A stretch of 64,000 nucleotides of DNA. Origin: Nostocoides sp. Soil756 (GTDB lineage Bacteria > Actinomycetota > Actinomycetes > Actinomycetales > Dermatophilaceae). The translations under genes were made by a program, and so were the position numbers. Below, piece by piece: positions 1 through 64,000 of the stretch (within the stretch, counting starts at the first letter, position 1; each line of letters starts with the position of its first letter). A model generated the notes under the pieces. It made no database searches. It had not been told where the DNA came from and worked only from the letters and a program-made list of their open reading frames with translations. The stretch is taken from positions 309,677 to 373,676 of the forward strand of contig NZ_LMSE01000004.1 of the NCBI RefSeq assembly GCF_001428065.1, given 5' to 3'.

Positions 1-5
1 CCGGG

Positions 6-91
6 GCGCTCCCGGTGGGGGAGCATCCGAGAGGGGAGCGAGGCGTGGTGGGGCGTCGGCGCGCTCCCGGTGGGGGAGCATCCGAGAGGGG
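6..91. repeat. 31-bp direct repeat, two copies, period 55 bp
   Basis: Bases 6-36 and 61-91 are identical over 31 bp. Each copy contains the short inverted element CTCCC/GGGAG, so each could form a small hairpin. The repeat lies just downstream of the add stop codon. No gene is supported in bases 1-118; the window edge prevents telling whether more copies continue to the left. Confidence 0.75.
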
Positions 92-118
92 GGTGCTGCC
101 GTACCTACGCTGCCGGGG

Positions 119-1201
119 TCACCCGTCGCTCGCGAGCCACGCGTCGATGTCGCGCGCGGCCGTGGCGAGCACTTCTGCGGGCGCCCGGCTCGCCACCAGG
201 GACGCCCGCGCCAGATCTGCGAGCTCGGCGTCCCCCAGCCCGTGCACCGTCCGGGCGGTCTCGTACTGGGCCGCCAGCCGCGACCCGAAGATCAGCGGGT
301 CGTCCGCCCCCAGCGCGACCGTGGCCCCGGCCGACAGCAGCCGGCGCAGCGGCACGTCGCCCGGCTCGTCGTACACCCCGAGTGACACGTTGGAGCCCGG
401 GCACACCTCCAGCGCCACCCCGGCCCCCACCACCCGCTCCAGCACCCGCGGGTCCTCCACCGACCGAACCCCGTGCCCCAGCCGGTCGGGCACGGCGGCC
501 TCCAGCGTCGCCGCCACCGCCTCGGGCCCCAGCAGCTCGCCGGCGTGCGGCACCGACGCCAGCCCGGCGCGTCGTGCGATCCCGAAGGCGGCCGCGAACT
601 CCGCCGTGTCCCCGCGCCGCTCGTCGTTGGACAACCCGAACCCCACGACCGTCCCCGGCCCCTCGCCGGCGTACCGTGCGGCCAACCGTGCCAGCGTGCG
701 GGCCTCCAGCGGATGCCGCATCCGCGAGGCCGCCACCACGACCCCCACCTGCGCGGCCCCCGGCTCCCGCGACACCGCCGCCGCCTCGTCCAGCACGATC
801 TCGACCGCCGGGGTGATGCCCCCGACGAACGGCGCGTACGACGTCGGGTCGACCTGGATCTCCAGCCAGCGCGACCCCTCGGCCCCGTCGTCGAGGGCCG
901 CCTCGCGCACGATCCGGCGCATGTCGGCCTCTCCCCGCACACAGGCCCGGGCCGCGTCGTAGAGGCGCTGGAAGCGGAACCAGCCGCGCTCGTCGGCGGC
1001 CTCGAACCGCGGCGGGTAGTCCTCGCGCAACGTCACCGGCAGCCGCAGGCCGTACTGCTGCGCGAGCTCGCGCACCGTCTCCACCCGCATGGAGCCGGTG
1101 AAGTGCAGGTGCAGGTGCGCCTTGGGCAGGGCCGAGACCGACCGGGACGCAGCAGCGCCGGTCGATGCCTCGACCGGCGCCGTGGGACCTGCTGCGCTCA
1201 C
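119..1201 (-). CDS. add: adenosine deaminase
   Basis: Predicted metal-dependent purine deaminase converting adenosine to inosine in cytosolic purine salvage. The 360-residue product has the N-terminal metal-binding HxHxH at residues 29-33 (PKAHLHLHFTGS), a VPHAGE segment with the expected catalytic His/Glu, RLGHG, and the GADDP metal/catalytic motif near the C-terminus, all in the order of the adenosine/AMP deaminase family. The length fits. The start is GTG, overlapping the stop of the upstream DUF5709 gene by 4 bp, so translation is probably coupled. It is the last gene of a three-gene minus-strand operon. Substrate preference (adenosine versus other purines) cannot be told from sequence alone. 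Confidence 0.9.
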   Translation of the reverse strand: MSAAGPTAPVEASTGAAASRSVSALPKAHLHLHFTGSMRVETVRELAQQYGLRLPVTLREDYPPRFEAADERGWFRFQRLYDAARACVRGEADMRRIVREAALDDGAEGSRWLEIQVDPTSYAPFVGGITPAVEIVLDEAAAVSREPGAAQVGVVVAASRMRHPLEARTLARLAARYAGEGPGTVVGFGLSNDERRGDTAEFAAAFGIARRAGLASVPHAGELLGPEAVAATLEAAVPDRLGHGVRSVEDPRVLERVVGAGVALEVCPGSNVSLGVYDEPGDVPLRRLLSAGATVALGADDPLIFGSRLAAQYETARTVHGLGDAELADLARASLVASRAPAEVLATAARDIDAWLASDG

Positions 1202-1689
1202 TCCTGCGTCGAGTCCTCGTCGACGACGTGCATCGCGGCCTCCTCGGCCGAGGCCGCCGCGCCGTCGACGCCCACGTCCTGGCCCACGAGGTCCTTCTCG
1301 TCGTCCGACCCCAGGCCCTCGTCGGGCGCGACGAGCCGGCCCGCGCGCTCGTCGCCGACCTCGCTGTCGCCCAGCCAGTCGTCCTCGGCGTCGATGGCGT
1401 CGGGGTCGTCCCCGCCGACCTTGGGCTCGTCGAGCCCGGACTCGTTCTCGGGTGCGCCGTAAGCGGAGTCCGGGTCGGGGACCTCCTGCTTGATGCGGTC
1501 CTCGATGGTCTCGCCCTCGAGCTGCTCCTCGACCGTGGGCCCGTGCAGCCCGGAGCGGTCGACGTCGGGCGGGGAGTACCCGCGGTCGAGCACGTCGGCG
1601 ACGTCCTCCTGCACGAGGGTGTCCTCGGGCTGGAGCTGGTCGTCGTCGATGGGGGAGGAGGAGTCGGTGGACCCGGGGTTCTCGGACAT
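1198..1689 (-). CDS. DUF5709 family acidic protein
   Basis: A 163-residue, very acidic protein without cysteine, signal peptide or membrane segment. It matches my recollection of the actinobacterial DUF5709 family, which has the landmarks QLQPEDTL, VLDRGYSPP, EGETIEDRIKQEVPDP, VGDERAGRLVAPDEG and a C-terminal DGAAASAEEAAMHVV. The biochemical function of the family is unknown. The start is the ATG at 1689, 5 bp after the aminotransferase stop; longer upstream starts would read into that gene. Its stop overlaps the add start by 4 bp, so it is co-expressed with purine salvage and amino-acid metabolism genes, which does not by itself assign a role. Confidence 0.85.
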   Translation of the reverse strand: MSENPGSTDSSSPIDDDQLQPEDTLVQEDVADVLDRGYSPPDVDRSGLHGPTVEEQLEGETIEDRIKQEVPDPDSAYGAPENESGLDEPKVGGDDPDAIDAEDDWLGDSEVGDERAGRLVAPDEGLGSDDEKDLVGQDVGVDGAAASAEEAAMHVVDEDSTQE

Positions 1690-1694
1690 GCTCG

Positions 1695-2996
1695 TCAGCC
1701 TACGTCGCCGGCCAGCTGCTCCGCGGCGGCCAGTGCCACGCACGTGGCGACCCCCGCCATCGCCGTCTCGACCTCGTCGAGCACCGGGAACGACGGCGCG
1801 AGACGGATGTTGCGGTCGCGTGGGTCCCGCCCGTGCGGGAACGACGCGCCGGCCGGTGTCAGGGCGATGCCGGCGTCCTTGGCGAGGGCCACGATGCGCG
1901 AGGCGCACCCGTCCGGCACGTCCAGGCTCACGAAGTAGCCCCCGCGCGGGCGCGTCCACTCGGCGATGCCCAGGCCGTCGAGCTCGGCCGACAGCGCCGC
2001 GTCGACGGCCGCGAACTTCGGCGCCAGGATCCGCCGGTGCTCGGCCATGTGCGCGCGCACCCCGTCGGGCGAGCCGAAGAACTGCACGTGCCGGAGGTGG
2101 TTGACCTTGTCCGGCCCGATCGAGGCGAACTTCAGGTGCCCCAGGTACCACTGCACCGTCTCGCGGGACCCCGCGAGGAAGGCCACCCCGGCCCCCGCGA
2201 GGGTGATCTTGCTCGTGGAGGCGAAGACCACCGGCCGGTGCGGATGCCCACCCGCCGAGGCGAGCGACACGATGTCGGCCGACTTCGCCTCGTCCTCGGT
2301 CAGGTGGTGCAGCGCGTAGGCGTTGTCCCAGAAGATCCGGAAGTCCGGGGCGGCCGCGGGCATCGAGGCGAGCCGGGCCGCGACCTCCTGGGTCACCACC
2401 GAGCCGGCCGGGTTCGCGTACGTCGGGACGATCCACATCCCCTTGACGCTCGGGTCGTCGCGGACGAGCGCCTCGACGGCGTCGACGTCGGGCCCGTCGG
2501 CGAGCATCGGCACCGTGACCATCTCGATGCCGTAGGACTCGAGCATCGTGTAGTGACGGTCGTAGCCGGGCACCGGGCAGACGAAGCGCACCACGTCCTC
2601 GTCCTTCCAGGGACGCGGCGAGTCGAGGCCGCCGTGCAGGAGGTGGAAGACCAGGACGTCGTGCATCATCGTCAGGCTGGAGTTGCCCCCGGCCACGATC
2701 TGCTCGGTCTCGACGCCCAGCAGCTCGGCGAACATCTCGCGCAGCTCGATGAGGCCCTCCACGCCGCCGTAGTTGCGCACGTCGACGCCGGCCCGGTCGG
2801 TGTGGCCCGTCGGCAGCGACAGCATCGCCTCCGCGAGGTCGAGCTGCTCGGCGCTGGGTTTGCCGCGGGTCAGGTCCAGGCGCAGGCCGCGCTCGACGAG
2901 CGTGGCATACGCGGCGCGCTTCTCCTCGAGGAAGGAGCGCAGCTCCTCGGGGGAACGGTCGGCCAGCGGGGTGCGGGAGGAGGCGTCGGTGCTCAC
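1695..2996 (-). CDS. PLP-dependent aspartate-type aminotransferase (class Ic)
   Basis: A 433-residue fold-type I aminotransferase, probably interconverting aspartate and oxaloacetate with 2-oxoglutarate/glutamate. It contains the N-terminal RLDLTRGKPS segment, NYGG, and the PLP-lysine region ASTSKITLAGAG, features of the Asp_aminotransf (PF12897) group that includes the corynebacterial type Ic AspT. The start is GTG at 2996. It is the first gene of the minus-strand operon with the DUF5709 gene and add, and it diverges from tRNA-Trp/secE. The exact amino donor is inferred from family membership. Confidence 0.85.
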   Translation of the reverse strand: MSTDASSRTPLADRSPEELRSFLEEKRAAYATLVERGLRLDLTRGKPSAEQLDLAEAMLSLPTGHTDRAGVDVRNYGGVEGLIELREMFAELLGVETEQIVAGGNSSLTMMHDVLVFHLLHGGLDSPRPWKDEDVVRFVCPVPGYDRHYTMLESYGIEMVTVPMLADGPDVDAVEALVRDDPSVKGMWIVPTYANPAGSVVTQEVAARLASMPAAAPDFRIFWDNAYALHHLTEDEAKSADIVSLASAGGHPHRPVVFASTSKITLAGAGVAFLAGSRETVQWYLGHLKFASIGPDKVNHLRHVQFFGSPDGVRAHMAEHRRILAPKFAAVDAALSAELDGLGIAEWTRPRGGYFVSLDVPDGCASRIVALAKDAGIALTPAGASFPHGRDPRDRNIRLAPSFPVLDEVETAMAGVATCVALAAAEQLAGDVG

Positions 2997-3063
2997 CCTT
3001 CTACTGTGGCAGAGCCGCGACCAGGGGGCCGGCCACGGTCGCGGGTCGGGCGCTCGGCCCGGG

Positions 3064-3094
3064 TTCGCGCCGGAGCGGCGACGTCACGTATGCT
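3064..3094 (+). promoter_or_regulatory. candidate promoter of tRNA-Trp/secE
   Basis: TTCGCG at 3064-3069 and TATGCT at 3089-3094 are separated by 19 bp. The -10 hexamer is the same as that proposed for rpoB. It lies 80 bp before the tRNA. The -35 match is modest, so this is an inference. Confidence 0.45.
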
Positions 3095-3174
3095 GTCCGT
3101 TCGGTGTGACCACCATCTCGGCGTGCCCGGGGGTGGCCGCACCGGAGGGGTCCCGCCCCCACCTGGGACCCCAC

Positions 3175-3247
3175 AGGGCAGTGGCTCAATTGGTAGAGCA
3201 CCGGTCTCCAAAACCGGCGGTTGGGGGTTCGAGTCCCTCCTGCCCTG
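3175..3247 (+). tRNA. trnW: tRNA-Trp (CCA anticodon)
   Basis: A 73-base cloverleaf. The 7-bp acceptor AGGGCAG/CTGCCCT, D arm GCTC/GAGC, anticodon arm CCGGT/ACCGG with CCA at 3208-3210, and T arm GGGGG/CCCTC around TTCGAGT all pair. The CCA end is not encoded; G3247 is the discriminator base. It sits immediately upstream of secE-nusG, the usual actinobacterial arrangement. Confidence 0.97.
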
Positions 3248-3355
3248 CGTCGTACGTGTGGTTCGTCCACGATTCGCGGTCCGTCCTCTCGGGCTGCCTT
3301 CGCGGCTGGGCCACGCCGAAGGCACCGACAGCAGTTCCCGACGTGAAGAGGCACC

Positions 3356-3628
3356 GTGACTGACGTAGGTCAGACCAGGACCCCCTCCCGGCCCGCCAAG
3401 GGTCGGGAGCAGAGCGGCAACCCCGTCTCGCGGTGGTTCTCGCGTCTCACGCTCTTCGTCAGCCAGATCCTCGACGAGCTGCGCAAGGTCGTGCGCCCCA
3501 CGCGCGCCGAGCTGTGGCAGTACACGATCGTCGTCATCGTCTTCGTCACGGCGATGATGGCGTTCGTGGCGGCCATCGACTTCGGCTTCAGCAAGCTCAT
3601 CGCGCTGGTCCTGGGCTCCGGCTCCTGA
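3356..3628 (+). CDS. secE: preprotein translocase subunit SecE
   Basis: A 90-residue single-span inner-membrane component of the SecYEG translocon. The N-terminal ~35 residues are basic and polar. Then comes the conserved SecE segment around [20 protein letters not shown], followed by one hydrophobic helix (about residues 55-85). The start is GTG with GAAGAGG just upstream. It is followed 56 bp later by nusG, forming the standard secE-nusG pair. Confidence 0.95.
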
Positions 3629-3684
3629 GCCACCTGCCCGAGCCCCGCCCCCCGGCACCCCCCGCATCAAGGAAGAGGTCACCC

Positions 3685-4581
3685 GTGTCCGACCAGTGGA
3701 CCGACACCCCGGACGAGACGTCCACCGACGCCCCGCAGGCTCCGGTCGCCGACGCCACCGTCCAGGAGGCGGACTTCGCCGTCGCGCACGAGGGCGACGA
3801 GGCCGGTGCGCCCGTCGGCATCGAGACCGACGAGGACGAGGCCGCCGCCGACGAGGCCCCCCTCGCCGTCGACACCGAGGCCGGCGTGCACGAGCCCGTC
3901 ACCGACGAGCCCGTCACCCACGAGCCCGTCACCGACGAGGACGGCGACGTCCTCGAGGGCGTCGACCCCGTGCAGGCGTTCAAGGACGACCTCGCGAGCA
4001 AGTTCGGCGACTGGTTCGTCATCCACTCCTACGCGGGGTACGAGAACCGCGTGAAGGCCAACCTCGAGAACCGCACGCAGTCCCTCAACATGGAGGACTA
4101 CATCTTCGAGGTCCAGGTGCCGATGGAGGAGGTCACCGAGATCAAGGGCGGCCAGCGCAAGCTGGTGCGCCGGGTCCGGATGCCCGGCTACGTCCTGGTC
4201 CGCATGGACCTCACCGACGAGTCCTGGGGCGCCGTGCGCCACACCCCGGGTGTCACCGGCTTCGTCGGCAACGCCCACCAGCCGGTGCCGCTGACCCTCG
4301 ACGAGGTCTTCGGGATGCTCAAGCCGGCCGACCTGGAGTCCTCGGCCGCGGCCGCCGCCTCCGGGGGCGGGCAGGCGCAGGGCGCCGGCGGCGGCTCCGA
4401 GGTCACCGTCGTCGACTTCGAGGTCGGCGAGTCGGTCACCGTCATGGACGGGCCGTTCGAGACCATGCCGGCCACGATCTCCGAGATCAACCCCGACACC
4501 CAGAAGCTCAAGGTGCTCGTCTCCATCTTCGGCCGGGAGACCCCGGTCGAGCTCTCCTTCAGTCAGGTCACCAAGCTCTGA
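3685..4581 (+). CDS. nusG: transcription termination/antitermination protein NusG
   Basis: A 298-residue RNA polymerase-binding elongation factor. Residues ~108-215 form the NGN domain ([16 protein letters not shown], then [10 protein letters not shown]). A Gly/Ala-rich linker is followed by a C-terminal KOW domain ([13 protein letters not shown] to the end). Residues 1-100 are a long acidic extension, typical of high-GC actinobacteria, with three tandem EPVT(D/H) units at about residues 70-84. The start is GTG at 3685 behind GGAAGAGG; the open frame upstream is spurious. The extension makes the protein much longer than the ~180-residue E. coli NusG. Confidence 0.96.
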
Positions 4582-4590
4582 CCGAGCCCC

Positions 4591-4609
4591 TCCGCGGGGG
4601 TCCCGCGGA
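4591..4609 (+). other. small hairpin in nusG-rplK spacer
   Basis: TCCGCGGG (4591-4598) pairs perfectly with CCCGCGGA (4602-4609) around a 3-base loop. No T-tract follows, so it may be a weak attenuator or processing site rather than a full terminator. Confidence 0.4.
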
Positions 4610-4666
4610 CACTGCAAAGGGGTCATCGCCCACGGCGTCGGCCCACCTCACCGAGTAAGGACAGTC

Positions 4667-5098
4667 ATGCCCCCCAAGAAGAAGGTCTCCGGCTACATCA
4701 GCCTGCAGATCCAGGCCGGTGCCGCGACCCCGGCCCCGCCCGTCGGCCCGGCCCTCGGCCAGCACGGCGTCAACATCATGGAGTTCGTCAAGGCGTACAA
4801 CGCGGCGACCGAGCACCAGCGCGGGAACATCATCCCCGTCGTCATCACGGTCTTCGAGGACCGCTCGTTCACCTTCATCACCAAGACCCCGCCGGCCAGC
4901 GAGCTCATCAAGAAGGCCGCCGGTGTCCAGAAGGGCTCGGGCGAGCCGCACAAGACCAAGGCCGGCAAGCTGAGCAAGGACCAGCTCCGTGAGATCGCGG
5001 AGACCAAGATGCCCGACCTCAACGCCAACGACGTCGACGCCGCGATGAAGATCATCGCCGGCACCGCCCGGCAGATGGGCATCGAGACCGAGCTCTGA
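4667..5098 (+). CDS. rplK: 50S ribosomal protein L11
   Basis: A 143-residue L11 of normal length, part of the GTPase-associated centre and the thiopeptide-binding site. The N-terminal domain carries [17 protein letters not shown] with the conserved proline pair. The C-terminal rRNA-binding domain ends in GTARQMGIE. The start is ATG after AAGGACAGTC. It is followed 76 bp later by rplA in the classic nusG-L11-L1 order. Confidence 0.98.
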
Positions 5099-5174
5099 GC
5101 CCGGCCTCACCCCAGTGGCAGGGCCAGCGCCGGCCCGACGACCACGACTCCACCCCCACCCACAGGAGCAGCAC

Positions 5175-5891
5175 ATGAAGCGCAGCAAGGCCTACCGCGC
5201 CGCCGCCGAGAAGATCGACGCCGACGCCCTGTACAGCCCCCTCGACGCCGTCCGCCTCGCGAAGGAGGCCGCGTCGGCCAAGTACGACGAGACCGTCGAG
5301 GTCGCGTTCCGGCTCGGCGTCGACCCCCGCAAGGCCGACCAGATGGTGCGTGGCACCGTCAACCTCCCGCACGGCACCGGCAAGACCGCCCGCGTCCTGG
5401 TCTTCGCGACCGGTGACAAGGCCGAGGCCGCCAAGGAGGCCGGGGCCGACTACGTCGGGTCCGACGACATGATCGAGAAGGTCTCCGGCGGCTGGCTCGA
5501 CTTCGACGCCGTCGTCGCCACCCCCGACCTCATGGGCAAGGTCGGTCGGCTGGGCAAGGTCCTGGGGCCGCGCGGCCTCATGCCGAACCCGAAGACCGGC
5601 ACGGTCACGATGGACACGGCCAAGGCCGTGACCGACATCAAGGGCGGCAAGATCGAGTTCCGCGTCGACAAGCACGCGAACCTGCACTTCATCATCGGCA
5701 AGGCGTCCTTCGACGCCAAGGCGCTGGTCGAGAACTACGCGACCGCCCTCGAGGAGGTCCTGCGGCTGAAGCCGGCCGCCTCCAAGGGCCGCTACATCAC
5801 CAAGGCGACGCTGTCGACCACGATGGGCCCGGGCATCCCGCTCGACGCGAGCAAGACCCGCAACCTCACCGAGGAGCCCGTCGACGCCTGA
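5175..5891 (+). CDS. rplA: 50S ribosomal protein L1
   Basis: A 238-residue L1-stalk protein that binds 23S rRNA and, in many bacteria, represses its own L11-L1 mRNA. It has the family signature [20 protein letters not shown] and a C-terminal TMGPGIPLD segment. The start chosen is the ATG at 5175 after CAGGAG, which gives the conserved [11 protein letters not shown]-terminus; the longer open frame has no support. A strong hairpin follows, separating rplK-rplA from rplJ-rplL. Confidence 0.98.
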
Positions 5892-5908
5892 CGTCGGCAC
5901 ACCGCGCC

Positions 5909-5943
5909 GGAGCCCGTCATCACGCATCGTGATGGCGGGCTCC
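5909..5943 (+). terminator. hairpin terminator after rplA
   Basis: A 16-bp stem (5909-5924 with 5928-5943, one G-T wobble) with a 3-base loop lies 18 bp after the rplA stop. There is no U-tract after it, which is common for actinobacterial terminators. Confidence 0.75.
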
Positions 5944-6008
5944 CGCGCGTCACGGGTGCGGACGCCCCGGCGCCGGGCCCCCGGCACCGGGGCGTGCCGC
6001 GACGCGAT

Positions 6009-6038
6009 TTGGGCGGCGGGCTCCCCGTCCCGTACGCT
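6009..6038 (+). promoter_or_regulatory. predicted rplJ-rplL promoter with CGATTTGG box
   Basis: TTGGGC at 6009-6014 and TACGCT at 6033-6038 have an 18-bp spacer. The -35 is embedded in GCGATTTGGGCGG, nearly identical to the -35 regions upstream of rpsL and rpsJ in this window. It sits directly before the L10 leader. Confidence 0.65.
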
Positions 6039-6044
6039 GAGCCA

Positions 6045-6205
6045 CGACCGAAGACCGCCGGTTGTCGGCTGCACCCGCAGCAGACCGAAGGCTCCGCGAG
6101 AGCGGGCGACCAGCGCAGGACGCGTAGTTCCCCGGGGGGTGTGAGCCCGCCGATGAGAGCCCCGTGCCGTGCGCCGGGGCTCGTTCTCTGTTCCTGGAGC
6201 CTCCG
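6045..6205 (+). ncRNA. ribosomal protein L10 leader (autoregulatory 5' UTR)
   Basis: The long untranslated region between the predicted promoter and rplJ has the look of the L10 leader, which binds the L10(L12)4 complex and represses rplJL. It includes an ACCGAAGAC...GACCGAAGGC repeat motif. Near its 3' part is a perfect 8-bp stem, GAGCCCCG (6157-6164) with CGGGGCTC (6175-6182), followed by GTTCTCTG, which could act as an attenuator. Boundaries are approximate; a covariance search was not possible. Confidence 0.65.
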
Positions 6206-6237
6206 CCGACGGTCCGACCCGACGGAAGGAGGCCCGA

Positions 6238-6855
6238 ATGTCACGTGCCGACAAGACGGCAGCCGTTGCCGAGCTCTCCGAGAAGTTCAAGAGCTCCAAC
6301 GCCGCCGTCCTCACGGAGTACCGGGGACTCTCGGTGAAGCAGCTCACCGAGCTGCGCAACTCCCTGCGTGGCAACGCGACCTACGCCGTGGTCAAGAACA
6401 CGCTGACCGAGCTCGCCGCCAAGGACGCCGGGGTGACCGCGTTCGACGGTCAGCTCGTCGGCCCGACCGCGATCGCCTTCGTCGAGGGCGACCCGGTCGA
6501 GGCGGCCAAGGGTCTGCGTGACTTCGCCAAGGCCAACCCCCTCCTGGTGATCAAGGGCGGCGTGCTCGAGGGCAAGACCCTCTCCGCCGCGGAGATCACC
6601 AAGCTCGCGGACCTCGAGTCCCGCGAGGTGCTCCTGGCCAAGCTGGCCGGCGCCATGAACGCGTCGCTCAGCCAGGCCGTCTACCTCTTCGCCGCTCCGC
6701 TGTCCCAGGCCGCTCGCGCGGTCGAGGCCCTGCGGGCGAAGGTCGAGTCCGAGGGCCCGGTCACCGGGTCCGACGCCGCGGCCACCGAGGACACCCCCGC
6801 TGAGGCCCCCGCGGCCGAGGCCACCGACGTCGCCGAGGGTGGCGACGCGAGCTGA
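6238..6855 (+). CDS. rplJ: 50S ribosomal protein L10
   Basis: A 205-residue stalk-base protein anchoring L7/L12 dimers on 23S rRNA. It begins [20 protein letters not shown] and has the conserved [15 protein letters not shown] and VVKNTL segments. A helical L12-binding region and an acidic Ala/Glu-rich tail follow. The ATG at 6238 is preceded by GGAAGGAGG; longer in-frame starts would begin inside the leader. It is probably repressed by its own product through the leader. Confidence 0.98.
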
Positions 6856-6921
6856 CCCTCCGGGGCCCGCTCACCACACAACCCGCCACTCACGGCATAT
6901 CAGCACGAAAGGACGCCACAC

Positions 6922-7311
6922 ATGGCCAAGCTCAGCACCGACGAGCTCCTTGAGGCCTTCAAGGAGATGACCCTCATCGAGCTCTCCGAGTTCGTCAAGC
7001 AGTTCGAGGACACCTTCAACGTCACCGCCGCCGCGCCCGTCGCGGTCGCCGGTGCCGCTGCCCCGGCCGGTGGCGGCGACGCCGAGGCCCCCGCCGAGCA
7101 GGACGAGTTCGACGTCGTCCTCGAGGCGGCCGGCGACAAGAAGATCGCCGTCATCAAGGAGGTCCGCGCGCTGACCTCCCTCGGCCTCAAGGAGGCCAAG
7201 GACCTCGTCGACGGCGCCCCCAAGCCCGTCCTCGAGAAGGTCGACAAGGCTGCGGCCGAGAAGGCCAAGGAGCAGCTCGAGGGCGCCGGCGCCACCGTCA
7301 CCCTCAAGTGA
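6922..7311 (+). CDS. rplL: 50S ribosomal protein L7/L12
   Basis: A 129-residue acidic stalk protein that recruits translational GTPases. It has an N-terminal dimerisation domain (residues 1-35), an Ala/Gly/Pro-rich hinge, and the C-terminal domain with [21 protein letters not shown] and [10 protein letters not shown]. The start is ATG after GAAAGGA, 66 bp downstream of rplJ. A 15-bp terminator ends the operon. Confidence 0.98.
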
Positions 7312-7345
7312 GCCCGTCCCCCTGAGGGGGGACTCGCACCACGCC

Positions 7346-7379
7346 CGACGGGGCCCGACCACACGGTCGGGCCCCGTCG
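7346..7379 (+). terminator. terminator after rplL
   Basis: A perfect 15-bp stem (7346-7360 with 7365-7379) with ACAC loop lies 34 bp after the rplL stop. It separates the ribosomal operon from the Mce operon. Confidence 0.85.
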
Positions 7380-7478
7380 TCGTCGGTCCGGGCAATCCGA
7401 GCGCAGGGCCGGTACCGAACCCGGAACCGGGGTACTCCGACGTGCCGTGCGCAAGGGGTCGGGCTGAGAAAAGTGCCA

Positions 7479-7502
7479 GGTCGTCAAACCTTCGCGACGA
7501 CC
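7479..7502 (+). promoter_or_regulatory. inverted repeat upstream of the Mce operon, candidate operator
   Basis: GGTCGTC (7479-7485) and GACGACC (7496-7502) form a perfect 7-bp inverted repeat with a 10-base spacer, 90 bp before the first Mce gene. The size and geometry suit a dimeric regulator such as a TetR or GntR protein, but no such gene is adjacent. Regulator and function are unknown. Confidence 0.4.
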
Positions 7503-7591
7503 GGTTCCGTGGTCTGATGGACCCGCGCCGGCGACCTACCGCCGGGTAACAACGAGTCGGGCGCTGGGCCTCGGACGGCAGAAGGGTCGAC

Positions 7592-8563
7592 ATGGGTGTC
7601 GAGATCGCGGTGAGCGGGCTGACCAAGCAGTTCGGCAGCCAGCTGATCTGGGACGACGTGACCCTCACCCTTCCGGCGGGGGAGATCAGCGTGCTGCTGG
7701 GCCCGTCGGGCACCGGCAAGTCGGTCTTCCTCAAGACCCTGGTCGGGCTGATCCGCCCCGAGAAGGGCTCGATCGTGATCGAGGGCCAGGACATCGTCGC
7801 GCTGCGCGGCGACGACCTCTACGAGATCCGCAAGCTGTTCGGGGTGCTGTTCCAGGACGGTGCCCTCTTCGGCTCGATGACCCTCTTCGACAACGTCGCC
7901 TTCCCGCTGCGCGAGCACACCCGCAAGAGCGAGAAGGAGGTCGCCGCCATCGTCCACGAGAAGATGGACCTGGTCGGCCTCAGCGGCGCCGAGAAGAAGC
8001 TCCCCGGCGAGATCTCCGGGGGGATGCGCAAGCGTGCCGGCCTGGCCCGCGCCCTGGTCCTCGACCCCGAGATCCTGCTCATCGACGAGCCCGACTCGGG
8101 CCTGGACCCGGTGCGCACCAGCTACATCAACCAGCTGTTCGTCGACCTCAACGCCCAGATCGACGCAACCTTCCTCATCGTCACCCACGACATCAACACC
8201 GCCCGCACGGTGCCCGACAACATCGGCCTGCTCTACCACAAGCACCTGGCCATGTTCGGGCCCCGCGAGATGCTGCTGTCCTCGGAGGAGCCGGTGGTCC
8301 GCCAGTTCCTCAACGCCCAGACCGTGGGCCCCATCGGGATGTCGGAGGAGAAGGACGCCGAGGAGCTCGCCGCCGAGTCCGGCCAGGAGCTGCCCCCGCT
8401 GCCCCCGATCCCGCTGCAGCTGCCGACCAGCGACCGCACCCCGCGGCGGGCCGAGCGGGGGGCCGGTGACTGGTGCCGCGAGCACGGCATCACCCCGCCG
8501 CCCGGCAGCTTCGCCTCGATCACGGCCGGGGTGCCCGGCGTCCGCCACGAGGTGGGCGCATGA
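7592..8563 (+). CDS. mceG: Mce-system ABC transporter ATPase (MceG/Mkl-like)
   Basis: A 323-residue cytosolic ATPase predicted to drive lipid import through the YrbE permeases. It has Walker A GPSGTGKS (37-44), the signature ISGGMRKRAGLARAL and Walker B ILLIDEPDSGLD, all close to MlaF/Mkl. After residue ~250 comes a Pro/Glu-rich C-terminal extension ending in GVRHEVGA. In mycobacteria the orphan ATPase mkl also lies shortly downstream of rplL; here it heads a full Mce operon. Its stop overlaps the next start (ATGA). Confidence 0.93.
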   Translation: MGVEIAVSGLTKQFGSQLIWDDVTLTLPAGEISVLLGPSGTGKSVFLKTLVGLIRPEKGSIVIEGQDIVALRGDDLYEIRKLFGVLFQDGALFGSMTLFDNVAFPLREHTRKSEKEVAAIVHEKMDLVGLSGAEKKLPGEISGGMRKRAGLARALVLDPEILLIDEPDSGLDPVRTSYINQLFVDLNAQIDATFLIVTHDINTARTVPDNIGLLYHKHLAMFGPREMLLSSEEPVVRQFLNAQTVGPIGMSEEKDAEELAAESGQELPPLPPIPLQLPTSDRTPRRAERGAGDWCREHGITPPPGSFASITAGVPGVRHEVGA

Positions 8564-9327
8564 CGGTGGTGGCGAACGGCCTGCGCCAGGCAGGTTCGTT
8601 CTTCGGGCTCGTGGTCGACGTCGCGAAGGCGACCCCGCGGCGCCCGTTCCAGCTGCGCGAGTTCATCCAGCAGGCGTGGTTCGTCGCCTCCGTGACGATC
8701 GTGCCCACGGCGCTGGTCTCCATCCCCTTCGGGGCCGTCATCGCCCTCCAGCTCGGCACCCTCACCCGTCAACTCGGTGCCCAGTCCTTCACCGGCGCGG
8801 CCTCGGTGCTGGCCGTGGTGCGCGAGGCCTCCCCGCTCGTCACCGCGCTGCTGGTCGCGGGCGCCGGCGGGTCGGCCATCTGCGCCGATCTGGGCTCGCG
8901 CAAGATCCGTGAGGAGATCGACGCGCTCGAGGTGCTCGGCATCAGCCCCATCCAGCGCCTCGTGGTGCCCCGGGTGCTGGCCACCATGCTCGTCGCGGCT
9001 CTGCTCAACGGCCTGGTCTCGGTCGTGGGCGTCGCCGGGGGCTACGTCTTCAACGTCCTGGTGCAGGGCGGCACCCCCGGGGCCTACCTCGCCTCCTTCA
9101 CCGCGCTCGCGCAGCTGGCCGACCTCGTCACCTCCGAGATCAAGGCCCTGATCTTCGGGGCCCTCGCGGCGCTGGTGGCCTCCTACAAGGGGCTCACCGC
9201 CGGGGGCGGGCCCAAGGGGGTCGGCGACGCCGTCAACCAGAGCGTCGTCATCACCTTCATGTTCCTGTTCGTCGTCAACTTCGTCATCAGCGCCGTGTAC
9301 TTCCAAGTCGTCCCGCAGAAGATCTGA
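8560..9327 (+). CDS. yrbEA: MlaE/YrbE-type permease A
   Basis: A 255-residue integral membrane permease of the MlaE family, predicted to form the transmembrane channel with its neighbour. About five hydrophobic spans are visible. The conserved EIDALEVLGISPIQRLVVPRV motif, the coupling region facing the ATPase, lies mid-protein. The start is the ATG overlapping the mceG stop by 4 bp; the open frame that extends upstream runs inside mceG. The next gene is 5 bp away. Confidence 0.93.
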   Translation: MTVVANGLRQAGSFFGLVVDVAKATPRRPFQLREFIQQAWFVASVTIVPTALVSIPFGAVIALQLGTLTRQLGAQSFTGAASVLAVVREASPLVTALLVAGAGGSAICADLGSRKIREEIDALEVLGISPIQRLVVPRVLATMLVAALLNGLVSVVGVAGGYVFNVLVQGGTPGAYLASFTALAQLADLVTSEIKALIFGALAALVASYKGLTAGGGPKGVGDAVNQSVVITFMFLFVVNFVISAVYFQVVPQKI

Positions 9328-9332
9328 CGCCG

Positions 9333-10160
9333 ATGCCCCGCCTCGCCGCCGCCGCCCAGGCCCCGCTGCGCCTCCTCGACGCCCTCAGCGAGCAGATGCG
9401 CTTCTACGTGCGCTCGATCGGCTGGGTGCCGCGCACCCTCACCCGCTATCGCGGCGAGGTCGTGCGGCTCCTGGCCGAGGTCTCGCTCGGCAGCGGTGCG
9501 CTCACCGTCATCGGCGGCACCGTGGGGGTCCTGTCCTTCCTGGCGTTCTTCACCGGTTCGCAGGTGGGCCTGCAGGGCTTCAGCTCGCTCGACCAGCTCG
9601 GCACCGGCGCCTTCGCGGGCTTCGTGTCGGCCTACCTCAACACCCGCGAGATCGCCCCGCTGGTGGCCGGGCTGGCGCTGGCGGCCACCGTGGGCTGCGG
9701 CTTCACGGCCCAGCTCGGGGCCATGCGGATCAGCGAGGAGGTCGACGCCCTCGAGGTCATGGGCATCCCCAGCCTGCCGTTCCTCGTGACCACCCGGATG
9801 ATCGCCGGGTTCGTGGCGGTCATCCCGCTGTACGTGCTGGGGCTGCTCTCGTCCTACGCCGCGACCCGGTTCATCGTCACCGGCTACTTCGGGCAGTCCA
9901 CCGGCACCTACGACCACTATTTCCACCTGTTCCTGCCCCCGCAGGACATCCTCTGGTCCTTCGCCAAGGTGCTGATCTTCGCGGTCGTCATCATCGGCAT
10001 CCACTGCTACTACGGCTACACCGCCAGTGGTGGGCCCGCCGGGGTCGGGGTGGCGGTGGGCCGCGCCGTGCGGACCTCGATCGTGGCCATCAACGTGGTC
10101 GACTTCTTCGTCAGCCTGGCCATCTGGGGCGCCACCACCACGGTGAGGATCGCGGGATGA
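9333..10160 (+). CDS. yrbEB: MlaE/YrbE-type permease B
   Basis: A 275-residue second MlaE-family permease. The matching coupling motif is EEVDALEVMGIPSLPFLVTTRM. The C-terminal hydrophobic segment before SGGPAGVGVAVGRAVRTS is characteristic of YrbEB. With YrbEA it would make a heterodimeric inner-membrane pore. Its stop overlaps mceA by 4 bp. Confidence 0.93.
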   Translation: MPRLAAAAQAPLRLLDALSEQMRFYVRSIGWVPRTLTRYRGEVVRLLAEVSLGSGALTVIGGTVGVLSFLAFFTGSQVGLQGFSSLDQLGTGAFAGFVSAYLNTREIAPLVAGLALAATVGCGFTAQLGAMRISEEVDALEVMGIPSLPFLVTTRMIAGFVAVIPLYVLGLLSSYAATRFIVTGYFGQSTGTYDHYFHLFLPPQDILWSFAKVLIFAVVIIGIHCYYGYTASGGPAGVGVAVGRAVRTSIVAINVVDFFVSLAIWGATTTVRIAG

Positions 10161-11455
10161 CGGGGGGCTTCCTGGCCGGGCTGCGCTCGCGCTCCTACGG
10201 GATCGCGTTCCTGCTCGTCGTCGCCGTGCTGCTGACGCTCTCGATCGCCGCCTTCAACAAGGTCTTCACCGACGTCGTCACCGTCACCCTGAAGACGGAC
10301 CGCATCGGCAGCCAGCTCCAGGAGTCCTCCGACGTCAAGATCCGCGGCCTCATCGTCGGCGAGGTCCGCGGCATCGAGGCTGGTCCGCAGGGCGCCACCC
10401 TGACCCTCGCGCTCGACCCGGCGCGCACCGCCCTGATCCCGGCCTCGGTCAGCGCCCGGCTGCTGCCCAAGACCCTGTTCGGCGAGCGCTACGTCGACCT
10501 CGTCACACCGCCGGGCGACCCGGGGCGGCCCATCCGCGAGGGTGACGTCATCCCGCAGGACCGCAGCAGCGTCGCGATCGAGCTCGAGCGCGTCTTCGAC
10601 GAGCTGCTGCCGCTGCTGCGCACGGTCAAGCCCGAGAAGCTGGCGGCGACCCTCAACGCCCTGGCGACCGCCCTCGACGGCCGGGGCTACCGGCTCGGCC
10701 AGAACCTGGTCCTGGTCAACCGGTACTTCACCGAGCTGAACCCCCGGATGCCGCTGATCCAGGCGGACATCAGCGGCCTCGCCGACCTCGCCAGCACCTA
10801 CGCTGTGGCCGCGCCGAACCTGCTGCGGGCGCTCGACGCACTGCGCACCACCAACGCCACCATCGTCGAGAAGAAGGACCAGCTGGCCGGGTTCCTGGCC
10901 GGGACGGCCGGGTTCGCCAACACCACGGCCGAGTTCCTCGAGCAGAACGACGACCGCATCATCCAGGTCGGCCGGGTGCAGCGCCCGACGCTGGCGGTGC
11001 TGGCCAAGCACGCGCCGGTGTACCCGTGCCTGGCGGCCGGCCTGGTCAACTGGCTGCCGCGCATCCGCGGCGCGTTCTCGGGCGCCCAGTTCCACATCAC
11101 GCTCGAGACCCCGCCCCAGCGGCAGGGCTACCGCCCGGGCCAGGAGCCGGCGTGGAACGACGACCGCGGGCCCACCTGCTACGACCTGCCGAACCCTCGG
11201 GGCAGCCAGGCGAACCCGAGAGAGGCGGTGACCTTCGCCGACGGCACCGGCGGCGGCTCGGGCTCGGCCCTGCCCTCGGCCCTGCTGGCCCCCACCGGGC
11301 TGGCGGTCCCGAGCGTCGACTCCGGCCTGGCCGGCACCGTCGCCGAGCAGCAGGTCGTCGCCATCGCGCTCGCCCCCGAGGGAGGCGGCGAGCCGTCGGC
11401 GCTCACCACCCTGCTGGCGGGCCCGCTGCTGCGCGGGAAGGTGGTCAACCAGTGA
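10157..11455 (+). CDS. mceA: MCE-family protein, MceA position
   Basis: A 432-residue substrate-binding/tunnel protein. An N-terminal anchor helix (about residues 12-35) is followed by the MlaD/MCE domain (KIRGLIVGEVRGIEAG, then LLPKTLFGERYVDL) and a helical region. The C-terminal part contains a PCLAAGLVNWLP motif and a cysteine-containing GPTCYDLPNP segment seen in MceA proteins. It is predicted to be exported with the bulk outside the membrane. It overlaps the following gene by GTGA. Confidence 0.9.
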   Translation: MTGGFLAGLRSRSYGIAFLLVVAVLLTLSIAAFNKVFTDVVTVTLKTDRIGSQLQESSDVKIRGLIVGEVRGIEAGPQGATLTLALDPARTALIPASVSARLLPKTLFGERYVDLVTPPGDPGRPIREGDVIPQDRSSVAIELERVFDELLPLLRTVKPEKLAATLNALATALDGRGYRLGQNLVLVNRYFTELNPRMPLIQADISGLADLASTYAVAAPNLLRALDALRTTNATIVEKKDQLAGFLAGTAGFANTTAEFLEQNDDRIIQVGRVQRPTLAVLAKHAPVYPCLAAGLVNWLPRIRGAFSGAQFHITLETPPQRQGYRPGQEPAWNDDRGPTCYDLPNPRGSQANPREAVTFADGTGGGSGSALPSALLAPTGLAVPSVDSGLAGTVAEQQVVAIALAPEGGGEPSALTTLLAGPLLRGKVVNQ

Positions 11456-12480
11456 GGACAACCCCCAGCCTGGTCAAGCTCATCGCGTTCGTCGTGGTCA
11501 CGGTGCTGGCCACCGGCGTCCTGGCCGCGACCATCTCGAACCTGCTGCCCGGCGACAAGGCCACCTACCGGGCGGTCTTCACCGACGTCACGGGTCTCTC
11601 CTCCGGCCAGGACGTCCGCATCGCCGGCGTGCGGGTGGGCACCGTCAAGGACATCGCCGTCGCGAAGGACCGGGTGCACGCCGAGGTCACCTTCGAGGTC
11701 CTGCGCAGCACGGCGCTGACCCGCGGCACCGCGGCCACCATCAAGTACCGCAACCTGGTGGGGGAGCGGTACATCGCGCTCACCCAGGAGCCCGGCGAGA
11801 CCGGCCCGCTGCCCGAGAACGGCACCATCCCGCTCGAGCGCACCCACCCGGCCCTCGACCTCACGGTCCTCTTCAACGGCTTCAAGCCCCTGTTCGCCGC
11901 GCTCTCGCCGGCCGACGTCAACGAGCTGTCGGGGCAGATCATCTCGGTGCTCCAGGGCGAGGGCGGCGACATCAACTCGCTGCTGGGGCAAACTGCCTCG
12001 CTGACCCGGGCGCTCGCCGACCGCGACGCCGTCATCGGCCGCACCATCGACAACCTCACGACCGTGCTCGGCACCGTGGAGGCCAACGACACTGCCTTCC
12101 GCGACCTGCTGACCCAGCTGCAGCGGTTCGTCTCGGGTCTGGCGCAGGACCGCACGGCCATCGGGCAGTCGCTGAGCACCATCAACGCCCTGACCGCCGA
12201 CACCGCGAGCCTGCTGCAGGCCGGGCGGCCGGACCTGAAGGCCGACATCGCGAACCTCGGCGACCTCGCGAGCACCCTCAACGAGCCGCAGAACACCGCG
12301 GCCTTCGAGAAGTTCGCGCGGACCGCTCCGGGCAAGATCACCACCATCACCCGCACCGCCACGTACGGCGCGTGGTTCAACTTCTACCTCTGCCGCTTCG
12401 ACGTGAAGAACCTGGTCCTGCCCACCGGCCCGACCCCGGGCAACCTCGGCTACGACGTCGCCGCCGCGAGGTGCCGCTGA
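11452..12480 (+). CDS. mceB: MCE-family protein, MceB position
   Basis: A 342-residue protein starting at a GTG that overlaps the mceA stop. An N-terminal anchor (about residues 8-30) precedes the MCE domain with GLSSGQDVRIAGVRVGTV and NLVGERYIALTQ. A long helical region and the C-terminal ATYGAWFNFYLCRFD motif typical of the MceB slot follow. It is the second of six MCE subunits predicted to assemble a periplasmic hydrophobic tunnel. The open frame upstream of the GTG is inside mceA. Confidence 0.9.
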   Translation: MRTTPSLVKLIAFVVVTVLATGVLAATISNLLPGDKATYRAVFTDVTGLSSGQDVRIAGVRVGTVKDIAVAKDRVHAEVTFEVLRSTALTRGTAATIKYRNLVGERYIALTQEPGETGPLPENGTIPLERTHPALDLTVLFNGFKPLFAALSPADVNELSGQIISVLQGEGGDINSLLGQTASLTRALADRDAVIGRTIDNLTTVLGTVEANDTAFRDLLTQLQRFVSGLAQDRTAIGQSLSTINALTADTASLLQAGRPDLKADIANLGDLASTLNEPQNTAAFEKFARTAPGKITTITRTATYGAWFNFYLCRFDVKNLVLPTGPTPGNLGYDVAAARCR

Positions 12481-13460
12481 TGGCCCGCATCATGCGCCCG
12501 CCCAAGGACCGCAACACGCTGCGCTTCGGCATGGCCGGGCTGGCCGTCATCGCCGTGCTCATGGTGCTGGCCTTCAACGCCTCCCGGCTGCCGTTCATCG
12601 GCGGGGGCGCCGCCTACAGCGCCGCCTTCACCGAGGCCGGCGGCCTGCGCGACGGCGACGACGTCCGGATCGCCGGGGTCAAGGTCGGCGACGTCACCGG
12701 CGTCGACCTCGAGGGCTCGCACGTGCGCGTCGACTTCCGCATCACCGGCGACGTGAGCTTCGGCCCGCAGACGGCCGCCTCGGTGCGCATCAAGACCCTG
12801 CTCGGCGCGAAGTACGTGGCCCTCGAGCCCCGGGGCACCGGGCAGCTGAAGGAGGGGAGCCAGATCCCCCTCGAGCGCACCGTGTCGTCCTACGACGTCA
12901 TCAGCGCCTTCTCCGACCTCACGAAGACCACCGAGCGGATCGACACCGACCAGCTGGCGCGCTCCCTCGACGTGCTGGCCACCGAGTTCAAGGACACCCC
13001 GGCCAACGTGCGCACCGCCCTCGACGGCCTGAGCCGGCTCTCGCGCACCGTGGCGAGCCGCGACGAGAAGCTGCGCGAGCTGCTGCGTTCGGCCAACACC
13101 GTCACCGGCACCGTGGCCGAGCAGAACGCCGCCATCGACCGGCTGATCCAGGATGCCGACCTGCTGCTGGTCGAGCTCGAGAAGCGGCGCGAGGCCATCC
13201 ACACCCTCTTCACCAACACCAGCGCGCTGGCCCAGCAGATCACCGGCCTGGTGCGCGACAACCGCGCCGCGCTGGGCCCGGCCCTGGCCCAGCTCAAGGG
13301 CGTGCTGGCCACCCTCCAGAAGCACGAGGCCGACCTCCAGGCCACCATCGAGGCGATGGCGCCCTTCACCCGGGTCTTCGCCAACACCCTGGGCACGGGG
13401 CGCTGGTTCGACACCTACATCCAGAACCTCGCGGTCCCGGCCGGCTCGGTGGGCCGATGA
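12480..13460 (+). CDS. mceC: MCE-family protein, MceC position
   Basis: A 326-residue MCE protein with anchor helix at about residues 16-36. The MCE core reads GLRDGDDVRIAGVKVGDVTG and IKTLLGAKYVALEP. A coiled helical region follows, and it ends with GTGRWFDTYIQNLAV. The start is the ATG at 12480, sharing one base with the mceB stop (TGATG). A GTG nine bases earlier is possible but less likely. It belongs to the predicted hexameric lipid tunnel. Confidence 0.88.
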   Translation: MARIMRPPKDRNTLRFGMAGLAVIAVLMVLAFNASRLPFIGGGAAYSAAFTEAGGLRDGDDVRIAGVKVGDVTGVDLEGSHVRVDFRITGDVSFGPQTAASVRIKTLLGAKYVALEPRGTGQLKEGSQIPLERTVSSYDVISAFSDLTKTTERIDTDQLARSLDVLATEFKDTPANVRTALDGLSRLSRTVASRDEKLRELLRSANTVTGTVAEQNAAIDRLIQDADLLLVELEKRREAIHTLFTNTSALAQQITGLVRDNRAALGPALAQLKGVLATLQKHEADLQATIEAMAPFTRVFANTLGTGRWFDTYIQNLAVPAGSVGR

Positions 13461-14650
13461 TCTCCCGCCCGTCGCTGCACCGGCCCCGCCGCCCCGCGTG
13501 GCCGGCCCGGCTGGCCCCGCTCGGCGCCCGGCTGCGGTCCGTCCCACCGCGACTCGGCCTGGTCGCGGGTGTCCTGGTGGTGGCGCTGGTGGCCGCGGCC
13601 GTCGTGTTCTGGCCCCGGCCCGAGCCGGTGCGCGTCACCGCCGACTTCGTGCGCGCGGTGGGCCTCTTCCCGGGCTCCGACGTGCGCATCCTCGGGGTGC
13701 GGGTCGGCACCGTCACCAGCGTCGAGCCCGAGGGCGACAGGGTGCGGGTGGCCTTCGAGTTCACCCCCGAACACCCCGTACCCGCCGACGCCCGGGCGGC
13801 CGTGGTGGCGCCCTCGCTGGTCAGCGACCGCTACGTGCAACTGCTGCCGGCCTACACCGCCGGCCCCCGGATGCGCAGTGGCGCCCACATCCCGCTCGAG
13901 CGCACCGCCGTCCCCGTCGAGCTCGACCGGGTCAGCCAGAGCCTGGACGACCTCATGGTGGCGCTCGGCCCGAAGGGCGCCAACGCCGACGGCGCGCTCA
14001 CCCGGGTGCTGCGGACCGGCGCCGCGAACCTCGACGGCAACGGCCAGGCCCTCCACGACACCACCGAGAACCTGTCGCTGGCCGTGCAGACCTTCTCGCA
14101 GGGCCGCGGCGACCTCTTCGGCACCGTGAAGAACCTCAACACCTTCACCGAGACCCTGGCCACCAACGACGCCAAGGTGCGCCGGCTCAACACGAACCTC
14201 ACCTCGGTGTCGACGGCCCTCGACGACGAGCGCGGCGACCTCTCGGCGGCCCTGGCCAACCTGGCCGTGGCGCTCGACGAGATCTCGGGCTTCGTCAAGG
14301 ACAACCGCGCGGTCCTCAAGGACGACGTCGGCCGGCTGGCCGACGTCACCGGCGCCGTCGCCGCGAAGCGCAAGGCCCTGGGCGAGACGCTCGACAACGC
14401 CCCCGTGGCCATCTCGAACCTCCAGCTGGCCTACGACGCGGCCAACGGCACCCTCGACACCCGCGCCACCGTGCAGGGCGCCGACGACCCCGGCCTGCTG
14501 CTGTGCTCGCTGGTCACCGGTCCCACCAAGACCGGCAACACCAGGCTCTGCGACACCCTCGGGCTGCTCGACCTCAAGGTCCCCACGGGCTCCTCGGCGA
14601 CCTCCCTCCTCCGCGGGGCCGACCCCACGCTCGGAGGGCTGCTCGGATGA
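13457..14650 (+). CDS. mceD: MCE-family protein, MceD position
   Basis: A 397-residue MCE protein. A basic Pro/Arg-rich cytosolic leader of ~30 residues precedes the anchor helix. The MCE domain has GLFPGSDVRILGVRVGTV and SLVSDRYVQLLP. A long helical domain ends with a two-cysteine segment (LLCSLVTG...RLCDTLG). ATGA overlaps link it to both neighbours. Function is inferred from the operon and family. Confidence 0.88.
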   Translation: MISRPSLHRPRRPAWPARLAPLGARLRSVPPRLGLVAGVLVVALVAAAVVFWPRPEPVRVTADFVRAVGLFPGSDVRILGVRVGTVTSVEPEGDRVRVAFEFTPEHPVPADARAAVVAPSLVSDRYVQLLPAYTAGPRMRSGAHIPLERTAVPVELDRVSQSLDDLMVALGPKGANADGALTRVLRTGAANLDGNGQALHDTTENLSLAVQTFSQGRGDLFGTVKNLNTFTETLATNDAKVRRLNTNLTSVSTALDDERGDLSAALANLAVALDEISGFVKDNRAVLKDDVGRLADVTGAVAAKRKALGETLDNAPVAISNLQLAYDAANGTLDTRATVQGADDPGLLLCSLVTGPTKTGNTRLCDTLGLLDLKVPTGSSATSLLRGADPTLGGLLG

Positions 14651-15870
14651 CCCGTCGCGTCCGCCTCCTCGCCGCCGTCGCGGCGGTGCTCGCCCTGCTC
14701 CTCTCCGGCTGCAAGGGCATCTACGACCTCCCGCTGCCGGGCGGCCCCAAGGCCGAGGGCCCGCAGATCACGGTGCAGGCCGAGTTCACCGACGTCCTCG
14801 ACCTCGTGCCCCGCTCGGCGGTGAAGGTCGACGACGTCACCGTCGGCGAGGTCACCGACATCTCCCTCGACGGCTGGACGGCGCGGGTCACCATGCGCAT
14901 CCCGAAGTCCGCAGGTCTGCCGGACGACACCCGGGCCGAGCTCAAGCAGACCTCGCTGCTCGGCGAGAAGTACATCGCGCTCGAGCGGCCCACCGGCGGC
15001 GGCACCGGGCGGCTCGACGACGGCGACCTCATCCCCCTCGCGCGCACCGGGCGCAACCCCGAGGTGGAGGAGGTCCTCTCCGCCCTGTCGCTGCTGCTCA
15101 ACGGGGGAGGGGTCGGCCAGCTCAAGGTCATCGAGACCGAGCTCAACAACGCGCTGCGCGGCAACCACGACGACGTCAGGAGCCTGGTCACCCAGCTCGA
15201 CACCTTCGTCGGCGGCCTCGACGCCCAGAAGGCCGAGATCATCCGCGCCATCGATGGCATCGACACCCTGAGCGCCCGGCTCGCGGCCCGCGACGACCAG
15301 CTCGTGGCGGTACTGAAGGAGACCCCGCAGGGCCTGAAGGTGCTCGCCGACCAGCGCCGGCAGCTGACGACGATGCTCACCGCGCTCAGCCGCCTCGGCA
15401 CGGTGGGTACCAAGGTCATCCGCGCCTCGCGCGCCGACACCCTCGCCGACCTCGCCGCCCTGAAGCCGATCCTGGCCCAGCTCAACGCCGCCGGCGACGA
15501 CCTGCCGCAGTCGCTCGAGCTGTTCCTCACCTACCCCTTCCCCGACTCCGCGCTCGGCGCGATCAAGGGTGACTACACCAACCTGCACGTGACCGCCGAC
15601 CTGGACCTGCGCACGCTCACCCTGCCGACGCCCACCGGGGCACCGACCCTGCCCGTCCCGGTCCCCACGCTCCCGACCCTGCCCGTGCCGAGCCTGCCGC
15701 TGCCCACCGTCACCGTGCCGCTGCCGTCGCTGCCGCTGCCGACCTCGGGCGTGCCGCTGCCCACGACGTCCGGCGGCCCGCTGTGCCCGCCGATCTGCGT
15801 CGCGCAGGTCTCGGCCGACGGCGGCGCCGACCGCTCGTGGACCACGCTCTACACCGGGGGGATGTCATGA
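14647..15870 (+). CDS. mceE: MCE-family lipoprotein, MceE position
   Basis: A 407-residue lipoprotein. A short signal peptide ends in the lipobox LLSGC with Cys22 as the predicted lipidation site, as expected for MceE (LprK-type). The MCE domain contains RSAVKVDDVTVGEV and TSLLGEKYIALE. After residue ~325 there is a low-complexity Pro/Leu/Thr/Val tail (LPVPVPTLPTLPVPSLPLP and similar), then CPPICVAQ. The start is the ATG at 14647; longer frames read inside mceD. The tail may be a flexible cell-wall spacer. Confidence 0.9.
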   Translation: MTRRVRLLAAVAAVLALLLSGCKGIYDLPLPGGPKAEGPQITVQAEFTDVLDLVPRSAVKVDDVTVGEVTDISLDGWTARVTMRIPKSAGLPDDTRAELKQTSLLGEKYIALERPTGGGTGRLDDGDLIPLARTGRNPEVEEVLSALSLLLNGGGVGQLKVIETELNNALRGNHDDVRSLVTQLDTFVGGLDAQKAEIIRAIDGIDTLSARLAARDDQLVAVLKETPQGLKVLADQRRQLTTMLTALSRLGTVGTKVIRASRADTLADLAALKPILAQLNAAGDDLPQSLELFLTYPFPDSALGAIKGDYTNLHVTADLDLRTLTLPTPTGAPTLPVPVPTLPTLPVPSLPLPTVTVPLPSLPLPTSGVPLPTTSGGPLCPPICVAQVSADGGADRSWTTLYTGGMS

Positions 15871-17129
15871 TCCGCCGGCTCACCAAGGTCCAGCTCGCCC
15901 TGTTCCTGGTCATCACCGTCGTCGCCACCTCGTACCTGTCGGCCACCTACGTCGGGCTCACCGAGCGCATCCTCGGCGGCGGGCCCACCGTGGTGGCCGA
16001 CCTCGGCCAGTCCGGCGGCATCTTCGTCGGCTCCGAGGTCACCTACCGGGGGGTGCGCGTGGGCCGGGTCTCCGACCTCACGCTGAGCCGCGACGGGGTG
16101 CGCGTGCACGCCCGGCTCGACCGCGGCGTGGAGGTCCCGAAGGACACCCGGGCCGTCGTGGAGAACCGCTCGGCGGTGGGGGAGCAGTACCTCGACCTCC
16201 AGCCCCGCGCCGACCACGGCCCCTACCTGGCCGACGGCGACGTCATCGCGCGCGCCGACACCGAGACCCCGCTGCGCGTCGACACCCTGCTCCTCGACGT
16301 CGACCGGACCGTGCGCTCGGTGCCGAAGGACGACCTCGTCACGGTCGTCGACGAGCTGGGCACCGGGTTCGAGGGGACCGGCCCCGCCCTCGGCCGCCTC
16401 ATCGACGACGGCGACCTGCTGACCAGGAGCGCCCTCCAGGCGCTGCCCGACACCGTCGCCCTGCTGACGTCGTCGAGGACCGTGCTCGACACCCAGCGCG
16501 TGCAGTCCTCGCAGATCATCACCTTCTCGGGCAACCTGGCGCGGATCTCGGAGACCCTCAAGGCCTCCGACCCCGACCTGCGGGTCATCCTCGACCGCGG
16601 GGTGGTGGCCTCGAGCGAGCTGCAGGCCGTGGTCCGCGAGAACCGCGACGGGCTCGGCACGCTGCTGGCCAACCTCGTCACCGTCGGCCAGGTCACGAGC
16701 GCCCGGGTCGACGGCATCGACCAGCTGCTCATCACCTACCCGGACGTCGTCTCGGGGGGCTACACCGTCGTGCCCGGCGACGGCACCGCCCACTTCGGCC
16801 TGGCGCTCGCCCAGTCACCCGCCCCCTGCACCCAGGGCTACGGCGGGACGACGAGGACGGACCCGAACCGGACGACGAACCTGCCGCCGCTCAACACCGC
16901 CGCCCGCTGCAGCCTGCCGCGCGGCTCGGCCTCGACCGTCCGCGGCGCCCAGAACGCCCCCGGGGCCCGCCCCGTCGGCAGCGCCAGCCTGGCCATGGCC
17001 TATGGTGCGGACCCGGTGCCGCTCGGGACGACCGCGTACGGGCAGCCGGCCCAGGTGTCGGTTCCGCAGGCGCCGGCCGGGAGCGGCGCCGGCTCCTGGT
17101 CCTGGATCATGGAGGAGGCCGCCCGATGA
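15867..17129 (+). CDS. mceF: MCE-family protein, MceF position
   Basis: A 420-residue last MCE subunit. The anchor helix spans about residues 8-28. The MCE core has GGIFVGSEVTYRGVRVGRV and RSAVGEQYLDLQP, and an extended helical region follows. The C-terminal ~100 residues are Gly/Ala/Pro-rich and apparently unstructured. It overlaps mceE and the next gene by ATGA, completing an A-F set in normal order. Confidence 0.9.
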   Translation: MIRRLTKVQLALFLVITVVATSYLSATYVGLTERILGGGPTVVADLGQSGGIFVGSEVTYRGVRVGRVSDLTLSRDGVRVHARLDRGVEVPKDTRAVVENRSAVGEQYLDLQPRADHGPYLADGDVIARADTETPLRVDTLLLDVDRTVRSVPKDDLVTVVDELGTGFEGTGPALGRLIDDGDLLTRSALQALPDTVALLTSSRTVLDTQRVQSSQIITFSGNLARISETLKASDPDLRVILDRGVVASSELQAVVRENRDGLGTLLANLVTVGQVTSARVDGIDQLLITYPDVVSGGYTVVPGDGTAHFGLALAQSPAPCTQGYGGTTRTDPNRTTNLPPLNTAARCSLPRGSASTVRGAQNAPGARPVGSASLAMAYGADPVPLGTTAYGQPAQVSVPQAPAGSGAGSWSWIMEEAAR

Positions 17130-17626
17130 ACCGTCCGGTCCGCGGGTTCTGGAAGCCGACGCTGTGGGTGCTGGTCCTGGTGGTCCTCGCGGCCACCGTC
17201 GTCCTCGGCGCCACCCAGGGCCGCGCGTGGTACACCGCGCGCCAGGTACAGCAGGCCCAGCGCGAGGCGCTCGCGGCCGGGCGCCAGATCGCGGTCAACT
17301 TCGCGACCCTGAACTACGCCAGCGTCGACGAGGACACCGCCCGGGTGAAGGCATCGGCCACCGGGGAGTTCCTTCAGAGCTACACCAGCAGCCTGGCCGA
17401 CCTGCGCAAGGTCGTGGTCGAGAACAGGTCGACCTCACGGGTCCAGCGGGCCGAGGCCGCCCTGGTCTCGGGCGACCGCGACTCGGCCCAGGTGATCGTG
17501 GGGGTGGTCGCCCCCACGTCCAACACCAACATCCCGCAGGGGGAGACCAAGACGTACCGGCTCAAGCTCGCCCTGCGCGAGGTCGGCGGGACCTGGAAGG
17601 TGGAGCGCCTTGAGTTCGTCGGATGA
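17126..17626 (+). CDS. Mce-associated membrane protein 1
   Basis: A 166-residue protein with one N-terminal transmembrane helix (about residues 9-30), then a soluble α+β domain with YASVDEDTARVKASATGEF and a C-terminal VGGTWKVERLEFVG. This is the pattern of Mce-associated (Mas) proteins that follow mceF and, in mycobacteria, stabilise the transporter. No enzymatic motif is visible. Confidence 0.8.
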   Translation: MNRPVRGFWKPTLWVLVLVVLAATVVLGATQGRAWYTARQVQQAQREALAAGRQIAVNFATLNYASVDEDTARVKASATGEFLQSYTSSLADLRKVVVENRSTSRVQRAEAALVSGDRDSAQVIVGVVAPTSNTNIPQGETKTYRLKLALREVGGTWKVERLEFVG

Positions 17627-18314
17627 CCGTCGCCGCCCCCGCGTCGCGGGCCAGCGGCGTCGCCACGGCCGCCCCGTCGACGAGGCGAGTGCCGCGGTGA
17701 CCCCGGGGTCACAGCCCCTCGCCGAGGAGGCCCCGGCTCGCGCCGCGCTGCCGGCCGCCGAGCCCGCCGAGGCGGCTCCGGCCCGCGCCGCGCTGCCGGC
17801 GGTCGAGGCCGCTGAGCAGGCCCCGACGGCCTCCCTCACCCTGCGTGACCTGCGGGCTCCGCTGGTGGCCCTGCTGGTCGTCGTGCTCCTCTTCGCGGCC
17901 GTGGCCTCGGTCTCCTTGCGCGACCACGGCGCCCGCGAGCGCGACGCCCGGGCGGCCACGGCGGCGGCGCGGACCTCGCTCGAGGCCCTGCTGTCCTACG
18001 ACTACCAGACCATCGCGGCCCAGGCGCAGCAGAACACCGCCCTGCTCACCGGGGCGTTCCGCACCGAGTACGGGCAGACGATGCAGAAGACCATCGCGCC
18101 GGTGGCCGAGAAGGAGAAGGCCGTCGTGCGCGCCCGCTCCTACGAGGCCGGCGTGATGGGCCAGACCCCCGACACCGTCACGGTCGAGGTCTTCCTCAAC
18201 CAGGCCAAGACCTCCACCGGCCAGGCCCAGCCGTCGATCGACCAGAACCGGGTCATCGCGACCATGCAGCGGGTCGGCGACCGGTGGCTGATCTCGGGCC
18301 TGTCGGCCTTCTGA
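17610..18314 (+). CDS. Mce-associated membrane protein 2
   Basis: A 234-residue second Mas-like protein. A basic RRRPRVAGQRRR start and an Ala/Pro/Glu-rich stretch with two copies of an APARAALPA unit precede one transmembrane helix (about residues 86-105). A Mas-type domain follows, ending VGDRWLISGLSAF. The start used is TTG at 17610, overlapping the previous gene by 17 bp, because AAGGTGGAG lies just upstream. A GTG at 17697 would give a shorter form. It is the last gene of the Mce operon. Confidence 0.75.
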   Translation: MSSSDDRRRPRVAGQRRRHGRPVDEASAAVTPGSQPLAEEAPARAALPAAEPAEAAPARAALPAVEAAEQAPTASLTLRDLRAPLVALLVVVLLFAAVASVSLRDHGARERDARAATAAARTSLEALLSYDYQTIAAQAQQNTALLTGAFRTEYGQTMQKTIAPVAEKEKAVVRARSYEAGVMGQTPDTVTVEVFLNQAKTSTGQAQPSIDQNRVIATMQRVGDRWLISGLSAF

Positions 18315-18446
18315 CCGGCCCCCGCCGGGCGCTCGTCCCCAGCCGTCAGCGCGTTTCGCTTGACGGGGACCGGGTGGACCGTCATCCTGTTCGCGTCGCC
18401 CTGCTGCGCGAGGTGACCGCATCGGGAGCCGAACGGTTTGACCCGG

Positions 18447-18476
18447 TTGGACGGTGCTGCCTTCTTCGGGTATGCT
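18447..18476 (+). promoter_or_regulatory. predicted rpoB-rpoC promoter
   Basis: TTGGAC (18447-18452), an 18-bp spacer and TATGCT (18471-18476) make the best promoter match in the window. The implied 5' UTR of about 155 nt leads to rpoB. The 325-bp interval between the Mce operon and rpoB holds no other gene that I can support. Confidence 0.7.
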
Positions 18477-18639
18477 ATCTCTTTGCGCTGCCCCCTACCT
18501 GCCTCCGCTCGTCGTCGAGCCGTCCCGTCGCCATGCCCCCGGCTGTCCCGGGAGACCTACGACGGGCCCGGAACACGACATCCGGTGGGTGAGGAACAGC
18601 GCGACCGCACGCCCACCAGGCCCGTGGAAGGAACCCTCC

Positions 18640-22121
<3,482 letters not shown>

Positions 22122-22128
<7 letters not shown>

Positions 22129-22198
22129 CAGGTGACCCGGCCCGGGCGCCCACCAGCGCCCGGGCCGGGGAGCCCGCCCGACTGACCCCTGTCAGACC
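22122..22198 (+). other. nested inverted repeats at the rpoB-rpoC junction
   Basis: An inner perfect 14-bp stem (22136-22149 with 22156-22169, 6-base loop) is enclosed by an outer perfect 11-bp stem (22122-22132 with 22188-22198). The left outer arm contains the rpoB stop codon TGA (22126-22128). No T-tract follows and rpoC is essential and in the same operon. A processing, mRNA-stability or partial-attenuation role is therefore more likely than full termination. Confidence 0.75.
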
Positions 22199-22233
22199 AC
22201 AGAACTGCGTTAGCAAACGAGAGAAGGAACCAC

Positions 22234-26121
<3,888 letters not shown>

Positions 26122-26140
26122 GGGTCTGACCCGCTGACGA

Positions 26141-26185
26141 CGAGGGCGGGCACCACGGTGGGAGACCACCGGGTGCCCGCCCTCG
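26141..26185 (+). terminator. strong terminator after rpoC
   Basis: A 14-bp outer stem (26141-26154 with 26172-26185) continues into a 6-bp inner stem (26156-26161 with 26166-26171) with a GAGA loop; A26155 is bulged. It begins 20 bp after the rpoC stop. Confidence 0.85.
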
Positions 26186-26210
26186 GCGTTGCGGCTGGGA
26201 GGATGGCCGG

Positions 26211-26741
26211 ATGGACCCCGCCCTCGTCATCCGCCGCGAGCAGCCCGCCGACCGTGCGGCCACCCGCGACCTGCACGACGCGGCGTTCGGCGTCCCGGAC
26301 GGGGCGGAGCACGCCGTGGAGACCCGCATCGTGGACGCCCTCCGGGCGGCCGGCGACGTGCTGCCCGGCCTGACCTTCGTGGCGGAGCTGCGGGGGCAGA
26401 TCGTGGGCCACGTCGTGTGCAGCCGGGCCACGATGGGGGAGGGGCCCTCGGTCGGGCTCGGCCCGCTGGGGGTGCACCCCGAACGGCAGGGCGAGGGCAT
26501 CGGCTCGGCGCTGGTCGCAGCCGTCCTGGTCACCGCCGACCAGCAGCACGAGCCCTCGGTGGTGCTGCTCGGCGACCCCGGCTGGTACGGCCACTTCGGG
26601 TTCGAGCCGGCGGCCCTGCACGGCGTGGCCGCGCCCCGGCCGTGGCCGCAGGGGCACTTCCAGCTCAAGCGGCTGCAGGCGTGGCACCCGCGGCTGGCCG
26701 GCCCGTTCCGCTACGCCCGGGCGTTCGACCTCGAGCCCTGA
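26211..26741 (+). CDS. GNAT family N-acetyltransferase (YhbS-like)
   Basis: A 176-residue acetyl-CoA-dependent acyltransferase. The acetyl-CoA loop is in [18 protein letters not shown] (motif A, R/Q-x-x-G-x-G/A), and [14 protein letters not shown] is the YhbS-type C-terminal signature. The substrate is unknown. It stands alone between the rpoC terminator and the rpsL promoter. The start ATG has no clear Shine-Dalgarno, but GAGGAT lies 6 bases upstream, which would suit a leaderless transcript. Confidence 0.82.
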
Positions 26742-26778
26742 TGCGGGAGGAGTACGCGGCGGCCCGGCCCGAACCGAT

Positions 26779-26807
26779 TTGGGCGCTACCGCGCGGCCCG
26801 GTATCCT
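26779..26807 (+). promoter_or_regulatory. predicted rpsL operon promoter with CGATTTGG box
   Basis: TTGGGC (26779-26784), a 17-bp spacer and TATCCT (26802-26807). The -35 lies in CCGATTTGGGCG, shared with the rplJ and rpsJ promoters. It leaves a leader of about 235 nt before rpsL. Confidence 0.65.
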
Positions 26808-26841
26808 TGAGGCTTGTGTCTGGCTAGGTCCAGACCTTGGA

Positions 26842-26875
26842 GCCGGAACAGCCGCCGCGAGGCGGTGGCACCGGC
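26842..26875 (+). other. hairpin in rpsL leader
   Basis: An outer stem GCCGG (26842-26846) with CCGGC (26871-26875) encloses GCCGCC (26851-26856) with GGCGGT (26861-26866) and a GCGA loop. It sits early in the long untranslated leader of the str operon and is a candidate regulatory structure. The rest of 26876-27048 holds no gene I can support. Confidence 0.4.
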
Positions 26876-27048
26876 CTCGCCCACCTTCTGCCGGGCGCCC
26901 CGAACCCATCCTGACCAGGCTGGCGCATGGGGAGTGCAGGGAGGAGCAACCGGCGCGACACACCCGAGTACGGGGGTCGAGCGCCGGTCATCACCAGGAG
27001 CCCCGGCGACGACGCCGCGGCTTGACCAGACGACACGAAGGAACCAGG

Positions 27049-27423
27049 TTGCCTACCATCAACCAGCTGGTGCGCAAGGGCCGGCAGGACAAGGCCGTCA
27101 AGGCCAAGACCCCTGCCCTCAAGGGCTCGCCGCAGCGCCGCGGGGTGTGCACGCGCGTGTACACCACCACCCCCAAGAAGCCGAACTCCGCCCTGCGCAA
27201 GGTCGCCCGCGTGCGCCTCACGAGCGGCATCGAGGTCACCGCCTACATCCCCGGTGTCGGCCACAACCTGCAGGAGCACTCGATGGTGCTCGTGCGCGGC
27301 GGCCGGGTGAAGGACCTCCCCGGCGTCCGCTACAAGATCATCCGCGGTGCCCTCGACACCCAGGGCGTCAAGAACCGTCAGCAGGCCCGCAGCCGCTACG
27401 GCGCGAAGAAGGTGAAGGGCTGA
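27049..27423 (+). CDS. rpsL: 30S ribosomal protein S12
   Basis: A 124-residue decoding-centre protein. It starts at TTG ([12 protein letters not shown]), preceded by GAAGGAACC. The streptomycin-relevant lysines K43 ([12 protein letters not shown]) and K88 ([12 protein letters not shown]) are both present, predicting a sensitive type. The stop shares one base with the rpsG start, indicating coupling. Confidence 0.98.
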
Positions 27424-27893
27424 TGCCTCGCAAGGGACCCGCTCCGAAGCGGCCGCTCGTCATCGACCCGGTCCACCAGTCCCCGCTGGTGACCGCGCTG
27501 GTCAACAAGGTGCTGCTCGACGGCAAGAAGTCCACCGCCGAGCGCATCGTGTACGGCGCGCTCGAGGGCTGCCGCGACAAGACCGGCACCGACCCGGTGC
27601 AGACGCTCAAGCGCGCGCTCGACAACATCAAGCCGACCCTGGAGGTCAAGTCCCGCCGTGTCGGCGGTGCGACCTACCAGGTGCCGATCGAGGTCAAGCC
27701 GAACCGCGCCACGACGCTGTCGCTGCGCTGGCTCGTGGGCTACTCGCGCCAGCGGCGTGAGAAGACGATGACCGAGCGCCTCATGAACGAGATCCTCGAC
27801 GCCTCCAACGGCCTGGGCGCCGCGGTCAAGCGTCGCGAGGACATGCACAAGATGGCCGAGTCCAACCGGGCCTTCGCCCACTACCGCTGGTGA
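27423..27893 (+). CDS. rpsG: 30S ribosomal protein S7
   Basis: A 156-residue head-assembly protein binding 16S rRNA and lining the E-site. It has the normal [10 protein letters not shown] start, [12 protein letters not shown] signature and a [11 protein letters not shown]-terminus. The ATG overlaps the rpsL stop by one base. In other bacteria S7 represses the str operon; no specific site is evident here. Confidence 0.98.
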
Positions 27894-28005
27894 CCACCTC
27901 CCGGGAGCCGGCCGCACCTCCCTGCGGCCGGCCCCCGGGCACCGGTGAGCACCACGACGGCGCACCGCACCGCACCACCTAGAGCGACGAGACGAGAGCA
28001 CACAC

Positions 28006-30120
28006 GTGGCACAGGACGTCCTGACCGACCTCAAGAAGGTCCGCAACATCGGCATCATGGCGCACATCGACGCCGGCAAGACGACGGCGACCGAGCGCAT
28101 CCTCTTCTACACCGGCGTCAACCGGAAGATGGGCGAGACGCACGATGGCGCCTCCACCACCGACTGGATGGAGCAGGAGAAGGAGCGGGGGATCACCATC
28201 ACCTCCGCCGCCGTCACCTCCTTCTGGGAGGGGACGCAGATCAACATCATCGACACCCCCGGCCACGTCGACTTCACCGTCGAGGTCGAGCGCTCGCTGC
28301 GCGTCCTCGACGGCGCGGTCGCGGTGTTCGACGGCAAGGAGGGCGTCGAGCCCCAGTCCGAGACCGTGTGGCGTCAGGCCGACAAGTACAACGTGCCCCG
28401 CATCTGCTTCGTGAACAAGATGGACAAGCTGGGCGCGGACTTCTACTTCACCGTCGACACCATCAAGGACCGCCTCGGCGCCGAGCCCCTCGTGCTCCAG
28501 CTGCCGATCGGTGCCGAGAACGACTTCATCGGCGTCATCGACCTCGTGTACATGCGCGCCCTGGTCTGGCCCGGCGACGCCAAGGGTGATGTGACCCTGG
28601 GCGCCAAGTACGAGATCCAGGAGATCCCGGCCGACCTGCTCGAGAAGGCCCAGGAGTACCGCCACCACCTCGTCGAGCGCGTGGCCGAGGCCGACGACGC
28701 CCTGATGGAGAAGTACCTCGACGGCGGCGAGCTCACCCCCGAGGAGATCAAGGCCGGCATCCGCGCCCTGACCATCTCCTCCGAGCTCTACCCCGTGCTC
28801 TGCGGCTCCGCGTTCAAGAACCGCGGTGTCCAGCCGATGCTCGACGCGGTCGTCGACTACCTCCCCTCGCCGCTGGACGTCCCCGCCATGGAGGGCCACG
28901 CCCCCGGCAACGAGGACGAGAAGGTGCTGCGCGCCCCCAGCAAGGACGAGCCGTTCTCGGCGCTGGCCTTCAAGGTCGCCACCCACCCGTTCTTCGGCAC
29001 CCTCACCTTCATCCGGGTCTACTCCGGCCACATCTCGGCCGGCACCCAGGTGCTCAACAGCACCAAGATGAAGAAGGAGCGCATCGGCAAGCTCTTCCAG
29101 ATGCACGCCAACAAGGAGAACCCGGTCGAGGACGCGATGGCGGGCCACATCTACGCCGCCATCGGCCTCAAGGCCACGACCACCGGTGACACCCTCGCCG
29201 ACCTCGACGCGCCCGTGGTGCTGGAGTCGATGTCCTTCCCCGAGCCGGTCATCCAGGTGGCCATCGAGCCCAAGACCAAGGGCGACCAGGAGAAGCTCGG
29301 CACCGCGATCCAGAAGCTCGCCGAGGAGGACCCGACCTTCCAGGTCCACCACGACGACGAGACCGGACAGACCATCATCGCCGGCATGGGCGAGCTCCAC
29401 CTCGACATCCTGGTCGACCGCATGAAGCGCGAGTTCAAGGTCGAGGCCAACGTCGGCAAGCCGCAGGTCGCCTACCGCGAGACCATCAAGCGCGGCATCG
29501 AGCGCCTCGACTACACCCACAAGAAGCAGACGGGTGGCTCGGGCCAGTTCGCCAAGGTGCAGATCGCCCTCGAGCCGCTGGACACCGCCGAGGGCGAGCT
29601 CTACGAGTTCGAGAACAAGGTCACCGGTGGCCGCATCCCGCGCGAGTACATCCCGTCGGTCGACGCCGGCATCCAGGACGCCATGCAGTACGGCATCCTC
29701 GCCGGGTATCCCCTCGTGGGGATCAAGGCGATCCTGCTCGACGGTGCGGCGCACGACGTCGACTCCTCGGAGATGGCGTTCAAGATCGCCGGCTCGATGG
29801 CCCTCAAGGAGGCCGTCCGCAAGTGTGAGCCGGTCATCCTCGAGCCCATGATGGCCGTCGAGGTGCGCACGCCCGAGGACTACATGGGCGACGTCATCGG
29901 CGACATCAACTCCCGTCGTGGCCAGATCCAGGCCATGGAGGACATCAGTGGGGCCAAGATCGTGCGTGGCCTGGTCCCGCTGTCGGAGATGTTCGGCTAC
30001 GTCGGCGACCTGCGGTCCAAGACCCAGGGCCGGGCGAACTACTCGATGGAGTTCGACTCCTACGCCGAGGTCCCGAAGTCCGTGGCCGAGGAGATCATCA
30101 AGAAGACCCGGGGCGAGTGA
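28006..30120 (+). CDS. fusA: elongation factor G
   Basis: A 704-residue translocation GTPase. It has the P-loop AHIDAGKT, switch motif [14 protein letters not shown] and NKMDK, followed by domains II-V ending in [13 protein letters not shown]. The start is GTG at 28006. It lies 112 bp after rpsG and 118 bp before tuf in the standard str operon order. No second EF-G paralogue is in the window. Confidence 0.98.
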
Positions 30121-30238
30121 CCGCTAGAGTGGTCGCTGGTCTCCAGCAGTAAGCATCCCCACCCATCCCATAGACGACGCCACGTCCTGCCCGGTCGTAT
30201 CGGCGTTACCCAGAGAAGAGTCCTGAGGAGGACATCAA

Positions 30239-31435
30239 GTGGCGAAGGCAAAGTTCGAGCGGACCAAGCCGCACGTCAACATCGGCACCATCGGTCACAT
30301 CGACCACGGTAAGACGACGCTGACGGCTGCGATCTCGAAGGTCCTGCACGACAAGTACCCGGACCTGAACCCGCAGTTCGCGTTCGAGGACATCGACAAG
30401 GCGCCCGAAGAGAAGCAGCGCGGTATCACCATCTCCATCGCGCACATCGAGTACCAGACCGAGGGTCGTCACTACGCCCACGTCGACTGCCCGGGTCACG
30501 CGGACTACGTGAAGAACATGATCACCGGTGCGGCCCAGATGGACGGCGCGATCCTCGTGGTCGCCGCCACCGACGGCCCGATGCCGCAGACGAAGGAGCA
30601 CGTCCTCCTGGCCCGCCAGGTCGGCGTCCCCTACATCGTCGTGGCGCTCAACAAGGCCGACATGGTCGACGACGAGGAGATCCTCGAGCTCGTCGAGATG
30701 GAGGTCCGTGAGCTCCTCTCGGACTACGAGTTCCCGGGTGACGACCTGCCGGTCGTCAAGGTCTCGGCGCTCAAGGCCCTCGAGGGCGACCCCGAGTGGG
30801 GCAACACCGTCCTCGAGCTCATGAACGCCGTCGACGAGTACATCCCCGAGCCCGAGCGCGAGACGGACAAGCCGTTCCTCATGCCCGTCGAGGACGTCTT
30901 CACCATCACCGGTCGTGGCACCGTCGTCACCGGTCGTATCGAGCGCGGCGTCCTCAAGGTCAACGAGGAGGTCGAGATCGTCGGTATCCACACCGGCCCC
31001 CCGGCCAAGACCGTCGCCACCGGCATCGAGATGTTCCGCAAGCTCCTCGACGAGGGTCGTGCGGGCGAGAACGTCGGCCTCCTCCTGCGTGGCATCAAGC
31101 GCGAGGACGTCGAGCGCGGCCAGGTCGTGGTCAAGCCCGGCTCGATCACCCCGCACACCGAGTTCGACGCGAACGTCTACATCCTGTCCAAGGACGAGGG
31201 TGGCCGTCACACGCCGTTCTACGACAACTACCGCCCGCAGTTCTACTTCCGCACCACCGACGTGACCGGTGTCGTGAAGCTTCCCGAGGGCACCGAGATG
31301 GTCATGCCCGGTGACAACACCGAGATGTCCGTCGAGCTCATCCAGCCCATCGCCATGGAGGAGGGCCTGCGCTTCGCCATCCGCGAGGGCGGCCGTACCG
31401 TCGGCGCCGGCCGGGTCACCAAGATCAACAAGTGA
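30239..31435 (+). CDS. tuf: elongation factor Tu
   Basis: A 398-residue aminoacyl-tRNA carrier GTPase. It has [23 protein letters not shown] and NKAD, with beta-barrel domains following. The start is GTG with GAGGAGGA upstream. A TAGAGT hexamer at 30125-30130, just after fusA, could be a -10 for a separate tuf transcript, but no good -35 accompanies it. The gene ends at a double hairpin. Confidence 0.98.
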
Positions 31436-31440
31436 CCTGA

Positions 31441-31505
31441 CGCCGGGCCCGCCCGGCGTGCTGGTCGAAGGGCCCGCATCCCCCACGGGGGGTGCGGGCC
31501 CTTCG
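31441..31505. terminator. tandem hairpins between convergent tuf and GNAT genes
   Basis: A first stem CGCCGGG/CCCGGCG occupies 31441-31458. A second, long one pairs 31466-31484 with 31487-31505, 19 bp with one G-T wobble. Placed between convergent genes, the pair can serve as a bidirectional terminator. Confidence 0.85.
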
Positions 31506-31511
31506 CCGTGC

Positions 31512-32078
31512 TCAGGGGGTGTGCGCCGCGTGCCACTCCCGGGCGGTCAGCTCGGCCAGCCAGTCGCCCTCGTCGGCGCTGGGCAGCCACGGGTCCGCGC
31601 CGCGGTGCACCACCCCCGTGGGCCGCATCCCGGCCCGGCGCATCACCCCGCGGCTGGCGTGGTTGGCGACCATCGTCTCGGCCACGACGCGCTCCAGCCC
31701 GGCCGTGGTGAAGCCGTGCTCGAGGAGGGCCGCCGCACCCTCGCTGGCCAGGCCGCGACCCCACGCCCGGGGGTGCAGCCGCCAGCCGATCTCGGCCAGG
31801 CCCGGGCCCTGGGGGCTCAGCAGCCACCACCCGACGAAGCGGCCCCGCTCGAGGCCGGCCCAGTAGCCGAGCCCCATGGCGTCGGCGGTCGGGTCGAGCC
31901 GCGAGAGCATCCGCTCGCGGACCTCGTCGGGGGTGCGCGGGCGGTCGAGGAAGCGCATCACCTCGGGGTCGGCGTCCAGGGCCTCGAGCTCGGGCAGGTC
32001 GTCCCAGGTGAGGGGGCGCAGCACCAGGCGGTCGGTGATGAGGACCGGGCGCCCGCGCGGGGCGCGCCGCGGGCTCAC
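31512..32078 (-). CDS. GNAT family N-acetyltransferase (RimJ/RimL-like)
   Basis: A 188-residue acetyltransferase of the RimJ/RimL branch. It has the N-terminal ITDRLVLRPLTWDDLPEL, the core IGWRLHPRAWGRGLASEG acetyl-CoA loop, and VVAETMVANHASRGVMRRAGM. Such enzymes modify protein N-termini or small molecules; the substrate here is unknown. The GTG start overlaps the LysR gene stop by 4 bp, so it is the second gene of a two-gene operon. Confidence 0.85.
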   Translation of the reverse strand: MSPRRAPRGRPVLITDRLVLRPLTWDDLPELEALDADPEVMRFLDRPRTPDEVRERMLSRLDPTADAMGLGYWAGLERGRFVGWWLLSPQGPGLAEIGWRLHPRAWGRGLASEGAAALLEHGFTTAGLERVVAETMVANHASRGVMRRAGMRPTGVVHRGADPWLPSADEGDWLAELTAREWHAAHTP

Positions 32079-32995
32079 CGCGGGTCCCGTAGGCGCCCGG
32101 CGGCCTCGGCCGCCAGGGCCTCGCGGACGCGGGCGATGGCGGGGGAGGGGGCCATCGAGCGCCGCCAGGTCATCAGCACCCGCCGCGTGGGGACCGGGTC
32201 GGTGAGGGGGAGTGCGACGACCGTCGGGGGCAGCAGCTCGCGCCCGAGGCGGGGGACCAGCGAGACGCAGACCCCTTCGGCGACCAGCCCGACGTGCGAG
32301 GAGAACTCCATCGACCAGTGCCGGATGCGGGGCCGGCGGCCGTGCCGGTCGAACATGTGGGTCAGCCAGCCGTGGCAGACCGACCCCTCCGGCGCACAGA
32401 CCCAGTCCTCGTCGGCCAGGTCGAGGGCGGTGACCCCGGCCGTGCCGGCCAGGCGGTGCTCGGCCGGCACCAGGACGTCGGCGGTGTCGAGCCCCAGGGT
32501 CACGACCTCGACGTGGTCAGGGAACGGTAGTGGCAGGTCGCCCCAGTTGTGCACCAGGGCGGCATCGGCCCCGCCGGCGGCCACCAGGGCGATGGCCTCG
32601 TGCGGGTCGTGCTCGACGACGGTGACGTCGAGGCCGGGGGCCTCCTCCCGCAGCCGGCGCAGGCTCGGGGCCACCAGGCCCCGCACCGCGGTCGAGAACG
32701 CCACCAGGCGTACCGACCCGGTGACCGGGCCGCCGGCCACCCGGCCCAGCCCCGACTCCAGGGCCTCGAGCCGGGCCAGGATCTCGGCGCCCTCGTCGAC
32801 CAGGTGCCGCCCCAGCTCGGTGAGGACGACCCCGCGGCCCACCCGCTCGAGCACCGCCGCACCGACCCCGTGCTCGAGCCGCTTGACCTGCTGCGACACC
32901 GCCGACGGGGTGAAGCCCAGCTCGGCCGCGGCACCCCCGATCGAGCCGGTGCGGCGCACCGCCGACAGGGTGGTGAGGTGCTCGAGCGAAATCAT
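32075..32995 (-). CDS. LysR family transcriptional regulator
   Basis: A 306-residue regulator. Residues 1-60 form the winged HTH (LTTLSAVRRTGSIGGAAAEL then SAVSQQVKRLE). The rest is the periplasmic-binding-like effector domain (GSVRLVAFSTAVRGLVAP onward). It is transcribed divergently from an EamA exporter with only 73 bp between the starts, and a T-N11-A palindrome lies there. It therefore probably controls that exporter and itself; the ligand is unknown. Confidence 0.9.
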   Translation of the reverse strand: MISLEHLTTLSAVRRTGSIGGAAAELGFTPSAVSQQVKRLEHGVGAAVLERVGRGVVLTELGRHLVDEGAEILARLEALESGLGRVAGGPVTGSVRLVAFSTAVRGLVAPSLRRLREEAPGLDVTVVEHDPHEAIALVAAGGADAALVHNWGDLPLPFPDHVEVVTLGLDTADVLVPAEHRLAGTAGVTALDLADEDWVCAPEGSVCHGWLTHMFDRHGRRPRIRHWSMEFSSHVGLVAEGVCVSLVPRLGRELLPPTVVALPLTDPVPTRRVLMTWRRSMAPSPAIARVREALAAEAAGRLRDPR

Positions 32996-33008
32996 GCAGC
33001 GACGCTAC

Positions 33009-33029
33009 ATGGTGAGCGCCACGAACCAT
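33009..33029. promoter_or_regulatory. LysR-type T-N11-A operator candidate
   Basis: ATGGT (33009-33013), an 11-base spacer and ACCAT (33025-33029) form a perfect palindrome with the T-N11-A layout recognised by LysR proteins. It lies in the 73-bp divergent intergenic region, 13 bp from the LysR start and 40 bp from the exporter start. Confidence 0.6.
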
Positions 33030-33068
33030 CGCTGGTGCTTCACGGATCCGCGCGGGAGGATCGTCCCC

Positions 33069-34031
33069 GTGCCCCTGCGTGACGCCCTCGCCGCCTGCCT
33101 CGTGATGGTCCTGTGGGGCCTGAACTTCGTCGTCATCGACTGGGGGCTGGTGGGGGTGCCGCCGCTGGTGTTCGCGGCGCTGCGCTTCCTCGTCGTCCTG
33201 CTGGCCCTGCCGTTCGTCCCGCGCCCGGCGGCGCCGCTGGGCCGGGTCCTGGCGATCGGCGCCTGCATGAGCCTCGGCCAGTTCGGCCTGCTCTACACGG
33301 CGCTGGCCGTGGGGATGCCCCCCGGCCTGGCCTCGCTGGTGCTGCAGCTGCAGGCGGTCGTCACCGTGGTGGTGGCCGTGGCGCTGCTGGGGGAACGCCC
33401 GCGCGGGGTCCAGTGGGCGGGCGTGGCGGCCGGCCTCGTGGGGTTGGGCGTGGTGGCCCTGGGCCGCGGCGGGCAGGTGCCGTTGGTGGCGCTGCTGCTC
33501 ACGGTGGGAGCGGCCGGCTCGTGGGCGCTCGGCAACGTGCTGGTCCGGCGGCTGCGGGTGCCGGGAGGGCTGGGCCTCACGGTGTGGTCGGCGCTCGTGG
33601 TCCCGGTGCCGCTGCTCGCACTCTCGCTGGTCGTCGAGGGGCCGGGTGCGATCGGCGAGGCGGTGCGCCACCTGTCGCTCGCCGCGGTGGTCTCCACGGT
33701 GTACACCGCGGGCCTGGCCTCCCTGGTGGGCTACGGCATCTGGAACCGGCTGCTCGAACGCCATCCGGCCTCGGAGGTCGCGCCGTTCACGCTGCTGGTG
33801 CCGCCGGTCGGGCTGCTGAGCGCCTGGCTGGTGCGCGACGAGCGGCTGACGAGTGCCGGCCTGGCCGGCGGCGCGCTGCTGGTCCTGGGGGTGGCCCTGG
33901 TCGTGCTGGGACCGCGGTTCGGGCGACCGCGACGCCGGCGGCCGGGCAGCACCCCGTCGGCAGGTGCGGGGCTGGGGCGCGCAGGGAGCGCGCGCGAGCG
34001 CAACGACCCGGCCCGGGCGGAGGTCCGGTGA
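33069..34031 (+). CDS. EamA family (DMT) transporter
   Basis: A 320-residue membrane exporter with about ten hydrophobic spans and the two-fold EamA repeat, resembling YdcZ/RhaT-like amino-acid or metabolite exporters. An early WGLNFVVIDWGL segment and the second-half SWALGNVLVRR are typical. The C-terminal ~35 residues are Arg-rich and cytosolic. GTG at 33069 is preferred because GGAGG lies 9 bases upstream; an in-frame ATG at 33009 would fall inside the LysR operator. Substrate unknown. Confidence 0.85.
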   Translation: MPLRDALAACLVMVLWGLNFVVIDWGLVGVPPLVFAALRFLVVLLALPFVPRPAAPLGRVLAIGACMSLGQFGLLYTALAVGMPPGLASLVLQLQAVVTVVVAVALLGERPRGVQWAGVAAGLVGLGVVALGRGGQVPLVALLLTVGAAGSWALGNVLVRRLRVPGGLGLTVWSALVVPVPLLALSLVVEGPGAIGEAVRHLSLAAVVSTVYTAGLASLVGYGIWNRLLERHPASEVAPFTLLVPPVGLLSAWLVRDERLTSAGLAGGALLVLGVALVVLGPRFGRPRRRRPGSTPSAGAGLGRAGSARERNDPARAEVR

Positions 34032-34108
34032 CGACGAGCTACGGCGCGACGACGCGCCATGATGGGTGCGGTGCGGGAGCCCCTGCGGCCGGCGGTGTAT
34101 CGGCCGAT

Positions 34109-34138
34109 TTGGACGAGGCGCCGGGGCTCTGGCAGACT
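34109..34138 (+). promoter_or_regulatory. predicted S10 operon promoter with CGATTTGG box
   Basis: TTGGAC (34109-34114), an 18-bp spacer and CAGACT (34133-34138). The -35 is within CCGATTTGGACG, the box also found before rplJ and rpsL. The predicted leader to rpsJ is about 260 nt. Confidence 0.6.
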
Positions 34139-34157
34139 AACGGGGTTGCCTGGCATG

Positions 34158-34185
34158 CGTGAGTGACCCGAGAGGGTGGCTCACG
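34158..34185 (+). other. hairpin in the S10 operon leader
   Basis: CGTGAG (34158-34163) pairs with CTCACG (34180-34185), and ACCC (34166-34169) with GGGT (34174-34177), with a GAGA tetraloop and a TG/GG internal loop. It begins about 15 nt after the expected transcription start. The remaining leader to 34403 contains no supported gene. A ribosomal-protein-binding role is possible but untested. Confidence 0.45.
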
Positions 34186-34403
34186 CCCACCGCGACGAGA
34201 GGACGAACCGCCGATCGGCGGGGCGGCTCGTCGCCGAAGAGCCGGGCCCCGGTTCCACCGGGCAGACGATCCCACGGGCGTGGTGCGGGTTTCCGCACGT
34301 CACCCGCACTGCGGAGCAAGGGCGACACGCCCGACCTCGGGGGTCGGAAGGCCAGGGATCGGCACACAGACAGTTGGACGGCGAGAGAGAGACGGAACAA
34401 CAG

Positions 34404-34712
34404 ATGGCGGGACAGAAGATCCGCATCCGGTTGAAGTCGTATGACCACGAGGTCATCGACAGCTCGGCGCGCAAGATCGTCGACACCGTGACCCGCGCGG
34501 GTGCGACCGTGGTCGGCCCCGTGCCGCTGCCGACGGAGAAGAACGTGTTCTGCGTCATCCGGTCGCCGCACAAGTACAAGGACAGCCGCGAGCACTTCGA
34601 GATGCGCACCCACAAGCGCCTCATCGACATCATCGACCCGACGCCCAAGGCCGTCGACTCGCTGATGCGTCTCGACCTCCCGGCTGACGTCAACATCGAG
34701 ATCAAGCTCTGA
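34404..34712 (+). CDS. rpsJ: 30S ribosomal protein S10
   Basis: A 102-residue S10, also the NusE partner of NusB in antitermination. It has [19 protein letters not shown] and the [20 protein letters not shown] loop. ATG at 34404; normal length. First gene of the long S10-spc cluster. Confidence 0.98.
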
Positions 34713-34720
34713 GGCTCGCG

Positions 34721-35377
34721 ATGACCACCACTGCCACGAAGACCCAGAAGGGTCTGCTGGGTACCAAGCTCGGCATGACCCAGGTGTGGGACGAGAACAA
34801 CCGACTCGTACCCGTCACCGTGATCCAGGCCGGCCCGAACGTCGTGACCCAGGTCCGCGCCGCCGAGACCGACGGCTACGCCGCGGTCCAGCTCGGCTTC
34901 GGCGCCATCGACCCCCGCAAGGTCAACAAGCCGATGGCCGGCCACTTCGAGAAGGCCGGCGTGACCCCGCGCCGCTTCCTCATCGAGATTCGCACCGCCG
35001 ACGCGGGCGAGTACTCGCTCGGCCAGGAGCTCGGGGCCGACACCTTCGAGCCCGGCCAGCCGGTCGACATCTCCGCGACGACCAAGGGCAAGGGCTTCGC
35101 CGGTGTCATGAAGCGTCACGGCTTCCACGGCGTCAGCTCCTCGCACGGCGCACACAAGAACCACCGCAAGCCCGGCTCGATCGGTGGCTGCGCCACCCCG
35201 GGCCGCGTCTTCAAGGGGATGCGCATGGCCGGCCGCATGGGCGGCGTGCGTCACACCACCCAGAACCTCACGATCCACGCCGTGGACGCCGACAAGGGCC
35301 TGCTGCTCGTCAAGGGTGCCGTTCCCGGCCCCCGTGGCGCGGTCGTCCTGGTGCGCTCGGCCGCGAAGGGGGCCTGA
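34721..35377 (+). CDS. rplC: 50S ribosomal protein L3
   Basis: A 218-residue early-assembly protein with a loop reaching the peptidyl-transferase centre. It has [13 protein letters not shown] at the start and the family motif [19 protein letters not shown] near the end. The start ATG is 8 bp downstream of rpsJ. Length is normal. Confidence 0.98.
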
Positions 35378-35382
35378 CCCGC

Positions 35383-36333
35383 ATGGCAACCAAGACCCTC
35401 GACGTCGACCTCCCCGCGGAGATCTTCGACGTCCAGACCAACGTCCCGCTGATCCACCAGGTCGTCGTGGCCCAGCTCGCGGCCGCCCGCCAGGGCACGC
35501 ACGCCACCAAGACCCGCGGCGAGGTCCGCGGCGGTGGCCGCAAGCCCTACAAGCAGAAGGGCACCGGCCGCGCCCGTCAGGGCTCGACCCGCGCGCCGCA
35601 GTTCGCCGGCGGTGGCACCGTCCACGGACCGCAGCCGCGTGACTACGCCCAGCGGACCCCCAAGAAGATGAAGGCCGCCGCCCTGCGCGGTGCCCTCTCC
35701 GACCGGGCCCGCCACGGCCGCATCCACGTCGTCGAGTCCATCGCCTCCGGCGACGCCCCCTCGACCAAGGACGCGCGCACCCTGTTCGCCGGCCTCACCG
35801 AGCGTCCGAACGTGCTGGTCGTCCTCGACCGCGCCGACGTCGTCTCGATGAAGTCGGTCCGCAACCTGGCCGAGGTGCACGTCCTGGCCGTCGACCAGCT
35901 CAACACCTACGACGTGCTGTGCGCCGACGACGTGGTCTTCACCAAGGCCGCCTACGACACCTTCGTCGCGGGTCGCCACGGTTCCATCGTCGCGTCGGCC
36001 CCGGTCGTGCTCGAGGAGACCGCCAGCGAGGCGACCGCCCCCGTGGCCGAGAAGCCGGCCAAGAAGGCCGCTGCGAAGAAGCCCGCCAAGGCGGCCACCC
36101 CGGCCACCGACGAGGCCGGCGCCGACCTGCCGAAGGGCGCGGTCGCGCCCCTGCCGGACGGTTCGGCCCCCGAGGGCTACACGGTCAAGGGCAACGCCGA
36201 CTCCGGCAAGTACCACGAGCCCGACGGCCAGTGGTACGAGCAGACGGTGGCCGAGTTCTGGTTCAAGACCGCCAAGGCGGCCGAGAAGGCCGGCTTCACC
36301 AAGGCCGGCGCCAAGACGGAGGACGAGAAGTGA
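35383..36333 (+). CDS. rplD: 50S ribosomal protein L4 with extra C-terminal domain
   Basis: A 316-residue L4, about 100 residues longer than usual. Residues 1-210 are normal L4, including the tunnel loop [18 protein letters not shown]. Residues ~211-248 are a Lys/Ala/Pro-rich linker. Residues 249-309 form a small domain ([16 protein letters not shown], then [12 protein letters not shown] and AAEKAGF) resembling the actinobacterial 'sunset' domain. The same domain ends L17 in this window. The stop overlaps the rplW GTG start by 4 bp, so the extension is not a frameshift artefact. Its function is unknown. Confidence 0.95.
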
Positions 36334-36629
36334 GCCAGGACAAGAACCCCCGCGACATCCTGATCGCGCCGGTCGTGTCCGAGAAGTCCTACGGGCTCCT
36401 GGACGAGGGCAAGTACACCTTCATCGTCGACCCGCGCTCGAACAAGACCGAGATCAAGATCGCCGTCGAGCAGGTCTTCGGCGTCAAGGTCGACTCGGTC
36501 CACACCATGAACCGCAAGGGCAAGGCCCGTCGCACGCGGTTCGGCATCGGCAAGCGCAAGGACACCAAGCGCGCGATCGTCACCCTCCGCGAGGGCTCGA
36601 TCGACATCTTCGGCAGCGCCGGCGCCTGA
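36330..36629 (+). CDS. rplW: 50S ribosomal protein L23
   Basis: A 99-residue tunnel-exit protein, docking site for trigger factor and SRP. It has [21 protein letters not shown] and the [19 protein letters not shown] segment. The GTG start overlaps the rplD stop. Length and position are standard. Confidence 0.98.
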
Positions 36630-36651
36630 GGAAGCTGAGGACTGGACAGAC

Positions 36652-37488
36652 ATGGGTATCCGCAAGTACAAGCCGACGACGCCTGGGCGTCGCGGGTCGA
36701 GCGTGGCCGACTTCGTCGAGGTCACCCGCTCCACCCCCGAGAAGTCCCTCGTGCGTCCGCTGACCAAGAGTGGCGGCCGTAACAACAACGGCCGCATCAC
36801 CACGCGCCACATCGGTGGTGGACACAAGCGCGCCTACCGCGTGATCGACTTCCGTCGTCACGACAAGGACGGCGTGCCCGCCACCGTCGCGCACATCGAG
36901 TACGACCCCAACCGCACGGCGCGCATCGCGCTCCTGCACTACGCCGACGGCGAGAAGCGCTACATCCTCGCGCCGCGCGGTCTGGAGCAGGGCGCCCGCA
37001 TCGAGAACGGGCCCGGGGCCGATATCAAGCCTGGCAACAGCCTCCCGCTGCGGCACATCCCCACGGGTACGGTCGTGCACGCGGTCGAGCTCCGCCCCGG
37101 TGGCGGCGCCAAGATCGCCCGGTCCGCCGGCGTGCGCGTCCAGCTCGTCGCCAAGGACGGCCCCTACGCGCAGCTGCGCATGCCCTCCGGTGAGATCCGC
37201 AACGTCGACGCGCGCTGCCGGGCCACCGTCGGCGAGGTCGGCAACGCCGAGCAGTCGAACATCAACTGGGGCAAGGCCGGCCGGATGCGCTGGAAGGGCA
37301 AGCGCCCGACCGTCCGCGGTGTCGTCATGAACCCGGTCGACCACCCGCACGGTGGTGGTGAGGGTCGTACCTCCGGTGGTCGTCACCCCGTGTCGCCGTG
37401 GGGCAAGCCCGAGGGCCGCACCCGCCGCCCCGGCAAGCCCAGCGACAAGATGATCGTCCGCCGCCGCCGCACTGGCAAGAAGCGCTGA
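36652..37488 (+). CDS. rplB: 50S ribosomal protein L2
   Basis: A 278-residue protein needed for subunit association and peptidyl transfer. It has the standard start [18 protein letters not shown] and the signature [24 protein letters not shown] (shown in part: [11 protein letters not shown]). ATG at 36652, 22 bp after rplW. Confidence 0.98.
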
Positions 37489-37500
37489 TAGGAGCCTGGA

Positions 37501-37782
37501 ATGCCTCGTAGCCTGAAGAAGGGCCCCTTCATCGACGACCACCTGCAGAAGAAGGTGGATGTCCAGAACGAAGCGGGCACCAAGAACGTCATCAAGACCT
37601 GGTCGCGCCGTTCGGTCATCTCGCCCGACATGCTCGGCCACACCCTCGCCGTCCACGACGGCCGCAAGCACGTCCCGGTGTTCGTCACCGAGGCGATGGT
37701 CGGCCACAAGCTCGGCGAGTTCGCACCCACGCGCACCTTCAAGGGTCACGTGAAGGACGACAAGAAGGGGCGTCGTCGCTGA
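37501..37782 (+). CDS. rpsS: 30S ribosomal protein S19
   Basis: A 93-residue head protein near the A-site tRNA. It has [15 protein letters not shown] and [16 protein letters not shown]. Its stop shares one base with the rplV ATG. Confidence 0.98.
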
Positions 37783-38180
37783 TGGCCACCGAGAACAGCA
37801 CCCTCCAGGCCCGGGCCGTCGCCCGGTCCGTGCGGGTCACCCCCATGAAGGCCCGCCGGGTCGTCGACCTCATCCGCGGCAAGAACGCCAGCGAGGCCGT
37901 CTCCGTCCTGCGCTTCGCACCGCAGGCCGCGAGCGAGACGGTCCTGAAGGTCCTCGAGTCCGCCATCGCCAACGCCCGCGTCCAGGCCGACAAGACGGCC
38001 GAGCGCTTCGACGAGCGCGAGCTCGTCGTCGCCGCGGCGTACGTCGACGAGGGCGCCACCATGAAGCGGTTCCGCCCCCGGGCGCAGGGCCGCGCCAGCC
38101 GTATCAACAAGCGCACGAGCCACATCACGGTGGTCGTCGCTCCCCAGCCCGCCAAGGCCAAGAACGGAGGCACTCGCTGA
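37782..38180 (+). CDS. rplV: 50S ribosomal protein L22
   Basis: A 132-residue exit-tunnel protein. It has [20 protein letters not shown] near the start and the beta-hairpin [18 protein letters not shown]. It overlaps rpsS and rpsC by one base on each side, so the three are translationally coupled. No macrolide-resistance-type insertion is seen in the hairpin. Confidence 0.98.
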
Positions 38181-38977
38181 TGGGCCAGAAGGTCAACCCG
38201 CACGGCTTCCGTCTCGGGATCACCACGGAGCACAAGAGCCGTTGGTTCGCCGACTCCACCAAGGAGGGTCAGCGCTACCGCGACTACGTCAAGGAGGACG
38301 TGGCGATCCGCAAGCTCATGTCCACGGGCATGGACCGCGCCGGCATCGCCCGCGTCGACATCGAGCGCACCCGTGACCGGGTCCGCGTCGACATCCACAC
38401 CGCGCGTCCCGGCATCGTCATCGGTCGCCGCGGCGCCGAGGCCGACCGCATCCGCGGCGAGCTCGAGAAGCTCACCGGCAAGCAGGTCCAGCTCAACATC
38501 CTCGAGGTCAAGAACCCCGAGGTCGAGGCCCAGCTCGTCGCGCAGGGCATCGCCGAGCAGCTGTCGGCCCGTGTCTCGTTCCGTCGCGCCATGCGCAAGG
38601 GGATGCAGTCGGCCACCCGCGCCGGCGCCAAGGGCATCCGCGTGCAGGTCTCCGGCCGCCTCGGCGGCGCCGAGATGAGCCGTACCGAGTTCTACCGCGA
38701 GGGGCGCGTGCCGCTGCACACCCTGCGTGCGCAGATCGACTACGGCCTGTACGAGGCCAAGACGACCTTCGGACGCATCGGCGTCAAGGTCTGGATCTAC
38801 AAGGGCGACATGACCGCTCGCGAGCTCGCGGCCCAGCAGGCCACCGCTCCGCGTCAGGGTCGTGGCCCCCGTCGTGACGGCGCCGACCGTCCGGCCCGTG
38901 CCCGCCGCACCGAGGCCCCTGCCGCTGCGCAGGCCCCGGCCGAGCAGGCTCCGGCCGCGAGCACCGAGGAGTCCTGA
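38180..38977 (+). CDS. rpsC: 30S ribosomal protein S3
   Basis: A 265-residue mRNA-entry protein. An N-terminal KH domain contains [21 protein letters not shown]. The C-terminal S3 domain has [21 protein letters not shown]. The last ~50 residues are an Arg then Ala/Pro/Glu-rich tail common in actinobacteria. It is 2 bp from rplP. Confidence 0.98.
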
Positions 38978-38979
38978 CC

Positions 38980-39399
38980 ATGTTGATTCCCCGTCGAGTC
39001 AAGCACCGCAAGCAGCACCACCCGGGACGCTCGGGTATGGCCAAGGGCGGTACGACCATCGCGTTCGGCGACTACGGCATCCAGGCCCTCGAGCCCGCCT
39101 ACGTCACCAACCGTCAGATCGAGTCCGCGCGTATCGCGATGACCCGCTACATCAAGCGTGGCGGAAAGGTCTGGATCAACATCTACCCGGATCGCCCGCT
39201 CACCAAGAAGCCGGCCGAGACCCGCATGGGTTCCGGTAAGGGCTCGCCGGAGTGGTGGATCGCCAACGTCAAGCCGGGTCGTGTCATGTTCGAGCTCTCC
39301 GGTGTCCCGGAGGACGTCGCACGCGAGGCCCTGCGTCTCGCGATGCACAAGCTGCCGATGAAGTGCCGCTTCGTCCGGCGTGAGGGTGGTGACTTCTGA
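38980..39399 (+). CDS. rplP: 50S ribosomal protein L16
   Basis: A 139-residue protein near the A-site tRNA elbow. It has [14 protein letters not shown], the Arg/Gly-rich [20 protein letters not shown] and [20 protein letters not shown]. The ATG at 38980 follows the rpsC stop by 2 bp. Confidence 0.98.
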
Positions 39400-39635
39400 T
39401 GGCAGTCGGTTCCCAGGACCTGACCCCCACGGAGCTGCGCGGTTTCGAGGACGACCGTCTGGTCGACGAGCTGCGCAAGGCCAAGGAGGAGCTGTTCAAC
39501 CTCCGTTTCCAGTCGGCCACCGGCCAGCTGGACAGCCACGGCCGGCTGCGTGCCGTCCGCAAGGACATCGCCCGCATCTACACCGAGATGCGCGAGCGCG
39601 AGCTCGGCATCGGCGTGAAGGGTGAGGCCAAGTGA
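39399..39635 (+). CDS. rpmC: 50S ribosomal protein L29
   Basis: A 78-residue tunnel-exit protein. It has [21 protein letters not shown], the conserved [20 protein letters not shown] and RKDIARIYT. The start shares one base with the rplP stop. Confidence 0.97.
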
Positions 39636-39922
39636 GTGAGAAGAAGGACGAGACCGTGAGCACCACGATCGACCGCCAGGACCGCAAGACCCGCCAGGGC
39701 TACGTGGTCAGCGACAAGATGGACAAGACCGTCGTCGTCGAGGTCGAGGACCGCGTCAAGCACGCGCTCTACGGCAAGGTCATCCGCCGCTCGAGCAAGG
39801 TCAAGGCCCACGACGAGGGCAACGCCGCCGGTGTCGGCGACCGCGTCCTCATCATGGAGACCCGGCCGCTGTCCGCGACGAAGCGCTGGCGCATCGTCGA
39901 GATCCTCGAGAAGGCCAAGTAA
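39632..39922 (+). CDS. rpsQ: 30S ribosomal protein S17
   Basis: A 96-residue 16S rRNA-binding OB-fold protein. A ~17-residue polar N-terminal lead precedes [20 protein letters not shown] and the [19 protein letters not shown] signature. The GTG start overlaps the rpmC stop by 4 bp. Confidence 0.97.
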
Positions 39923-39940
39923 GCCCGACGTTCGGCCAGG

Positions 39941-39960
39941 CTCCACGCCTGCGCGTGGAG
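39941..39960 (+). other. hairpin between rpsQ and rplN
   Basis: CTCCACGC (39941-39948) pairs perfectly with GCGTGGAG (39953-39960), 4-base loop. No T-tract. It lies in the only sizeable spacer between rpsJ and rpsZ and may mark the S10/spc operon boundary or a site of mRNA processing. Confidence 0.45.
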
Positions 39961-39987
39961 AACCAGCACGACATCTAGGAGATAACA

Positions 39988-40356
39988 GTGATCCAGCAGG
40001 AGTCGCGACTTCGAGTCGCCGACAACACCGGTGCGAAGGAGATCCTCTGCATCCGTGTGCTCGGCGGCTCCGGCCGCCGGTACGCCGGGATCGGCGACAC
40101 CATCGTCGCCACCGTCAAGGACGCGATCCCCGGTGGCAACGTCAAGAAGGGTGACGTCGTCAAGGCCGTCATCGTCCGGACCAAGAAGGAGCGCCGTCGC
40201 GCCGACGGCTCCTACATCAAGTTCGACGAGAACGCCGCCGTCATCCTCCGCGCCGACGGCGACCCGCGCGGAACGCGCATCTTCGGCCCCGTGGGCCGCG
40301 AGCTGCGCGAGAAGCGCTTCATGAAGATCATCAGCCTTGCCCCGGAGGTGCTCTGA
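39988..40356 (+). CDS. rplN: 50S ribosomal protein L14
   Basis: A 122-residue inter-subunit bridge protein and RsfS partner. It has [18 protein letters not shown] and the [20 protein letters not shown] signature. The start is GTG with TAGGAGAT just upstream. Confidence 0.98.
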
Positions 40357-40359
40357 GCC

Positions 40360-40704
40360 ATGGCGAACAAGATCAAGAAGGGCGACACCGTGCAGGTGCT
40401 CGCCGGCAAGGACAAGGGCAGCACGGGCAAGGTCATCGCGGTCAACCGCGAGACCCAGCGTGTCACCGTCGAGGGTGTCAACCGCGTCACGCGGCACACC
40501 AAGGCGGGGGAGTCCGGGCGCGGCAGCCGCACCGGCGGCCTCGTCGTCCAGGAGGCGCCGATCCACGTGAGCAACGTCGCGATCGTCGACCCCTCCGACA
40601 AGAAGCCCACCCGGATCAAGACCCGCGTCGAGACCGTCGAGCGTGACGGGCGTCAGAAGACGACCCGCATCCGCGTCGGCGCGCGCTCGGGCAAGGACCT
40701 GTGA
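40360..40704 (+). CDS. rplX: 50S ribosomal protein L24
   Basis: A 114-residue assembly initiator. A KOW motif is in [20 protein letters not shown], and [20 protein letters not shown] follows. It begins 4 bp after rplN and overlaps the first possible rplE start. Confidence 0.98.
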
Positions 40705-41270
40705 GAGAGATGGCTGACACTGCAACCACGCCGCGGCTGAAGTCGCGCTACCAGGACGAGATCAAGGGCGCCCTGCAGGACCAGTTCGGCTACCCGAACG
40801 TCATGCAGATCCCGGGTGTCGTCAAGGTCGTCGTCAACATGGGTGTCGGTGACGCCGCCAAGGACAGCAAGCTGATCGACGGCGCCGTGCGCGACCTCAC
40901 CGCCATCACCGGCCAGAAGCCGGTGGTCACCAAGGCGCGCAAGTCCATCGCCCAGTTCAAGCTCCGTGAGGGCATGCCGATCGGTGCGCACACCACGCTG
41001 CGCGGCGACCGGATGTGGGAGTTCCTCGACCGTCTCGTGACGATCGCTCTCCCGCGTATCCGCGACTTCCGTGGGCTCTCGCCCCGCCAGTTCGACGGCA
41101 ACGGGAACTACACCTTCGGTCTGACCGAGCAGTCGATGTTCCACGAGATCGACCAGGACAAGATCGACCGGGTCCGCGGCATGGACATCACGGTCGTCAC
41201 GACCGCGACGAACAACGACGAGGGTCGCGCGCTGCTGAAGGCGCTCGGCTTCCCGTTCAAGGAGAACTGA
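40701..41270 (+). CDS. rplE: 50S ribosomal protein L5
   Basis: A 189-residue 5S rRNA-binding protein. It has [25 protein letters not shown], the [20 protein letters not shown] segment and [12 protein letters not shown] at the end. Two starts are possible: GTG at 40701, overlapping the rplX stop, or ATG at 40710, which gives 186 residues. The GTG is closer to the AAGGA upstream; the ATG looks more conventional. The choice is open. Confidence 0.96.
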
Positions 41271-41273
41271 GCC

Positions 41274-41459
41274 ATGGCCAAGACCGCCCTCGTCAACAAG
41301 GCGAACAAGAAGCCGAAGTTCGCTGTGCGCGGCTACACCCGCTGCCAGCGCTGCGGCCGCCCGCACTCGGTCTACCGCAAGTTCGGCCTGTGCCGGATCT
41401 GCCTCCGGGAGATGGCCCACGCGGGCGAGCTGCCCGGTGTCACCAAGTCCAGCTGGTAA
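41274..41459 (+). CDS. rpsZ: 30S ribosomal protein S14 type Z (zinc form)
   Basis: A 61-residue short S14. The zinc ligands C24-x-x-C27 and C40-x-x-C43 are all present ([16 protein letters not shown]), so this is the zinc-dependent C+ form. A zinc-free paralogue, if present, would be elsewhere, typically under Zur control. It follows rplE by 3 bp. Confidence 0.97.
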
Positions 41460-41572
41460 GCAGTCCCCCCGCCGCATCCGCGGCATCCTGACCACAAGAC
41501 CATCTACAGCGCAGGTCCGCCGGGAGCACCACCCCCGGAGGAAACCGCGGTGAGAGAGGGCGGAGAAGCCCA

Positions 41573-41971
41573 ATGACCATGACAGACCCGATCGCGGACA
41601 TGTTGACCCGCGTCCGGAACGCCAACTCGGCGCACAAGGACGATGTCTCCATGCCGTTCTCGAAGCTCAAGAGCCACATCGCGGAGATCCTCGAGGCCGA
41701 GGGTTACATCGCGGGGTGGACCGTGCAGGACGCGGAGGTCGGCAAGACCCTGACCGTCCAGCTGAAGTACGGCCCGAACCGTGAGCGCTCCATCGCCGGC
41801 CTGCGCCGCGTGAGCAAGCCCGGCCTGCGCGTCTACGCCAAGTCCACCAACCTGCCCAAGGTTCTCGGTGGCCTCGGTGTCGCGATCATCTCGACGTCCT
41901 CCGGCCTGCTGACCGACCGTCAGGCCGCCAACAAGGGTGTGGGTGGGGAAGTCCTCGCCTACGTCTGGTAA
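41573..41971 (+). CDS. rpsH: 30S ribosomal protein S8
   Basis: A 132-residue 16S rRNA central-domain organiser. It has [16 protein letters not shown] and the C-terminal [20 protein letters not shown] motif. The start may be ATG 41573 or ATG 41579; both are in frame. S8 represses the spc operon in E. coli; the 113-bp spacer before it holds no obvious copy of that target. Confidence 0.97.
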
Positions 41972-41983
41972 GGGGTAGCAGAC

Positions 41984-42520
41984 ATGTCGCGAATCGGACG
42001 TCTCCCCGTCTCCGTGCCCGCCGGTGTCGACGTGACCGTCAACGGTCAGACCGTCACCGTCAAGGGCCCCAAGGGCGAGCTCAGCCACACCGTGGCCGAG
42101 CCGATCACCGTCGAGCAGAACGACGGCACCCTCGAGGTCAAGCGCCCCAACGACGAGCGCACCGCGCGTTCGCTGCACGGCCTGACCCGCTCGCTCATCA
42201 ACAACATGGTCCTCGGTGTCACCGACGGCTACGAGAAGAAGCTCGAGATCCACGGCACCGGTTACCGCGTGCTCGCCAAGGGCTCCAACCTCGAGTTCGC
42301 GCTCGGGTACTCACACTCGATCACCGTCGAGCCGCCGGCCGGGATCACCTTCGCGGTCGAGAACCAGACCCGGTTCTCGGTCCAGGGCATCGACAAGCAG
42401 CTCGTCGGCGAGGTCGCCGCGAACATCCGCAAGCTCCGCAAGCCCGACCCGTACAAGGGCAAGGGTGTCCGCTACGCGGGCGAGCAGATCCGCCGCAAGG
42501 TCGGAAAGGCTGGTAAGTAA
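41984..42520 (+). CDS. rplF: 50S ribosomal protein L6
   Basis: A 178-residue two-domain protein near the sarcin-ricin loop. It has [17 protein letters not shown] and the C-terminal signature [20 protein letters not shown]. It is 12 bp from rpsH and 3 bp from rplR. Confidence 0.98.
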
Positions 42521-42523
42521 GCC

Positions 42524-42898
42524 ATGGCCATGATCGTCAAGCGCGCCAAGGGCAAGGTCGCTGCGCGCGGCCGTCGCCACTTCCGCGTCCGCAAGGTCGT
42601 CACCGGGACCGCGCTCCGTCCGCGCCTGGTCGTCTCGCGCAGCTCGCGCCACGTCTTCGTCCAGGTCGTCGACGACACCGTCGGCAAGACCGTCGCGTCG
42701 GCATCGACCATGGAGGCCGACGTGCGCACCCTCGAGGGGGACAAGCGCGAGAAGGCCAAGAAGGTCGGCGAGCTCGTGGCCGAGCGCGCCAAGGCCGCCG
42801 GGGTCGAGGCCGTCGTGTTCGACCGCGGCGGTAACAAGTACCACGGTCGCGTCGCCGCGATCGCGGACGGTGCACGGGAAGGCGGACTGTCGCTGTGA
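42524..42898 (+). CDS. rplR: 50S ribosomal protein L18
   Basis: A 124-residue 5S rRNA-binding protein. It has a basic N-terminal tail ([19 protein letters not shown]), the [17 protein letters not shown] core and [20 protein letters not shown] at the end. Length is normal. Confidence 0.98.
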
Positions 42899-42944
42899 CC
42901 CACCCCGCCCGTACCACCACGAACGTCGAGAAGAGGAACATCTG

Positions 42945-43595
42945 ATGCCAGGACCCCAGCGTCGAGGCACCGGGACCACCGCCGGCGGCACCGCCGAGCG
43001 TGGCGACCGCCGCGGCGGTCGTGACGGCGGCCGTGGCGGCCGCGACTCCCGCGAGGCCGAGAAGAGCCAGTACCTGGAGCGCGTCGTCACGATCAACCGT
43101 GTGGCGAAGGTCGTCAAGGGTGGCCGCCGGTTCAGCTTCACCGCGCTCGTCGTCGTCGGTGACGGCGATGGCACCGTCGGTGTCGGCTACGGCAAGGCCA
43201 AGGAGGTGCCCGCGGCGATCGCCAAGGGTGTCGAGGAGGCGAAGAAGAACTTCTTCCGCGTCCCGCGCATCCAGGGCACCATCCCCCACCCCGTCCAGGG
43301 GGAGGCCGCCGCCGGTGTCGTCATGCTCCGCCCCGCCAGCCCCGGTACCGGTGTCATCGCCGGTGGCCCGGTGCGCGCGGTGCTCGAGTGCGCCGGCATC
43401 CACGACGTGCTGTCCAAGAGCCTCGGCTCGGACAACGCGATCAACATCGTCCACGCGGTCGTCGCCGCCCTCAAGGGCCTCGAGCGCCCCGAGGCCGTCG
43501 CGGCCCGTCGTGGCCTGCCCGTCGACCAGGTCGCCCCCGCGGCGATGCTGCGTGCCCAGGCCGCCGGCCTGGCCGAGGCGAAGGCGGGTGCATGA
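42945..43595 (+). CDS. rpsE: 30S ribosomal protein S5
   Basis: A 216-residue decoding-fidelity protein. An N-terminal Gly/Arg-rich extension of ~38 residues ([14 protein letters not shown]) precedes the dsRBD-like [20 protein letters not shown] and the [14 protein letters not shown] signature. The start is the ATG at 42945, with AAGAGGA upstream. The stop overlaps rpmD. Confidence 0.98.
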
Positions 43596-43777
43596 TGAGC
43601 CGCCTGAAGGTCACCCAGACCCGGTCGGGGATCGGGGGCAAGCAGAACCAGCGCGACACCCTGCGGTCCCTGGGCCTGAAGCGCATCGGCGACGTCGTCG
43701 TCAAGGAGGACCGTCCCGAGATCCGCGGGATGGTCAACACGGTCACGCACCTCGTGGCCGTCGAGGAGGTGGAGTGA
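43592..43777 (+). CDS. rpmD: 50S ribosomal protein L30
   Basis: A 61-residue protein (60 if the second ATG, at 43595, is used). It has [20 protein letters not shown] and [19 protein letters not shown]. It overlaps the rpsE stop and lies 2 bp from rplO. Confidence 0.97.
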
Positions 43778-43779
43778 TC

Positions 43780-44265
43780 ATGGCCGACACCAAGGCCACC
43801 AAGGCCGTGGCCCGCGAGGCGTCCGCGCTCAAGGTGCACCACCTGCGCCCTGCGCCCGGTGCCAAGTCCGCCAAGATCCGCGTCGGTCGCGGTGAGGGTG
43901 GCAAGCGGGGCAAGACCGCCGGTCGCGGTACCAAGGGCACCAAGGCCCGCTACCAGGTGCCCGCGGGCTTCCAGGGTGGTACCACGCCGCTGCACATGCG
44001 TTTCCCGAAGCTGCGCGGGTTCAAGAACCCGTTCCGCACCGAGTACCAGGTCGTGAACCTCGACCGGCTCTCGGCGCTCTACCCCGACGGCGGCGAGGTC
44101 TCCGTCGAGGACCTGGTCGCCAAGGGTGCCGTCCGTGACGGGTTCCCGGTCAAGGTGCTCGGGACCGGTGACATCAGCGTCGCGGTCACCGTGACCGTGC
44201 ACGCGTTCTCGGCCAGCGCCAAGGAGAAGATCGAGGCGGCGGGTGGCTCGGCGACCATCGCCTGA
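43780..44265 (+). CDS. rplO: 50S ribosomal protein L15
   Basis: A 161-residue late-assembly protein. An N-terminal extension of about 18 residues precedes [13 protein letters not shown], the Gly/Arg-rich [20 protein letters not shown] and the C-terminal family motif [16 protein letters not shown]. The ATG at 43780 is 2 bp after rpmD. A terminator-like hairpin follows, splitting it from secY. Confidence 0.97.
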
Positions 44266-44286
44266 CGCCCACCCATGACCGCGTGA

Positions 44287-44329
44287 CGCAGGGCCGGTCC
44301 CGGAGGAGTCCCTCCGGGCCGGCCCTGCG
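44287..44329 (+). terminator. terminator between rplO and secY
   Basis: An 18-bp stem with one bulged T (44288-44306 with 44311-44328) around AGTC, extended by a C-G pair. It suggests that secY-adk has its own transcript; TATGTT at 44374-44379 could be its -10, but no clear -35 is present. Confidence 0.75.
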
Positions 44330-44433
44330 CCGCGTCGGACCGCCGCCGGTGCCGCAAGCCCGGACCCGGCAGGTATGTTGTGACGGATCGTTGACGACGC
44401 GGGCCTACCCGGACCGCACTTCTGGAGGACCCT

Positions 44434-45747
44434 GTGCTCACCGCATTCGGCCGCGCGTTCAAGACGCCCGACCTGCGCAGGAAGCTGCTGTTCACGCTGG
44501 CCATCATCGTGATCTTCCGGCTCGGCTCGCACGTGCCGGTGCCGGGGGTCAGCTACTCGCTGGTGCAGAAGTGCATCTCGGGGGCCGACAGCAGCAACCA
44601 GCTCCTGGGCCTGATCAACCTCTTCAGCGGCGGAGCGCTGCTCCAGCTGTCGATCTTCGCGCTCGGCATCATGCCGTACATCACGGCCAGCATCATCGTC
44701 CAGCTGCTCACCGTGGTGATCCCGCGGTTCGAGGCCCTCAAGAAGGAGGGTCAGGCCGGGCAGACGAAGATGACGCAGTACACGCGCTACCTGACCATCG
44801 GGCTGGCGATCCTGCAGAGCTCGACCCTGATCACCTTCGCCCAGAACCCGGCGACGTTGTTCAACAACCCCGGGTGCACCAACATCCTCGCGGACCGCTC
44901 GATCGTGACCATCCTGATCATGGTCCTGACGATGACCGCCGGCACCGGCATGGTCATGTGGCTCGGTGAGCTCGTCACCGACAAGGGCGTCGGCAACGGC
45001 ATGTCGCTGCTGATCTTCACCTCGATCGCCGCGCAGTTCCCCACCTCCCTCTGGGGCATCCAGCAGCGCTCCGGGGTGGGCGTCTTCCTCGGAGTCATCG
45101 CGCTGGGCTTCGTGGTCATCGCGCTCGTGGTGTTCGTCGAGCAGAGCCAGCGGCGCATCCCGGTCCAGTACGCCAAGCGGATGGTCGGGCGCCGCGTCTA
45201 CGGCGGTACCTCCACCTACATCCCGCTCAAGGTCAACATGGCCGGCGTCATCCCGGTGATCTTCGCGAGCTCGCTGCTGACCCTGCCCACCCTGGTCGCG
45301 CAGTTCAACCAGGGCCCCAACGGCGTCAACCCCGGGTGGGTCGACTGGATCCAGGGGCACCTGGTGCGCGGTGACCACCCGTACTACATGGCCCTCTACA
45401 CCGGCCTGATCCTGTTCTTCACGTTCTTCTACGTGTCGATCACGTTCAACCCGAACGAGGTCGCCGACAACATGAAGAGGTACGGGGGCTTCATCCCGGG
45501 TATCCGCGCCGGGCGACCCACGGCCGAGTACCTCAGCTACGTCCTCACCCGGATCACCGTGCCGGGCGCGATCTACCTCGCGCTGATCTCGCTCCTCCCG
45601 CTCATCGCGCTGGTCCTGGTGAACGCGAACCAGAACTTCCCCTTCGGCGGCACCTCGATCCTCATCATCGTGGGTGTCGGCCTGGAGACGGTCAAGCAGA
45701 TCGAGGCCCAGCTGCAGCAGCGTCACTACGAAGGGTTCCTCCGCTGA
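44434..45747 (+). CDS. secY: preprotein translocase subunit SecY
   Basis: A 437-residue channel subunit with ten hydrophobic spans. It has [11 protein letters not shown] near the first span, [20 protein letters not shown] (plug/second span region), [15 protein letters not shown] and a C-terminal [12 protein letters not shown]. The start is GTG after CTGGAGGA. Its stop shares one base with adk. Confidence 0.98.
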
Positions 45748-46307
45748 TGCGTCTGATCATCCTCGGCCCTCCCGGTGCCGGTAAGGGCACCCAGGCCGCC
45801 CGGATCGCCGAGCACCACGGCATCCCCGCCATCTCCACCGGCGACATCTTCCGGGCCAACATCAAGAACGAGACCGAGCTCGGGACCCAGGTCAAGGCGA
45901 TCCTCGCCTCGGGCGGCTACGTCTCCGACGAGATCACCAACGCCATCGTCGAGGACCGGTTGGCCCAGGACGACTGCGCGCCCGGGTTCCTGCTCGACGG
46001 CTACCCGCGCACCCTGGCCCAGGTCGACGCCCTCGACGCGATGCTGGCCGGCCACGGTCAGGCGCTCGACCGGGTGCTCGAGCTGACCGTGGACGACGAG
46101 GTCGTGGTCGGCCGGCTGCTGAAGCGCGCCGAGCTCGAGGGCCGCGACGACGACACCGAGGACGTCATCCGCGAACGGATGGGCATCTACCACCGCGAGA
46201 CCCGCCCGCTGGCGCAGACCTACCGCGAGCGCGGCCTGCTGGTCGACGTCGACGGCGACGGCGCGGTCGACGAGGTCACCGCCCGCATCCTGGCAGCGCT
46301 GGGCTGA
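45747..46307 (+). CDS. adk: adenylate kinase, short type
   Basis: A 186-residue enzyme interconverting ATP + AMP and 2 ADP. It has the P-loop GPPGAGKGT (residues 7-15), [10 protein letters not shown], and the [12 protein letters not shown]-site motif. The LID domain of long forms is replaced by a short loop ([17 protein letters not shown]), the usual actinobacterial form, and there are no zinc cysteines. The ATG overlaps the secY stop. Map normally follows directly, but here a DUF559 gene intervenes. Confidence 0.97.
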
Positions 46308-46352
46308 GCGGGCGTGCCGGCGTCGCGCCGGCCGCCGCCCCCTTCCAGGTCG

Positions 46353-46410
46353 CACGCAGAAGTTCGGCCGGCACGCAGCAGTTGCCGCGTGCCGGCCGAA
46401 CTTCTGCGTG
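46353..46410. repeat. 24-bp perfect palindromic repeat A (downstream of DUF559 gene)
   Basis: Bases 46353-46376 and 46387-46410 form a perfect 24-bp inverted repeat with loop AGCAGTTGCC. It lies between the convergent adk and DUF559 genes and may terminate both. It is clearly related to repeat B at 47420-47475: the same ACGCAG...TTCGG...CACGC frame with a similar loop. The differing arm bases are matched on both arms. Confidence 0.9.
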
Positions 46411-46418
46411 CCGCCCGG

Positions 46419-47354
46419 TCAGGGCCCCGCGAGGGCCCGCCGCCGGAGGGTCGCCCGGGTCCGCGCCGCGCGGATGCGGCGCGCGACCTCGGCCGGGTCG
46501 GCGAGGTCGGCCCACACCAGGCGGACCACCTCGTACCCGAGGTCGACGATGGCCGACTCCCGGAGCTTCTCGGCGGCCAGCGCCGCGCGCCCTTCGGCCC
46601 CCTCGTACTTGACGAGGCCGTCGAACTCCACGACGACCAGCCCGTCGACGAGGAAGTCGACCCGGCCCACCAGGGCCCGGGGCGTGCGCAGCGGCACCTG
46701 TGACGTGACGTCGAAGCCCAGGTCCCCGAGCAGGATCCGCGTCCGCGTCTCGCCCACGGACTCACTCGCGGGATCGGTCAGGGCGATGGCGCGGGCGGCC
46801 GCATCCCGGTGGTGTTCCGGAAGCAGCGGCACCGCCGAACGCAGCTCCTCCACCGTGCAGCGACGGTCGTGGAGGGCGTCGTCCATGGAGCAGACCGCCG
46901 GGACCACGCCGGAGCCGCCGGCGACCTGCACCAGGGCCGTGGGCAGCAGCACCACGTTGACCCCCGATGCTCGGTCGGCCACGATCCCGCGGCCCGGGTG
47001 GGTCCGAAGACCGGAGCGCACCCGGGGCGCCTTCACCTGCCCGACGACGTCGACAGTTGTCAGGTCGACGCCGTAGGTGTCGACCCGGTGCAGGAGCACG
47101 GCCGCATGGTGGCTGGCGGCGTCGAGGCCCGGGCGGGTGCGCAGGATCGCCCGCGCGCGCTGCCGGTAGCGCTCGTCGGGATCGGCGGCGTCGTAGGCCG
47201 ACCGCAGGACGTACGCCCCCCGCCGCACCCGCACGAGCTGCCCACTGCGCACCCAGCCGTCGAGCTGGACCGCGCTAACCCCGACCCGGGCCGCATCCGT
47301 GGACGACACCACCCCGTCCTGGGCGGTGAGCAGCGTCGTGAGTCGATCGTCCAT
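46419..47354 (-). CDS. DUF559/AbiEi-like winged-helix plus endonuclease-fold protein
   Basis: A 311-residue protein. Residues ~1-50 resemble the N-terminal winged-helix of AbiEi-type antitoxins (LTAQDGVVSSTDAARVGVS, then LVRVRRGAYVL). Residues ~195-300 carry a DUF559/Vsr-like PD-(D/E)xK core: E202 (GETRTR), D233 (VDFLVDG), and E243-F-D245-G...K249-Y. ATG at 47354 is preferred; a longer frame would start inside the palindrome. It is on the minus strand, inserted between adk and map, and flanked by two related palindromes. Activity and target are unknown; it could be a nuclease or an antitoxin-like regulator. No partner toxin is adjacent. Confidence 0.8.
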   Translation of the reverse strand: MDDRLTTLLTAQDGVVSSTDAARVGVSAVQLDGWVRSGQLVRVRRGAYVLRSAYDAADPDERYRQRARAILRTRPGLDAASHHAAVLLHRVDTYGVDLTTVDVVGQVKAPRVRSGLRTHPGRGIVADRASGVNVVLLPTALVQVAGGSGVVPAVCSMDDALHDRRCTVEELRSAVPLLPEHHRDAAARAIALTDPASESVGETRTRILLGDLGFDVTSQVPLRTPRALVGRVDFLVDGLVVVEFDGLVKYEGAEGRAALAAEKLRESAIVDLGYEVVRLVWADLADPAEVARRIRAARTRATLRRRALAGP

Positions 47355-47419
47355 GGGTCGACGCTGCCGGGTCGGCCGGCGCTGCGCCAGCGCTGGTCGG
47401 ACGCCTGTGGACAACGGGC

Positions 47420-47475
47420 ACGCAGGACTTCGGATGCCACGCAGCAACTGCGGCGTGGCATCCGAAGTCCTGCGT
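47420..47475. repeat. 23-bp perfect palindromic repeat B (upstream of DUF559 gene)
   Basis: Bases 47420-47442 and 47453-47475 form a perfect 23-bp inverted repeat with loop AGCAACTGCG. It lies 66 bp before the DUF559 start and 67 bp before map. Compared with repeat A, six arm positions differ and each is compensated on the other arm, so the palindrome rather than the exact sequence appears conserved. Confidence 0.9.
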
Positions 47476-47528
47476 CAGCGGCAGCGCGGGCGGCGGGCGC
47501 CGATGTGGGGGAGCGGGGGCTGCGCCGG

Positions 47529-47534
47529 TAGGGT
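47529..47534 (+). promoter_or_regulatory. candidate -10 for leaderless map transcript
   Basis: TAGGGT ends 7 bases before the map GTG start, and no Shine-Dalgarno is evident. This spacing places transcription start at or next to the start codon. No convincing -35 is seen. Confidence 0.45.
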
Positions 47535-47541
47535 CGGGCCC

Positions 47542-48387
47542 GTGGGACTGTTCAGCCGTGACCGCTGCGAGGCCAAGACGCCCGAGCAGCTGGCGATGAT
47601 GCGCACCGCCGGGCTGCTGGTGGGGCGCACCCTCGAGCTGCTGGTGCGCGAGGTGCGGCCCGGGATGACGACCCTCGAGCTCGACACCCTGGCCGAGACG
47701 CACATCCGCGACCACGGCGGCATCCCCAACTTCCAGCTGGTGCCGGGCTACCGTCACACCCTGTGCACCTCGGTCAACGACGAGATCGTGCACGGCATCC
47801 CGGGCGATCGCGTGCTCGCGGAGGGCGACCTGCTCTCGGTCGACTGCGGCGCCGAGGTGCGCGGCTGGAACGGTGACGCCGCGGTCAGCCTCGTCGTCGG
47901 CGGCCGGGAGGCGGCCCGTCCCGAGGACCTCGAGCTCGTCGACGACACCGAGGCCTCGCTGTGGGCCGGGATCGGCGCCCTGCGCGTCGGCGGCGACCTC
48001 TACGACGTGGGAGCCGCGGTCGAGGACTCGCTCACCGAGTCCGGCGCCCGGCGCGGTCGCGAGTACGGCATCGTCGAGGACTACGTGGGCCACGGCATCG
48101 GCACCTCGATGCACATGGACCCGCAGGTGCCCAACTACCGCGTCTCGGGGCGCAGCCCACGGGTGGTCGACGGGCTGACCATCTGCATCGAGCCGATGGT
48201 GACCCTCGGCGACCAGGACAACACCGTCCTGGACGACGAGTGGACCGTGGTCTCGAAGGACGGCTCGCGGGCGGCGCACTGGGAGCACTCGGTCGCCGTC
48301 ACCGAGGCCGGGCTGTGCGTCCTGACGGCCGTCGACGGCGGCCGCGCCCGGCTCGGTGACCGCTTCGCCGACATCGCCGCCGGCTGA
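47542..48387 (+). CDS. map: methionine aminopeptidase, type I
   Basis: A 281-residue dinuclear metalloprotease that removes initiator methionine. Metal ligands D101, D112, H184, E217 and E248 and the conserved H84 (EIVHGIPGDR) are present in order. GTG at 47542 is preferred, giving VGLFSRDRCEAKTPEQLAMM; an upstream in-frame start would run through repeat B. It is cut off from adk by the DUF559 insertion and apparently has its own leaderless promoter. Confidence 0.95.
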   Translation: MGLFSRDRCEAKTPEQLAMMRTAGLLVGRTLELLVREVRPGMTTLELDTLAETHIRDHGGIPNFQLVPGYRHTLCTSVNDEIVHGIPGDRVLAEGDLLSVDCGAEVRGWNGDAAVSLVVGGREAARPEDLELVDDTEASLWAGIGALRVGGDLYDVGAAVEDSLTESGARRGREYGIVEDYVGHGIGTSMHMDPQVPNYRVSGRSPRVVDGLTICIEPMVTLGDQDNTVLDDEWTVVSKDGSRAAHWEHSVAVTEAGLCVLTAVDGGRARLGDRFADIAAG

Positions 48388-48455
48388 GTCCGCCTGGGCG
48401 CGGTGGCGTGCCCCACGGTGACCGATCTCTCGCTGGGCTCGGGGGGTGGCGTGGC

Positions 48456-48461
48456 TAGGGT
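48456..48461 (+). promoter_or_regulatory. candidate -10 for the mutA-mutB-meaB operon
   Basis: TAGGGT lies 33 bases before the mutA ATG. It is the same hexamer as before map. The intergenic stretch is only 107 bp and holds no B12 riboswitch. The -35 is unclear. Confidence 0.35.
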
Positions 48462-48494
48462 GAACGACGTGCACCGACGCCACGAGGAGGGCCG

Positions 48495-50312
48495 ATGACG
48501 CCGCCGACCGACGCGGGGAGCCTGTCGCTCGCCGACGGCTTCGAGCCGCGTACCCGCGAGGACTGGCAGCGCCTGGTCGCGGACGTCCTCGACAAGCGCC
48601 GGACCGACGGCGGTCACACCGCCCCCGACGCCGCCGAGGCCGCCCTGGTCACCGCGCTCGACGGTGGCCTCGAGACCCAGGGGCTCTACCTGCGCCGCGA
48701 CCGGGCGCTGGGGGTCCCCGGCGCGATGCCGTTCACGCGCGGGCGGGCCCTGCGCGACGCCACCGTGCCGTGGGACGTGCGCCAGCTGCACGACGACCCC
48801 GACCCCACCCGCGGCCGGGCGGCCGTCCTCGACGACCTCGAGCACGGCGTCACCTCGGTGTGGGTGCACCTGGGCGATGACGGCGTGGCGCCCACCGACC
48901 TGGCCGAGGTGCTGGGCGACGTCCGCCTCGACCTCGCGCCCGTCGTGGTGTCGTCGTGGAGCGACCCCGCCGGTGCCGCCCGCGCCCTGCTGGAGGCCGT
49001 GGGGGAGCGCCCGAGCGTCGGGGGCAACCTCGGGCTCGACCCGTTCGCCGCGGCGCTGCGCACCGGCACCGCCCCCGACCTGACCGAAATGGCGCCGCTG
49101 GTGCGCGCGCTCGCCGGCCGACCGGGCTGGCGCGCCGTCACCCTCGACGCCCGTGTCCTGCACGACGCCGGCGCCACCGAGGTCGACGCCCTCGCCGCCG
49201 CGGTCGCCGCGGGGGTCGCCCTGCTGCGCCACCTCGAGGCGGAGGGGGTGCCCCCGGTCGAGGCGTTCGGCCACGTCGAGCTGCGGCTGCCGGCCACGGC
49301 CGACCAGTTCCTCACGGCCGCCACCCTGCGCGCCGTGCGCCGGGTCTGGGCCCGCGTGGGCGAGGCCGTGGGGGTTCCCGAGGCCGACCGCGGGCTGCGC
49401 ACCCACGCGGTGACGAGCCTGCGGATGGCGACCCGGGACGACCCGTTCGTCAACGTGCTGCGCGCGACGCTGGCCGTGGTCGGTGCCTCGATGGGCGGCG
49501 CGGACGTGGTGACCGTCCTGCCCCACGACACCGTGGCCGGCCTGCCGGAGCGGTTCTCGCGGCGGCTGGCCCGCAACACCCAGGTGGTGCTGGCCGACGA
49601 GGCGAACATCGGGCGGGTCACCGACCCCGGGGGCGGCTCCTGGTACCTGGAGTCGCTCACCGACGACGTCGCGGCCGCGGTGTGGTCGCGCTTCCAGGAG
49701 GTCGAGCGGGCCGGCGGCGCGTCGGCCGCCCTGCACGACGGGCTGTTCGCCCGGTGGGCCGAGCAGGCCCGGGCCGAGCGCGAGCCCCGTGTCGCCACGC
49801 GGCAGCGCCCGATCACCGGCGTCTCGACGTTCCCGGACGCGGCGGCCGCCGTGCCCGAGCGCCGGCCCCGGTCCCCCCTCACCGTGGGCGACGGCGCCCT
49901 CGTGCCGCACCGCGACGCCGAGCCCTTCGAGGCGCTGCGCGACCGCGCCCGCACCCTCGACCGCGCGGCCGTCACGCTGCGCCAGCTGGGCAGCCCGCGG
50001 GCCTCCGCCGCGCGCCAGCTGTTCGTCACGAACCTGCTCGCCGCCGGCGGCCTCGCGACCACCGAGGACCCGGCGCCGGTCGCGGTCATCGCGTCGGACC
50101 GGGCGGGCTACGCCGAGCACGGCGCCGCGGCGGTCGCCGCGCTGCGGGCCGCCGGTGCCCGGCACGTGCTCGTGGCCGGCCGGGCGACCGAGCTCGGTGA
50201 CGCCGTCGACTCCGTCGACGGCGAGCTCTACGACGGGATGGACGTGGTGGCCGTGCTCTCGGACCTGCTCGACCGGCTCGGCGCCCCGGCCGAGGAGGGG
50301 GAGGCGCGATGA
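48495..50312 (+). CDS. mutA: methylmalonyl-CoA mutase small subunit
   Basis: A 605-residue beta subunit of the heterodimeric B12-dependent mutase interconverting (R)-methylmalonyl-CoA and succinyl-CoA. The TIM-barrel part is present, with [15 protein letters not shown]. The C-terminal cobalamin-like domain lacks the DxHxxG histidine motif ([11 protein letters not shown] instead), as expected for the non-catalytic subunit. GAGGAGG precedes the ATG. The stop overlaps mutB by 4 bp. Confidence 0.93.
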
Positions 50313-52462
50313 GCGGCATCCCGGACTTCACCGGCCTGGAGCTGGGCGCGGGGGAGCCCACGCCCACGCCGGCCCCCACCGCCCCCTCGTGGACGACTCC
50401 GGAGGGCATCGAGGTGCCGCCGCTGTACACCGAGCACGACCTCGAGGGCCTCGACTTCCTCGACACCGTGCCCGGTGCGCCGCCGTACCTGCGCGGCCCC
50501 TACCCCACGATGTACACCACCCAGCCGTGGACCATCCGCCAGTACGCGGGCTTCTCGACGGCCGAGGAGTCCAACGCCTTCTACCGGCGCAACCTCGCGG
50601 CCGGGCAGAAGGGCCTGTCGGTGGCGTTCGACCTCGCGACCCACCGCGGCTACGACTCCGACCACCCCCGGGTGGCGGGCGACGTGGGGATGGCCGGGGT
50701 CGCGATCGACTCCATCCTCGACATGCGCATCCTCTTCGACGGCATCCCGCTCGACGAGATGTCGGTGTCCATGACGATGAACGGCGCCGTCATCCCCGTC
50801 CTGGCCCTGTACGTCGTCGCGGCCGAGGAGCAGGGGGTGAGCCCGGACCGCCTCACGGGGACCATCCAGAACGACATCCTCAAGGAGTTCATGGTCCGCA
50901 ACACCTACATCTACCCGCCCGAGCCGTCGATGCGGATCATCAGCGACATCTTCGCCTTCACCAGCCAGCAGATGCCGCGCTTCAACTCCATCTCGATCTC
51001 CGGCTACCACATGCAGGAGGCCGGGGCCACGCAGGACCTCGAGCTGGCGTACACCCTGGCCGACGGCGTCGAGTACATCCGGGCCGGGCAGGCCGTCGGG
51101 CTCGACGTCGACCGGTTCGCCCCGCGCCTGTCGTTCTTCTGGGCCATCGGGATGAACTTCTACATGGAGGTCGCCAAGCTGCGCGCGGCCCGGCTGCTGT
51201 GGGCCCGCCTGGTGCGCGCGCAGGGGGCCACGAACCCCAAGTCGCTCTCGCTGCGCACCCACTGCCAGACCTCCGGCTGGTCGCTGACGGCTCAGGACGT
51301 GTTCAACAACGTGGTGCGGACCTGCGTCGAGGCCATGGCGGCCACCCAGGGCCACACCCAGAGCCTGCACACCAACGCCCTCGACGAGGCCATCGCGCTC
51401 CCCACCGACTTCTCCGCCCGGATCGCCCGCAACACCCAGCTGCTGCTGGCGCAGGAGTCGGGCACGACCCGCGTCATCGACCCGTGGGGCGGCTCGGCTT
51501 ACGTCGAGCGGCTCACCCACGACCTCGCCCGCCGGGCCTGGGGCCACATCGAGGAGGTCGAGGCCGCCGGCGGGATGGCCAAGGCGATCGAGGCGGGCAT
51601 CCCCAAGCTGCGCATCGAGGAGGCCGCGGCCCGCACCCAGGCCCGCATCGACTCCGGCCAGCAGCCGGTCATCGGCGTCAACCGCTACCCGGTCGACGAG
51701 GACGAGCCCATCGAGGTGCTCCGGGTCGACAACGGCGCCGTCCGTGCCCGCCAGGTGGCCCGCCTCGAGCGGCTGCGGGCCGAGCGCGACGAGGAGGCCT
51801 GCAGCGCCGCGCTCGCCCGGATGACCGCCGCCGCGCGGGCCGGCTCCGACGGCACCCTCGCCACCAACCTGCTGGCGCTGGCCGTCGACGCCGCTCGGGC
51901 CCGCGCCACCGTCGGCGAGATGTCCGCGGCGATGGAGGTGGCGTTCGGCCGCTACACCGCCCAGATCCGTACCATCGGGGGCGTGTACAGCGCCGAGGCG
52001 GGGGAGGATGCGACCGTCCACGAGGCTCAGGCCGCCGTCGAGGCGTTCGAGGAGGCGCAGGGCCGCCGCCCGCGCATCCTGGTCGCCAAGATGGGCCAGG
52101 ACGGCCACGACCGGGGGCAGAAGGTCATCGCCACCGCATTCGCCGACCTGGGCTTCGACGTCGACGTGGGGCCGCTCTTCCAGACTCCCGAGGAGGTCGC
52201 CCGCCAGGCCGTCGAGGCCGACGTGCACGTCGTCGGGGTCAGCTCGCTGGCCGCGGGGCACATGACCCTGGTGCCCGCGCTGCGCGCCGCCCTCGACGCC
52301 CTCGACCGCGAGGACCTGATGATCGTGGTCGGTGGGGTCATCCCCGAGCAGGACCACGAGGCCCTGCGGGCCGCCGGCGCCGACGCCATCTACCCGCCGG
52401 GCACGGTCATCAGCCGGGCCGCCGTGTCCCTCGTCGCCGAGCTGCGCGAGCGGCTGGGGTGA
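50309..52462 (+). CDS. mutB: methylmalonyl-CoA mutase large subunit
   Basis: A 717-residue catalytic alpha subunit. It has [36 protein letters not shown], a substrate-binding [12 protein letters not shown], and the B12-binding D598-x-H600-x-x-G603 motif ([10 protein letters not shown]) that supplies the lower axial histidine. Length matches the family. ATGA and GTGA overlaps couple it to mutA and meaB. The pathway is propionate/odd-chain or branched-chain carbon flow to succinyl-CoA. Confidence 0.96.
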
Positions 52463-53484
52463 GGCCGCCGGTCCCGGTCGAGACCCTCGTGGCCGGCGTG
52501 CGCGAGGGCTCGCGCCAAGCGGTGGCCCGTGCCATCACCCTCCTGGAGTCCAGCCGCGCCGACCACCGCGAGCAGGCCCGTGAGCTGCTGGCCGCGCTCG
52601 CCGACCGCACGGGGGGCGCGGTCCGGGTCGGGGTGACCGGGGTGCCCGGTGCCGGCAAGTCGACCTTCGTCGACGCGCTGGGCGTCCGCCTCGTCGAGCG
52701 CGGGCACCGCGTGGCCGTGGTGGCGGTCGACCCCAGCTCGCGGCGCACCGGGGGCTCGATCCTCGGCGACCGCACCCGGATGGCGGCGCTGGCCGCCTCG
52801 CCCGATGCCTTCGTGCGGCCCAGCCCCTCGGGCCGCCACCTGGGGGGCGTGGCCCGCGCCACCCGGGAGTCGATGCTGGTCCTCGAGGCCGCCGGCTACG
52901 ACGTGGTGGTCGTCGAGACCGTGGGGGTCGGGCAGAACGAGATCGCCGTCTCCGAGATGGTCGACACCTTCCTGCTGCTGACCCTGGCCCGGGCCGGCGA
53001 CCAGCTCCAGGGCATCAAGCGCGGCATCCTCGAGCTGGCCGACGTCATCGCCGTCAACAAGGCCGACGGGGACGGCGAGAACCCGGCCAAGGGGGCGGCG
53101 CGCGAGCTGGCCGGGGCGATGCGGCTGATGATGCCGGGCCGCGACGTGCGCAGGCCCCCGGTGCTCACCTGCTCGGCCCTCACCGGGGCCGGCCTCGACG
53201 AGGTGTGGCAGGCGGTGCTCGACCACCGCGCCTACCTCGGCGAGCACGGGTCGCTCGCGGCCCGTCGGGCCCGCCAGCAGCAGGACTGGATGTGGGCCAT
53301 GGTCGACGCCTCGCTCACCGACGGGGTGCGTCGCAGCCCGTCGGTGCTGGCCGAGCGCGAGCGGCTCGAGGCCGCGGTGCGCGAGGGCGGCCTGAGCGCG
53401 GTCGAGGGCACCGCGCGGGTGCTCGAGCTCTACGCCCAGGACCTGCGCGCGCAGGGTGCACCCTCACTGGCCGACCGGGGCTGA
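52459..53484 (+). CDS. meaB: methylmalonyl-CoA mutase-associated GTPase MeaB
   Basis: A 341-residue G3E GTPase that gates B12 loading into, and protects, the mutase. It has the P-loop GVPGAGKST (61-69), [30 protein letters not shown] and NKADGDGEN. The GTG start overlaps the mutB stop; the very long open frame upstream is out of phase with mutB and spurious. It completes a self-contained mutase operon. Confidence 0.95.
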
Positions 53485-53514
53485 GCCGGCGTCGGGGGGC
53501 CCGGGACCGCGGAT

Positions 53515-53544
53515 TTCCTCCCGACCCCCCGCCTGGCGTACTAT
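53515..53544 (+). promoter_or_regulatory. predicted infA-rpsM operon promoter
   Basis: TTCCTC (53515-53520), 18 bp, then TACTAT (53539-53544). The -35 lies in GCGGATTTCC, which partly matches the GATTT of the other ribosomal promoters. The leader before infA is about 115 nt and has no gene. Confidence 0.55.
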
Positions 53545-53664
53545 CGAACGTCGGTCACGTGTGCGTTCCAGCATGGGTGTGTCCCTGCCGGGAGCAGAAC
53601 GGGGCCGATTTCCATGGGTGGTCCGCCGTGAGCGATGGGCTGCCCAACGGCGGATTGAGAGGGT

Positions 53665-53886
53665 ATGGCCAAGAAGGACGGCGTCATCGAGATCGAGGGC
53701 ACGATCGTCGAGGCACTCCCGAACGCGATGTTCCGGGTAGAGCTGAGCAACGGTCACAAGGTTCTCGCGCACATCTCCGGCAAGATGCGGCAGCACTACA
53801 TCCGGATCCTCCCCGAGGACCGTGTGGTGGTGGAGCTGAGCCCGTACGACCTGACACGCGGCCGCATCGTCTTCCGGTACCGCTGA
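53665..53886 (+). CDS. infA: translation initiation factor IF-1
   Basis: A 73-residue S1/OB-fold protein that blocks the A-site during initiation. It has [40 protein letters not shown] and ends GRIVFRYR. The gene is usually next to map; here the mutase operon separates them. Confidence 0.98.
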
Positions 53887-53916
53887 GATCCGAAACGACG
53901 AGACAGCGAAGGCGAC

Positions 53917-54030
53917 ATGAAGGTTCAGCCGAGCGTCAAGAAGATCTGTGACAAGTGCAAGGTGATCCGCCGTAACGGTCGGGTCATGGTCATCTGCGAG
54001 AACCTGCGCCACAAGCAGCGCCAGGGCTGA
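53917..54030 (+). CDS. rpmJ: 50S ribosomal protein L36 (zinc form)
   Basis: A 37-residue protein, [20 protein letters not shown] at the start and RHKQRQG at the end. Zinc ligands C11, C14, C27 and H32 are intact, so it is the C+ form. AGCGAAGGCGAC precedes the ATG. It lies 30 bp after infA in the conserved infA-rpmJ-rpsM order. Confidence 0.97.
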
Positions 54031-54130
54031 CGCGAGTCAGACGCAGTGACCGCCCCTCACGGGGCCGCACGGATCCACGATCCGAGCAGACGCAGAACAC
54101 AGAAGCACGCAGCACCCGACCCCCGACGGG

Positions 54131-54183
54131 CCACCTGGATCGCAGGTGGGCGCGGGACGTCACCCCCGGCCCGGAGGCCGGGG
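54131..54183 (+). other. two hairpins in the rpmJ-rpsM spacer
   Basis: CCACCT (54131-54136) pairs with AGGTGG (54144-54149). CCCCGGCC (54164-54171) pairs with GGCCGGGG (54176-54183) around CGGA. They sit in a 223-bp spacer before rpsM with no gene. They could be a leader regulating the rpsM-rpsK-rpsD-rpoA set, where S4 is the usual repressor; this is speculative. Confidence 0.4.
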
Positions 54184-54253
54184 ACCGGACCAGGATGGGC
54201 CGGACCGGTGTTGTGCCAGACCTCCGGACAACCAGAAAAGGAAACCATCCCAG

Positions 54254-54631
54254 ATGGCACGTCTGATGGGAGTCGACCTCCCGCGCGAGAAGCGCGCCGA
54301 GGTCGCACTGACCTACATCTTCGGAGTCGGTCGGACCAGTGCGCAGAAGGCCCTCGCGGCCACCGGTGTCGACCCGAACGTCCGGGTCAAGGAGCTCGGT
54401 GACGAGGACCTGGTCAAGCTGCGCGACTGGATCGAGGACAACCTCAAGGTCGAGGGTGACCTGCGGCGCGAGGTCGCCGCGGACATCCGGCGCAAGGTCG
54501 AGATCGGGTCCTACGAGGGCCTCCGTCACCGCCGGGGCCTGCCCGTGCGGGGCCAGCGCACCAAGACCAACGCGCGCACCCGCAAGGGTCCCAAGCGCAC
54601 CGTGGCCGGCAAGAAGAAGGCCGGTAAGTGA
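54254..54631 (+). CDS. rpsM: 30S ribosomal protein S13
   Basis: A 125-residue head protein contacting P-site tRNA and L5. It has [20 protein letters not shown], the HhH region, [20 protein letters not shown] and a Lys-rich tail. The ATG follows AAAAGGAAACC. Confidence 0.98.
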
Positions 54632-54687
54632 CCTGCGGCTGAGCCGCGTCACACCCCTCCACCCGAAGACTTCGTAGGAGAACACAT

Positions 54688-55092
54688 ATGCCTCCCAAGG
54701 GCCGCACGACCGGCGCCAAGAAGGTGCGCCGCAAGGAGAAGAAGAACGTCGCGGTGGGCCAGGCCCACATCAAGAGCACGTTCAACAACACGATCATCTC
54801 GATCACCGACCCCACCGGGGCCGTCATCGCCTGGGCCTCCGCCGGCCAGGTGGGCTTCAAGGGCTCGCGCAAGTCCACGCCGTTCGCCGCGCAGACCGCC
54901 GCCGAGGCCGCTGCCCGTCGTGCCATGGAGCACGGCATGCGCAAGGTCGACGTCTTCGTCAAGGGCCCGGGCTCCGGTCGCGAGACCGCCATCCGGTCCC
55001 TGACCGCCGCCGGCCTCGAGGTCGGCTCGATCTCGGACGTCACCCCCCAGCCGCACAACGGCGTCCGCCCGCCCAAGCGCCGCCGCGTCTGA
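54688..55092 (+). CDS. rpsK: 30S ribosomal protein S11
   Basis: A 134-residue platform protein. A basic N-terminus ([14 protein letters not shown]) precedes [20 protein letters not shown] and the [10 protein letters not shown] and [16 protein letters not shown] motifs. ATG after GTAGGAGA. Confidence 0.98.
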
Positions 55093-55127
55093 GCGACCGA
55101 CAGACTTCGCGAAAGGTATAGAGACAC

Positions 55128-55736
55128 ATGGCCCGTTACACCGGACCCATCACGAAGAAGTCGCGTCGCCTGAAGACCGACCTCGTCGGTGGTGACAAGA
55201 ACTTCGAGCTCCGCCCGTTCCCGCCCGGCCAGCACGGCCGCCGCCGGATGCAGGAGAAGGAGTACCTCACCCAGCTGCAGGAGAAGCAGAAGGCCCGCTT
55301 CACCTACGGCGTCATGGAGAAGCAGTTCCGTCGGTACTACAAGGAGGCGGCCAACCGCCCCGGCAAGACCGGCGAGAACATCCTCACCATCCTCGAGTCG
55401 CGCCTCGACAACGTCGTGTACCGCGCCGGCCTGGCGCGCACCCGTCGCCAGTCGCGTCAGCTCGTGACCCACGGCCACTTCGAGGTCAACGGCAAGCGCG
55501 TCGACGTGCCCAGCTACCGCGTCGAGCAGTACGACATCATCACGGTGCGCAAGCAGTCGGTCGAGGCGTTCCCGATCCAGCTGGCCCGCGAGACCTTCGG
55601 CGAGCGCCCGATCCCGGCCTGGCTCCAGGTCGTGCCCGGCACGCTGCAGATCCTCGTGCACCAGCTCCCCACCCGGGCGCAGATCGACACCGTGCTCACC
55701 GAGCAGCTCATCGTCGAGTTCTACTCCAAGAACTGA
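55128..55736 (+). CDS. rpsD: 30S ribosomal protein S4
   Basis: A 202-residue assembly initiator and likely operon repressor. It has an N-terminal domain with FPPGQHGRRRM and no zinc cysteines (C- form). The S4 RNA-binding domain is around ARTRRQSRQLVTHGHFEVNG. ATG after CGAAAGG. Confidence 0.98.
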   Translation: MARYTGPITKKSRRLKTDLVGGDKNFELRPFPPGQHGRRRMQEKEYLTQLQEKQKARFTYGVMEKQFRRYYKEAANRPGKTGENILTILESRLDNVVYRAGLARTRRQSRQLVTHGHFEVNGKRVDVPSYRVEQYDIITVRKQSVEAFPIQLARETFGERPIPAWLQVVPGTLQILVHQLPTRAQIDTVLTEQLIVEFYSKN

Positions 55737-55741
55737 CCCAT

Positions 55742-55787
55742 CGTCCGCGGCACCGGCCGCCCCTCGGGGTGGCCGGCGCCGCGGACG
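55742..55787 (+). terminator. hairpin between rpsD and rpoA
   Basis: A 10-bp stem (55742-55751 with 55778-55787), one mismatch, then CCGGCC/GGCCGG around a GC-rich loop. It may partly terminate before rpoA, setting a separate level for the polymerase subunit. Confidence 0.6.
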
Positions 55788-55885
55788 CAGCCTGACCCAC
55801 GGACCGAGTGGGGGCAGGAGCCGGGGTCGCGCCCGGCGTACACGCGGCGTCAAATAGCGGTCGCCCGTGGGAAGGAAGAACCACC

Positions 55886-56920
55886 GTGCTCATCGCACAG
55901 CGTCCCGTCCTCAGTGAGAGCGTCGTCTCCGACAACCGGAGCCGCTTCGTCATCGAGCCCCTCGAGCCCGGCTTCGGCTACACGCTCGGCAACACCCTCC
56001 GTCGCACCCTGCTCTCGAGCATCCCGGGCGCGGCCGTCACCAGCATCCGCATCGACGGGGTGCTCCACGAGTTCTCCACGATCCCCGGGGTCAAGGAGGA
56101 CGTCACCGAGATCATCCTGAACATCAAGACCCTGGTCGTCTCCTCCGAGCACGACGAGCCGGTCGTGATGTACCTGCGCAAGCAGGGCGCCGGCCCCGTC
56201 ACCGCCGCCGACATCGCGCCGCCGGCCGGCGTCGAGGTCCACAACCCCGACCTGCACATCGCGACGCTCAACGACAAGGGCACCGTCGAGATGGAGCTCA
56301 CCGTCGAGCGTGGCCGCGGCTACGTCTCCGCCGTCCAGAACAAGGCCGGCGACCAGGAGATCGGCCGCATCCCGGTCGACTCGATCTACAGCCCGGTTCT
56401 GAACGTGACCTACAAGATCGAGGCCACCCGCGTCGAGCAGCGCACCGACTTCGACCGCCTCGTCATCGACGTCGAGACCAAGAGCTCGATGGCCCCGCGC
56501 GACGCGCTGGCCTCGGCCGGCAAGACCCTCGTCGAGCTGTTCGGCCTGGCCCGTGAGCTCAACGTCGAGGCCGAGGGCATCGACATGGGCCCGTCGCCCA
56601 CCGACGCCGCGCTCGCGGCCGACCTGGCGCTGCCCATCGAGGACCTCGACCTCACCGTCCGGTCCTACAACTGCCTCAAGCGCGAGGGCATCCACACCGT
56701 GGGTGAGCTCGTGGGTCGCAGCGAGGCCGACCTGCTCGACATCCGCAACTTCGGCGCGAAGTCGATCGACGAGGTCAAGGCCAAGCTGGTCGGCATGGGT
56801 CTGGCCCTCAAGGACAGCCCCCCCGGGTTCGACCCGAGCCTGATCGCCGACCGCTACGACGACTTCACCTTCGGTGAGGGCGAGGACGACTCGGCGTTCG
56901 CCGAGGACGAGCAGCTCTGA
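55886..56920 (+). CDS. rpoA: DNA-directed RNA polymerase subunit alpha
   Basis: A 344-residue subunit. The N-terminal assembly domain has [20 protein letters not shown] and [20 protein letters not shown]. The C-terminal DNA-contacting domain carries [19 protein letters not shown] and [23 protein letters not shown] at 55886 with GAAGGAAG upstream is preferred. An acidic tail ends the protein. Confidence 0.98.
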
Positions 56921-56957
56921 CCCACGCCTCCAGGCAGAAAAACCAAGGAGATACGCA

Positions 56958-57668
56958 ATGCCCACCCCCACCAAGGGTCCCCGTCTCGGAGGCGGTCCCG
57001 CTCACGAGCGGCTCATCCTCGCGAACCTCGCGACCTCGCTCTTCGAGCACGACCGCATCACGACCACCGAGGCCAAGGCCAAGCGCCTGCGCCCGCTGGC
57101 CGAGCGGCTCGTGACCTTCGCCAAGCGCGGCGACCTCTCGGCCCGTCGCCGGGTCATGACCGTCATCCGTGACAAGGGCGTCGTGCACCGCCTCTTCGTC
57201 GAGATCGGCCCCGACATGGCCGAGCGTCCGGGCGGCTACACCCGCATCACCAAGATCGGCCCGCGCAAGGGCGACAACGCCCCCATGGCGGTCATCGAGC
57301 TCGTCCGAGAGCCCGTCGCCAAGAAGGCCACCGTCAAGGAGGCCGAGGGCGCCACCAAGCGTGCGGCCAAGGACGACGCGGCCCAGCGCGAGGCCGCACA
57401 GGCCGAGGCCCAGCTGGCCGAGACCGAGACGGCCGCGACCGAGTCGACGGAGCTGCCCGCGGGCGCGGTCGCCGCGACCGAGGACGGCAGCGCCCCCGAG
57501 GGCTACACCGTCAAGGGCAACGCCGACTCCGGCAAGTACCACGTCGAGGGTTCGCAGTGGTACGACCAGACGGTCGCCGAGTTCTGGTTCAAGGACGCGC
57601 AGGCCGCCGAGGCCGCCGGGTTCGAGCCGGCCGGTGGCGCCGCCAAGCAGGTCGAGGACGAGGCCTGA
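56958..57668 (+). CDS. rplQ: 50S ribosomal protein L17 with extra C-terminal domain
   Basis: A 236-residue L17, about twice the minimal length. Residues 1-118 are normal L17 ([20 protein letters not shown], then [20 protein letters not shown]). Residues ~119-165 are an Ala/Glu/Lys-rich linker. Residues 166-226 match the L4 C-terminal domain of this window at 47 of 61 positions. AAGGAGAT precedes the ATG. The extra domain probably sits at the ribosome surface near the tunnel exit; its role is unknown. Confidence 0.95.
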
Positions 57669-57692
57669 GCCTGCCCCGACCGGCATCGTGAA

Positions 57693-57723
57693 CGGCCCCT
57701 CTCCCCGCGTGGGAGAGGGGCCG
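57693..57723 (+). terminator. terminator after rplQ
   Basis: A perfect 13-bp stem (57693-57705 with 57711-57723) around CGCGT, 25 bp after the rplQ stop. It ends the rpoA-rplQ transcript. Confidence 0.85.
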
Positions 57724-57749
57724 TCGCGCGTGCGCCCTACGCTGGGGCG

Positions 57750-58592
57750 ATGACCGTGCGGCTCCGGATCGACCTCGCCTACGACGGCACCGGGTTCTCC
57801 GGGTGGGCCGCCCAGCCGGGGCTGCGCACCGTGGAGGGTGTGCTGTCGACGGCCCTGACCACGGTGCTGCGGGCTCCGGAGCCGGTGCGCCTCACCGTGG
57901 CCGGTCGCACCGACGCGGGGGTGCACGCGCGGGGCCAGGTGGCGCACGCCGACGTCGACCCCCAGGCCTTCGCGTCGCTGCCGGGGCGCTCGGACCGGTC
58001 CCCCGAGCTCGCGGCCGTCACCCGCCTCAACGGGGTGCTCCCGGGCGACGTCGTGGTGCGTGCGGTGGCACCGGCCGCGCCGGGCTTCGACGCCCGCTTC
58101 TCGGCCCTGCACCGCCGCTACCGCTACCGGCTCCTCGACGAGCCGGCGGCCCTGGACCCCCTGCGCCGCCACGACACGGTGGTGGTCCGCGACCGGCTCG
58201 ACGCGTCGGCCATGGACGACGCCGCCGGCACGCTGACCGGGCTGCGCGACTTCGCCGCCTTCTGCAAGCGCCGCGAGGGCGCCGGCACCGTGCGGACCCT
58301 GCTCGAGTACTCCTGGCGGCGCGCCGACGACGGCGTGCTCGAGGCCACGGTCGTGGCCGACGCCTTCTGCCACTCGATGGTGCGCGCGCTCGTCGGTGCC
58401 GTCGTGCCGGTGGGGGAGGGGCGCCGTCCCCGGGAGTGGCCGGCGCAGGTGCTGACCGCCGCGGTGCGCGACCCGGCCGTGAAGGTGATGCCCGCGCACG
58501 GGCTCTCGCTCGACGAGGTGACCTACCCGGCCGACGACGCGCTCGCTGCCCGCGCGCAGGAGGCCCGCGCCGTCCGCACCCTGCCGGACTGA
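57750..58592 (+). CDS. truA: tRNA pseudouridine(38-40) synthase TruA
   Basis: A 280-residue enzyme modifying U38-U40 in the anticodon arm. The catalytic Asp55 lies in AGRTDAGVHA, with YDGTGFSGWAAQP at the start and FCHSMVRALVGAVV near the end. TACGCT (57738-57743) ends 6 bases before the ATG and there is no Shine-Dalgarno, so the mRNA is probably leaderless. It has the usual place after rplQ. Confidence 0.95.
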   Translation: MTVRLRIDLAYDGTGFSGWAAQPGLRTVEGVLSTALTTVLRAPEPVRLTVAGRTDAGVHARGQVAHADVDPQAFASLPGRSDRSPELAAVTRLNGVLPGDVVVRAVAPAAPGFDARFSALHRRYRYRLLDEPAALDPLRRHDTVVVRDRLDASAMDDAAGTLTGLRDFAAFCKRREGAGTVRTLLEYSWRRADDGVLEATVVADAFCHSMVRALVGAVVPVGEGRRPREWPAQVLTAAVRDPAVKVMPAHGLSLDEVTYPADDALAARAQEARAVRTLPD

Positions 58593-58651
58593 GCGGCCGG
58601 GCCCGAAAGTGCGTGGAGCGGGCGGGCGTCGATCAGGGAGGATGGTCCCTC

Positions 58652-60346
58652 GTGGGACACCTCGACATCGGCTCCGTGAGCTTCTCGCTGCCCGACGGCC
58701 GGCCGCTGCTGCGGGACGTGGGCTTCCGGGTCGGGGAGGGCGCCAAGGTCGCTCTCATCGGACCCAACGGCACCGGGAAGACGACGCTGCTGCGGATCCT
58801 CGCCGGCGACTTCACGGCATCCGACGGCGCGGTGACCCGCAGCGGCGGCCTCGGCGTCATGCGGCAGTTCATCGGGCAGGTCCGCGACGGCTCCAGCGTG
58901 CGCGACCTGCTGGTGTCGGTGGCCCCGGACCCGGTGCGCCGCGCGGCCGCGGAGGTCGAGCGCGCCGAGCTGGCGATGATGGAGCGCGAGTCCGAGCAGG
59001 ACCAGCTCGACTACGCGCAGGCCCTCTCGGACTGGGGCGACGTGGGCGGCTACGAGTGGGAGACCCTCTGGGACGTCTGCACCGTCGCTGCCCTGGGGGT
59101 GCCGTTCGAGCAGGCGCAGTGGCGCGGTGTCACGACCCTGTCCGGCGGAGAGCAGAAGCGCCTCGTGCTCGAGGCGCTGCTGCGCGGGCCCGAGGAGGTG
59201 CTGCTGCTCGACGAGCCCGACAACTACCTCGACGTGCCGGCCAAGCGCTGGCTGGAGGAGCGGCTGGTGGAGTCGCCCAAGACGGTGCTCTTCGTCAGCC
59301 ACGACCGCGAGCTGCTCGACCGCGTCGCCACCCGCATCGCGACCCTCGAGCCGGGGCACGCCGGCAACACGGTGTGGGTGCATCCCGGTCGCTTCTCCAC
59401 CTACGAGCAGGCCCGGGCCGACCGCAACGACCGCCTCGACGAGCTGCGCCGCCGCTGGGACGAGGAGCACGTCAAGCTCAAGGAGCTCGTCGTCATGTAC
59501 CGGCAGAAGGCGACGTTCAACGACGGGCTCGCCTCCCGCCTGCGAGCGGCCGAGACCCGGCTGCGCAAGTTCGTCGAGGCCGGCCCGCCCGAGGCGGTGC
59601 CGCTGCGCCAGAAGGTGACGATGCGCCTCAGCGGCGGGCGCACCGCCAAGCGGGCCGTCGTGGCGACCGGGCTCGAGCTGAGGGTCGACGGGCAGCGGCT
59701 GGTGCAGCCCTTCGACGCCGAGCTCTGGTTCGGCGAGCGGGTCGGGGTGCTGGGCAGCAACGGCTCGGGCAAGTCGCACTTCCTACGGCTGCTGGCCGCG
59801 GGCGGCAGCGACCCCGACCGCGAGCACGAGCCGGTGGGCGACATCCGCCCCGCCCCGGTCGAGCACGCCGGGCGGGTGGTGCTGGGCTCGCGGGTGCGCC
59901 CCGGGTGGTTCGCCCAGACCCACGACCACGCGGCCCTGCACGGGCGGACCCTCCTGGAGATCCTGCACCGCGGCGACGAGCACCGGGCCGGGATGCCGCG
60001 CGAGCAGGCCGCCCGCGCGCTCGACCGGTACGGCCTGGCCGCCGCCGGTGAGCAGTCCTTCGACTCGCTCTCGGGCGGCCAGCAGGCCCGGCTGCAGATC
60101 CTGCTGCTCGAGCTGTCGGGAGCCACCCTGCTGCTGCTCGACGAGCCCACCGACAACCTCGACCTGCACTCGGCCGAGGCCCTCGAGGACGCCCTCGCCG
60201 CCTTCGAGGGCACCGTGGTGGCGGTGACCCACGACCGCTGGTTCGCCCGCGGCCTCGACCGCTTCCTGGTGTTCCGCCAGGACGGCACGGTGGCCGCCAC
60301 CGACGAGCCGGTGTGGGACGAGGGCCGGGTGGCGCGCTCGCGGTGA
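58652..60346 (+). CDS. ABC-F family ATPase
   Basis: A 564-residue protein with two ATPase cassettes and no membrane segment. NBD1 has GPNGTGKT (37-44), LSGGEQKR and LLLDEPDNYLD. NBD2 has GSNGSGKS, LSGGQQAR and LLLDEPTDNLD. The inter-domain helical linker (KELVVMYRQKATFNDG) is basic. ABC-F proteins act on ribosomes, either in translation or as antibiotic protection factors; which applies here cannot be told. GTG at 58652 follows GAGGAT by 8 bases, possibly leaderless. Confidence 0.88.
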   Translation: MGHLDIGSVSFSLPDGRPLLRDVGFRVGEGAKVALIGPNGTGKTTLLRILAGDFTASDGAVTRSGGLGVMRQFIGQVRDGSSVRDLLVSVAPDPVRRAAAEVERAELAMMERESEQDQLDYAQALSDWGDVGGYEWETLWDVCTVAALGVPFEQAQWRGVTTLSGGEQKRLVLEALLRGPEEVLLLDEPDNYLDVPAKRWLEERLVESPKTVLFVSHDRELLDRVATRIATLEPGHAGNTVWVHPGRFSTYEQARADRNDRLDELRRRWDEEHVKLKELVVMYRQKATFNDGLASRLRAAETRLRKFVEAGPPEAVPLRQKVTMRLSGGRTAKRAVVATGLELRVDGQRLVQPFDAELWFGERVGVLGSNGSGKSHFLRLLAAGGSDPDREHEPVGDIRPAPVEHAGRVVLGSRVRPGWFAQTHDHAALHGRTLLEILHRGDEHRAGMPREQAARALDRYGLAAAGEQSFDSLSGGQQARLQILLLELSGATLLLLDEPTDNLDLHSAEALEDALAAFEGTVVAVTHDRWFARGLDRFLVFRQDGTVAATDEPVWDEGRVARSR

Positions 60347-60389
60347 CGTCGAGGGCGGATGCGCCCGCGGGCCGGGGGCCCCCGACCGG

Positions 60390-61049
60390 TCAGCGGCCGA
60401 CGGTGACGTCGGCCCCGTCGAGCACCACGGCGAAGCCGGACGGGGTGGTCGTCACCGTTCGCAGTACCAGGCCGGCGGGGACGCCGGGCACCGGCTGCCG
60501 GATGGTGACCAGGGCCCGGGCGGCCGCCCCCACGACGGCGTCGAGGAAGGCCGGGCCGCCGAGGTCGACGGTCTCGGGCTCGATGAGCAGCTGCCCGCCG
60601 TCGGCCCGCACGGTGCCCGTGGCCCGGATGGTGACGGTGCGCCCGAGCAGGTCGGCGCTGCGGGTGATGCCGGCCCGGCCGCCGGGAGCGGCGTAGACGC
60701 TGGCGCCCGGCCCGATCTGCTCGGCCACGGTGGCGAAGGGAACGGTGGCCGAGACCCTGAGGGTGTCGGCGTGCAGCCCCTCGGGACCGAAACGCACCCC
60801 CGTGCCCCGGGCCCGGACGCCGGAGAGCCCGCCCTCGGCCGACACCAGGTCGCTGCTGCTGAGCTCGACCGACCCGAGCCAGGTCTCGTCGGCGGCCAGG
60901 TCGGCCGGGGGAGCGTCGGTGCCGGTGGGGGTGGCCGACGGGCGCGGCACGGCCGGAGCCGCCCCGGAGCCGAGCGAGGCCAGCAGGACGGCCGCGCCGA
61001 CCACGAGGACGACCAGGGTCGAGACGACCCCGAGGAGGAACTGCTTCAT
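60390..61049 (-). CDS. DUF2993 family membrane-anchored lipid-binding protein
   Basis: A 219-residue protein with an N-terminal signal anchor (about residues 4-27), a Pro/Thr/Ala linker, then a DUF2993 (LmeA-like) domain. The mycobacterial relative LmeA binds phosphoinositides and supports lipomannan growth in the envelope. Here function is inferred only from family. The ATG overlaps the photolyase-like stop by 4 bp. It is the last gene of the minus-strand operon. Confidence 0.75.
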   Translation of the reverse strand: MKQFLLGVVSTLVVLVVGAAVLLASLGSGAAPAVPRPSATPTGTDAPPADLAADETWLGSVELSSSDLVSAEGGLSGVRARGTGVRFGPEGLHADTLRVSATVPFATVAEQIGPGASVYAAPGGRAGITRSADLLGRTVTIRATGTVRADGGQLLIEPETVDLGGPAFLDAVVGAAARALVTIRQPVPGVPAGLVLRTVTTTPSGFAVVLDGADVTVGR

Positions 61050-62275
61050 CGTCGGGTTCCCTTCCGCCAGGCGGTGAAGGACGTGAGGCGCTGCGTGCCG
61101 GGCCGCTCGAGCCACGGCCAGGGATGCAGCTCGGCGAGGTCCAGGAGGCCGCCCCGGCGCGCGAAGCCCGGGACCGGTGCGTAGGTGACCGCCAGACGTC
61201 GCCGGCCCAGCTCCTCCGGCACCGGCCCGAGCCGGACCTCGACGTCCCGTCGCGCCGCGAGGTCGGCGAGGCACTCGGCCAGGAAGACGAGCCGCTTGCC
61301 CGAGAGGCGCAGCCGCTCCAGGAGCGGGGCGTCGAAGACGAACACCACGGGCAGGTCCGGGTGGGCGGCCAGGGCGGGGTCGCCGTCGCCGAGGGACTCG
61401 GCGGTCAGCCAGACCGCCTCCGCGACACCGCTGGACTCCACCGCGGCCGGCCCCGGGCCTGGCCCCGCGCCCGGGCCCGACCCGTGCTCGAGCGGGCCGT
61501 CGGTGACGTGCGCGCCCGGGGCGGCGTCGGGCCAGTCCTGCACGGGGCAGGCCGCGCTCAGTGGGCAGGACCGGCAGAGCTGCGGCGCCCGCTTCTCGAC
61601 CTGCCACCGGCTGAAGCCGTAGGGCCGGCCGGTGCCCGCACCGACCGTCCACTGCCAGCCGAGCCGGTTCGCGGCGCGGGAACCGTCGAGGAGGTGGCGG
61701 AAGAAGCCGTCCTCGCCCTCGCGCCAGTCGCGCCCGCTGCGCACGCTCCAGTGCGAGGCCCACCACATCCGGGTCTGGTTCACCAGCCACCCGTCGGCCT
61801 CGAGCCGGTCACGGACCCAGGCGAGGCACGCCATGTCGTCCTCCCACGCCGGGGGAACGGCCGGGACGGAGGGCTGGTACCGCAGGGGCGTACGCGTGCC
61901 GGAGCCCACCCGGGCGTAGACGTGGCGGGCGTACTCCTGCCACAGCAGCTCGTCGCGGTACCGGCGGCGGTCGCCGGGCGGGGCGTCGGCCACGGCCTCC
62001 CAGAGCTCGGGCAGGTGCACCAGCCCGTGCCGCACGTACGGCGACATCCCGGTGGCGCCACGACGGCTCGGCGGCAGCACCGTGGAGCGGGAGCGGGCGT
62101 AGCCGTCGATGTCGAGGGTGGCGAGCGCGGTGTCGGCGGCGCGCTGGCCGCCACGGTGTCCGCCGGCCCGGACGCCCGCGGCGCCCTCGAGGGTGAGGTG
62201 GCCGAGGTGGTCGGCGACCCAGGCCGTCACGCCGTCGCGGTCGGCGACCTCGGGCAGGGGCGGGAGAACGGCCAC
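61046..62275 (-). CDS. photolyase-like FAD-binding protein with swapped domain order
   Basis: A 409-residue protein. The N-terminal ~245 residues look like the helical FAD domain that is normally C-terminal in photolyases (MSPYVRHGLVHLPELWEA, LLWQEYARHVY, MWWASHW, LGWQWTVGAGTGRPYG). Then a cysteine cluster CRSCPLSAACP may bind a metal or FeS cluster. The C-terminal ~110 residues (LPVVFVFDAPLLERLRLSGK) resemble the α/β antenna domain that is normally N-terminal. GTG at 62275 is preferred, 19 bp after the MFS stop; ATG at 62347 is possible. DNA repair or photoreception is likely but unproven. Confidence 0.75.
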   Translation of the reverse strand: MAVLPPLPEVADRDGVTAWVADHLGHLTLEGAAGVRAGGHRGGQRAADTALATLDIDGYARSRSTVLPPSRRGATGMSPYVRHGLVHLPELWEAVADAPPGDRRRYRDELLWQEYARHVYARVGSGTRTPLRYQPSVPAVPPAWEDDMACLAWVRDRLEADGWLVNQTRMWWASHWSVRSGRDWREGEDGFFRHLLDGSRAANRLGWQWTVGAGTGRPYGFSRWQVEKRAPQLCRSCPLSAACPVQDWPDAAPGAHVTDGPLEHGSGPGAGPGPGPAAVESSGVAEAVWLTAESLGDGDPALAAHPDLPVVFVFDAPLLERLRLSGKRLVFLAECLADLAARRDVEVRLGPVPEELGRRRLAVTYAPVPGFARRGGLLDLAELHPWPWLERPGTQRLTSFTAWRKGTRR

Positions 62276-62294
62276 CTCGCCACCCTGCCACCGA

Positions 62295-63611
62295 TCAGGC
62301 CGGCGCCCCCGCCCCCGGTGCCGAGGGAACAGGGGTGGCGACCTCACGGGCCCGCTCGGAGCGGCGGGCCGGCAGGTAGAGCCCCACGCCGAGCAGGCTG
62401 ATGGCGCCGGCGGTGACCATCGCGACCTGGAGGCCGGCGTGGTCGGCGAGTGCCCCGACGGCGGGGGCCGCCACGGCGAACGCCAGGAAGGCCACCATCG
62501 AGTTCATCGAGAGCACCGTGGAACGGTTGCCCGCATCGGCCTCGCGGTGCAGCAGGGCGGCGTGCGGGGCGCCGTTCATCCCGTGCATCGAGTAGGTGAA
62601 CAGGTACGCGGCGACCAGCCCCACCGGGCCCACAGCCAGCCCCATCACGACCGCCCCGACGGCGTTGAGCACCCGGCCGAGCATCGCGGCGCGGGCGACC
62701 CCGAGGCGGCCCGAGGCGACCCCGGCCAGCCAGGACCCGGCGGCGAAGATGCCCCAGCCCGCCGCCGCGACCGGCCCGACGACGGCGCCGGCGGCGCGGG
62801 CCGACCTCAGCAGCTCCTCGAGGCGCAGCGGCATCAGCGACTCGAAGACGATCATGCCGACCGACCAGAAGAGCTCGACCCCGACGAGCGCCAGCAGCAC
62901 CCGGTTGGTGCCGAGCAGGCGCAGCCCGTCGGCGACCACGCGGGGGGAGCGACGCCCCTCCGCCAGCGCCTCGCGCAGGCGGGCGCGCCGGTCGCCGCCG
63001 GCGGGGCGCGGCTCGTGCACGAGGAGGGCCGCAGCCACCAGGTGCACGACGTTGAGGGTGGCGAAGACCCAGACGGCGGTGTCGAGAGCGTGCCCGGGGT
63101 GGCCGAGGCGCGCGGCCGGGTCCCACCAGATGAGGCCGCCCGAGATGAGCGCCCCGACGGCGATGGCACCGCCGAGGATGGTGCCGGTGCGCGAGAGCTG
63201 CTGGTCGACGTCGGCCCCGGGACGCTCGGCGTGCACGGCGTCGACGAACCAGGCCTCGAGGGGCCCGGAGTCCAGGGCCCGGAAGGCGCCGGTCAGCACG
63301 GCGGCGACGGCGAAGGTGACGAAGGAGTCGGCCAGCGCGTAGGCGAGCCCGGCGGCGACGTTGACCGCCGCGGCCGCGAGGTACACGGGGCGGCGGCCCA
63401 CCGCGTCGGCGAACCCGCTGGTCGGCAGCTCGAGCAGGAAGGTCGTGACGCCGGTGACCGACGCGATGGTGGCGGCCTCGGTGATGCTGAGGCCGCGCCC
63501 GGTCTGGACCAGCACGAGGATGCCCACGACCAGGCCGACCGGGAACCAGCGGGTCCCCGTGAGCAGGTAGAGCCGGCGTTGCGCCTCCTGCGCGGTCAGG
63601 GGCGCGGTCAT
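62295..63611 (-). CDS. MFS transporter
   Basis: A 438-residue major facilitator with about 12 hydrophobic spans. It has the loop 2-3 signature GFADAVGRRPVYL (G-x-x-D-x-x-G-R-R) and a central cytosolic loop with EPRPAGGDRRARLRE. The ATG at 63611 overlaps the stop of the upstream HTH gene by 4 bp, suggesting joint control. Substrate unknown; drug export is the usual guess for this type. Confidence 0.85.
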   Translation of the reverse strand: MTAPLTAQEAQRRLYLLTGTRWFPVGLVVGILVLVQTGRGLSITEAATIASVTGVTTFLLELPTSGFADAVGRRPVYLAAAAVNVAAGLAYALADSFVTFAVAAVLTGAFRALDSGPLEAWFVDAVHAERPGADVDQQLSRTGTILGGAIAVGALISGGLIWWDPAARLGHPGHALDTAVWVFATLNVVHLVAAALLVHEPRPAGGDRRARLREALAEGRRSPRVVADGLRLLGTNRVLLALVGVELFWSVGMIVFESLMPLRLEELLRSARAAGAVVGPVAAAGWGIFAAGSWLAGVASGRLGVARAAMLGRVLNAVGAVVMGLAVGPVGLVAAYLFTYSMHGMNGAPHAALLHREADAGNRSTVLSMNSMVAFLAFAVAAPAVGALADHAGLQVAMVTAGAISLLGVGLYLPARRSERAREVATPVPSAPGAGAPA

Positions 63612-64000
63612 CCGCGCTCGCCCCCGCGGGGGGCCCGGTCGAGGTCGATGGGGTAGAGCACGGTGTAGGCGGCCACCCGGCGCGCCTCGGGGTTGCCCTG
63701 CCCCACGCGGCGGTACCGGCTGACCACCTCGGCCAGCTCGCGCCGCATCTGCTCGACCTGCTCCGCCGTGGCCAGGACGTAGGAGTCGCTGAGGCCGAGA
63801 GCGTCGCGCCAGTCGAGCGGCCACGCCTGCTCGACGTCGAGCCAGCGCTCGTAGCGGTCAGTGAGGTGACGGATGTAGTCGCGCGAGAGCCAGTTGAGCG
63901 CGGTCTCGGCATCCTCGTCGCCGACCATGTCGGAGGCCCAGTAGGAGTGCGAGTGGGTGGCCGCGCGCCACAGCCGCCGCTTCCCCTCGCCGTCGCCGGT
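63608..64000 (-). CDS. partial helix-turn-helix (ArsR-like) regulator, C-terminal part
   Basis: The gene runs off the right edge; its N-terminus is outside the window. The visible ~130 residues begin in frame before HSHSYWASDMVGDEDAETAL and continue through WLSRDYIRHLTDRYERWLDV to AAYTVLYPIDLDRA. This matches my memory of the C-terminal dimerisation region of winged-helix ArsR-type proteins near MFS genes, but the DNA-binding domain is not visible. It is the first visible gene of the minus-strand operon and may regulate the MFS gene. Confidence 0.6.
   Translation of the reverse strand, partial: TGDGEGKRRLWRAATHSHSYWASDMVGDEDAETALNWLSRDYIRHLTDRYERWLDVEQAWPLDWRDALGLSDSYVLATAEQVEQMRRELAEVVSRYRRVGQGNPEARRVAAYTVLYPIDLDRAPRGGERG

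Follow-up and report, generated by a model that had tools for sequence, protein, structure and literature searches.

Many bacteria carry REP-like palindromes, and for some classes no mobiliser is known. In REP/REPIN-RAYT systems, dispersed palindromes accompany a gene that is itself flanked by its own type of repeat (PMC3116915, PMC3733652); the CGTC class of REPs is apparently without a dedicated transposase, in an account that leaves Actinobacteria unmentioned (PMC3733652). The GIY-YIG single-strand nuclease Ssn of Neisseria is likewise associated with its own dispersed repeats, termed NTS. AbiEi-family antitoxins bind tandem 23-bp inverted repeats in their own promoter and thereby autoregulate (PMC7319586). 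Here we describe a locus that touches on each of these systems, found in a 64,000-nucleotide stretch of DNA (hereafter the window) from an actinobacterial genome of 3.47 Mb (G000).

A gene with a nuclease fold between two copies of one palindrome

The gene order at the site is adk (stop at 46307), a minus-strand gene at 46419-47354 and map (start at ~47543), with the following features:

46352..46411, no strand: palindrome 1, in the intergenic region between adk and the gene's stop codon, with a core 56-bp element at 46354-46409
46419..47354, minus strand: gene for a 311-residue protein, reading frame intact, ATG at 47354 and stop at 46419
Protein residues about 1-50: AbiEi_4 winged helix (Pfam AbiEi_4, 1.3e-9)
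Protein residues about 78-192: AbiEi-like middle domain
Protein residues about 195-285: PD-(D/E)xK nuclease domain, with E202, D233, E243, D245 and K249 invariant
47404..47415, no strand: DnaA-box-like CCTGTGGACAAC (as reverse complement, GTTGTCCACAGG), in the spacer that separates palindrome 2 from the start codon
47420..47475, no strand: palindrome 2 (56 bp), on the start-codon side, between the gene and map

The two palindromes are copies of the same 56-bp element, ACGCAG....CTGCGT, with ACGCAG boxes in one orientation at +0 and +19 and in the other at +31 and +50. Palindrome 1 has perfect 25-bp arms and a 10-nt loop (CM R1 score 83.7), palindrome 2 perfect 23-bp arms and a loop of the same length (CM R1 score 80.9), and as DNA folds they reach -38.4 kcal/mol (z -11.5) and -34.4 kcal/mol (z -12.1), respectively, both far beyond shuffled sequences. 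Compared as direct repeats they are only 78% identical over 58 nt, from which we infer that homogenisation has not been recent at the window locus. Across the 14 copies of the window-element family the boxes are near-invariant, pairing is poor at columns 15-18, and 8 base pairs have changed on both sides, with a covariation score that none of 500 shuffles attained. An Rfam search of the palindromes returned only sub-threshold miRNA hairpin look-alikes, on which ground an RNA-element identity was rejected, and a search for terminators at the palindromes found no terminator-like site. Elsewhere in the window, a further long imperfect inverted repeat lies at 31440-31531, with 45-nt arms that are 73% complementary.

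The encoded protein has a restriction-endonuclease-like fold with a conserved acidic/lysine set, its cutting activity being inferred. Residues E202, Q219, D233, E243, F244, D245, G246, K249, Y250, E262, R265, E266 and R278 are invariant in an alignment of 72 homologues. In Pfam the window protein matches AbiEi_4 alone, with no direct DUF559 match, and the 72 homologues match AbiEi_4 (52), REase_MTES_1575 (11) and DUF559 (8); PADLOC AbiEi models match 72/72. A sequence search against solved structures gave nothing useful for the window protein. Its AlphaFold model (pLDDT 96.5) retrieved, in Foldseek, the AbiEi antitoxin 6y8q at E 7e-6 and the catalytic domain of the Vsr-like homing endonuclease I-Bth0305I (3r3p) at a target-normalised TM of 0.69 and a weak E of 0.03. 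Mean alignment entropy is 1.71 in the nuclease core, 2.65 in the recognition helix of the winged helix-turn-helix (wHTH) and 2.19 overall, the recognition-helix value not exceeding that of some other segments (2.66 for residues 51-77). G000 holds seven paralogues, the others 36-50% identical to the window protein.

A preliminary description, made from sequence alone, had proposed a winged-helix N terminus and a PD-(D/E)xK C terminus, and this held (Pfam AbiEi_4, the fold matches and five residues invariant in 72 homologues); of its DUF559/AbiEi-like label, AbiEi_4 held for the window protein, DUF559 and REase_MTES_1575 matching some relatives only. Its 23-bp palindrome at 47420-47475 held exactly, and the 24-bp palindrome that it placed at 46353-46410 held in part, the arms being slightly longer (25 bp, 46352-46411). 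Its claim that both arms change together was borne out by the 8 double-changed pairs and 0/500 shuffles.

Matched flanks and their co-divergence with the gene

The association of palindrome and nuclease gene is general beyond the window, extending to many soil actinobacteria. Among 101 non-redundant homologues from many actinobacterial genera, matching repeats were present on both flanks in 80 (79%), as against 5/2843 mismatched flank pairs (0.2%), and fake genes placed in the same loci as a control had matched flanks in 1/150 cases. Detectable matched flanks are absent from the other 21/101, several of which show partial matches. In the family the repeats stand at a median distance of 113 bp from the start on the upstream side and 9 bp from the stop on the downstream side, and a hairpin score >=12 is reached by 49% of repeat copies vs 0.5% of control windows. 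Direct box repeats are spaced by 19 bp in 56/154 repeat copies (0 in the control) and by 20 bp in 33/154 (5 in the control), often in the order ++-- or --++; about 40% of repeat copies have no box repeat at 18-21 bp. The better match between flanks is direct in 19 units and inverted in 24.

From gene to gene the repeat sequence varies, yet the copies on either side of any one gene match; the flanks evolve in concert and diverge together with the gene. Protein similarity and repeat similarity are correlated (Mantel r 0.40, 0/2000 permutations), repeats being recognisably similar mostly at a relative protein score above about 0.6. At 22/22 syntenic loci within the genus, the flanks within one unit are closer to each other than the same flank is between species (p=2e-7). 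At the syntenic loci L158 in G001 (protein 62% identical) and L181 in G003 (protein 38% identical), a switch to an unrelated repeat has taken place on both flanks. At the locus L147/L153, where the proteins are 95% identical, both palindromes are present in G000 and G002 is without either, remnants being left; since matched repeats are present at this site in G006, loss in G002 is the likelier direction. As a separate observation, L146:7372-7423 differs from L152 (G000/G002) by a clean indel of ~50 bp with short CGCGTACCCC repeats, which is not palindromic.

A DnaA-box-like motif upstream of the gene

Most units carry TCCACAGG or its complement between the upstream repeat and the start codon. 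On either strand, TCCACAG is found within 300 bp upstream in 72/101 homologues, where its distance to the start is often 57-59 or 49 bp, and within 300 bp downstream in 1/101. Of 77 spacers, 33 contain TTNTCCACA, which none of 760 control windows does. In M. tuberculosis and S. coelicolor, the DnaA box reads TTGTCCACA (PMC4285127). A link of the upstream motif to DnaA is possible and is offered as a suggestion only. We also observed that the TTGTCCACAGG motif is conserved at a near-fixed distance before the start in most family members. Independently, a cluster of TTGTCCACAGG-like boxes lies at L285:3949-4199 (G008:C1, about 804000) beside a gene with a CrgA-like C terminus, and may represent clustered DnaA boxes close to the replication origin.

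Dispersed copies in genomes that hold the gene

Where a genome holds the gene, its repeats form a family scattered through intergenic regions. The genome-wide copy counts rest on limited searches and samples, and dispersal was counted in few genomes. A covariance model of the window element found 12 copies in G000, where the gene is intact, 3 copies in G002, where the 97% identical orthologue is frameshifted, weak relics in G005-G008, and no copy in the other six genomes of the genus. In G034, a sharply bounded palindrome of 70 bp is present in 37 copies, two of which flank the G034 gene; 25/37 copies are not spanned by a coding-like ORF, compared with 11/74 nearby positions, making the copies mostly intergenic, and no excess of 2-9 bp direct repeats, as target-site duplication would leave, was found around the 37 copies. 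A third family, TATCGGGTSACCCGATA, was found in 5/5 genus genomes with its cognate unit (39, 24, 42, 33 and 12 sites) and in 0/7 without it (Fisher p 0.0013); the 12 genomes share phylogeny, so that the 5/7 split does not represent 12 independent events. Dispersed copies of this family are built as hairpin1-hairpin2-hairpin1, whereas at the borders of the gene the arrangement is hairpin1-hairpin2, hairpin 1 lying on the outside. In 400 kb sampled from G029, two more copies of that genome's own repeat turned up. Apart from the two flanks and a relative at C5:121287, a pattern search for the L007 palindrome returned mostly chance matches. Comparison of solo copies gave no clean empty/filled pair with both flanks conserved, G002 providing one one-sided comparison.

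Several further palindromes were observed in passing. In L240 (G034:C1, about 149000) the 70-bp element forms a local cluster with extra half-copies. A dispersed palindrome AACGTGTGTGAAGA..TCTTCACACACGTT occurs in at least three places in G008 (L281:1474, L285:19787 and L283:15181). At L192, L193 and L194, 3' of an M20-type peptidase gene and before a tRNA, relatives carry other palindromes, GTCGAGGTGA..TCACCTCGAC, at the site that holds a solo window-type palindrome in G000, as if intergenic sites gathered different families in each species.

The adk-map site and inheritance

Inheritance of the genes is mostly vertical, at fixed sites. In G001 the site is empty, with 11 bp between adk and map and no palindrome. 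G006, G011, G007, G008 and G005 (L136, L138, L141-L143) carry there a non-orthologous AbiEi_4/REase gene on the plus strand, flanked by its own palindromes of the GTCGA....ACATGCCGT or ACACGCCGT types, and G003 retains a decayed remnant; next to adk in G005 lies a relic resembling the window palindrome. Because five relatives carry a second, non-orthologous unit there, we regard adk-map as a recurrent home for such units. Phage, plasmid and viral collections yielded no relatives, and phage or plasmid cargo was rejected on the absence of such matches.

Comparison of adk-map among relatives (empty in G001, other units in five, a remnant in G003) upheld in part the claim of the preliminary description that adk-map adjacency is usual in relatives: the two genes stand 11 bp apart in G001, but a different unit occupies the interval in five relatives. 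The covariance-model search of the genome and its relatives found dispersed copies in G000 and G002 and relics in G005-G008. Two outcomes would have counted against a palindrome-gene unit, namely no enrichment of palindromes near such genes and a failure of gene and hairpins to be inherited together; the former did not occur (79% matched flanks vs 0.2% in controls), and neither did the latter (one family in exactly the 5/12 genus genomes with the cognate unit).

Proposed mechanism

These data lead us to view the window as holding one REP-like unit, palindrome-gene-palindrome, with a proposed read-cut-copy mechanism that we favour by a modest margin, binding, cutting and mobilisation all being inferred. 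The AbiEi-type winged helix would read boxes at 19-20 bp spacing, two per arm, in many repeats, and the PD-(D/E)xK domain would nick or cut the palindrome when extruded or single-stranded during replication. The binding of 23-bp inverted repeats by AbiEi proteins (PMC7319586) is in keeping with box reading, and the pairing of invariant nuclease residues with a wHTH whose recognition helix varies lends the proposal some support. At the cut, repair or template switching would copy the element to new sites and keep copies alike; as a PD-(D/E)xK nuclease alone has no strand-joining activity, spread would need host repair. Like RAYT genes and REPINs in the model put forward for them, the gene would descend vertically at a single site and the small palindromes would spread. 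The DnaA-box-like site may couple expression to replication. The palindrome-nuclease unit in REP/RAYT style that the preliminary description proposed is supported, recognition or cutting of the hairpins remaining inferred.

A bolder reading, which we rate at slightly less than even odds, is that Actinomycetota harbour a class of self-spreading palindromes independent of the HUH/Y1 RAYTs: a fusion of AbiEi-type reader and PD-(D/E)xK nuclease would recognise the 19-20 bp boxes, drive copying and homogenisation, and switch specificity together with both flanks. If true, it could represent a second, unrelated origin of REP-like biology. The open-access literature that we searched contained no paper linking DUF559 or AbiEi to dispersed palindromes, which is weak evidence. 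An actinobacterial palindrome class gains here a candidate partner that is a quite different kind of enzyme; such pairs occur in many species, each with its own specificity. Recognition, cutting and mobilisation are directly testable, because gene-repeat pairs are simple to predict from their sequence. Should the protein read and cut its palindrome, the family would offer a large natural set of nucleases with targets written beside their genes, and proteins whose sole annotation is AbiEi antitoxin or DUF559 would gain a possible function.

Alternative explanations

The most serious rival, which we consider unlikely, is an operator model where the winged helix binds the palindromes for autoregulation, as in AbiEi and Rv2827c, the nuclease has some other target, and copies dispersed in the genome serve as secondary operators or are merely passive repeats. 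AbiEi-family autoregulation through tandem 23-bp inverted repeats in the promoter (PMC7319586) and a palindrome upstream of the start (family median 113 bp) speak for it; however, an equal copy downstream, at a median of 9 bp past the stop, is unneeded for autoregulation, tens of copies lie elsewhere in genomes, and the near-perfect hairpin arms exceed the needs of a dimeric operator. A remnant transposon, with the palindromes as terminal inverted repeats of a cut-and-paste element, the REase protein as transposase and the dispersed copies as MITEs, seems very unlikely. In its favour, the flanks in the L163/L172 family are inverted (hairpin 1 outermost) and the dispersed HP1-HP2-HP1 copies are what internal deletion would give, and 24 units are better matched inverted vs 19 direct; yet the G034 copies showed no target-site duplications, close duplicates of the gene are missing from the genomes examined (identity among paralogues is about 35-50%), units occupy syntenic sites, and in many units the flanks are direct, not inverted.

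An equally improbable account, resting on analogy with the GIY-YIG nuclease Ssn of Neisseria, is genome policing or control of uptake, where the nuclease would cut incoming single strands carrying, or lacking, the palindromes and the repeats would mark self. The gene is flanked by its own repeats, these are dispersed, the phages and plasmids searched held no relatives, and PADLOC AbiEi models match all homologues, but each genome has few copies (12 to about 40) and the window locus has no competence or defence neighbours. That ordinary terminators or RNA-stabilising hairpins flank the gene by chance can be all but discounted. Palindrome 1 does lie between the convergent adk and the gene, and REP-like sequences can serve as 3' RNA hairpins; against this, no terminator-like site was detected, palindrome 2 is upstream of the start, and gene-specific flank matching, exact co-occurrence with the gene and a 19-20 bp box period are not properties of terminators.

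Comparison with known systems

The window protein resembles AbiEi antitoxins (type IV AbiE; S. agalactiae AbiEi and M. tuberculosis Rv2827c) in its N-terminal winged helix and middle domain, in sequence and in fold (6y8q), and differs from them by its extra nuclease domain; the window-family repeats, moreover, are found not only at either side of the gene but throughout the genome. A type IV toxin-antitoxin AbiE was rejected as an identity, the neighbours being adk and map with no AbiEii (DUF1814) nucleotidyltransferase toxin adjacent, and the antitoxin-type alternative raised in the preliminary description is disfavoured on the same ground. With DUF559/REase_MTES_1575 and I-Bth0305I the family shares the fold of the C-terminal domain and the E-D-E-D-K catalytic set. 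The DUF559 and MTES_1575 Pfam models, however, reach only 8 and 11 of 72 members, and unlike for the homing endonuclease, to which the Foldseek match is weak (E 0.03), there is no evidence that the window-family gene is inserted inside a cognate gene target. Unlike an insertion sequence with its MITEs, the whole unit is not repeated in near-identical form at different sites of G000. Neisseria Ssn is alike in pairing a nuclease gene with its own dispersed repeats, but its nuclease fold is unrelated to that of the window protein.

The closest parallel remains REP/REPIN-RAYT, from which the differences are clear. The HUH/Y1 tyrosine transposase is absent, the window family encoding an AbiEi wHTH and a PD-(D/E)xK nuclease instead, and because the enzyme is unrelated the family is not a RAYT; no GTAG or CGTC tag marks the palindrome foot in the copies seen, the consensus ending in ACGCAG..CTGCGT and GCATGA..TCATGC; and the window-type family has 19-20 bp boxes, a lower copy number and Actinomycetota hosts. 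What the two have in common (PMC3116915, PMC3733652) is the absence of target-site duplication, dispersed palindromes, a gene flanked by its own repeat type, vertical inheritance, and a gene-repeat pair that is distinct in each genome.
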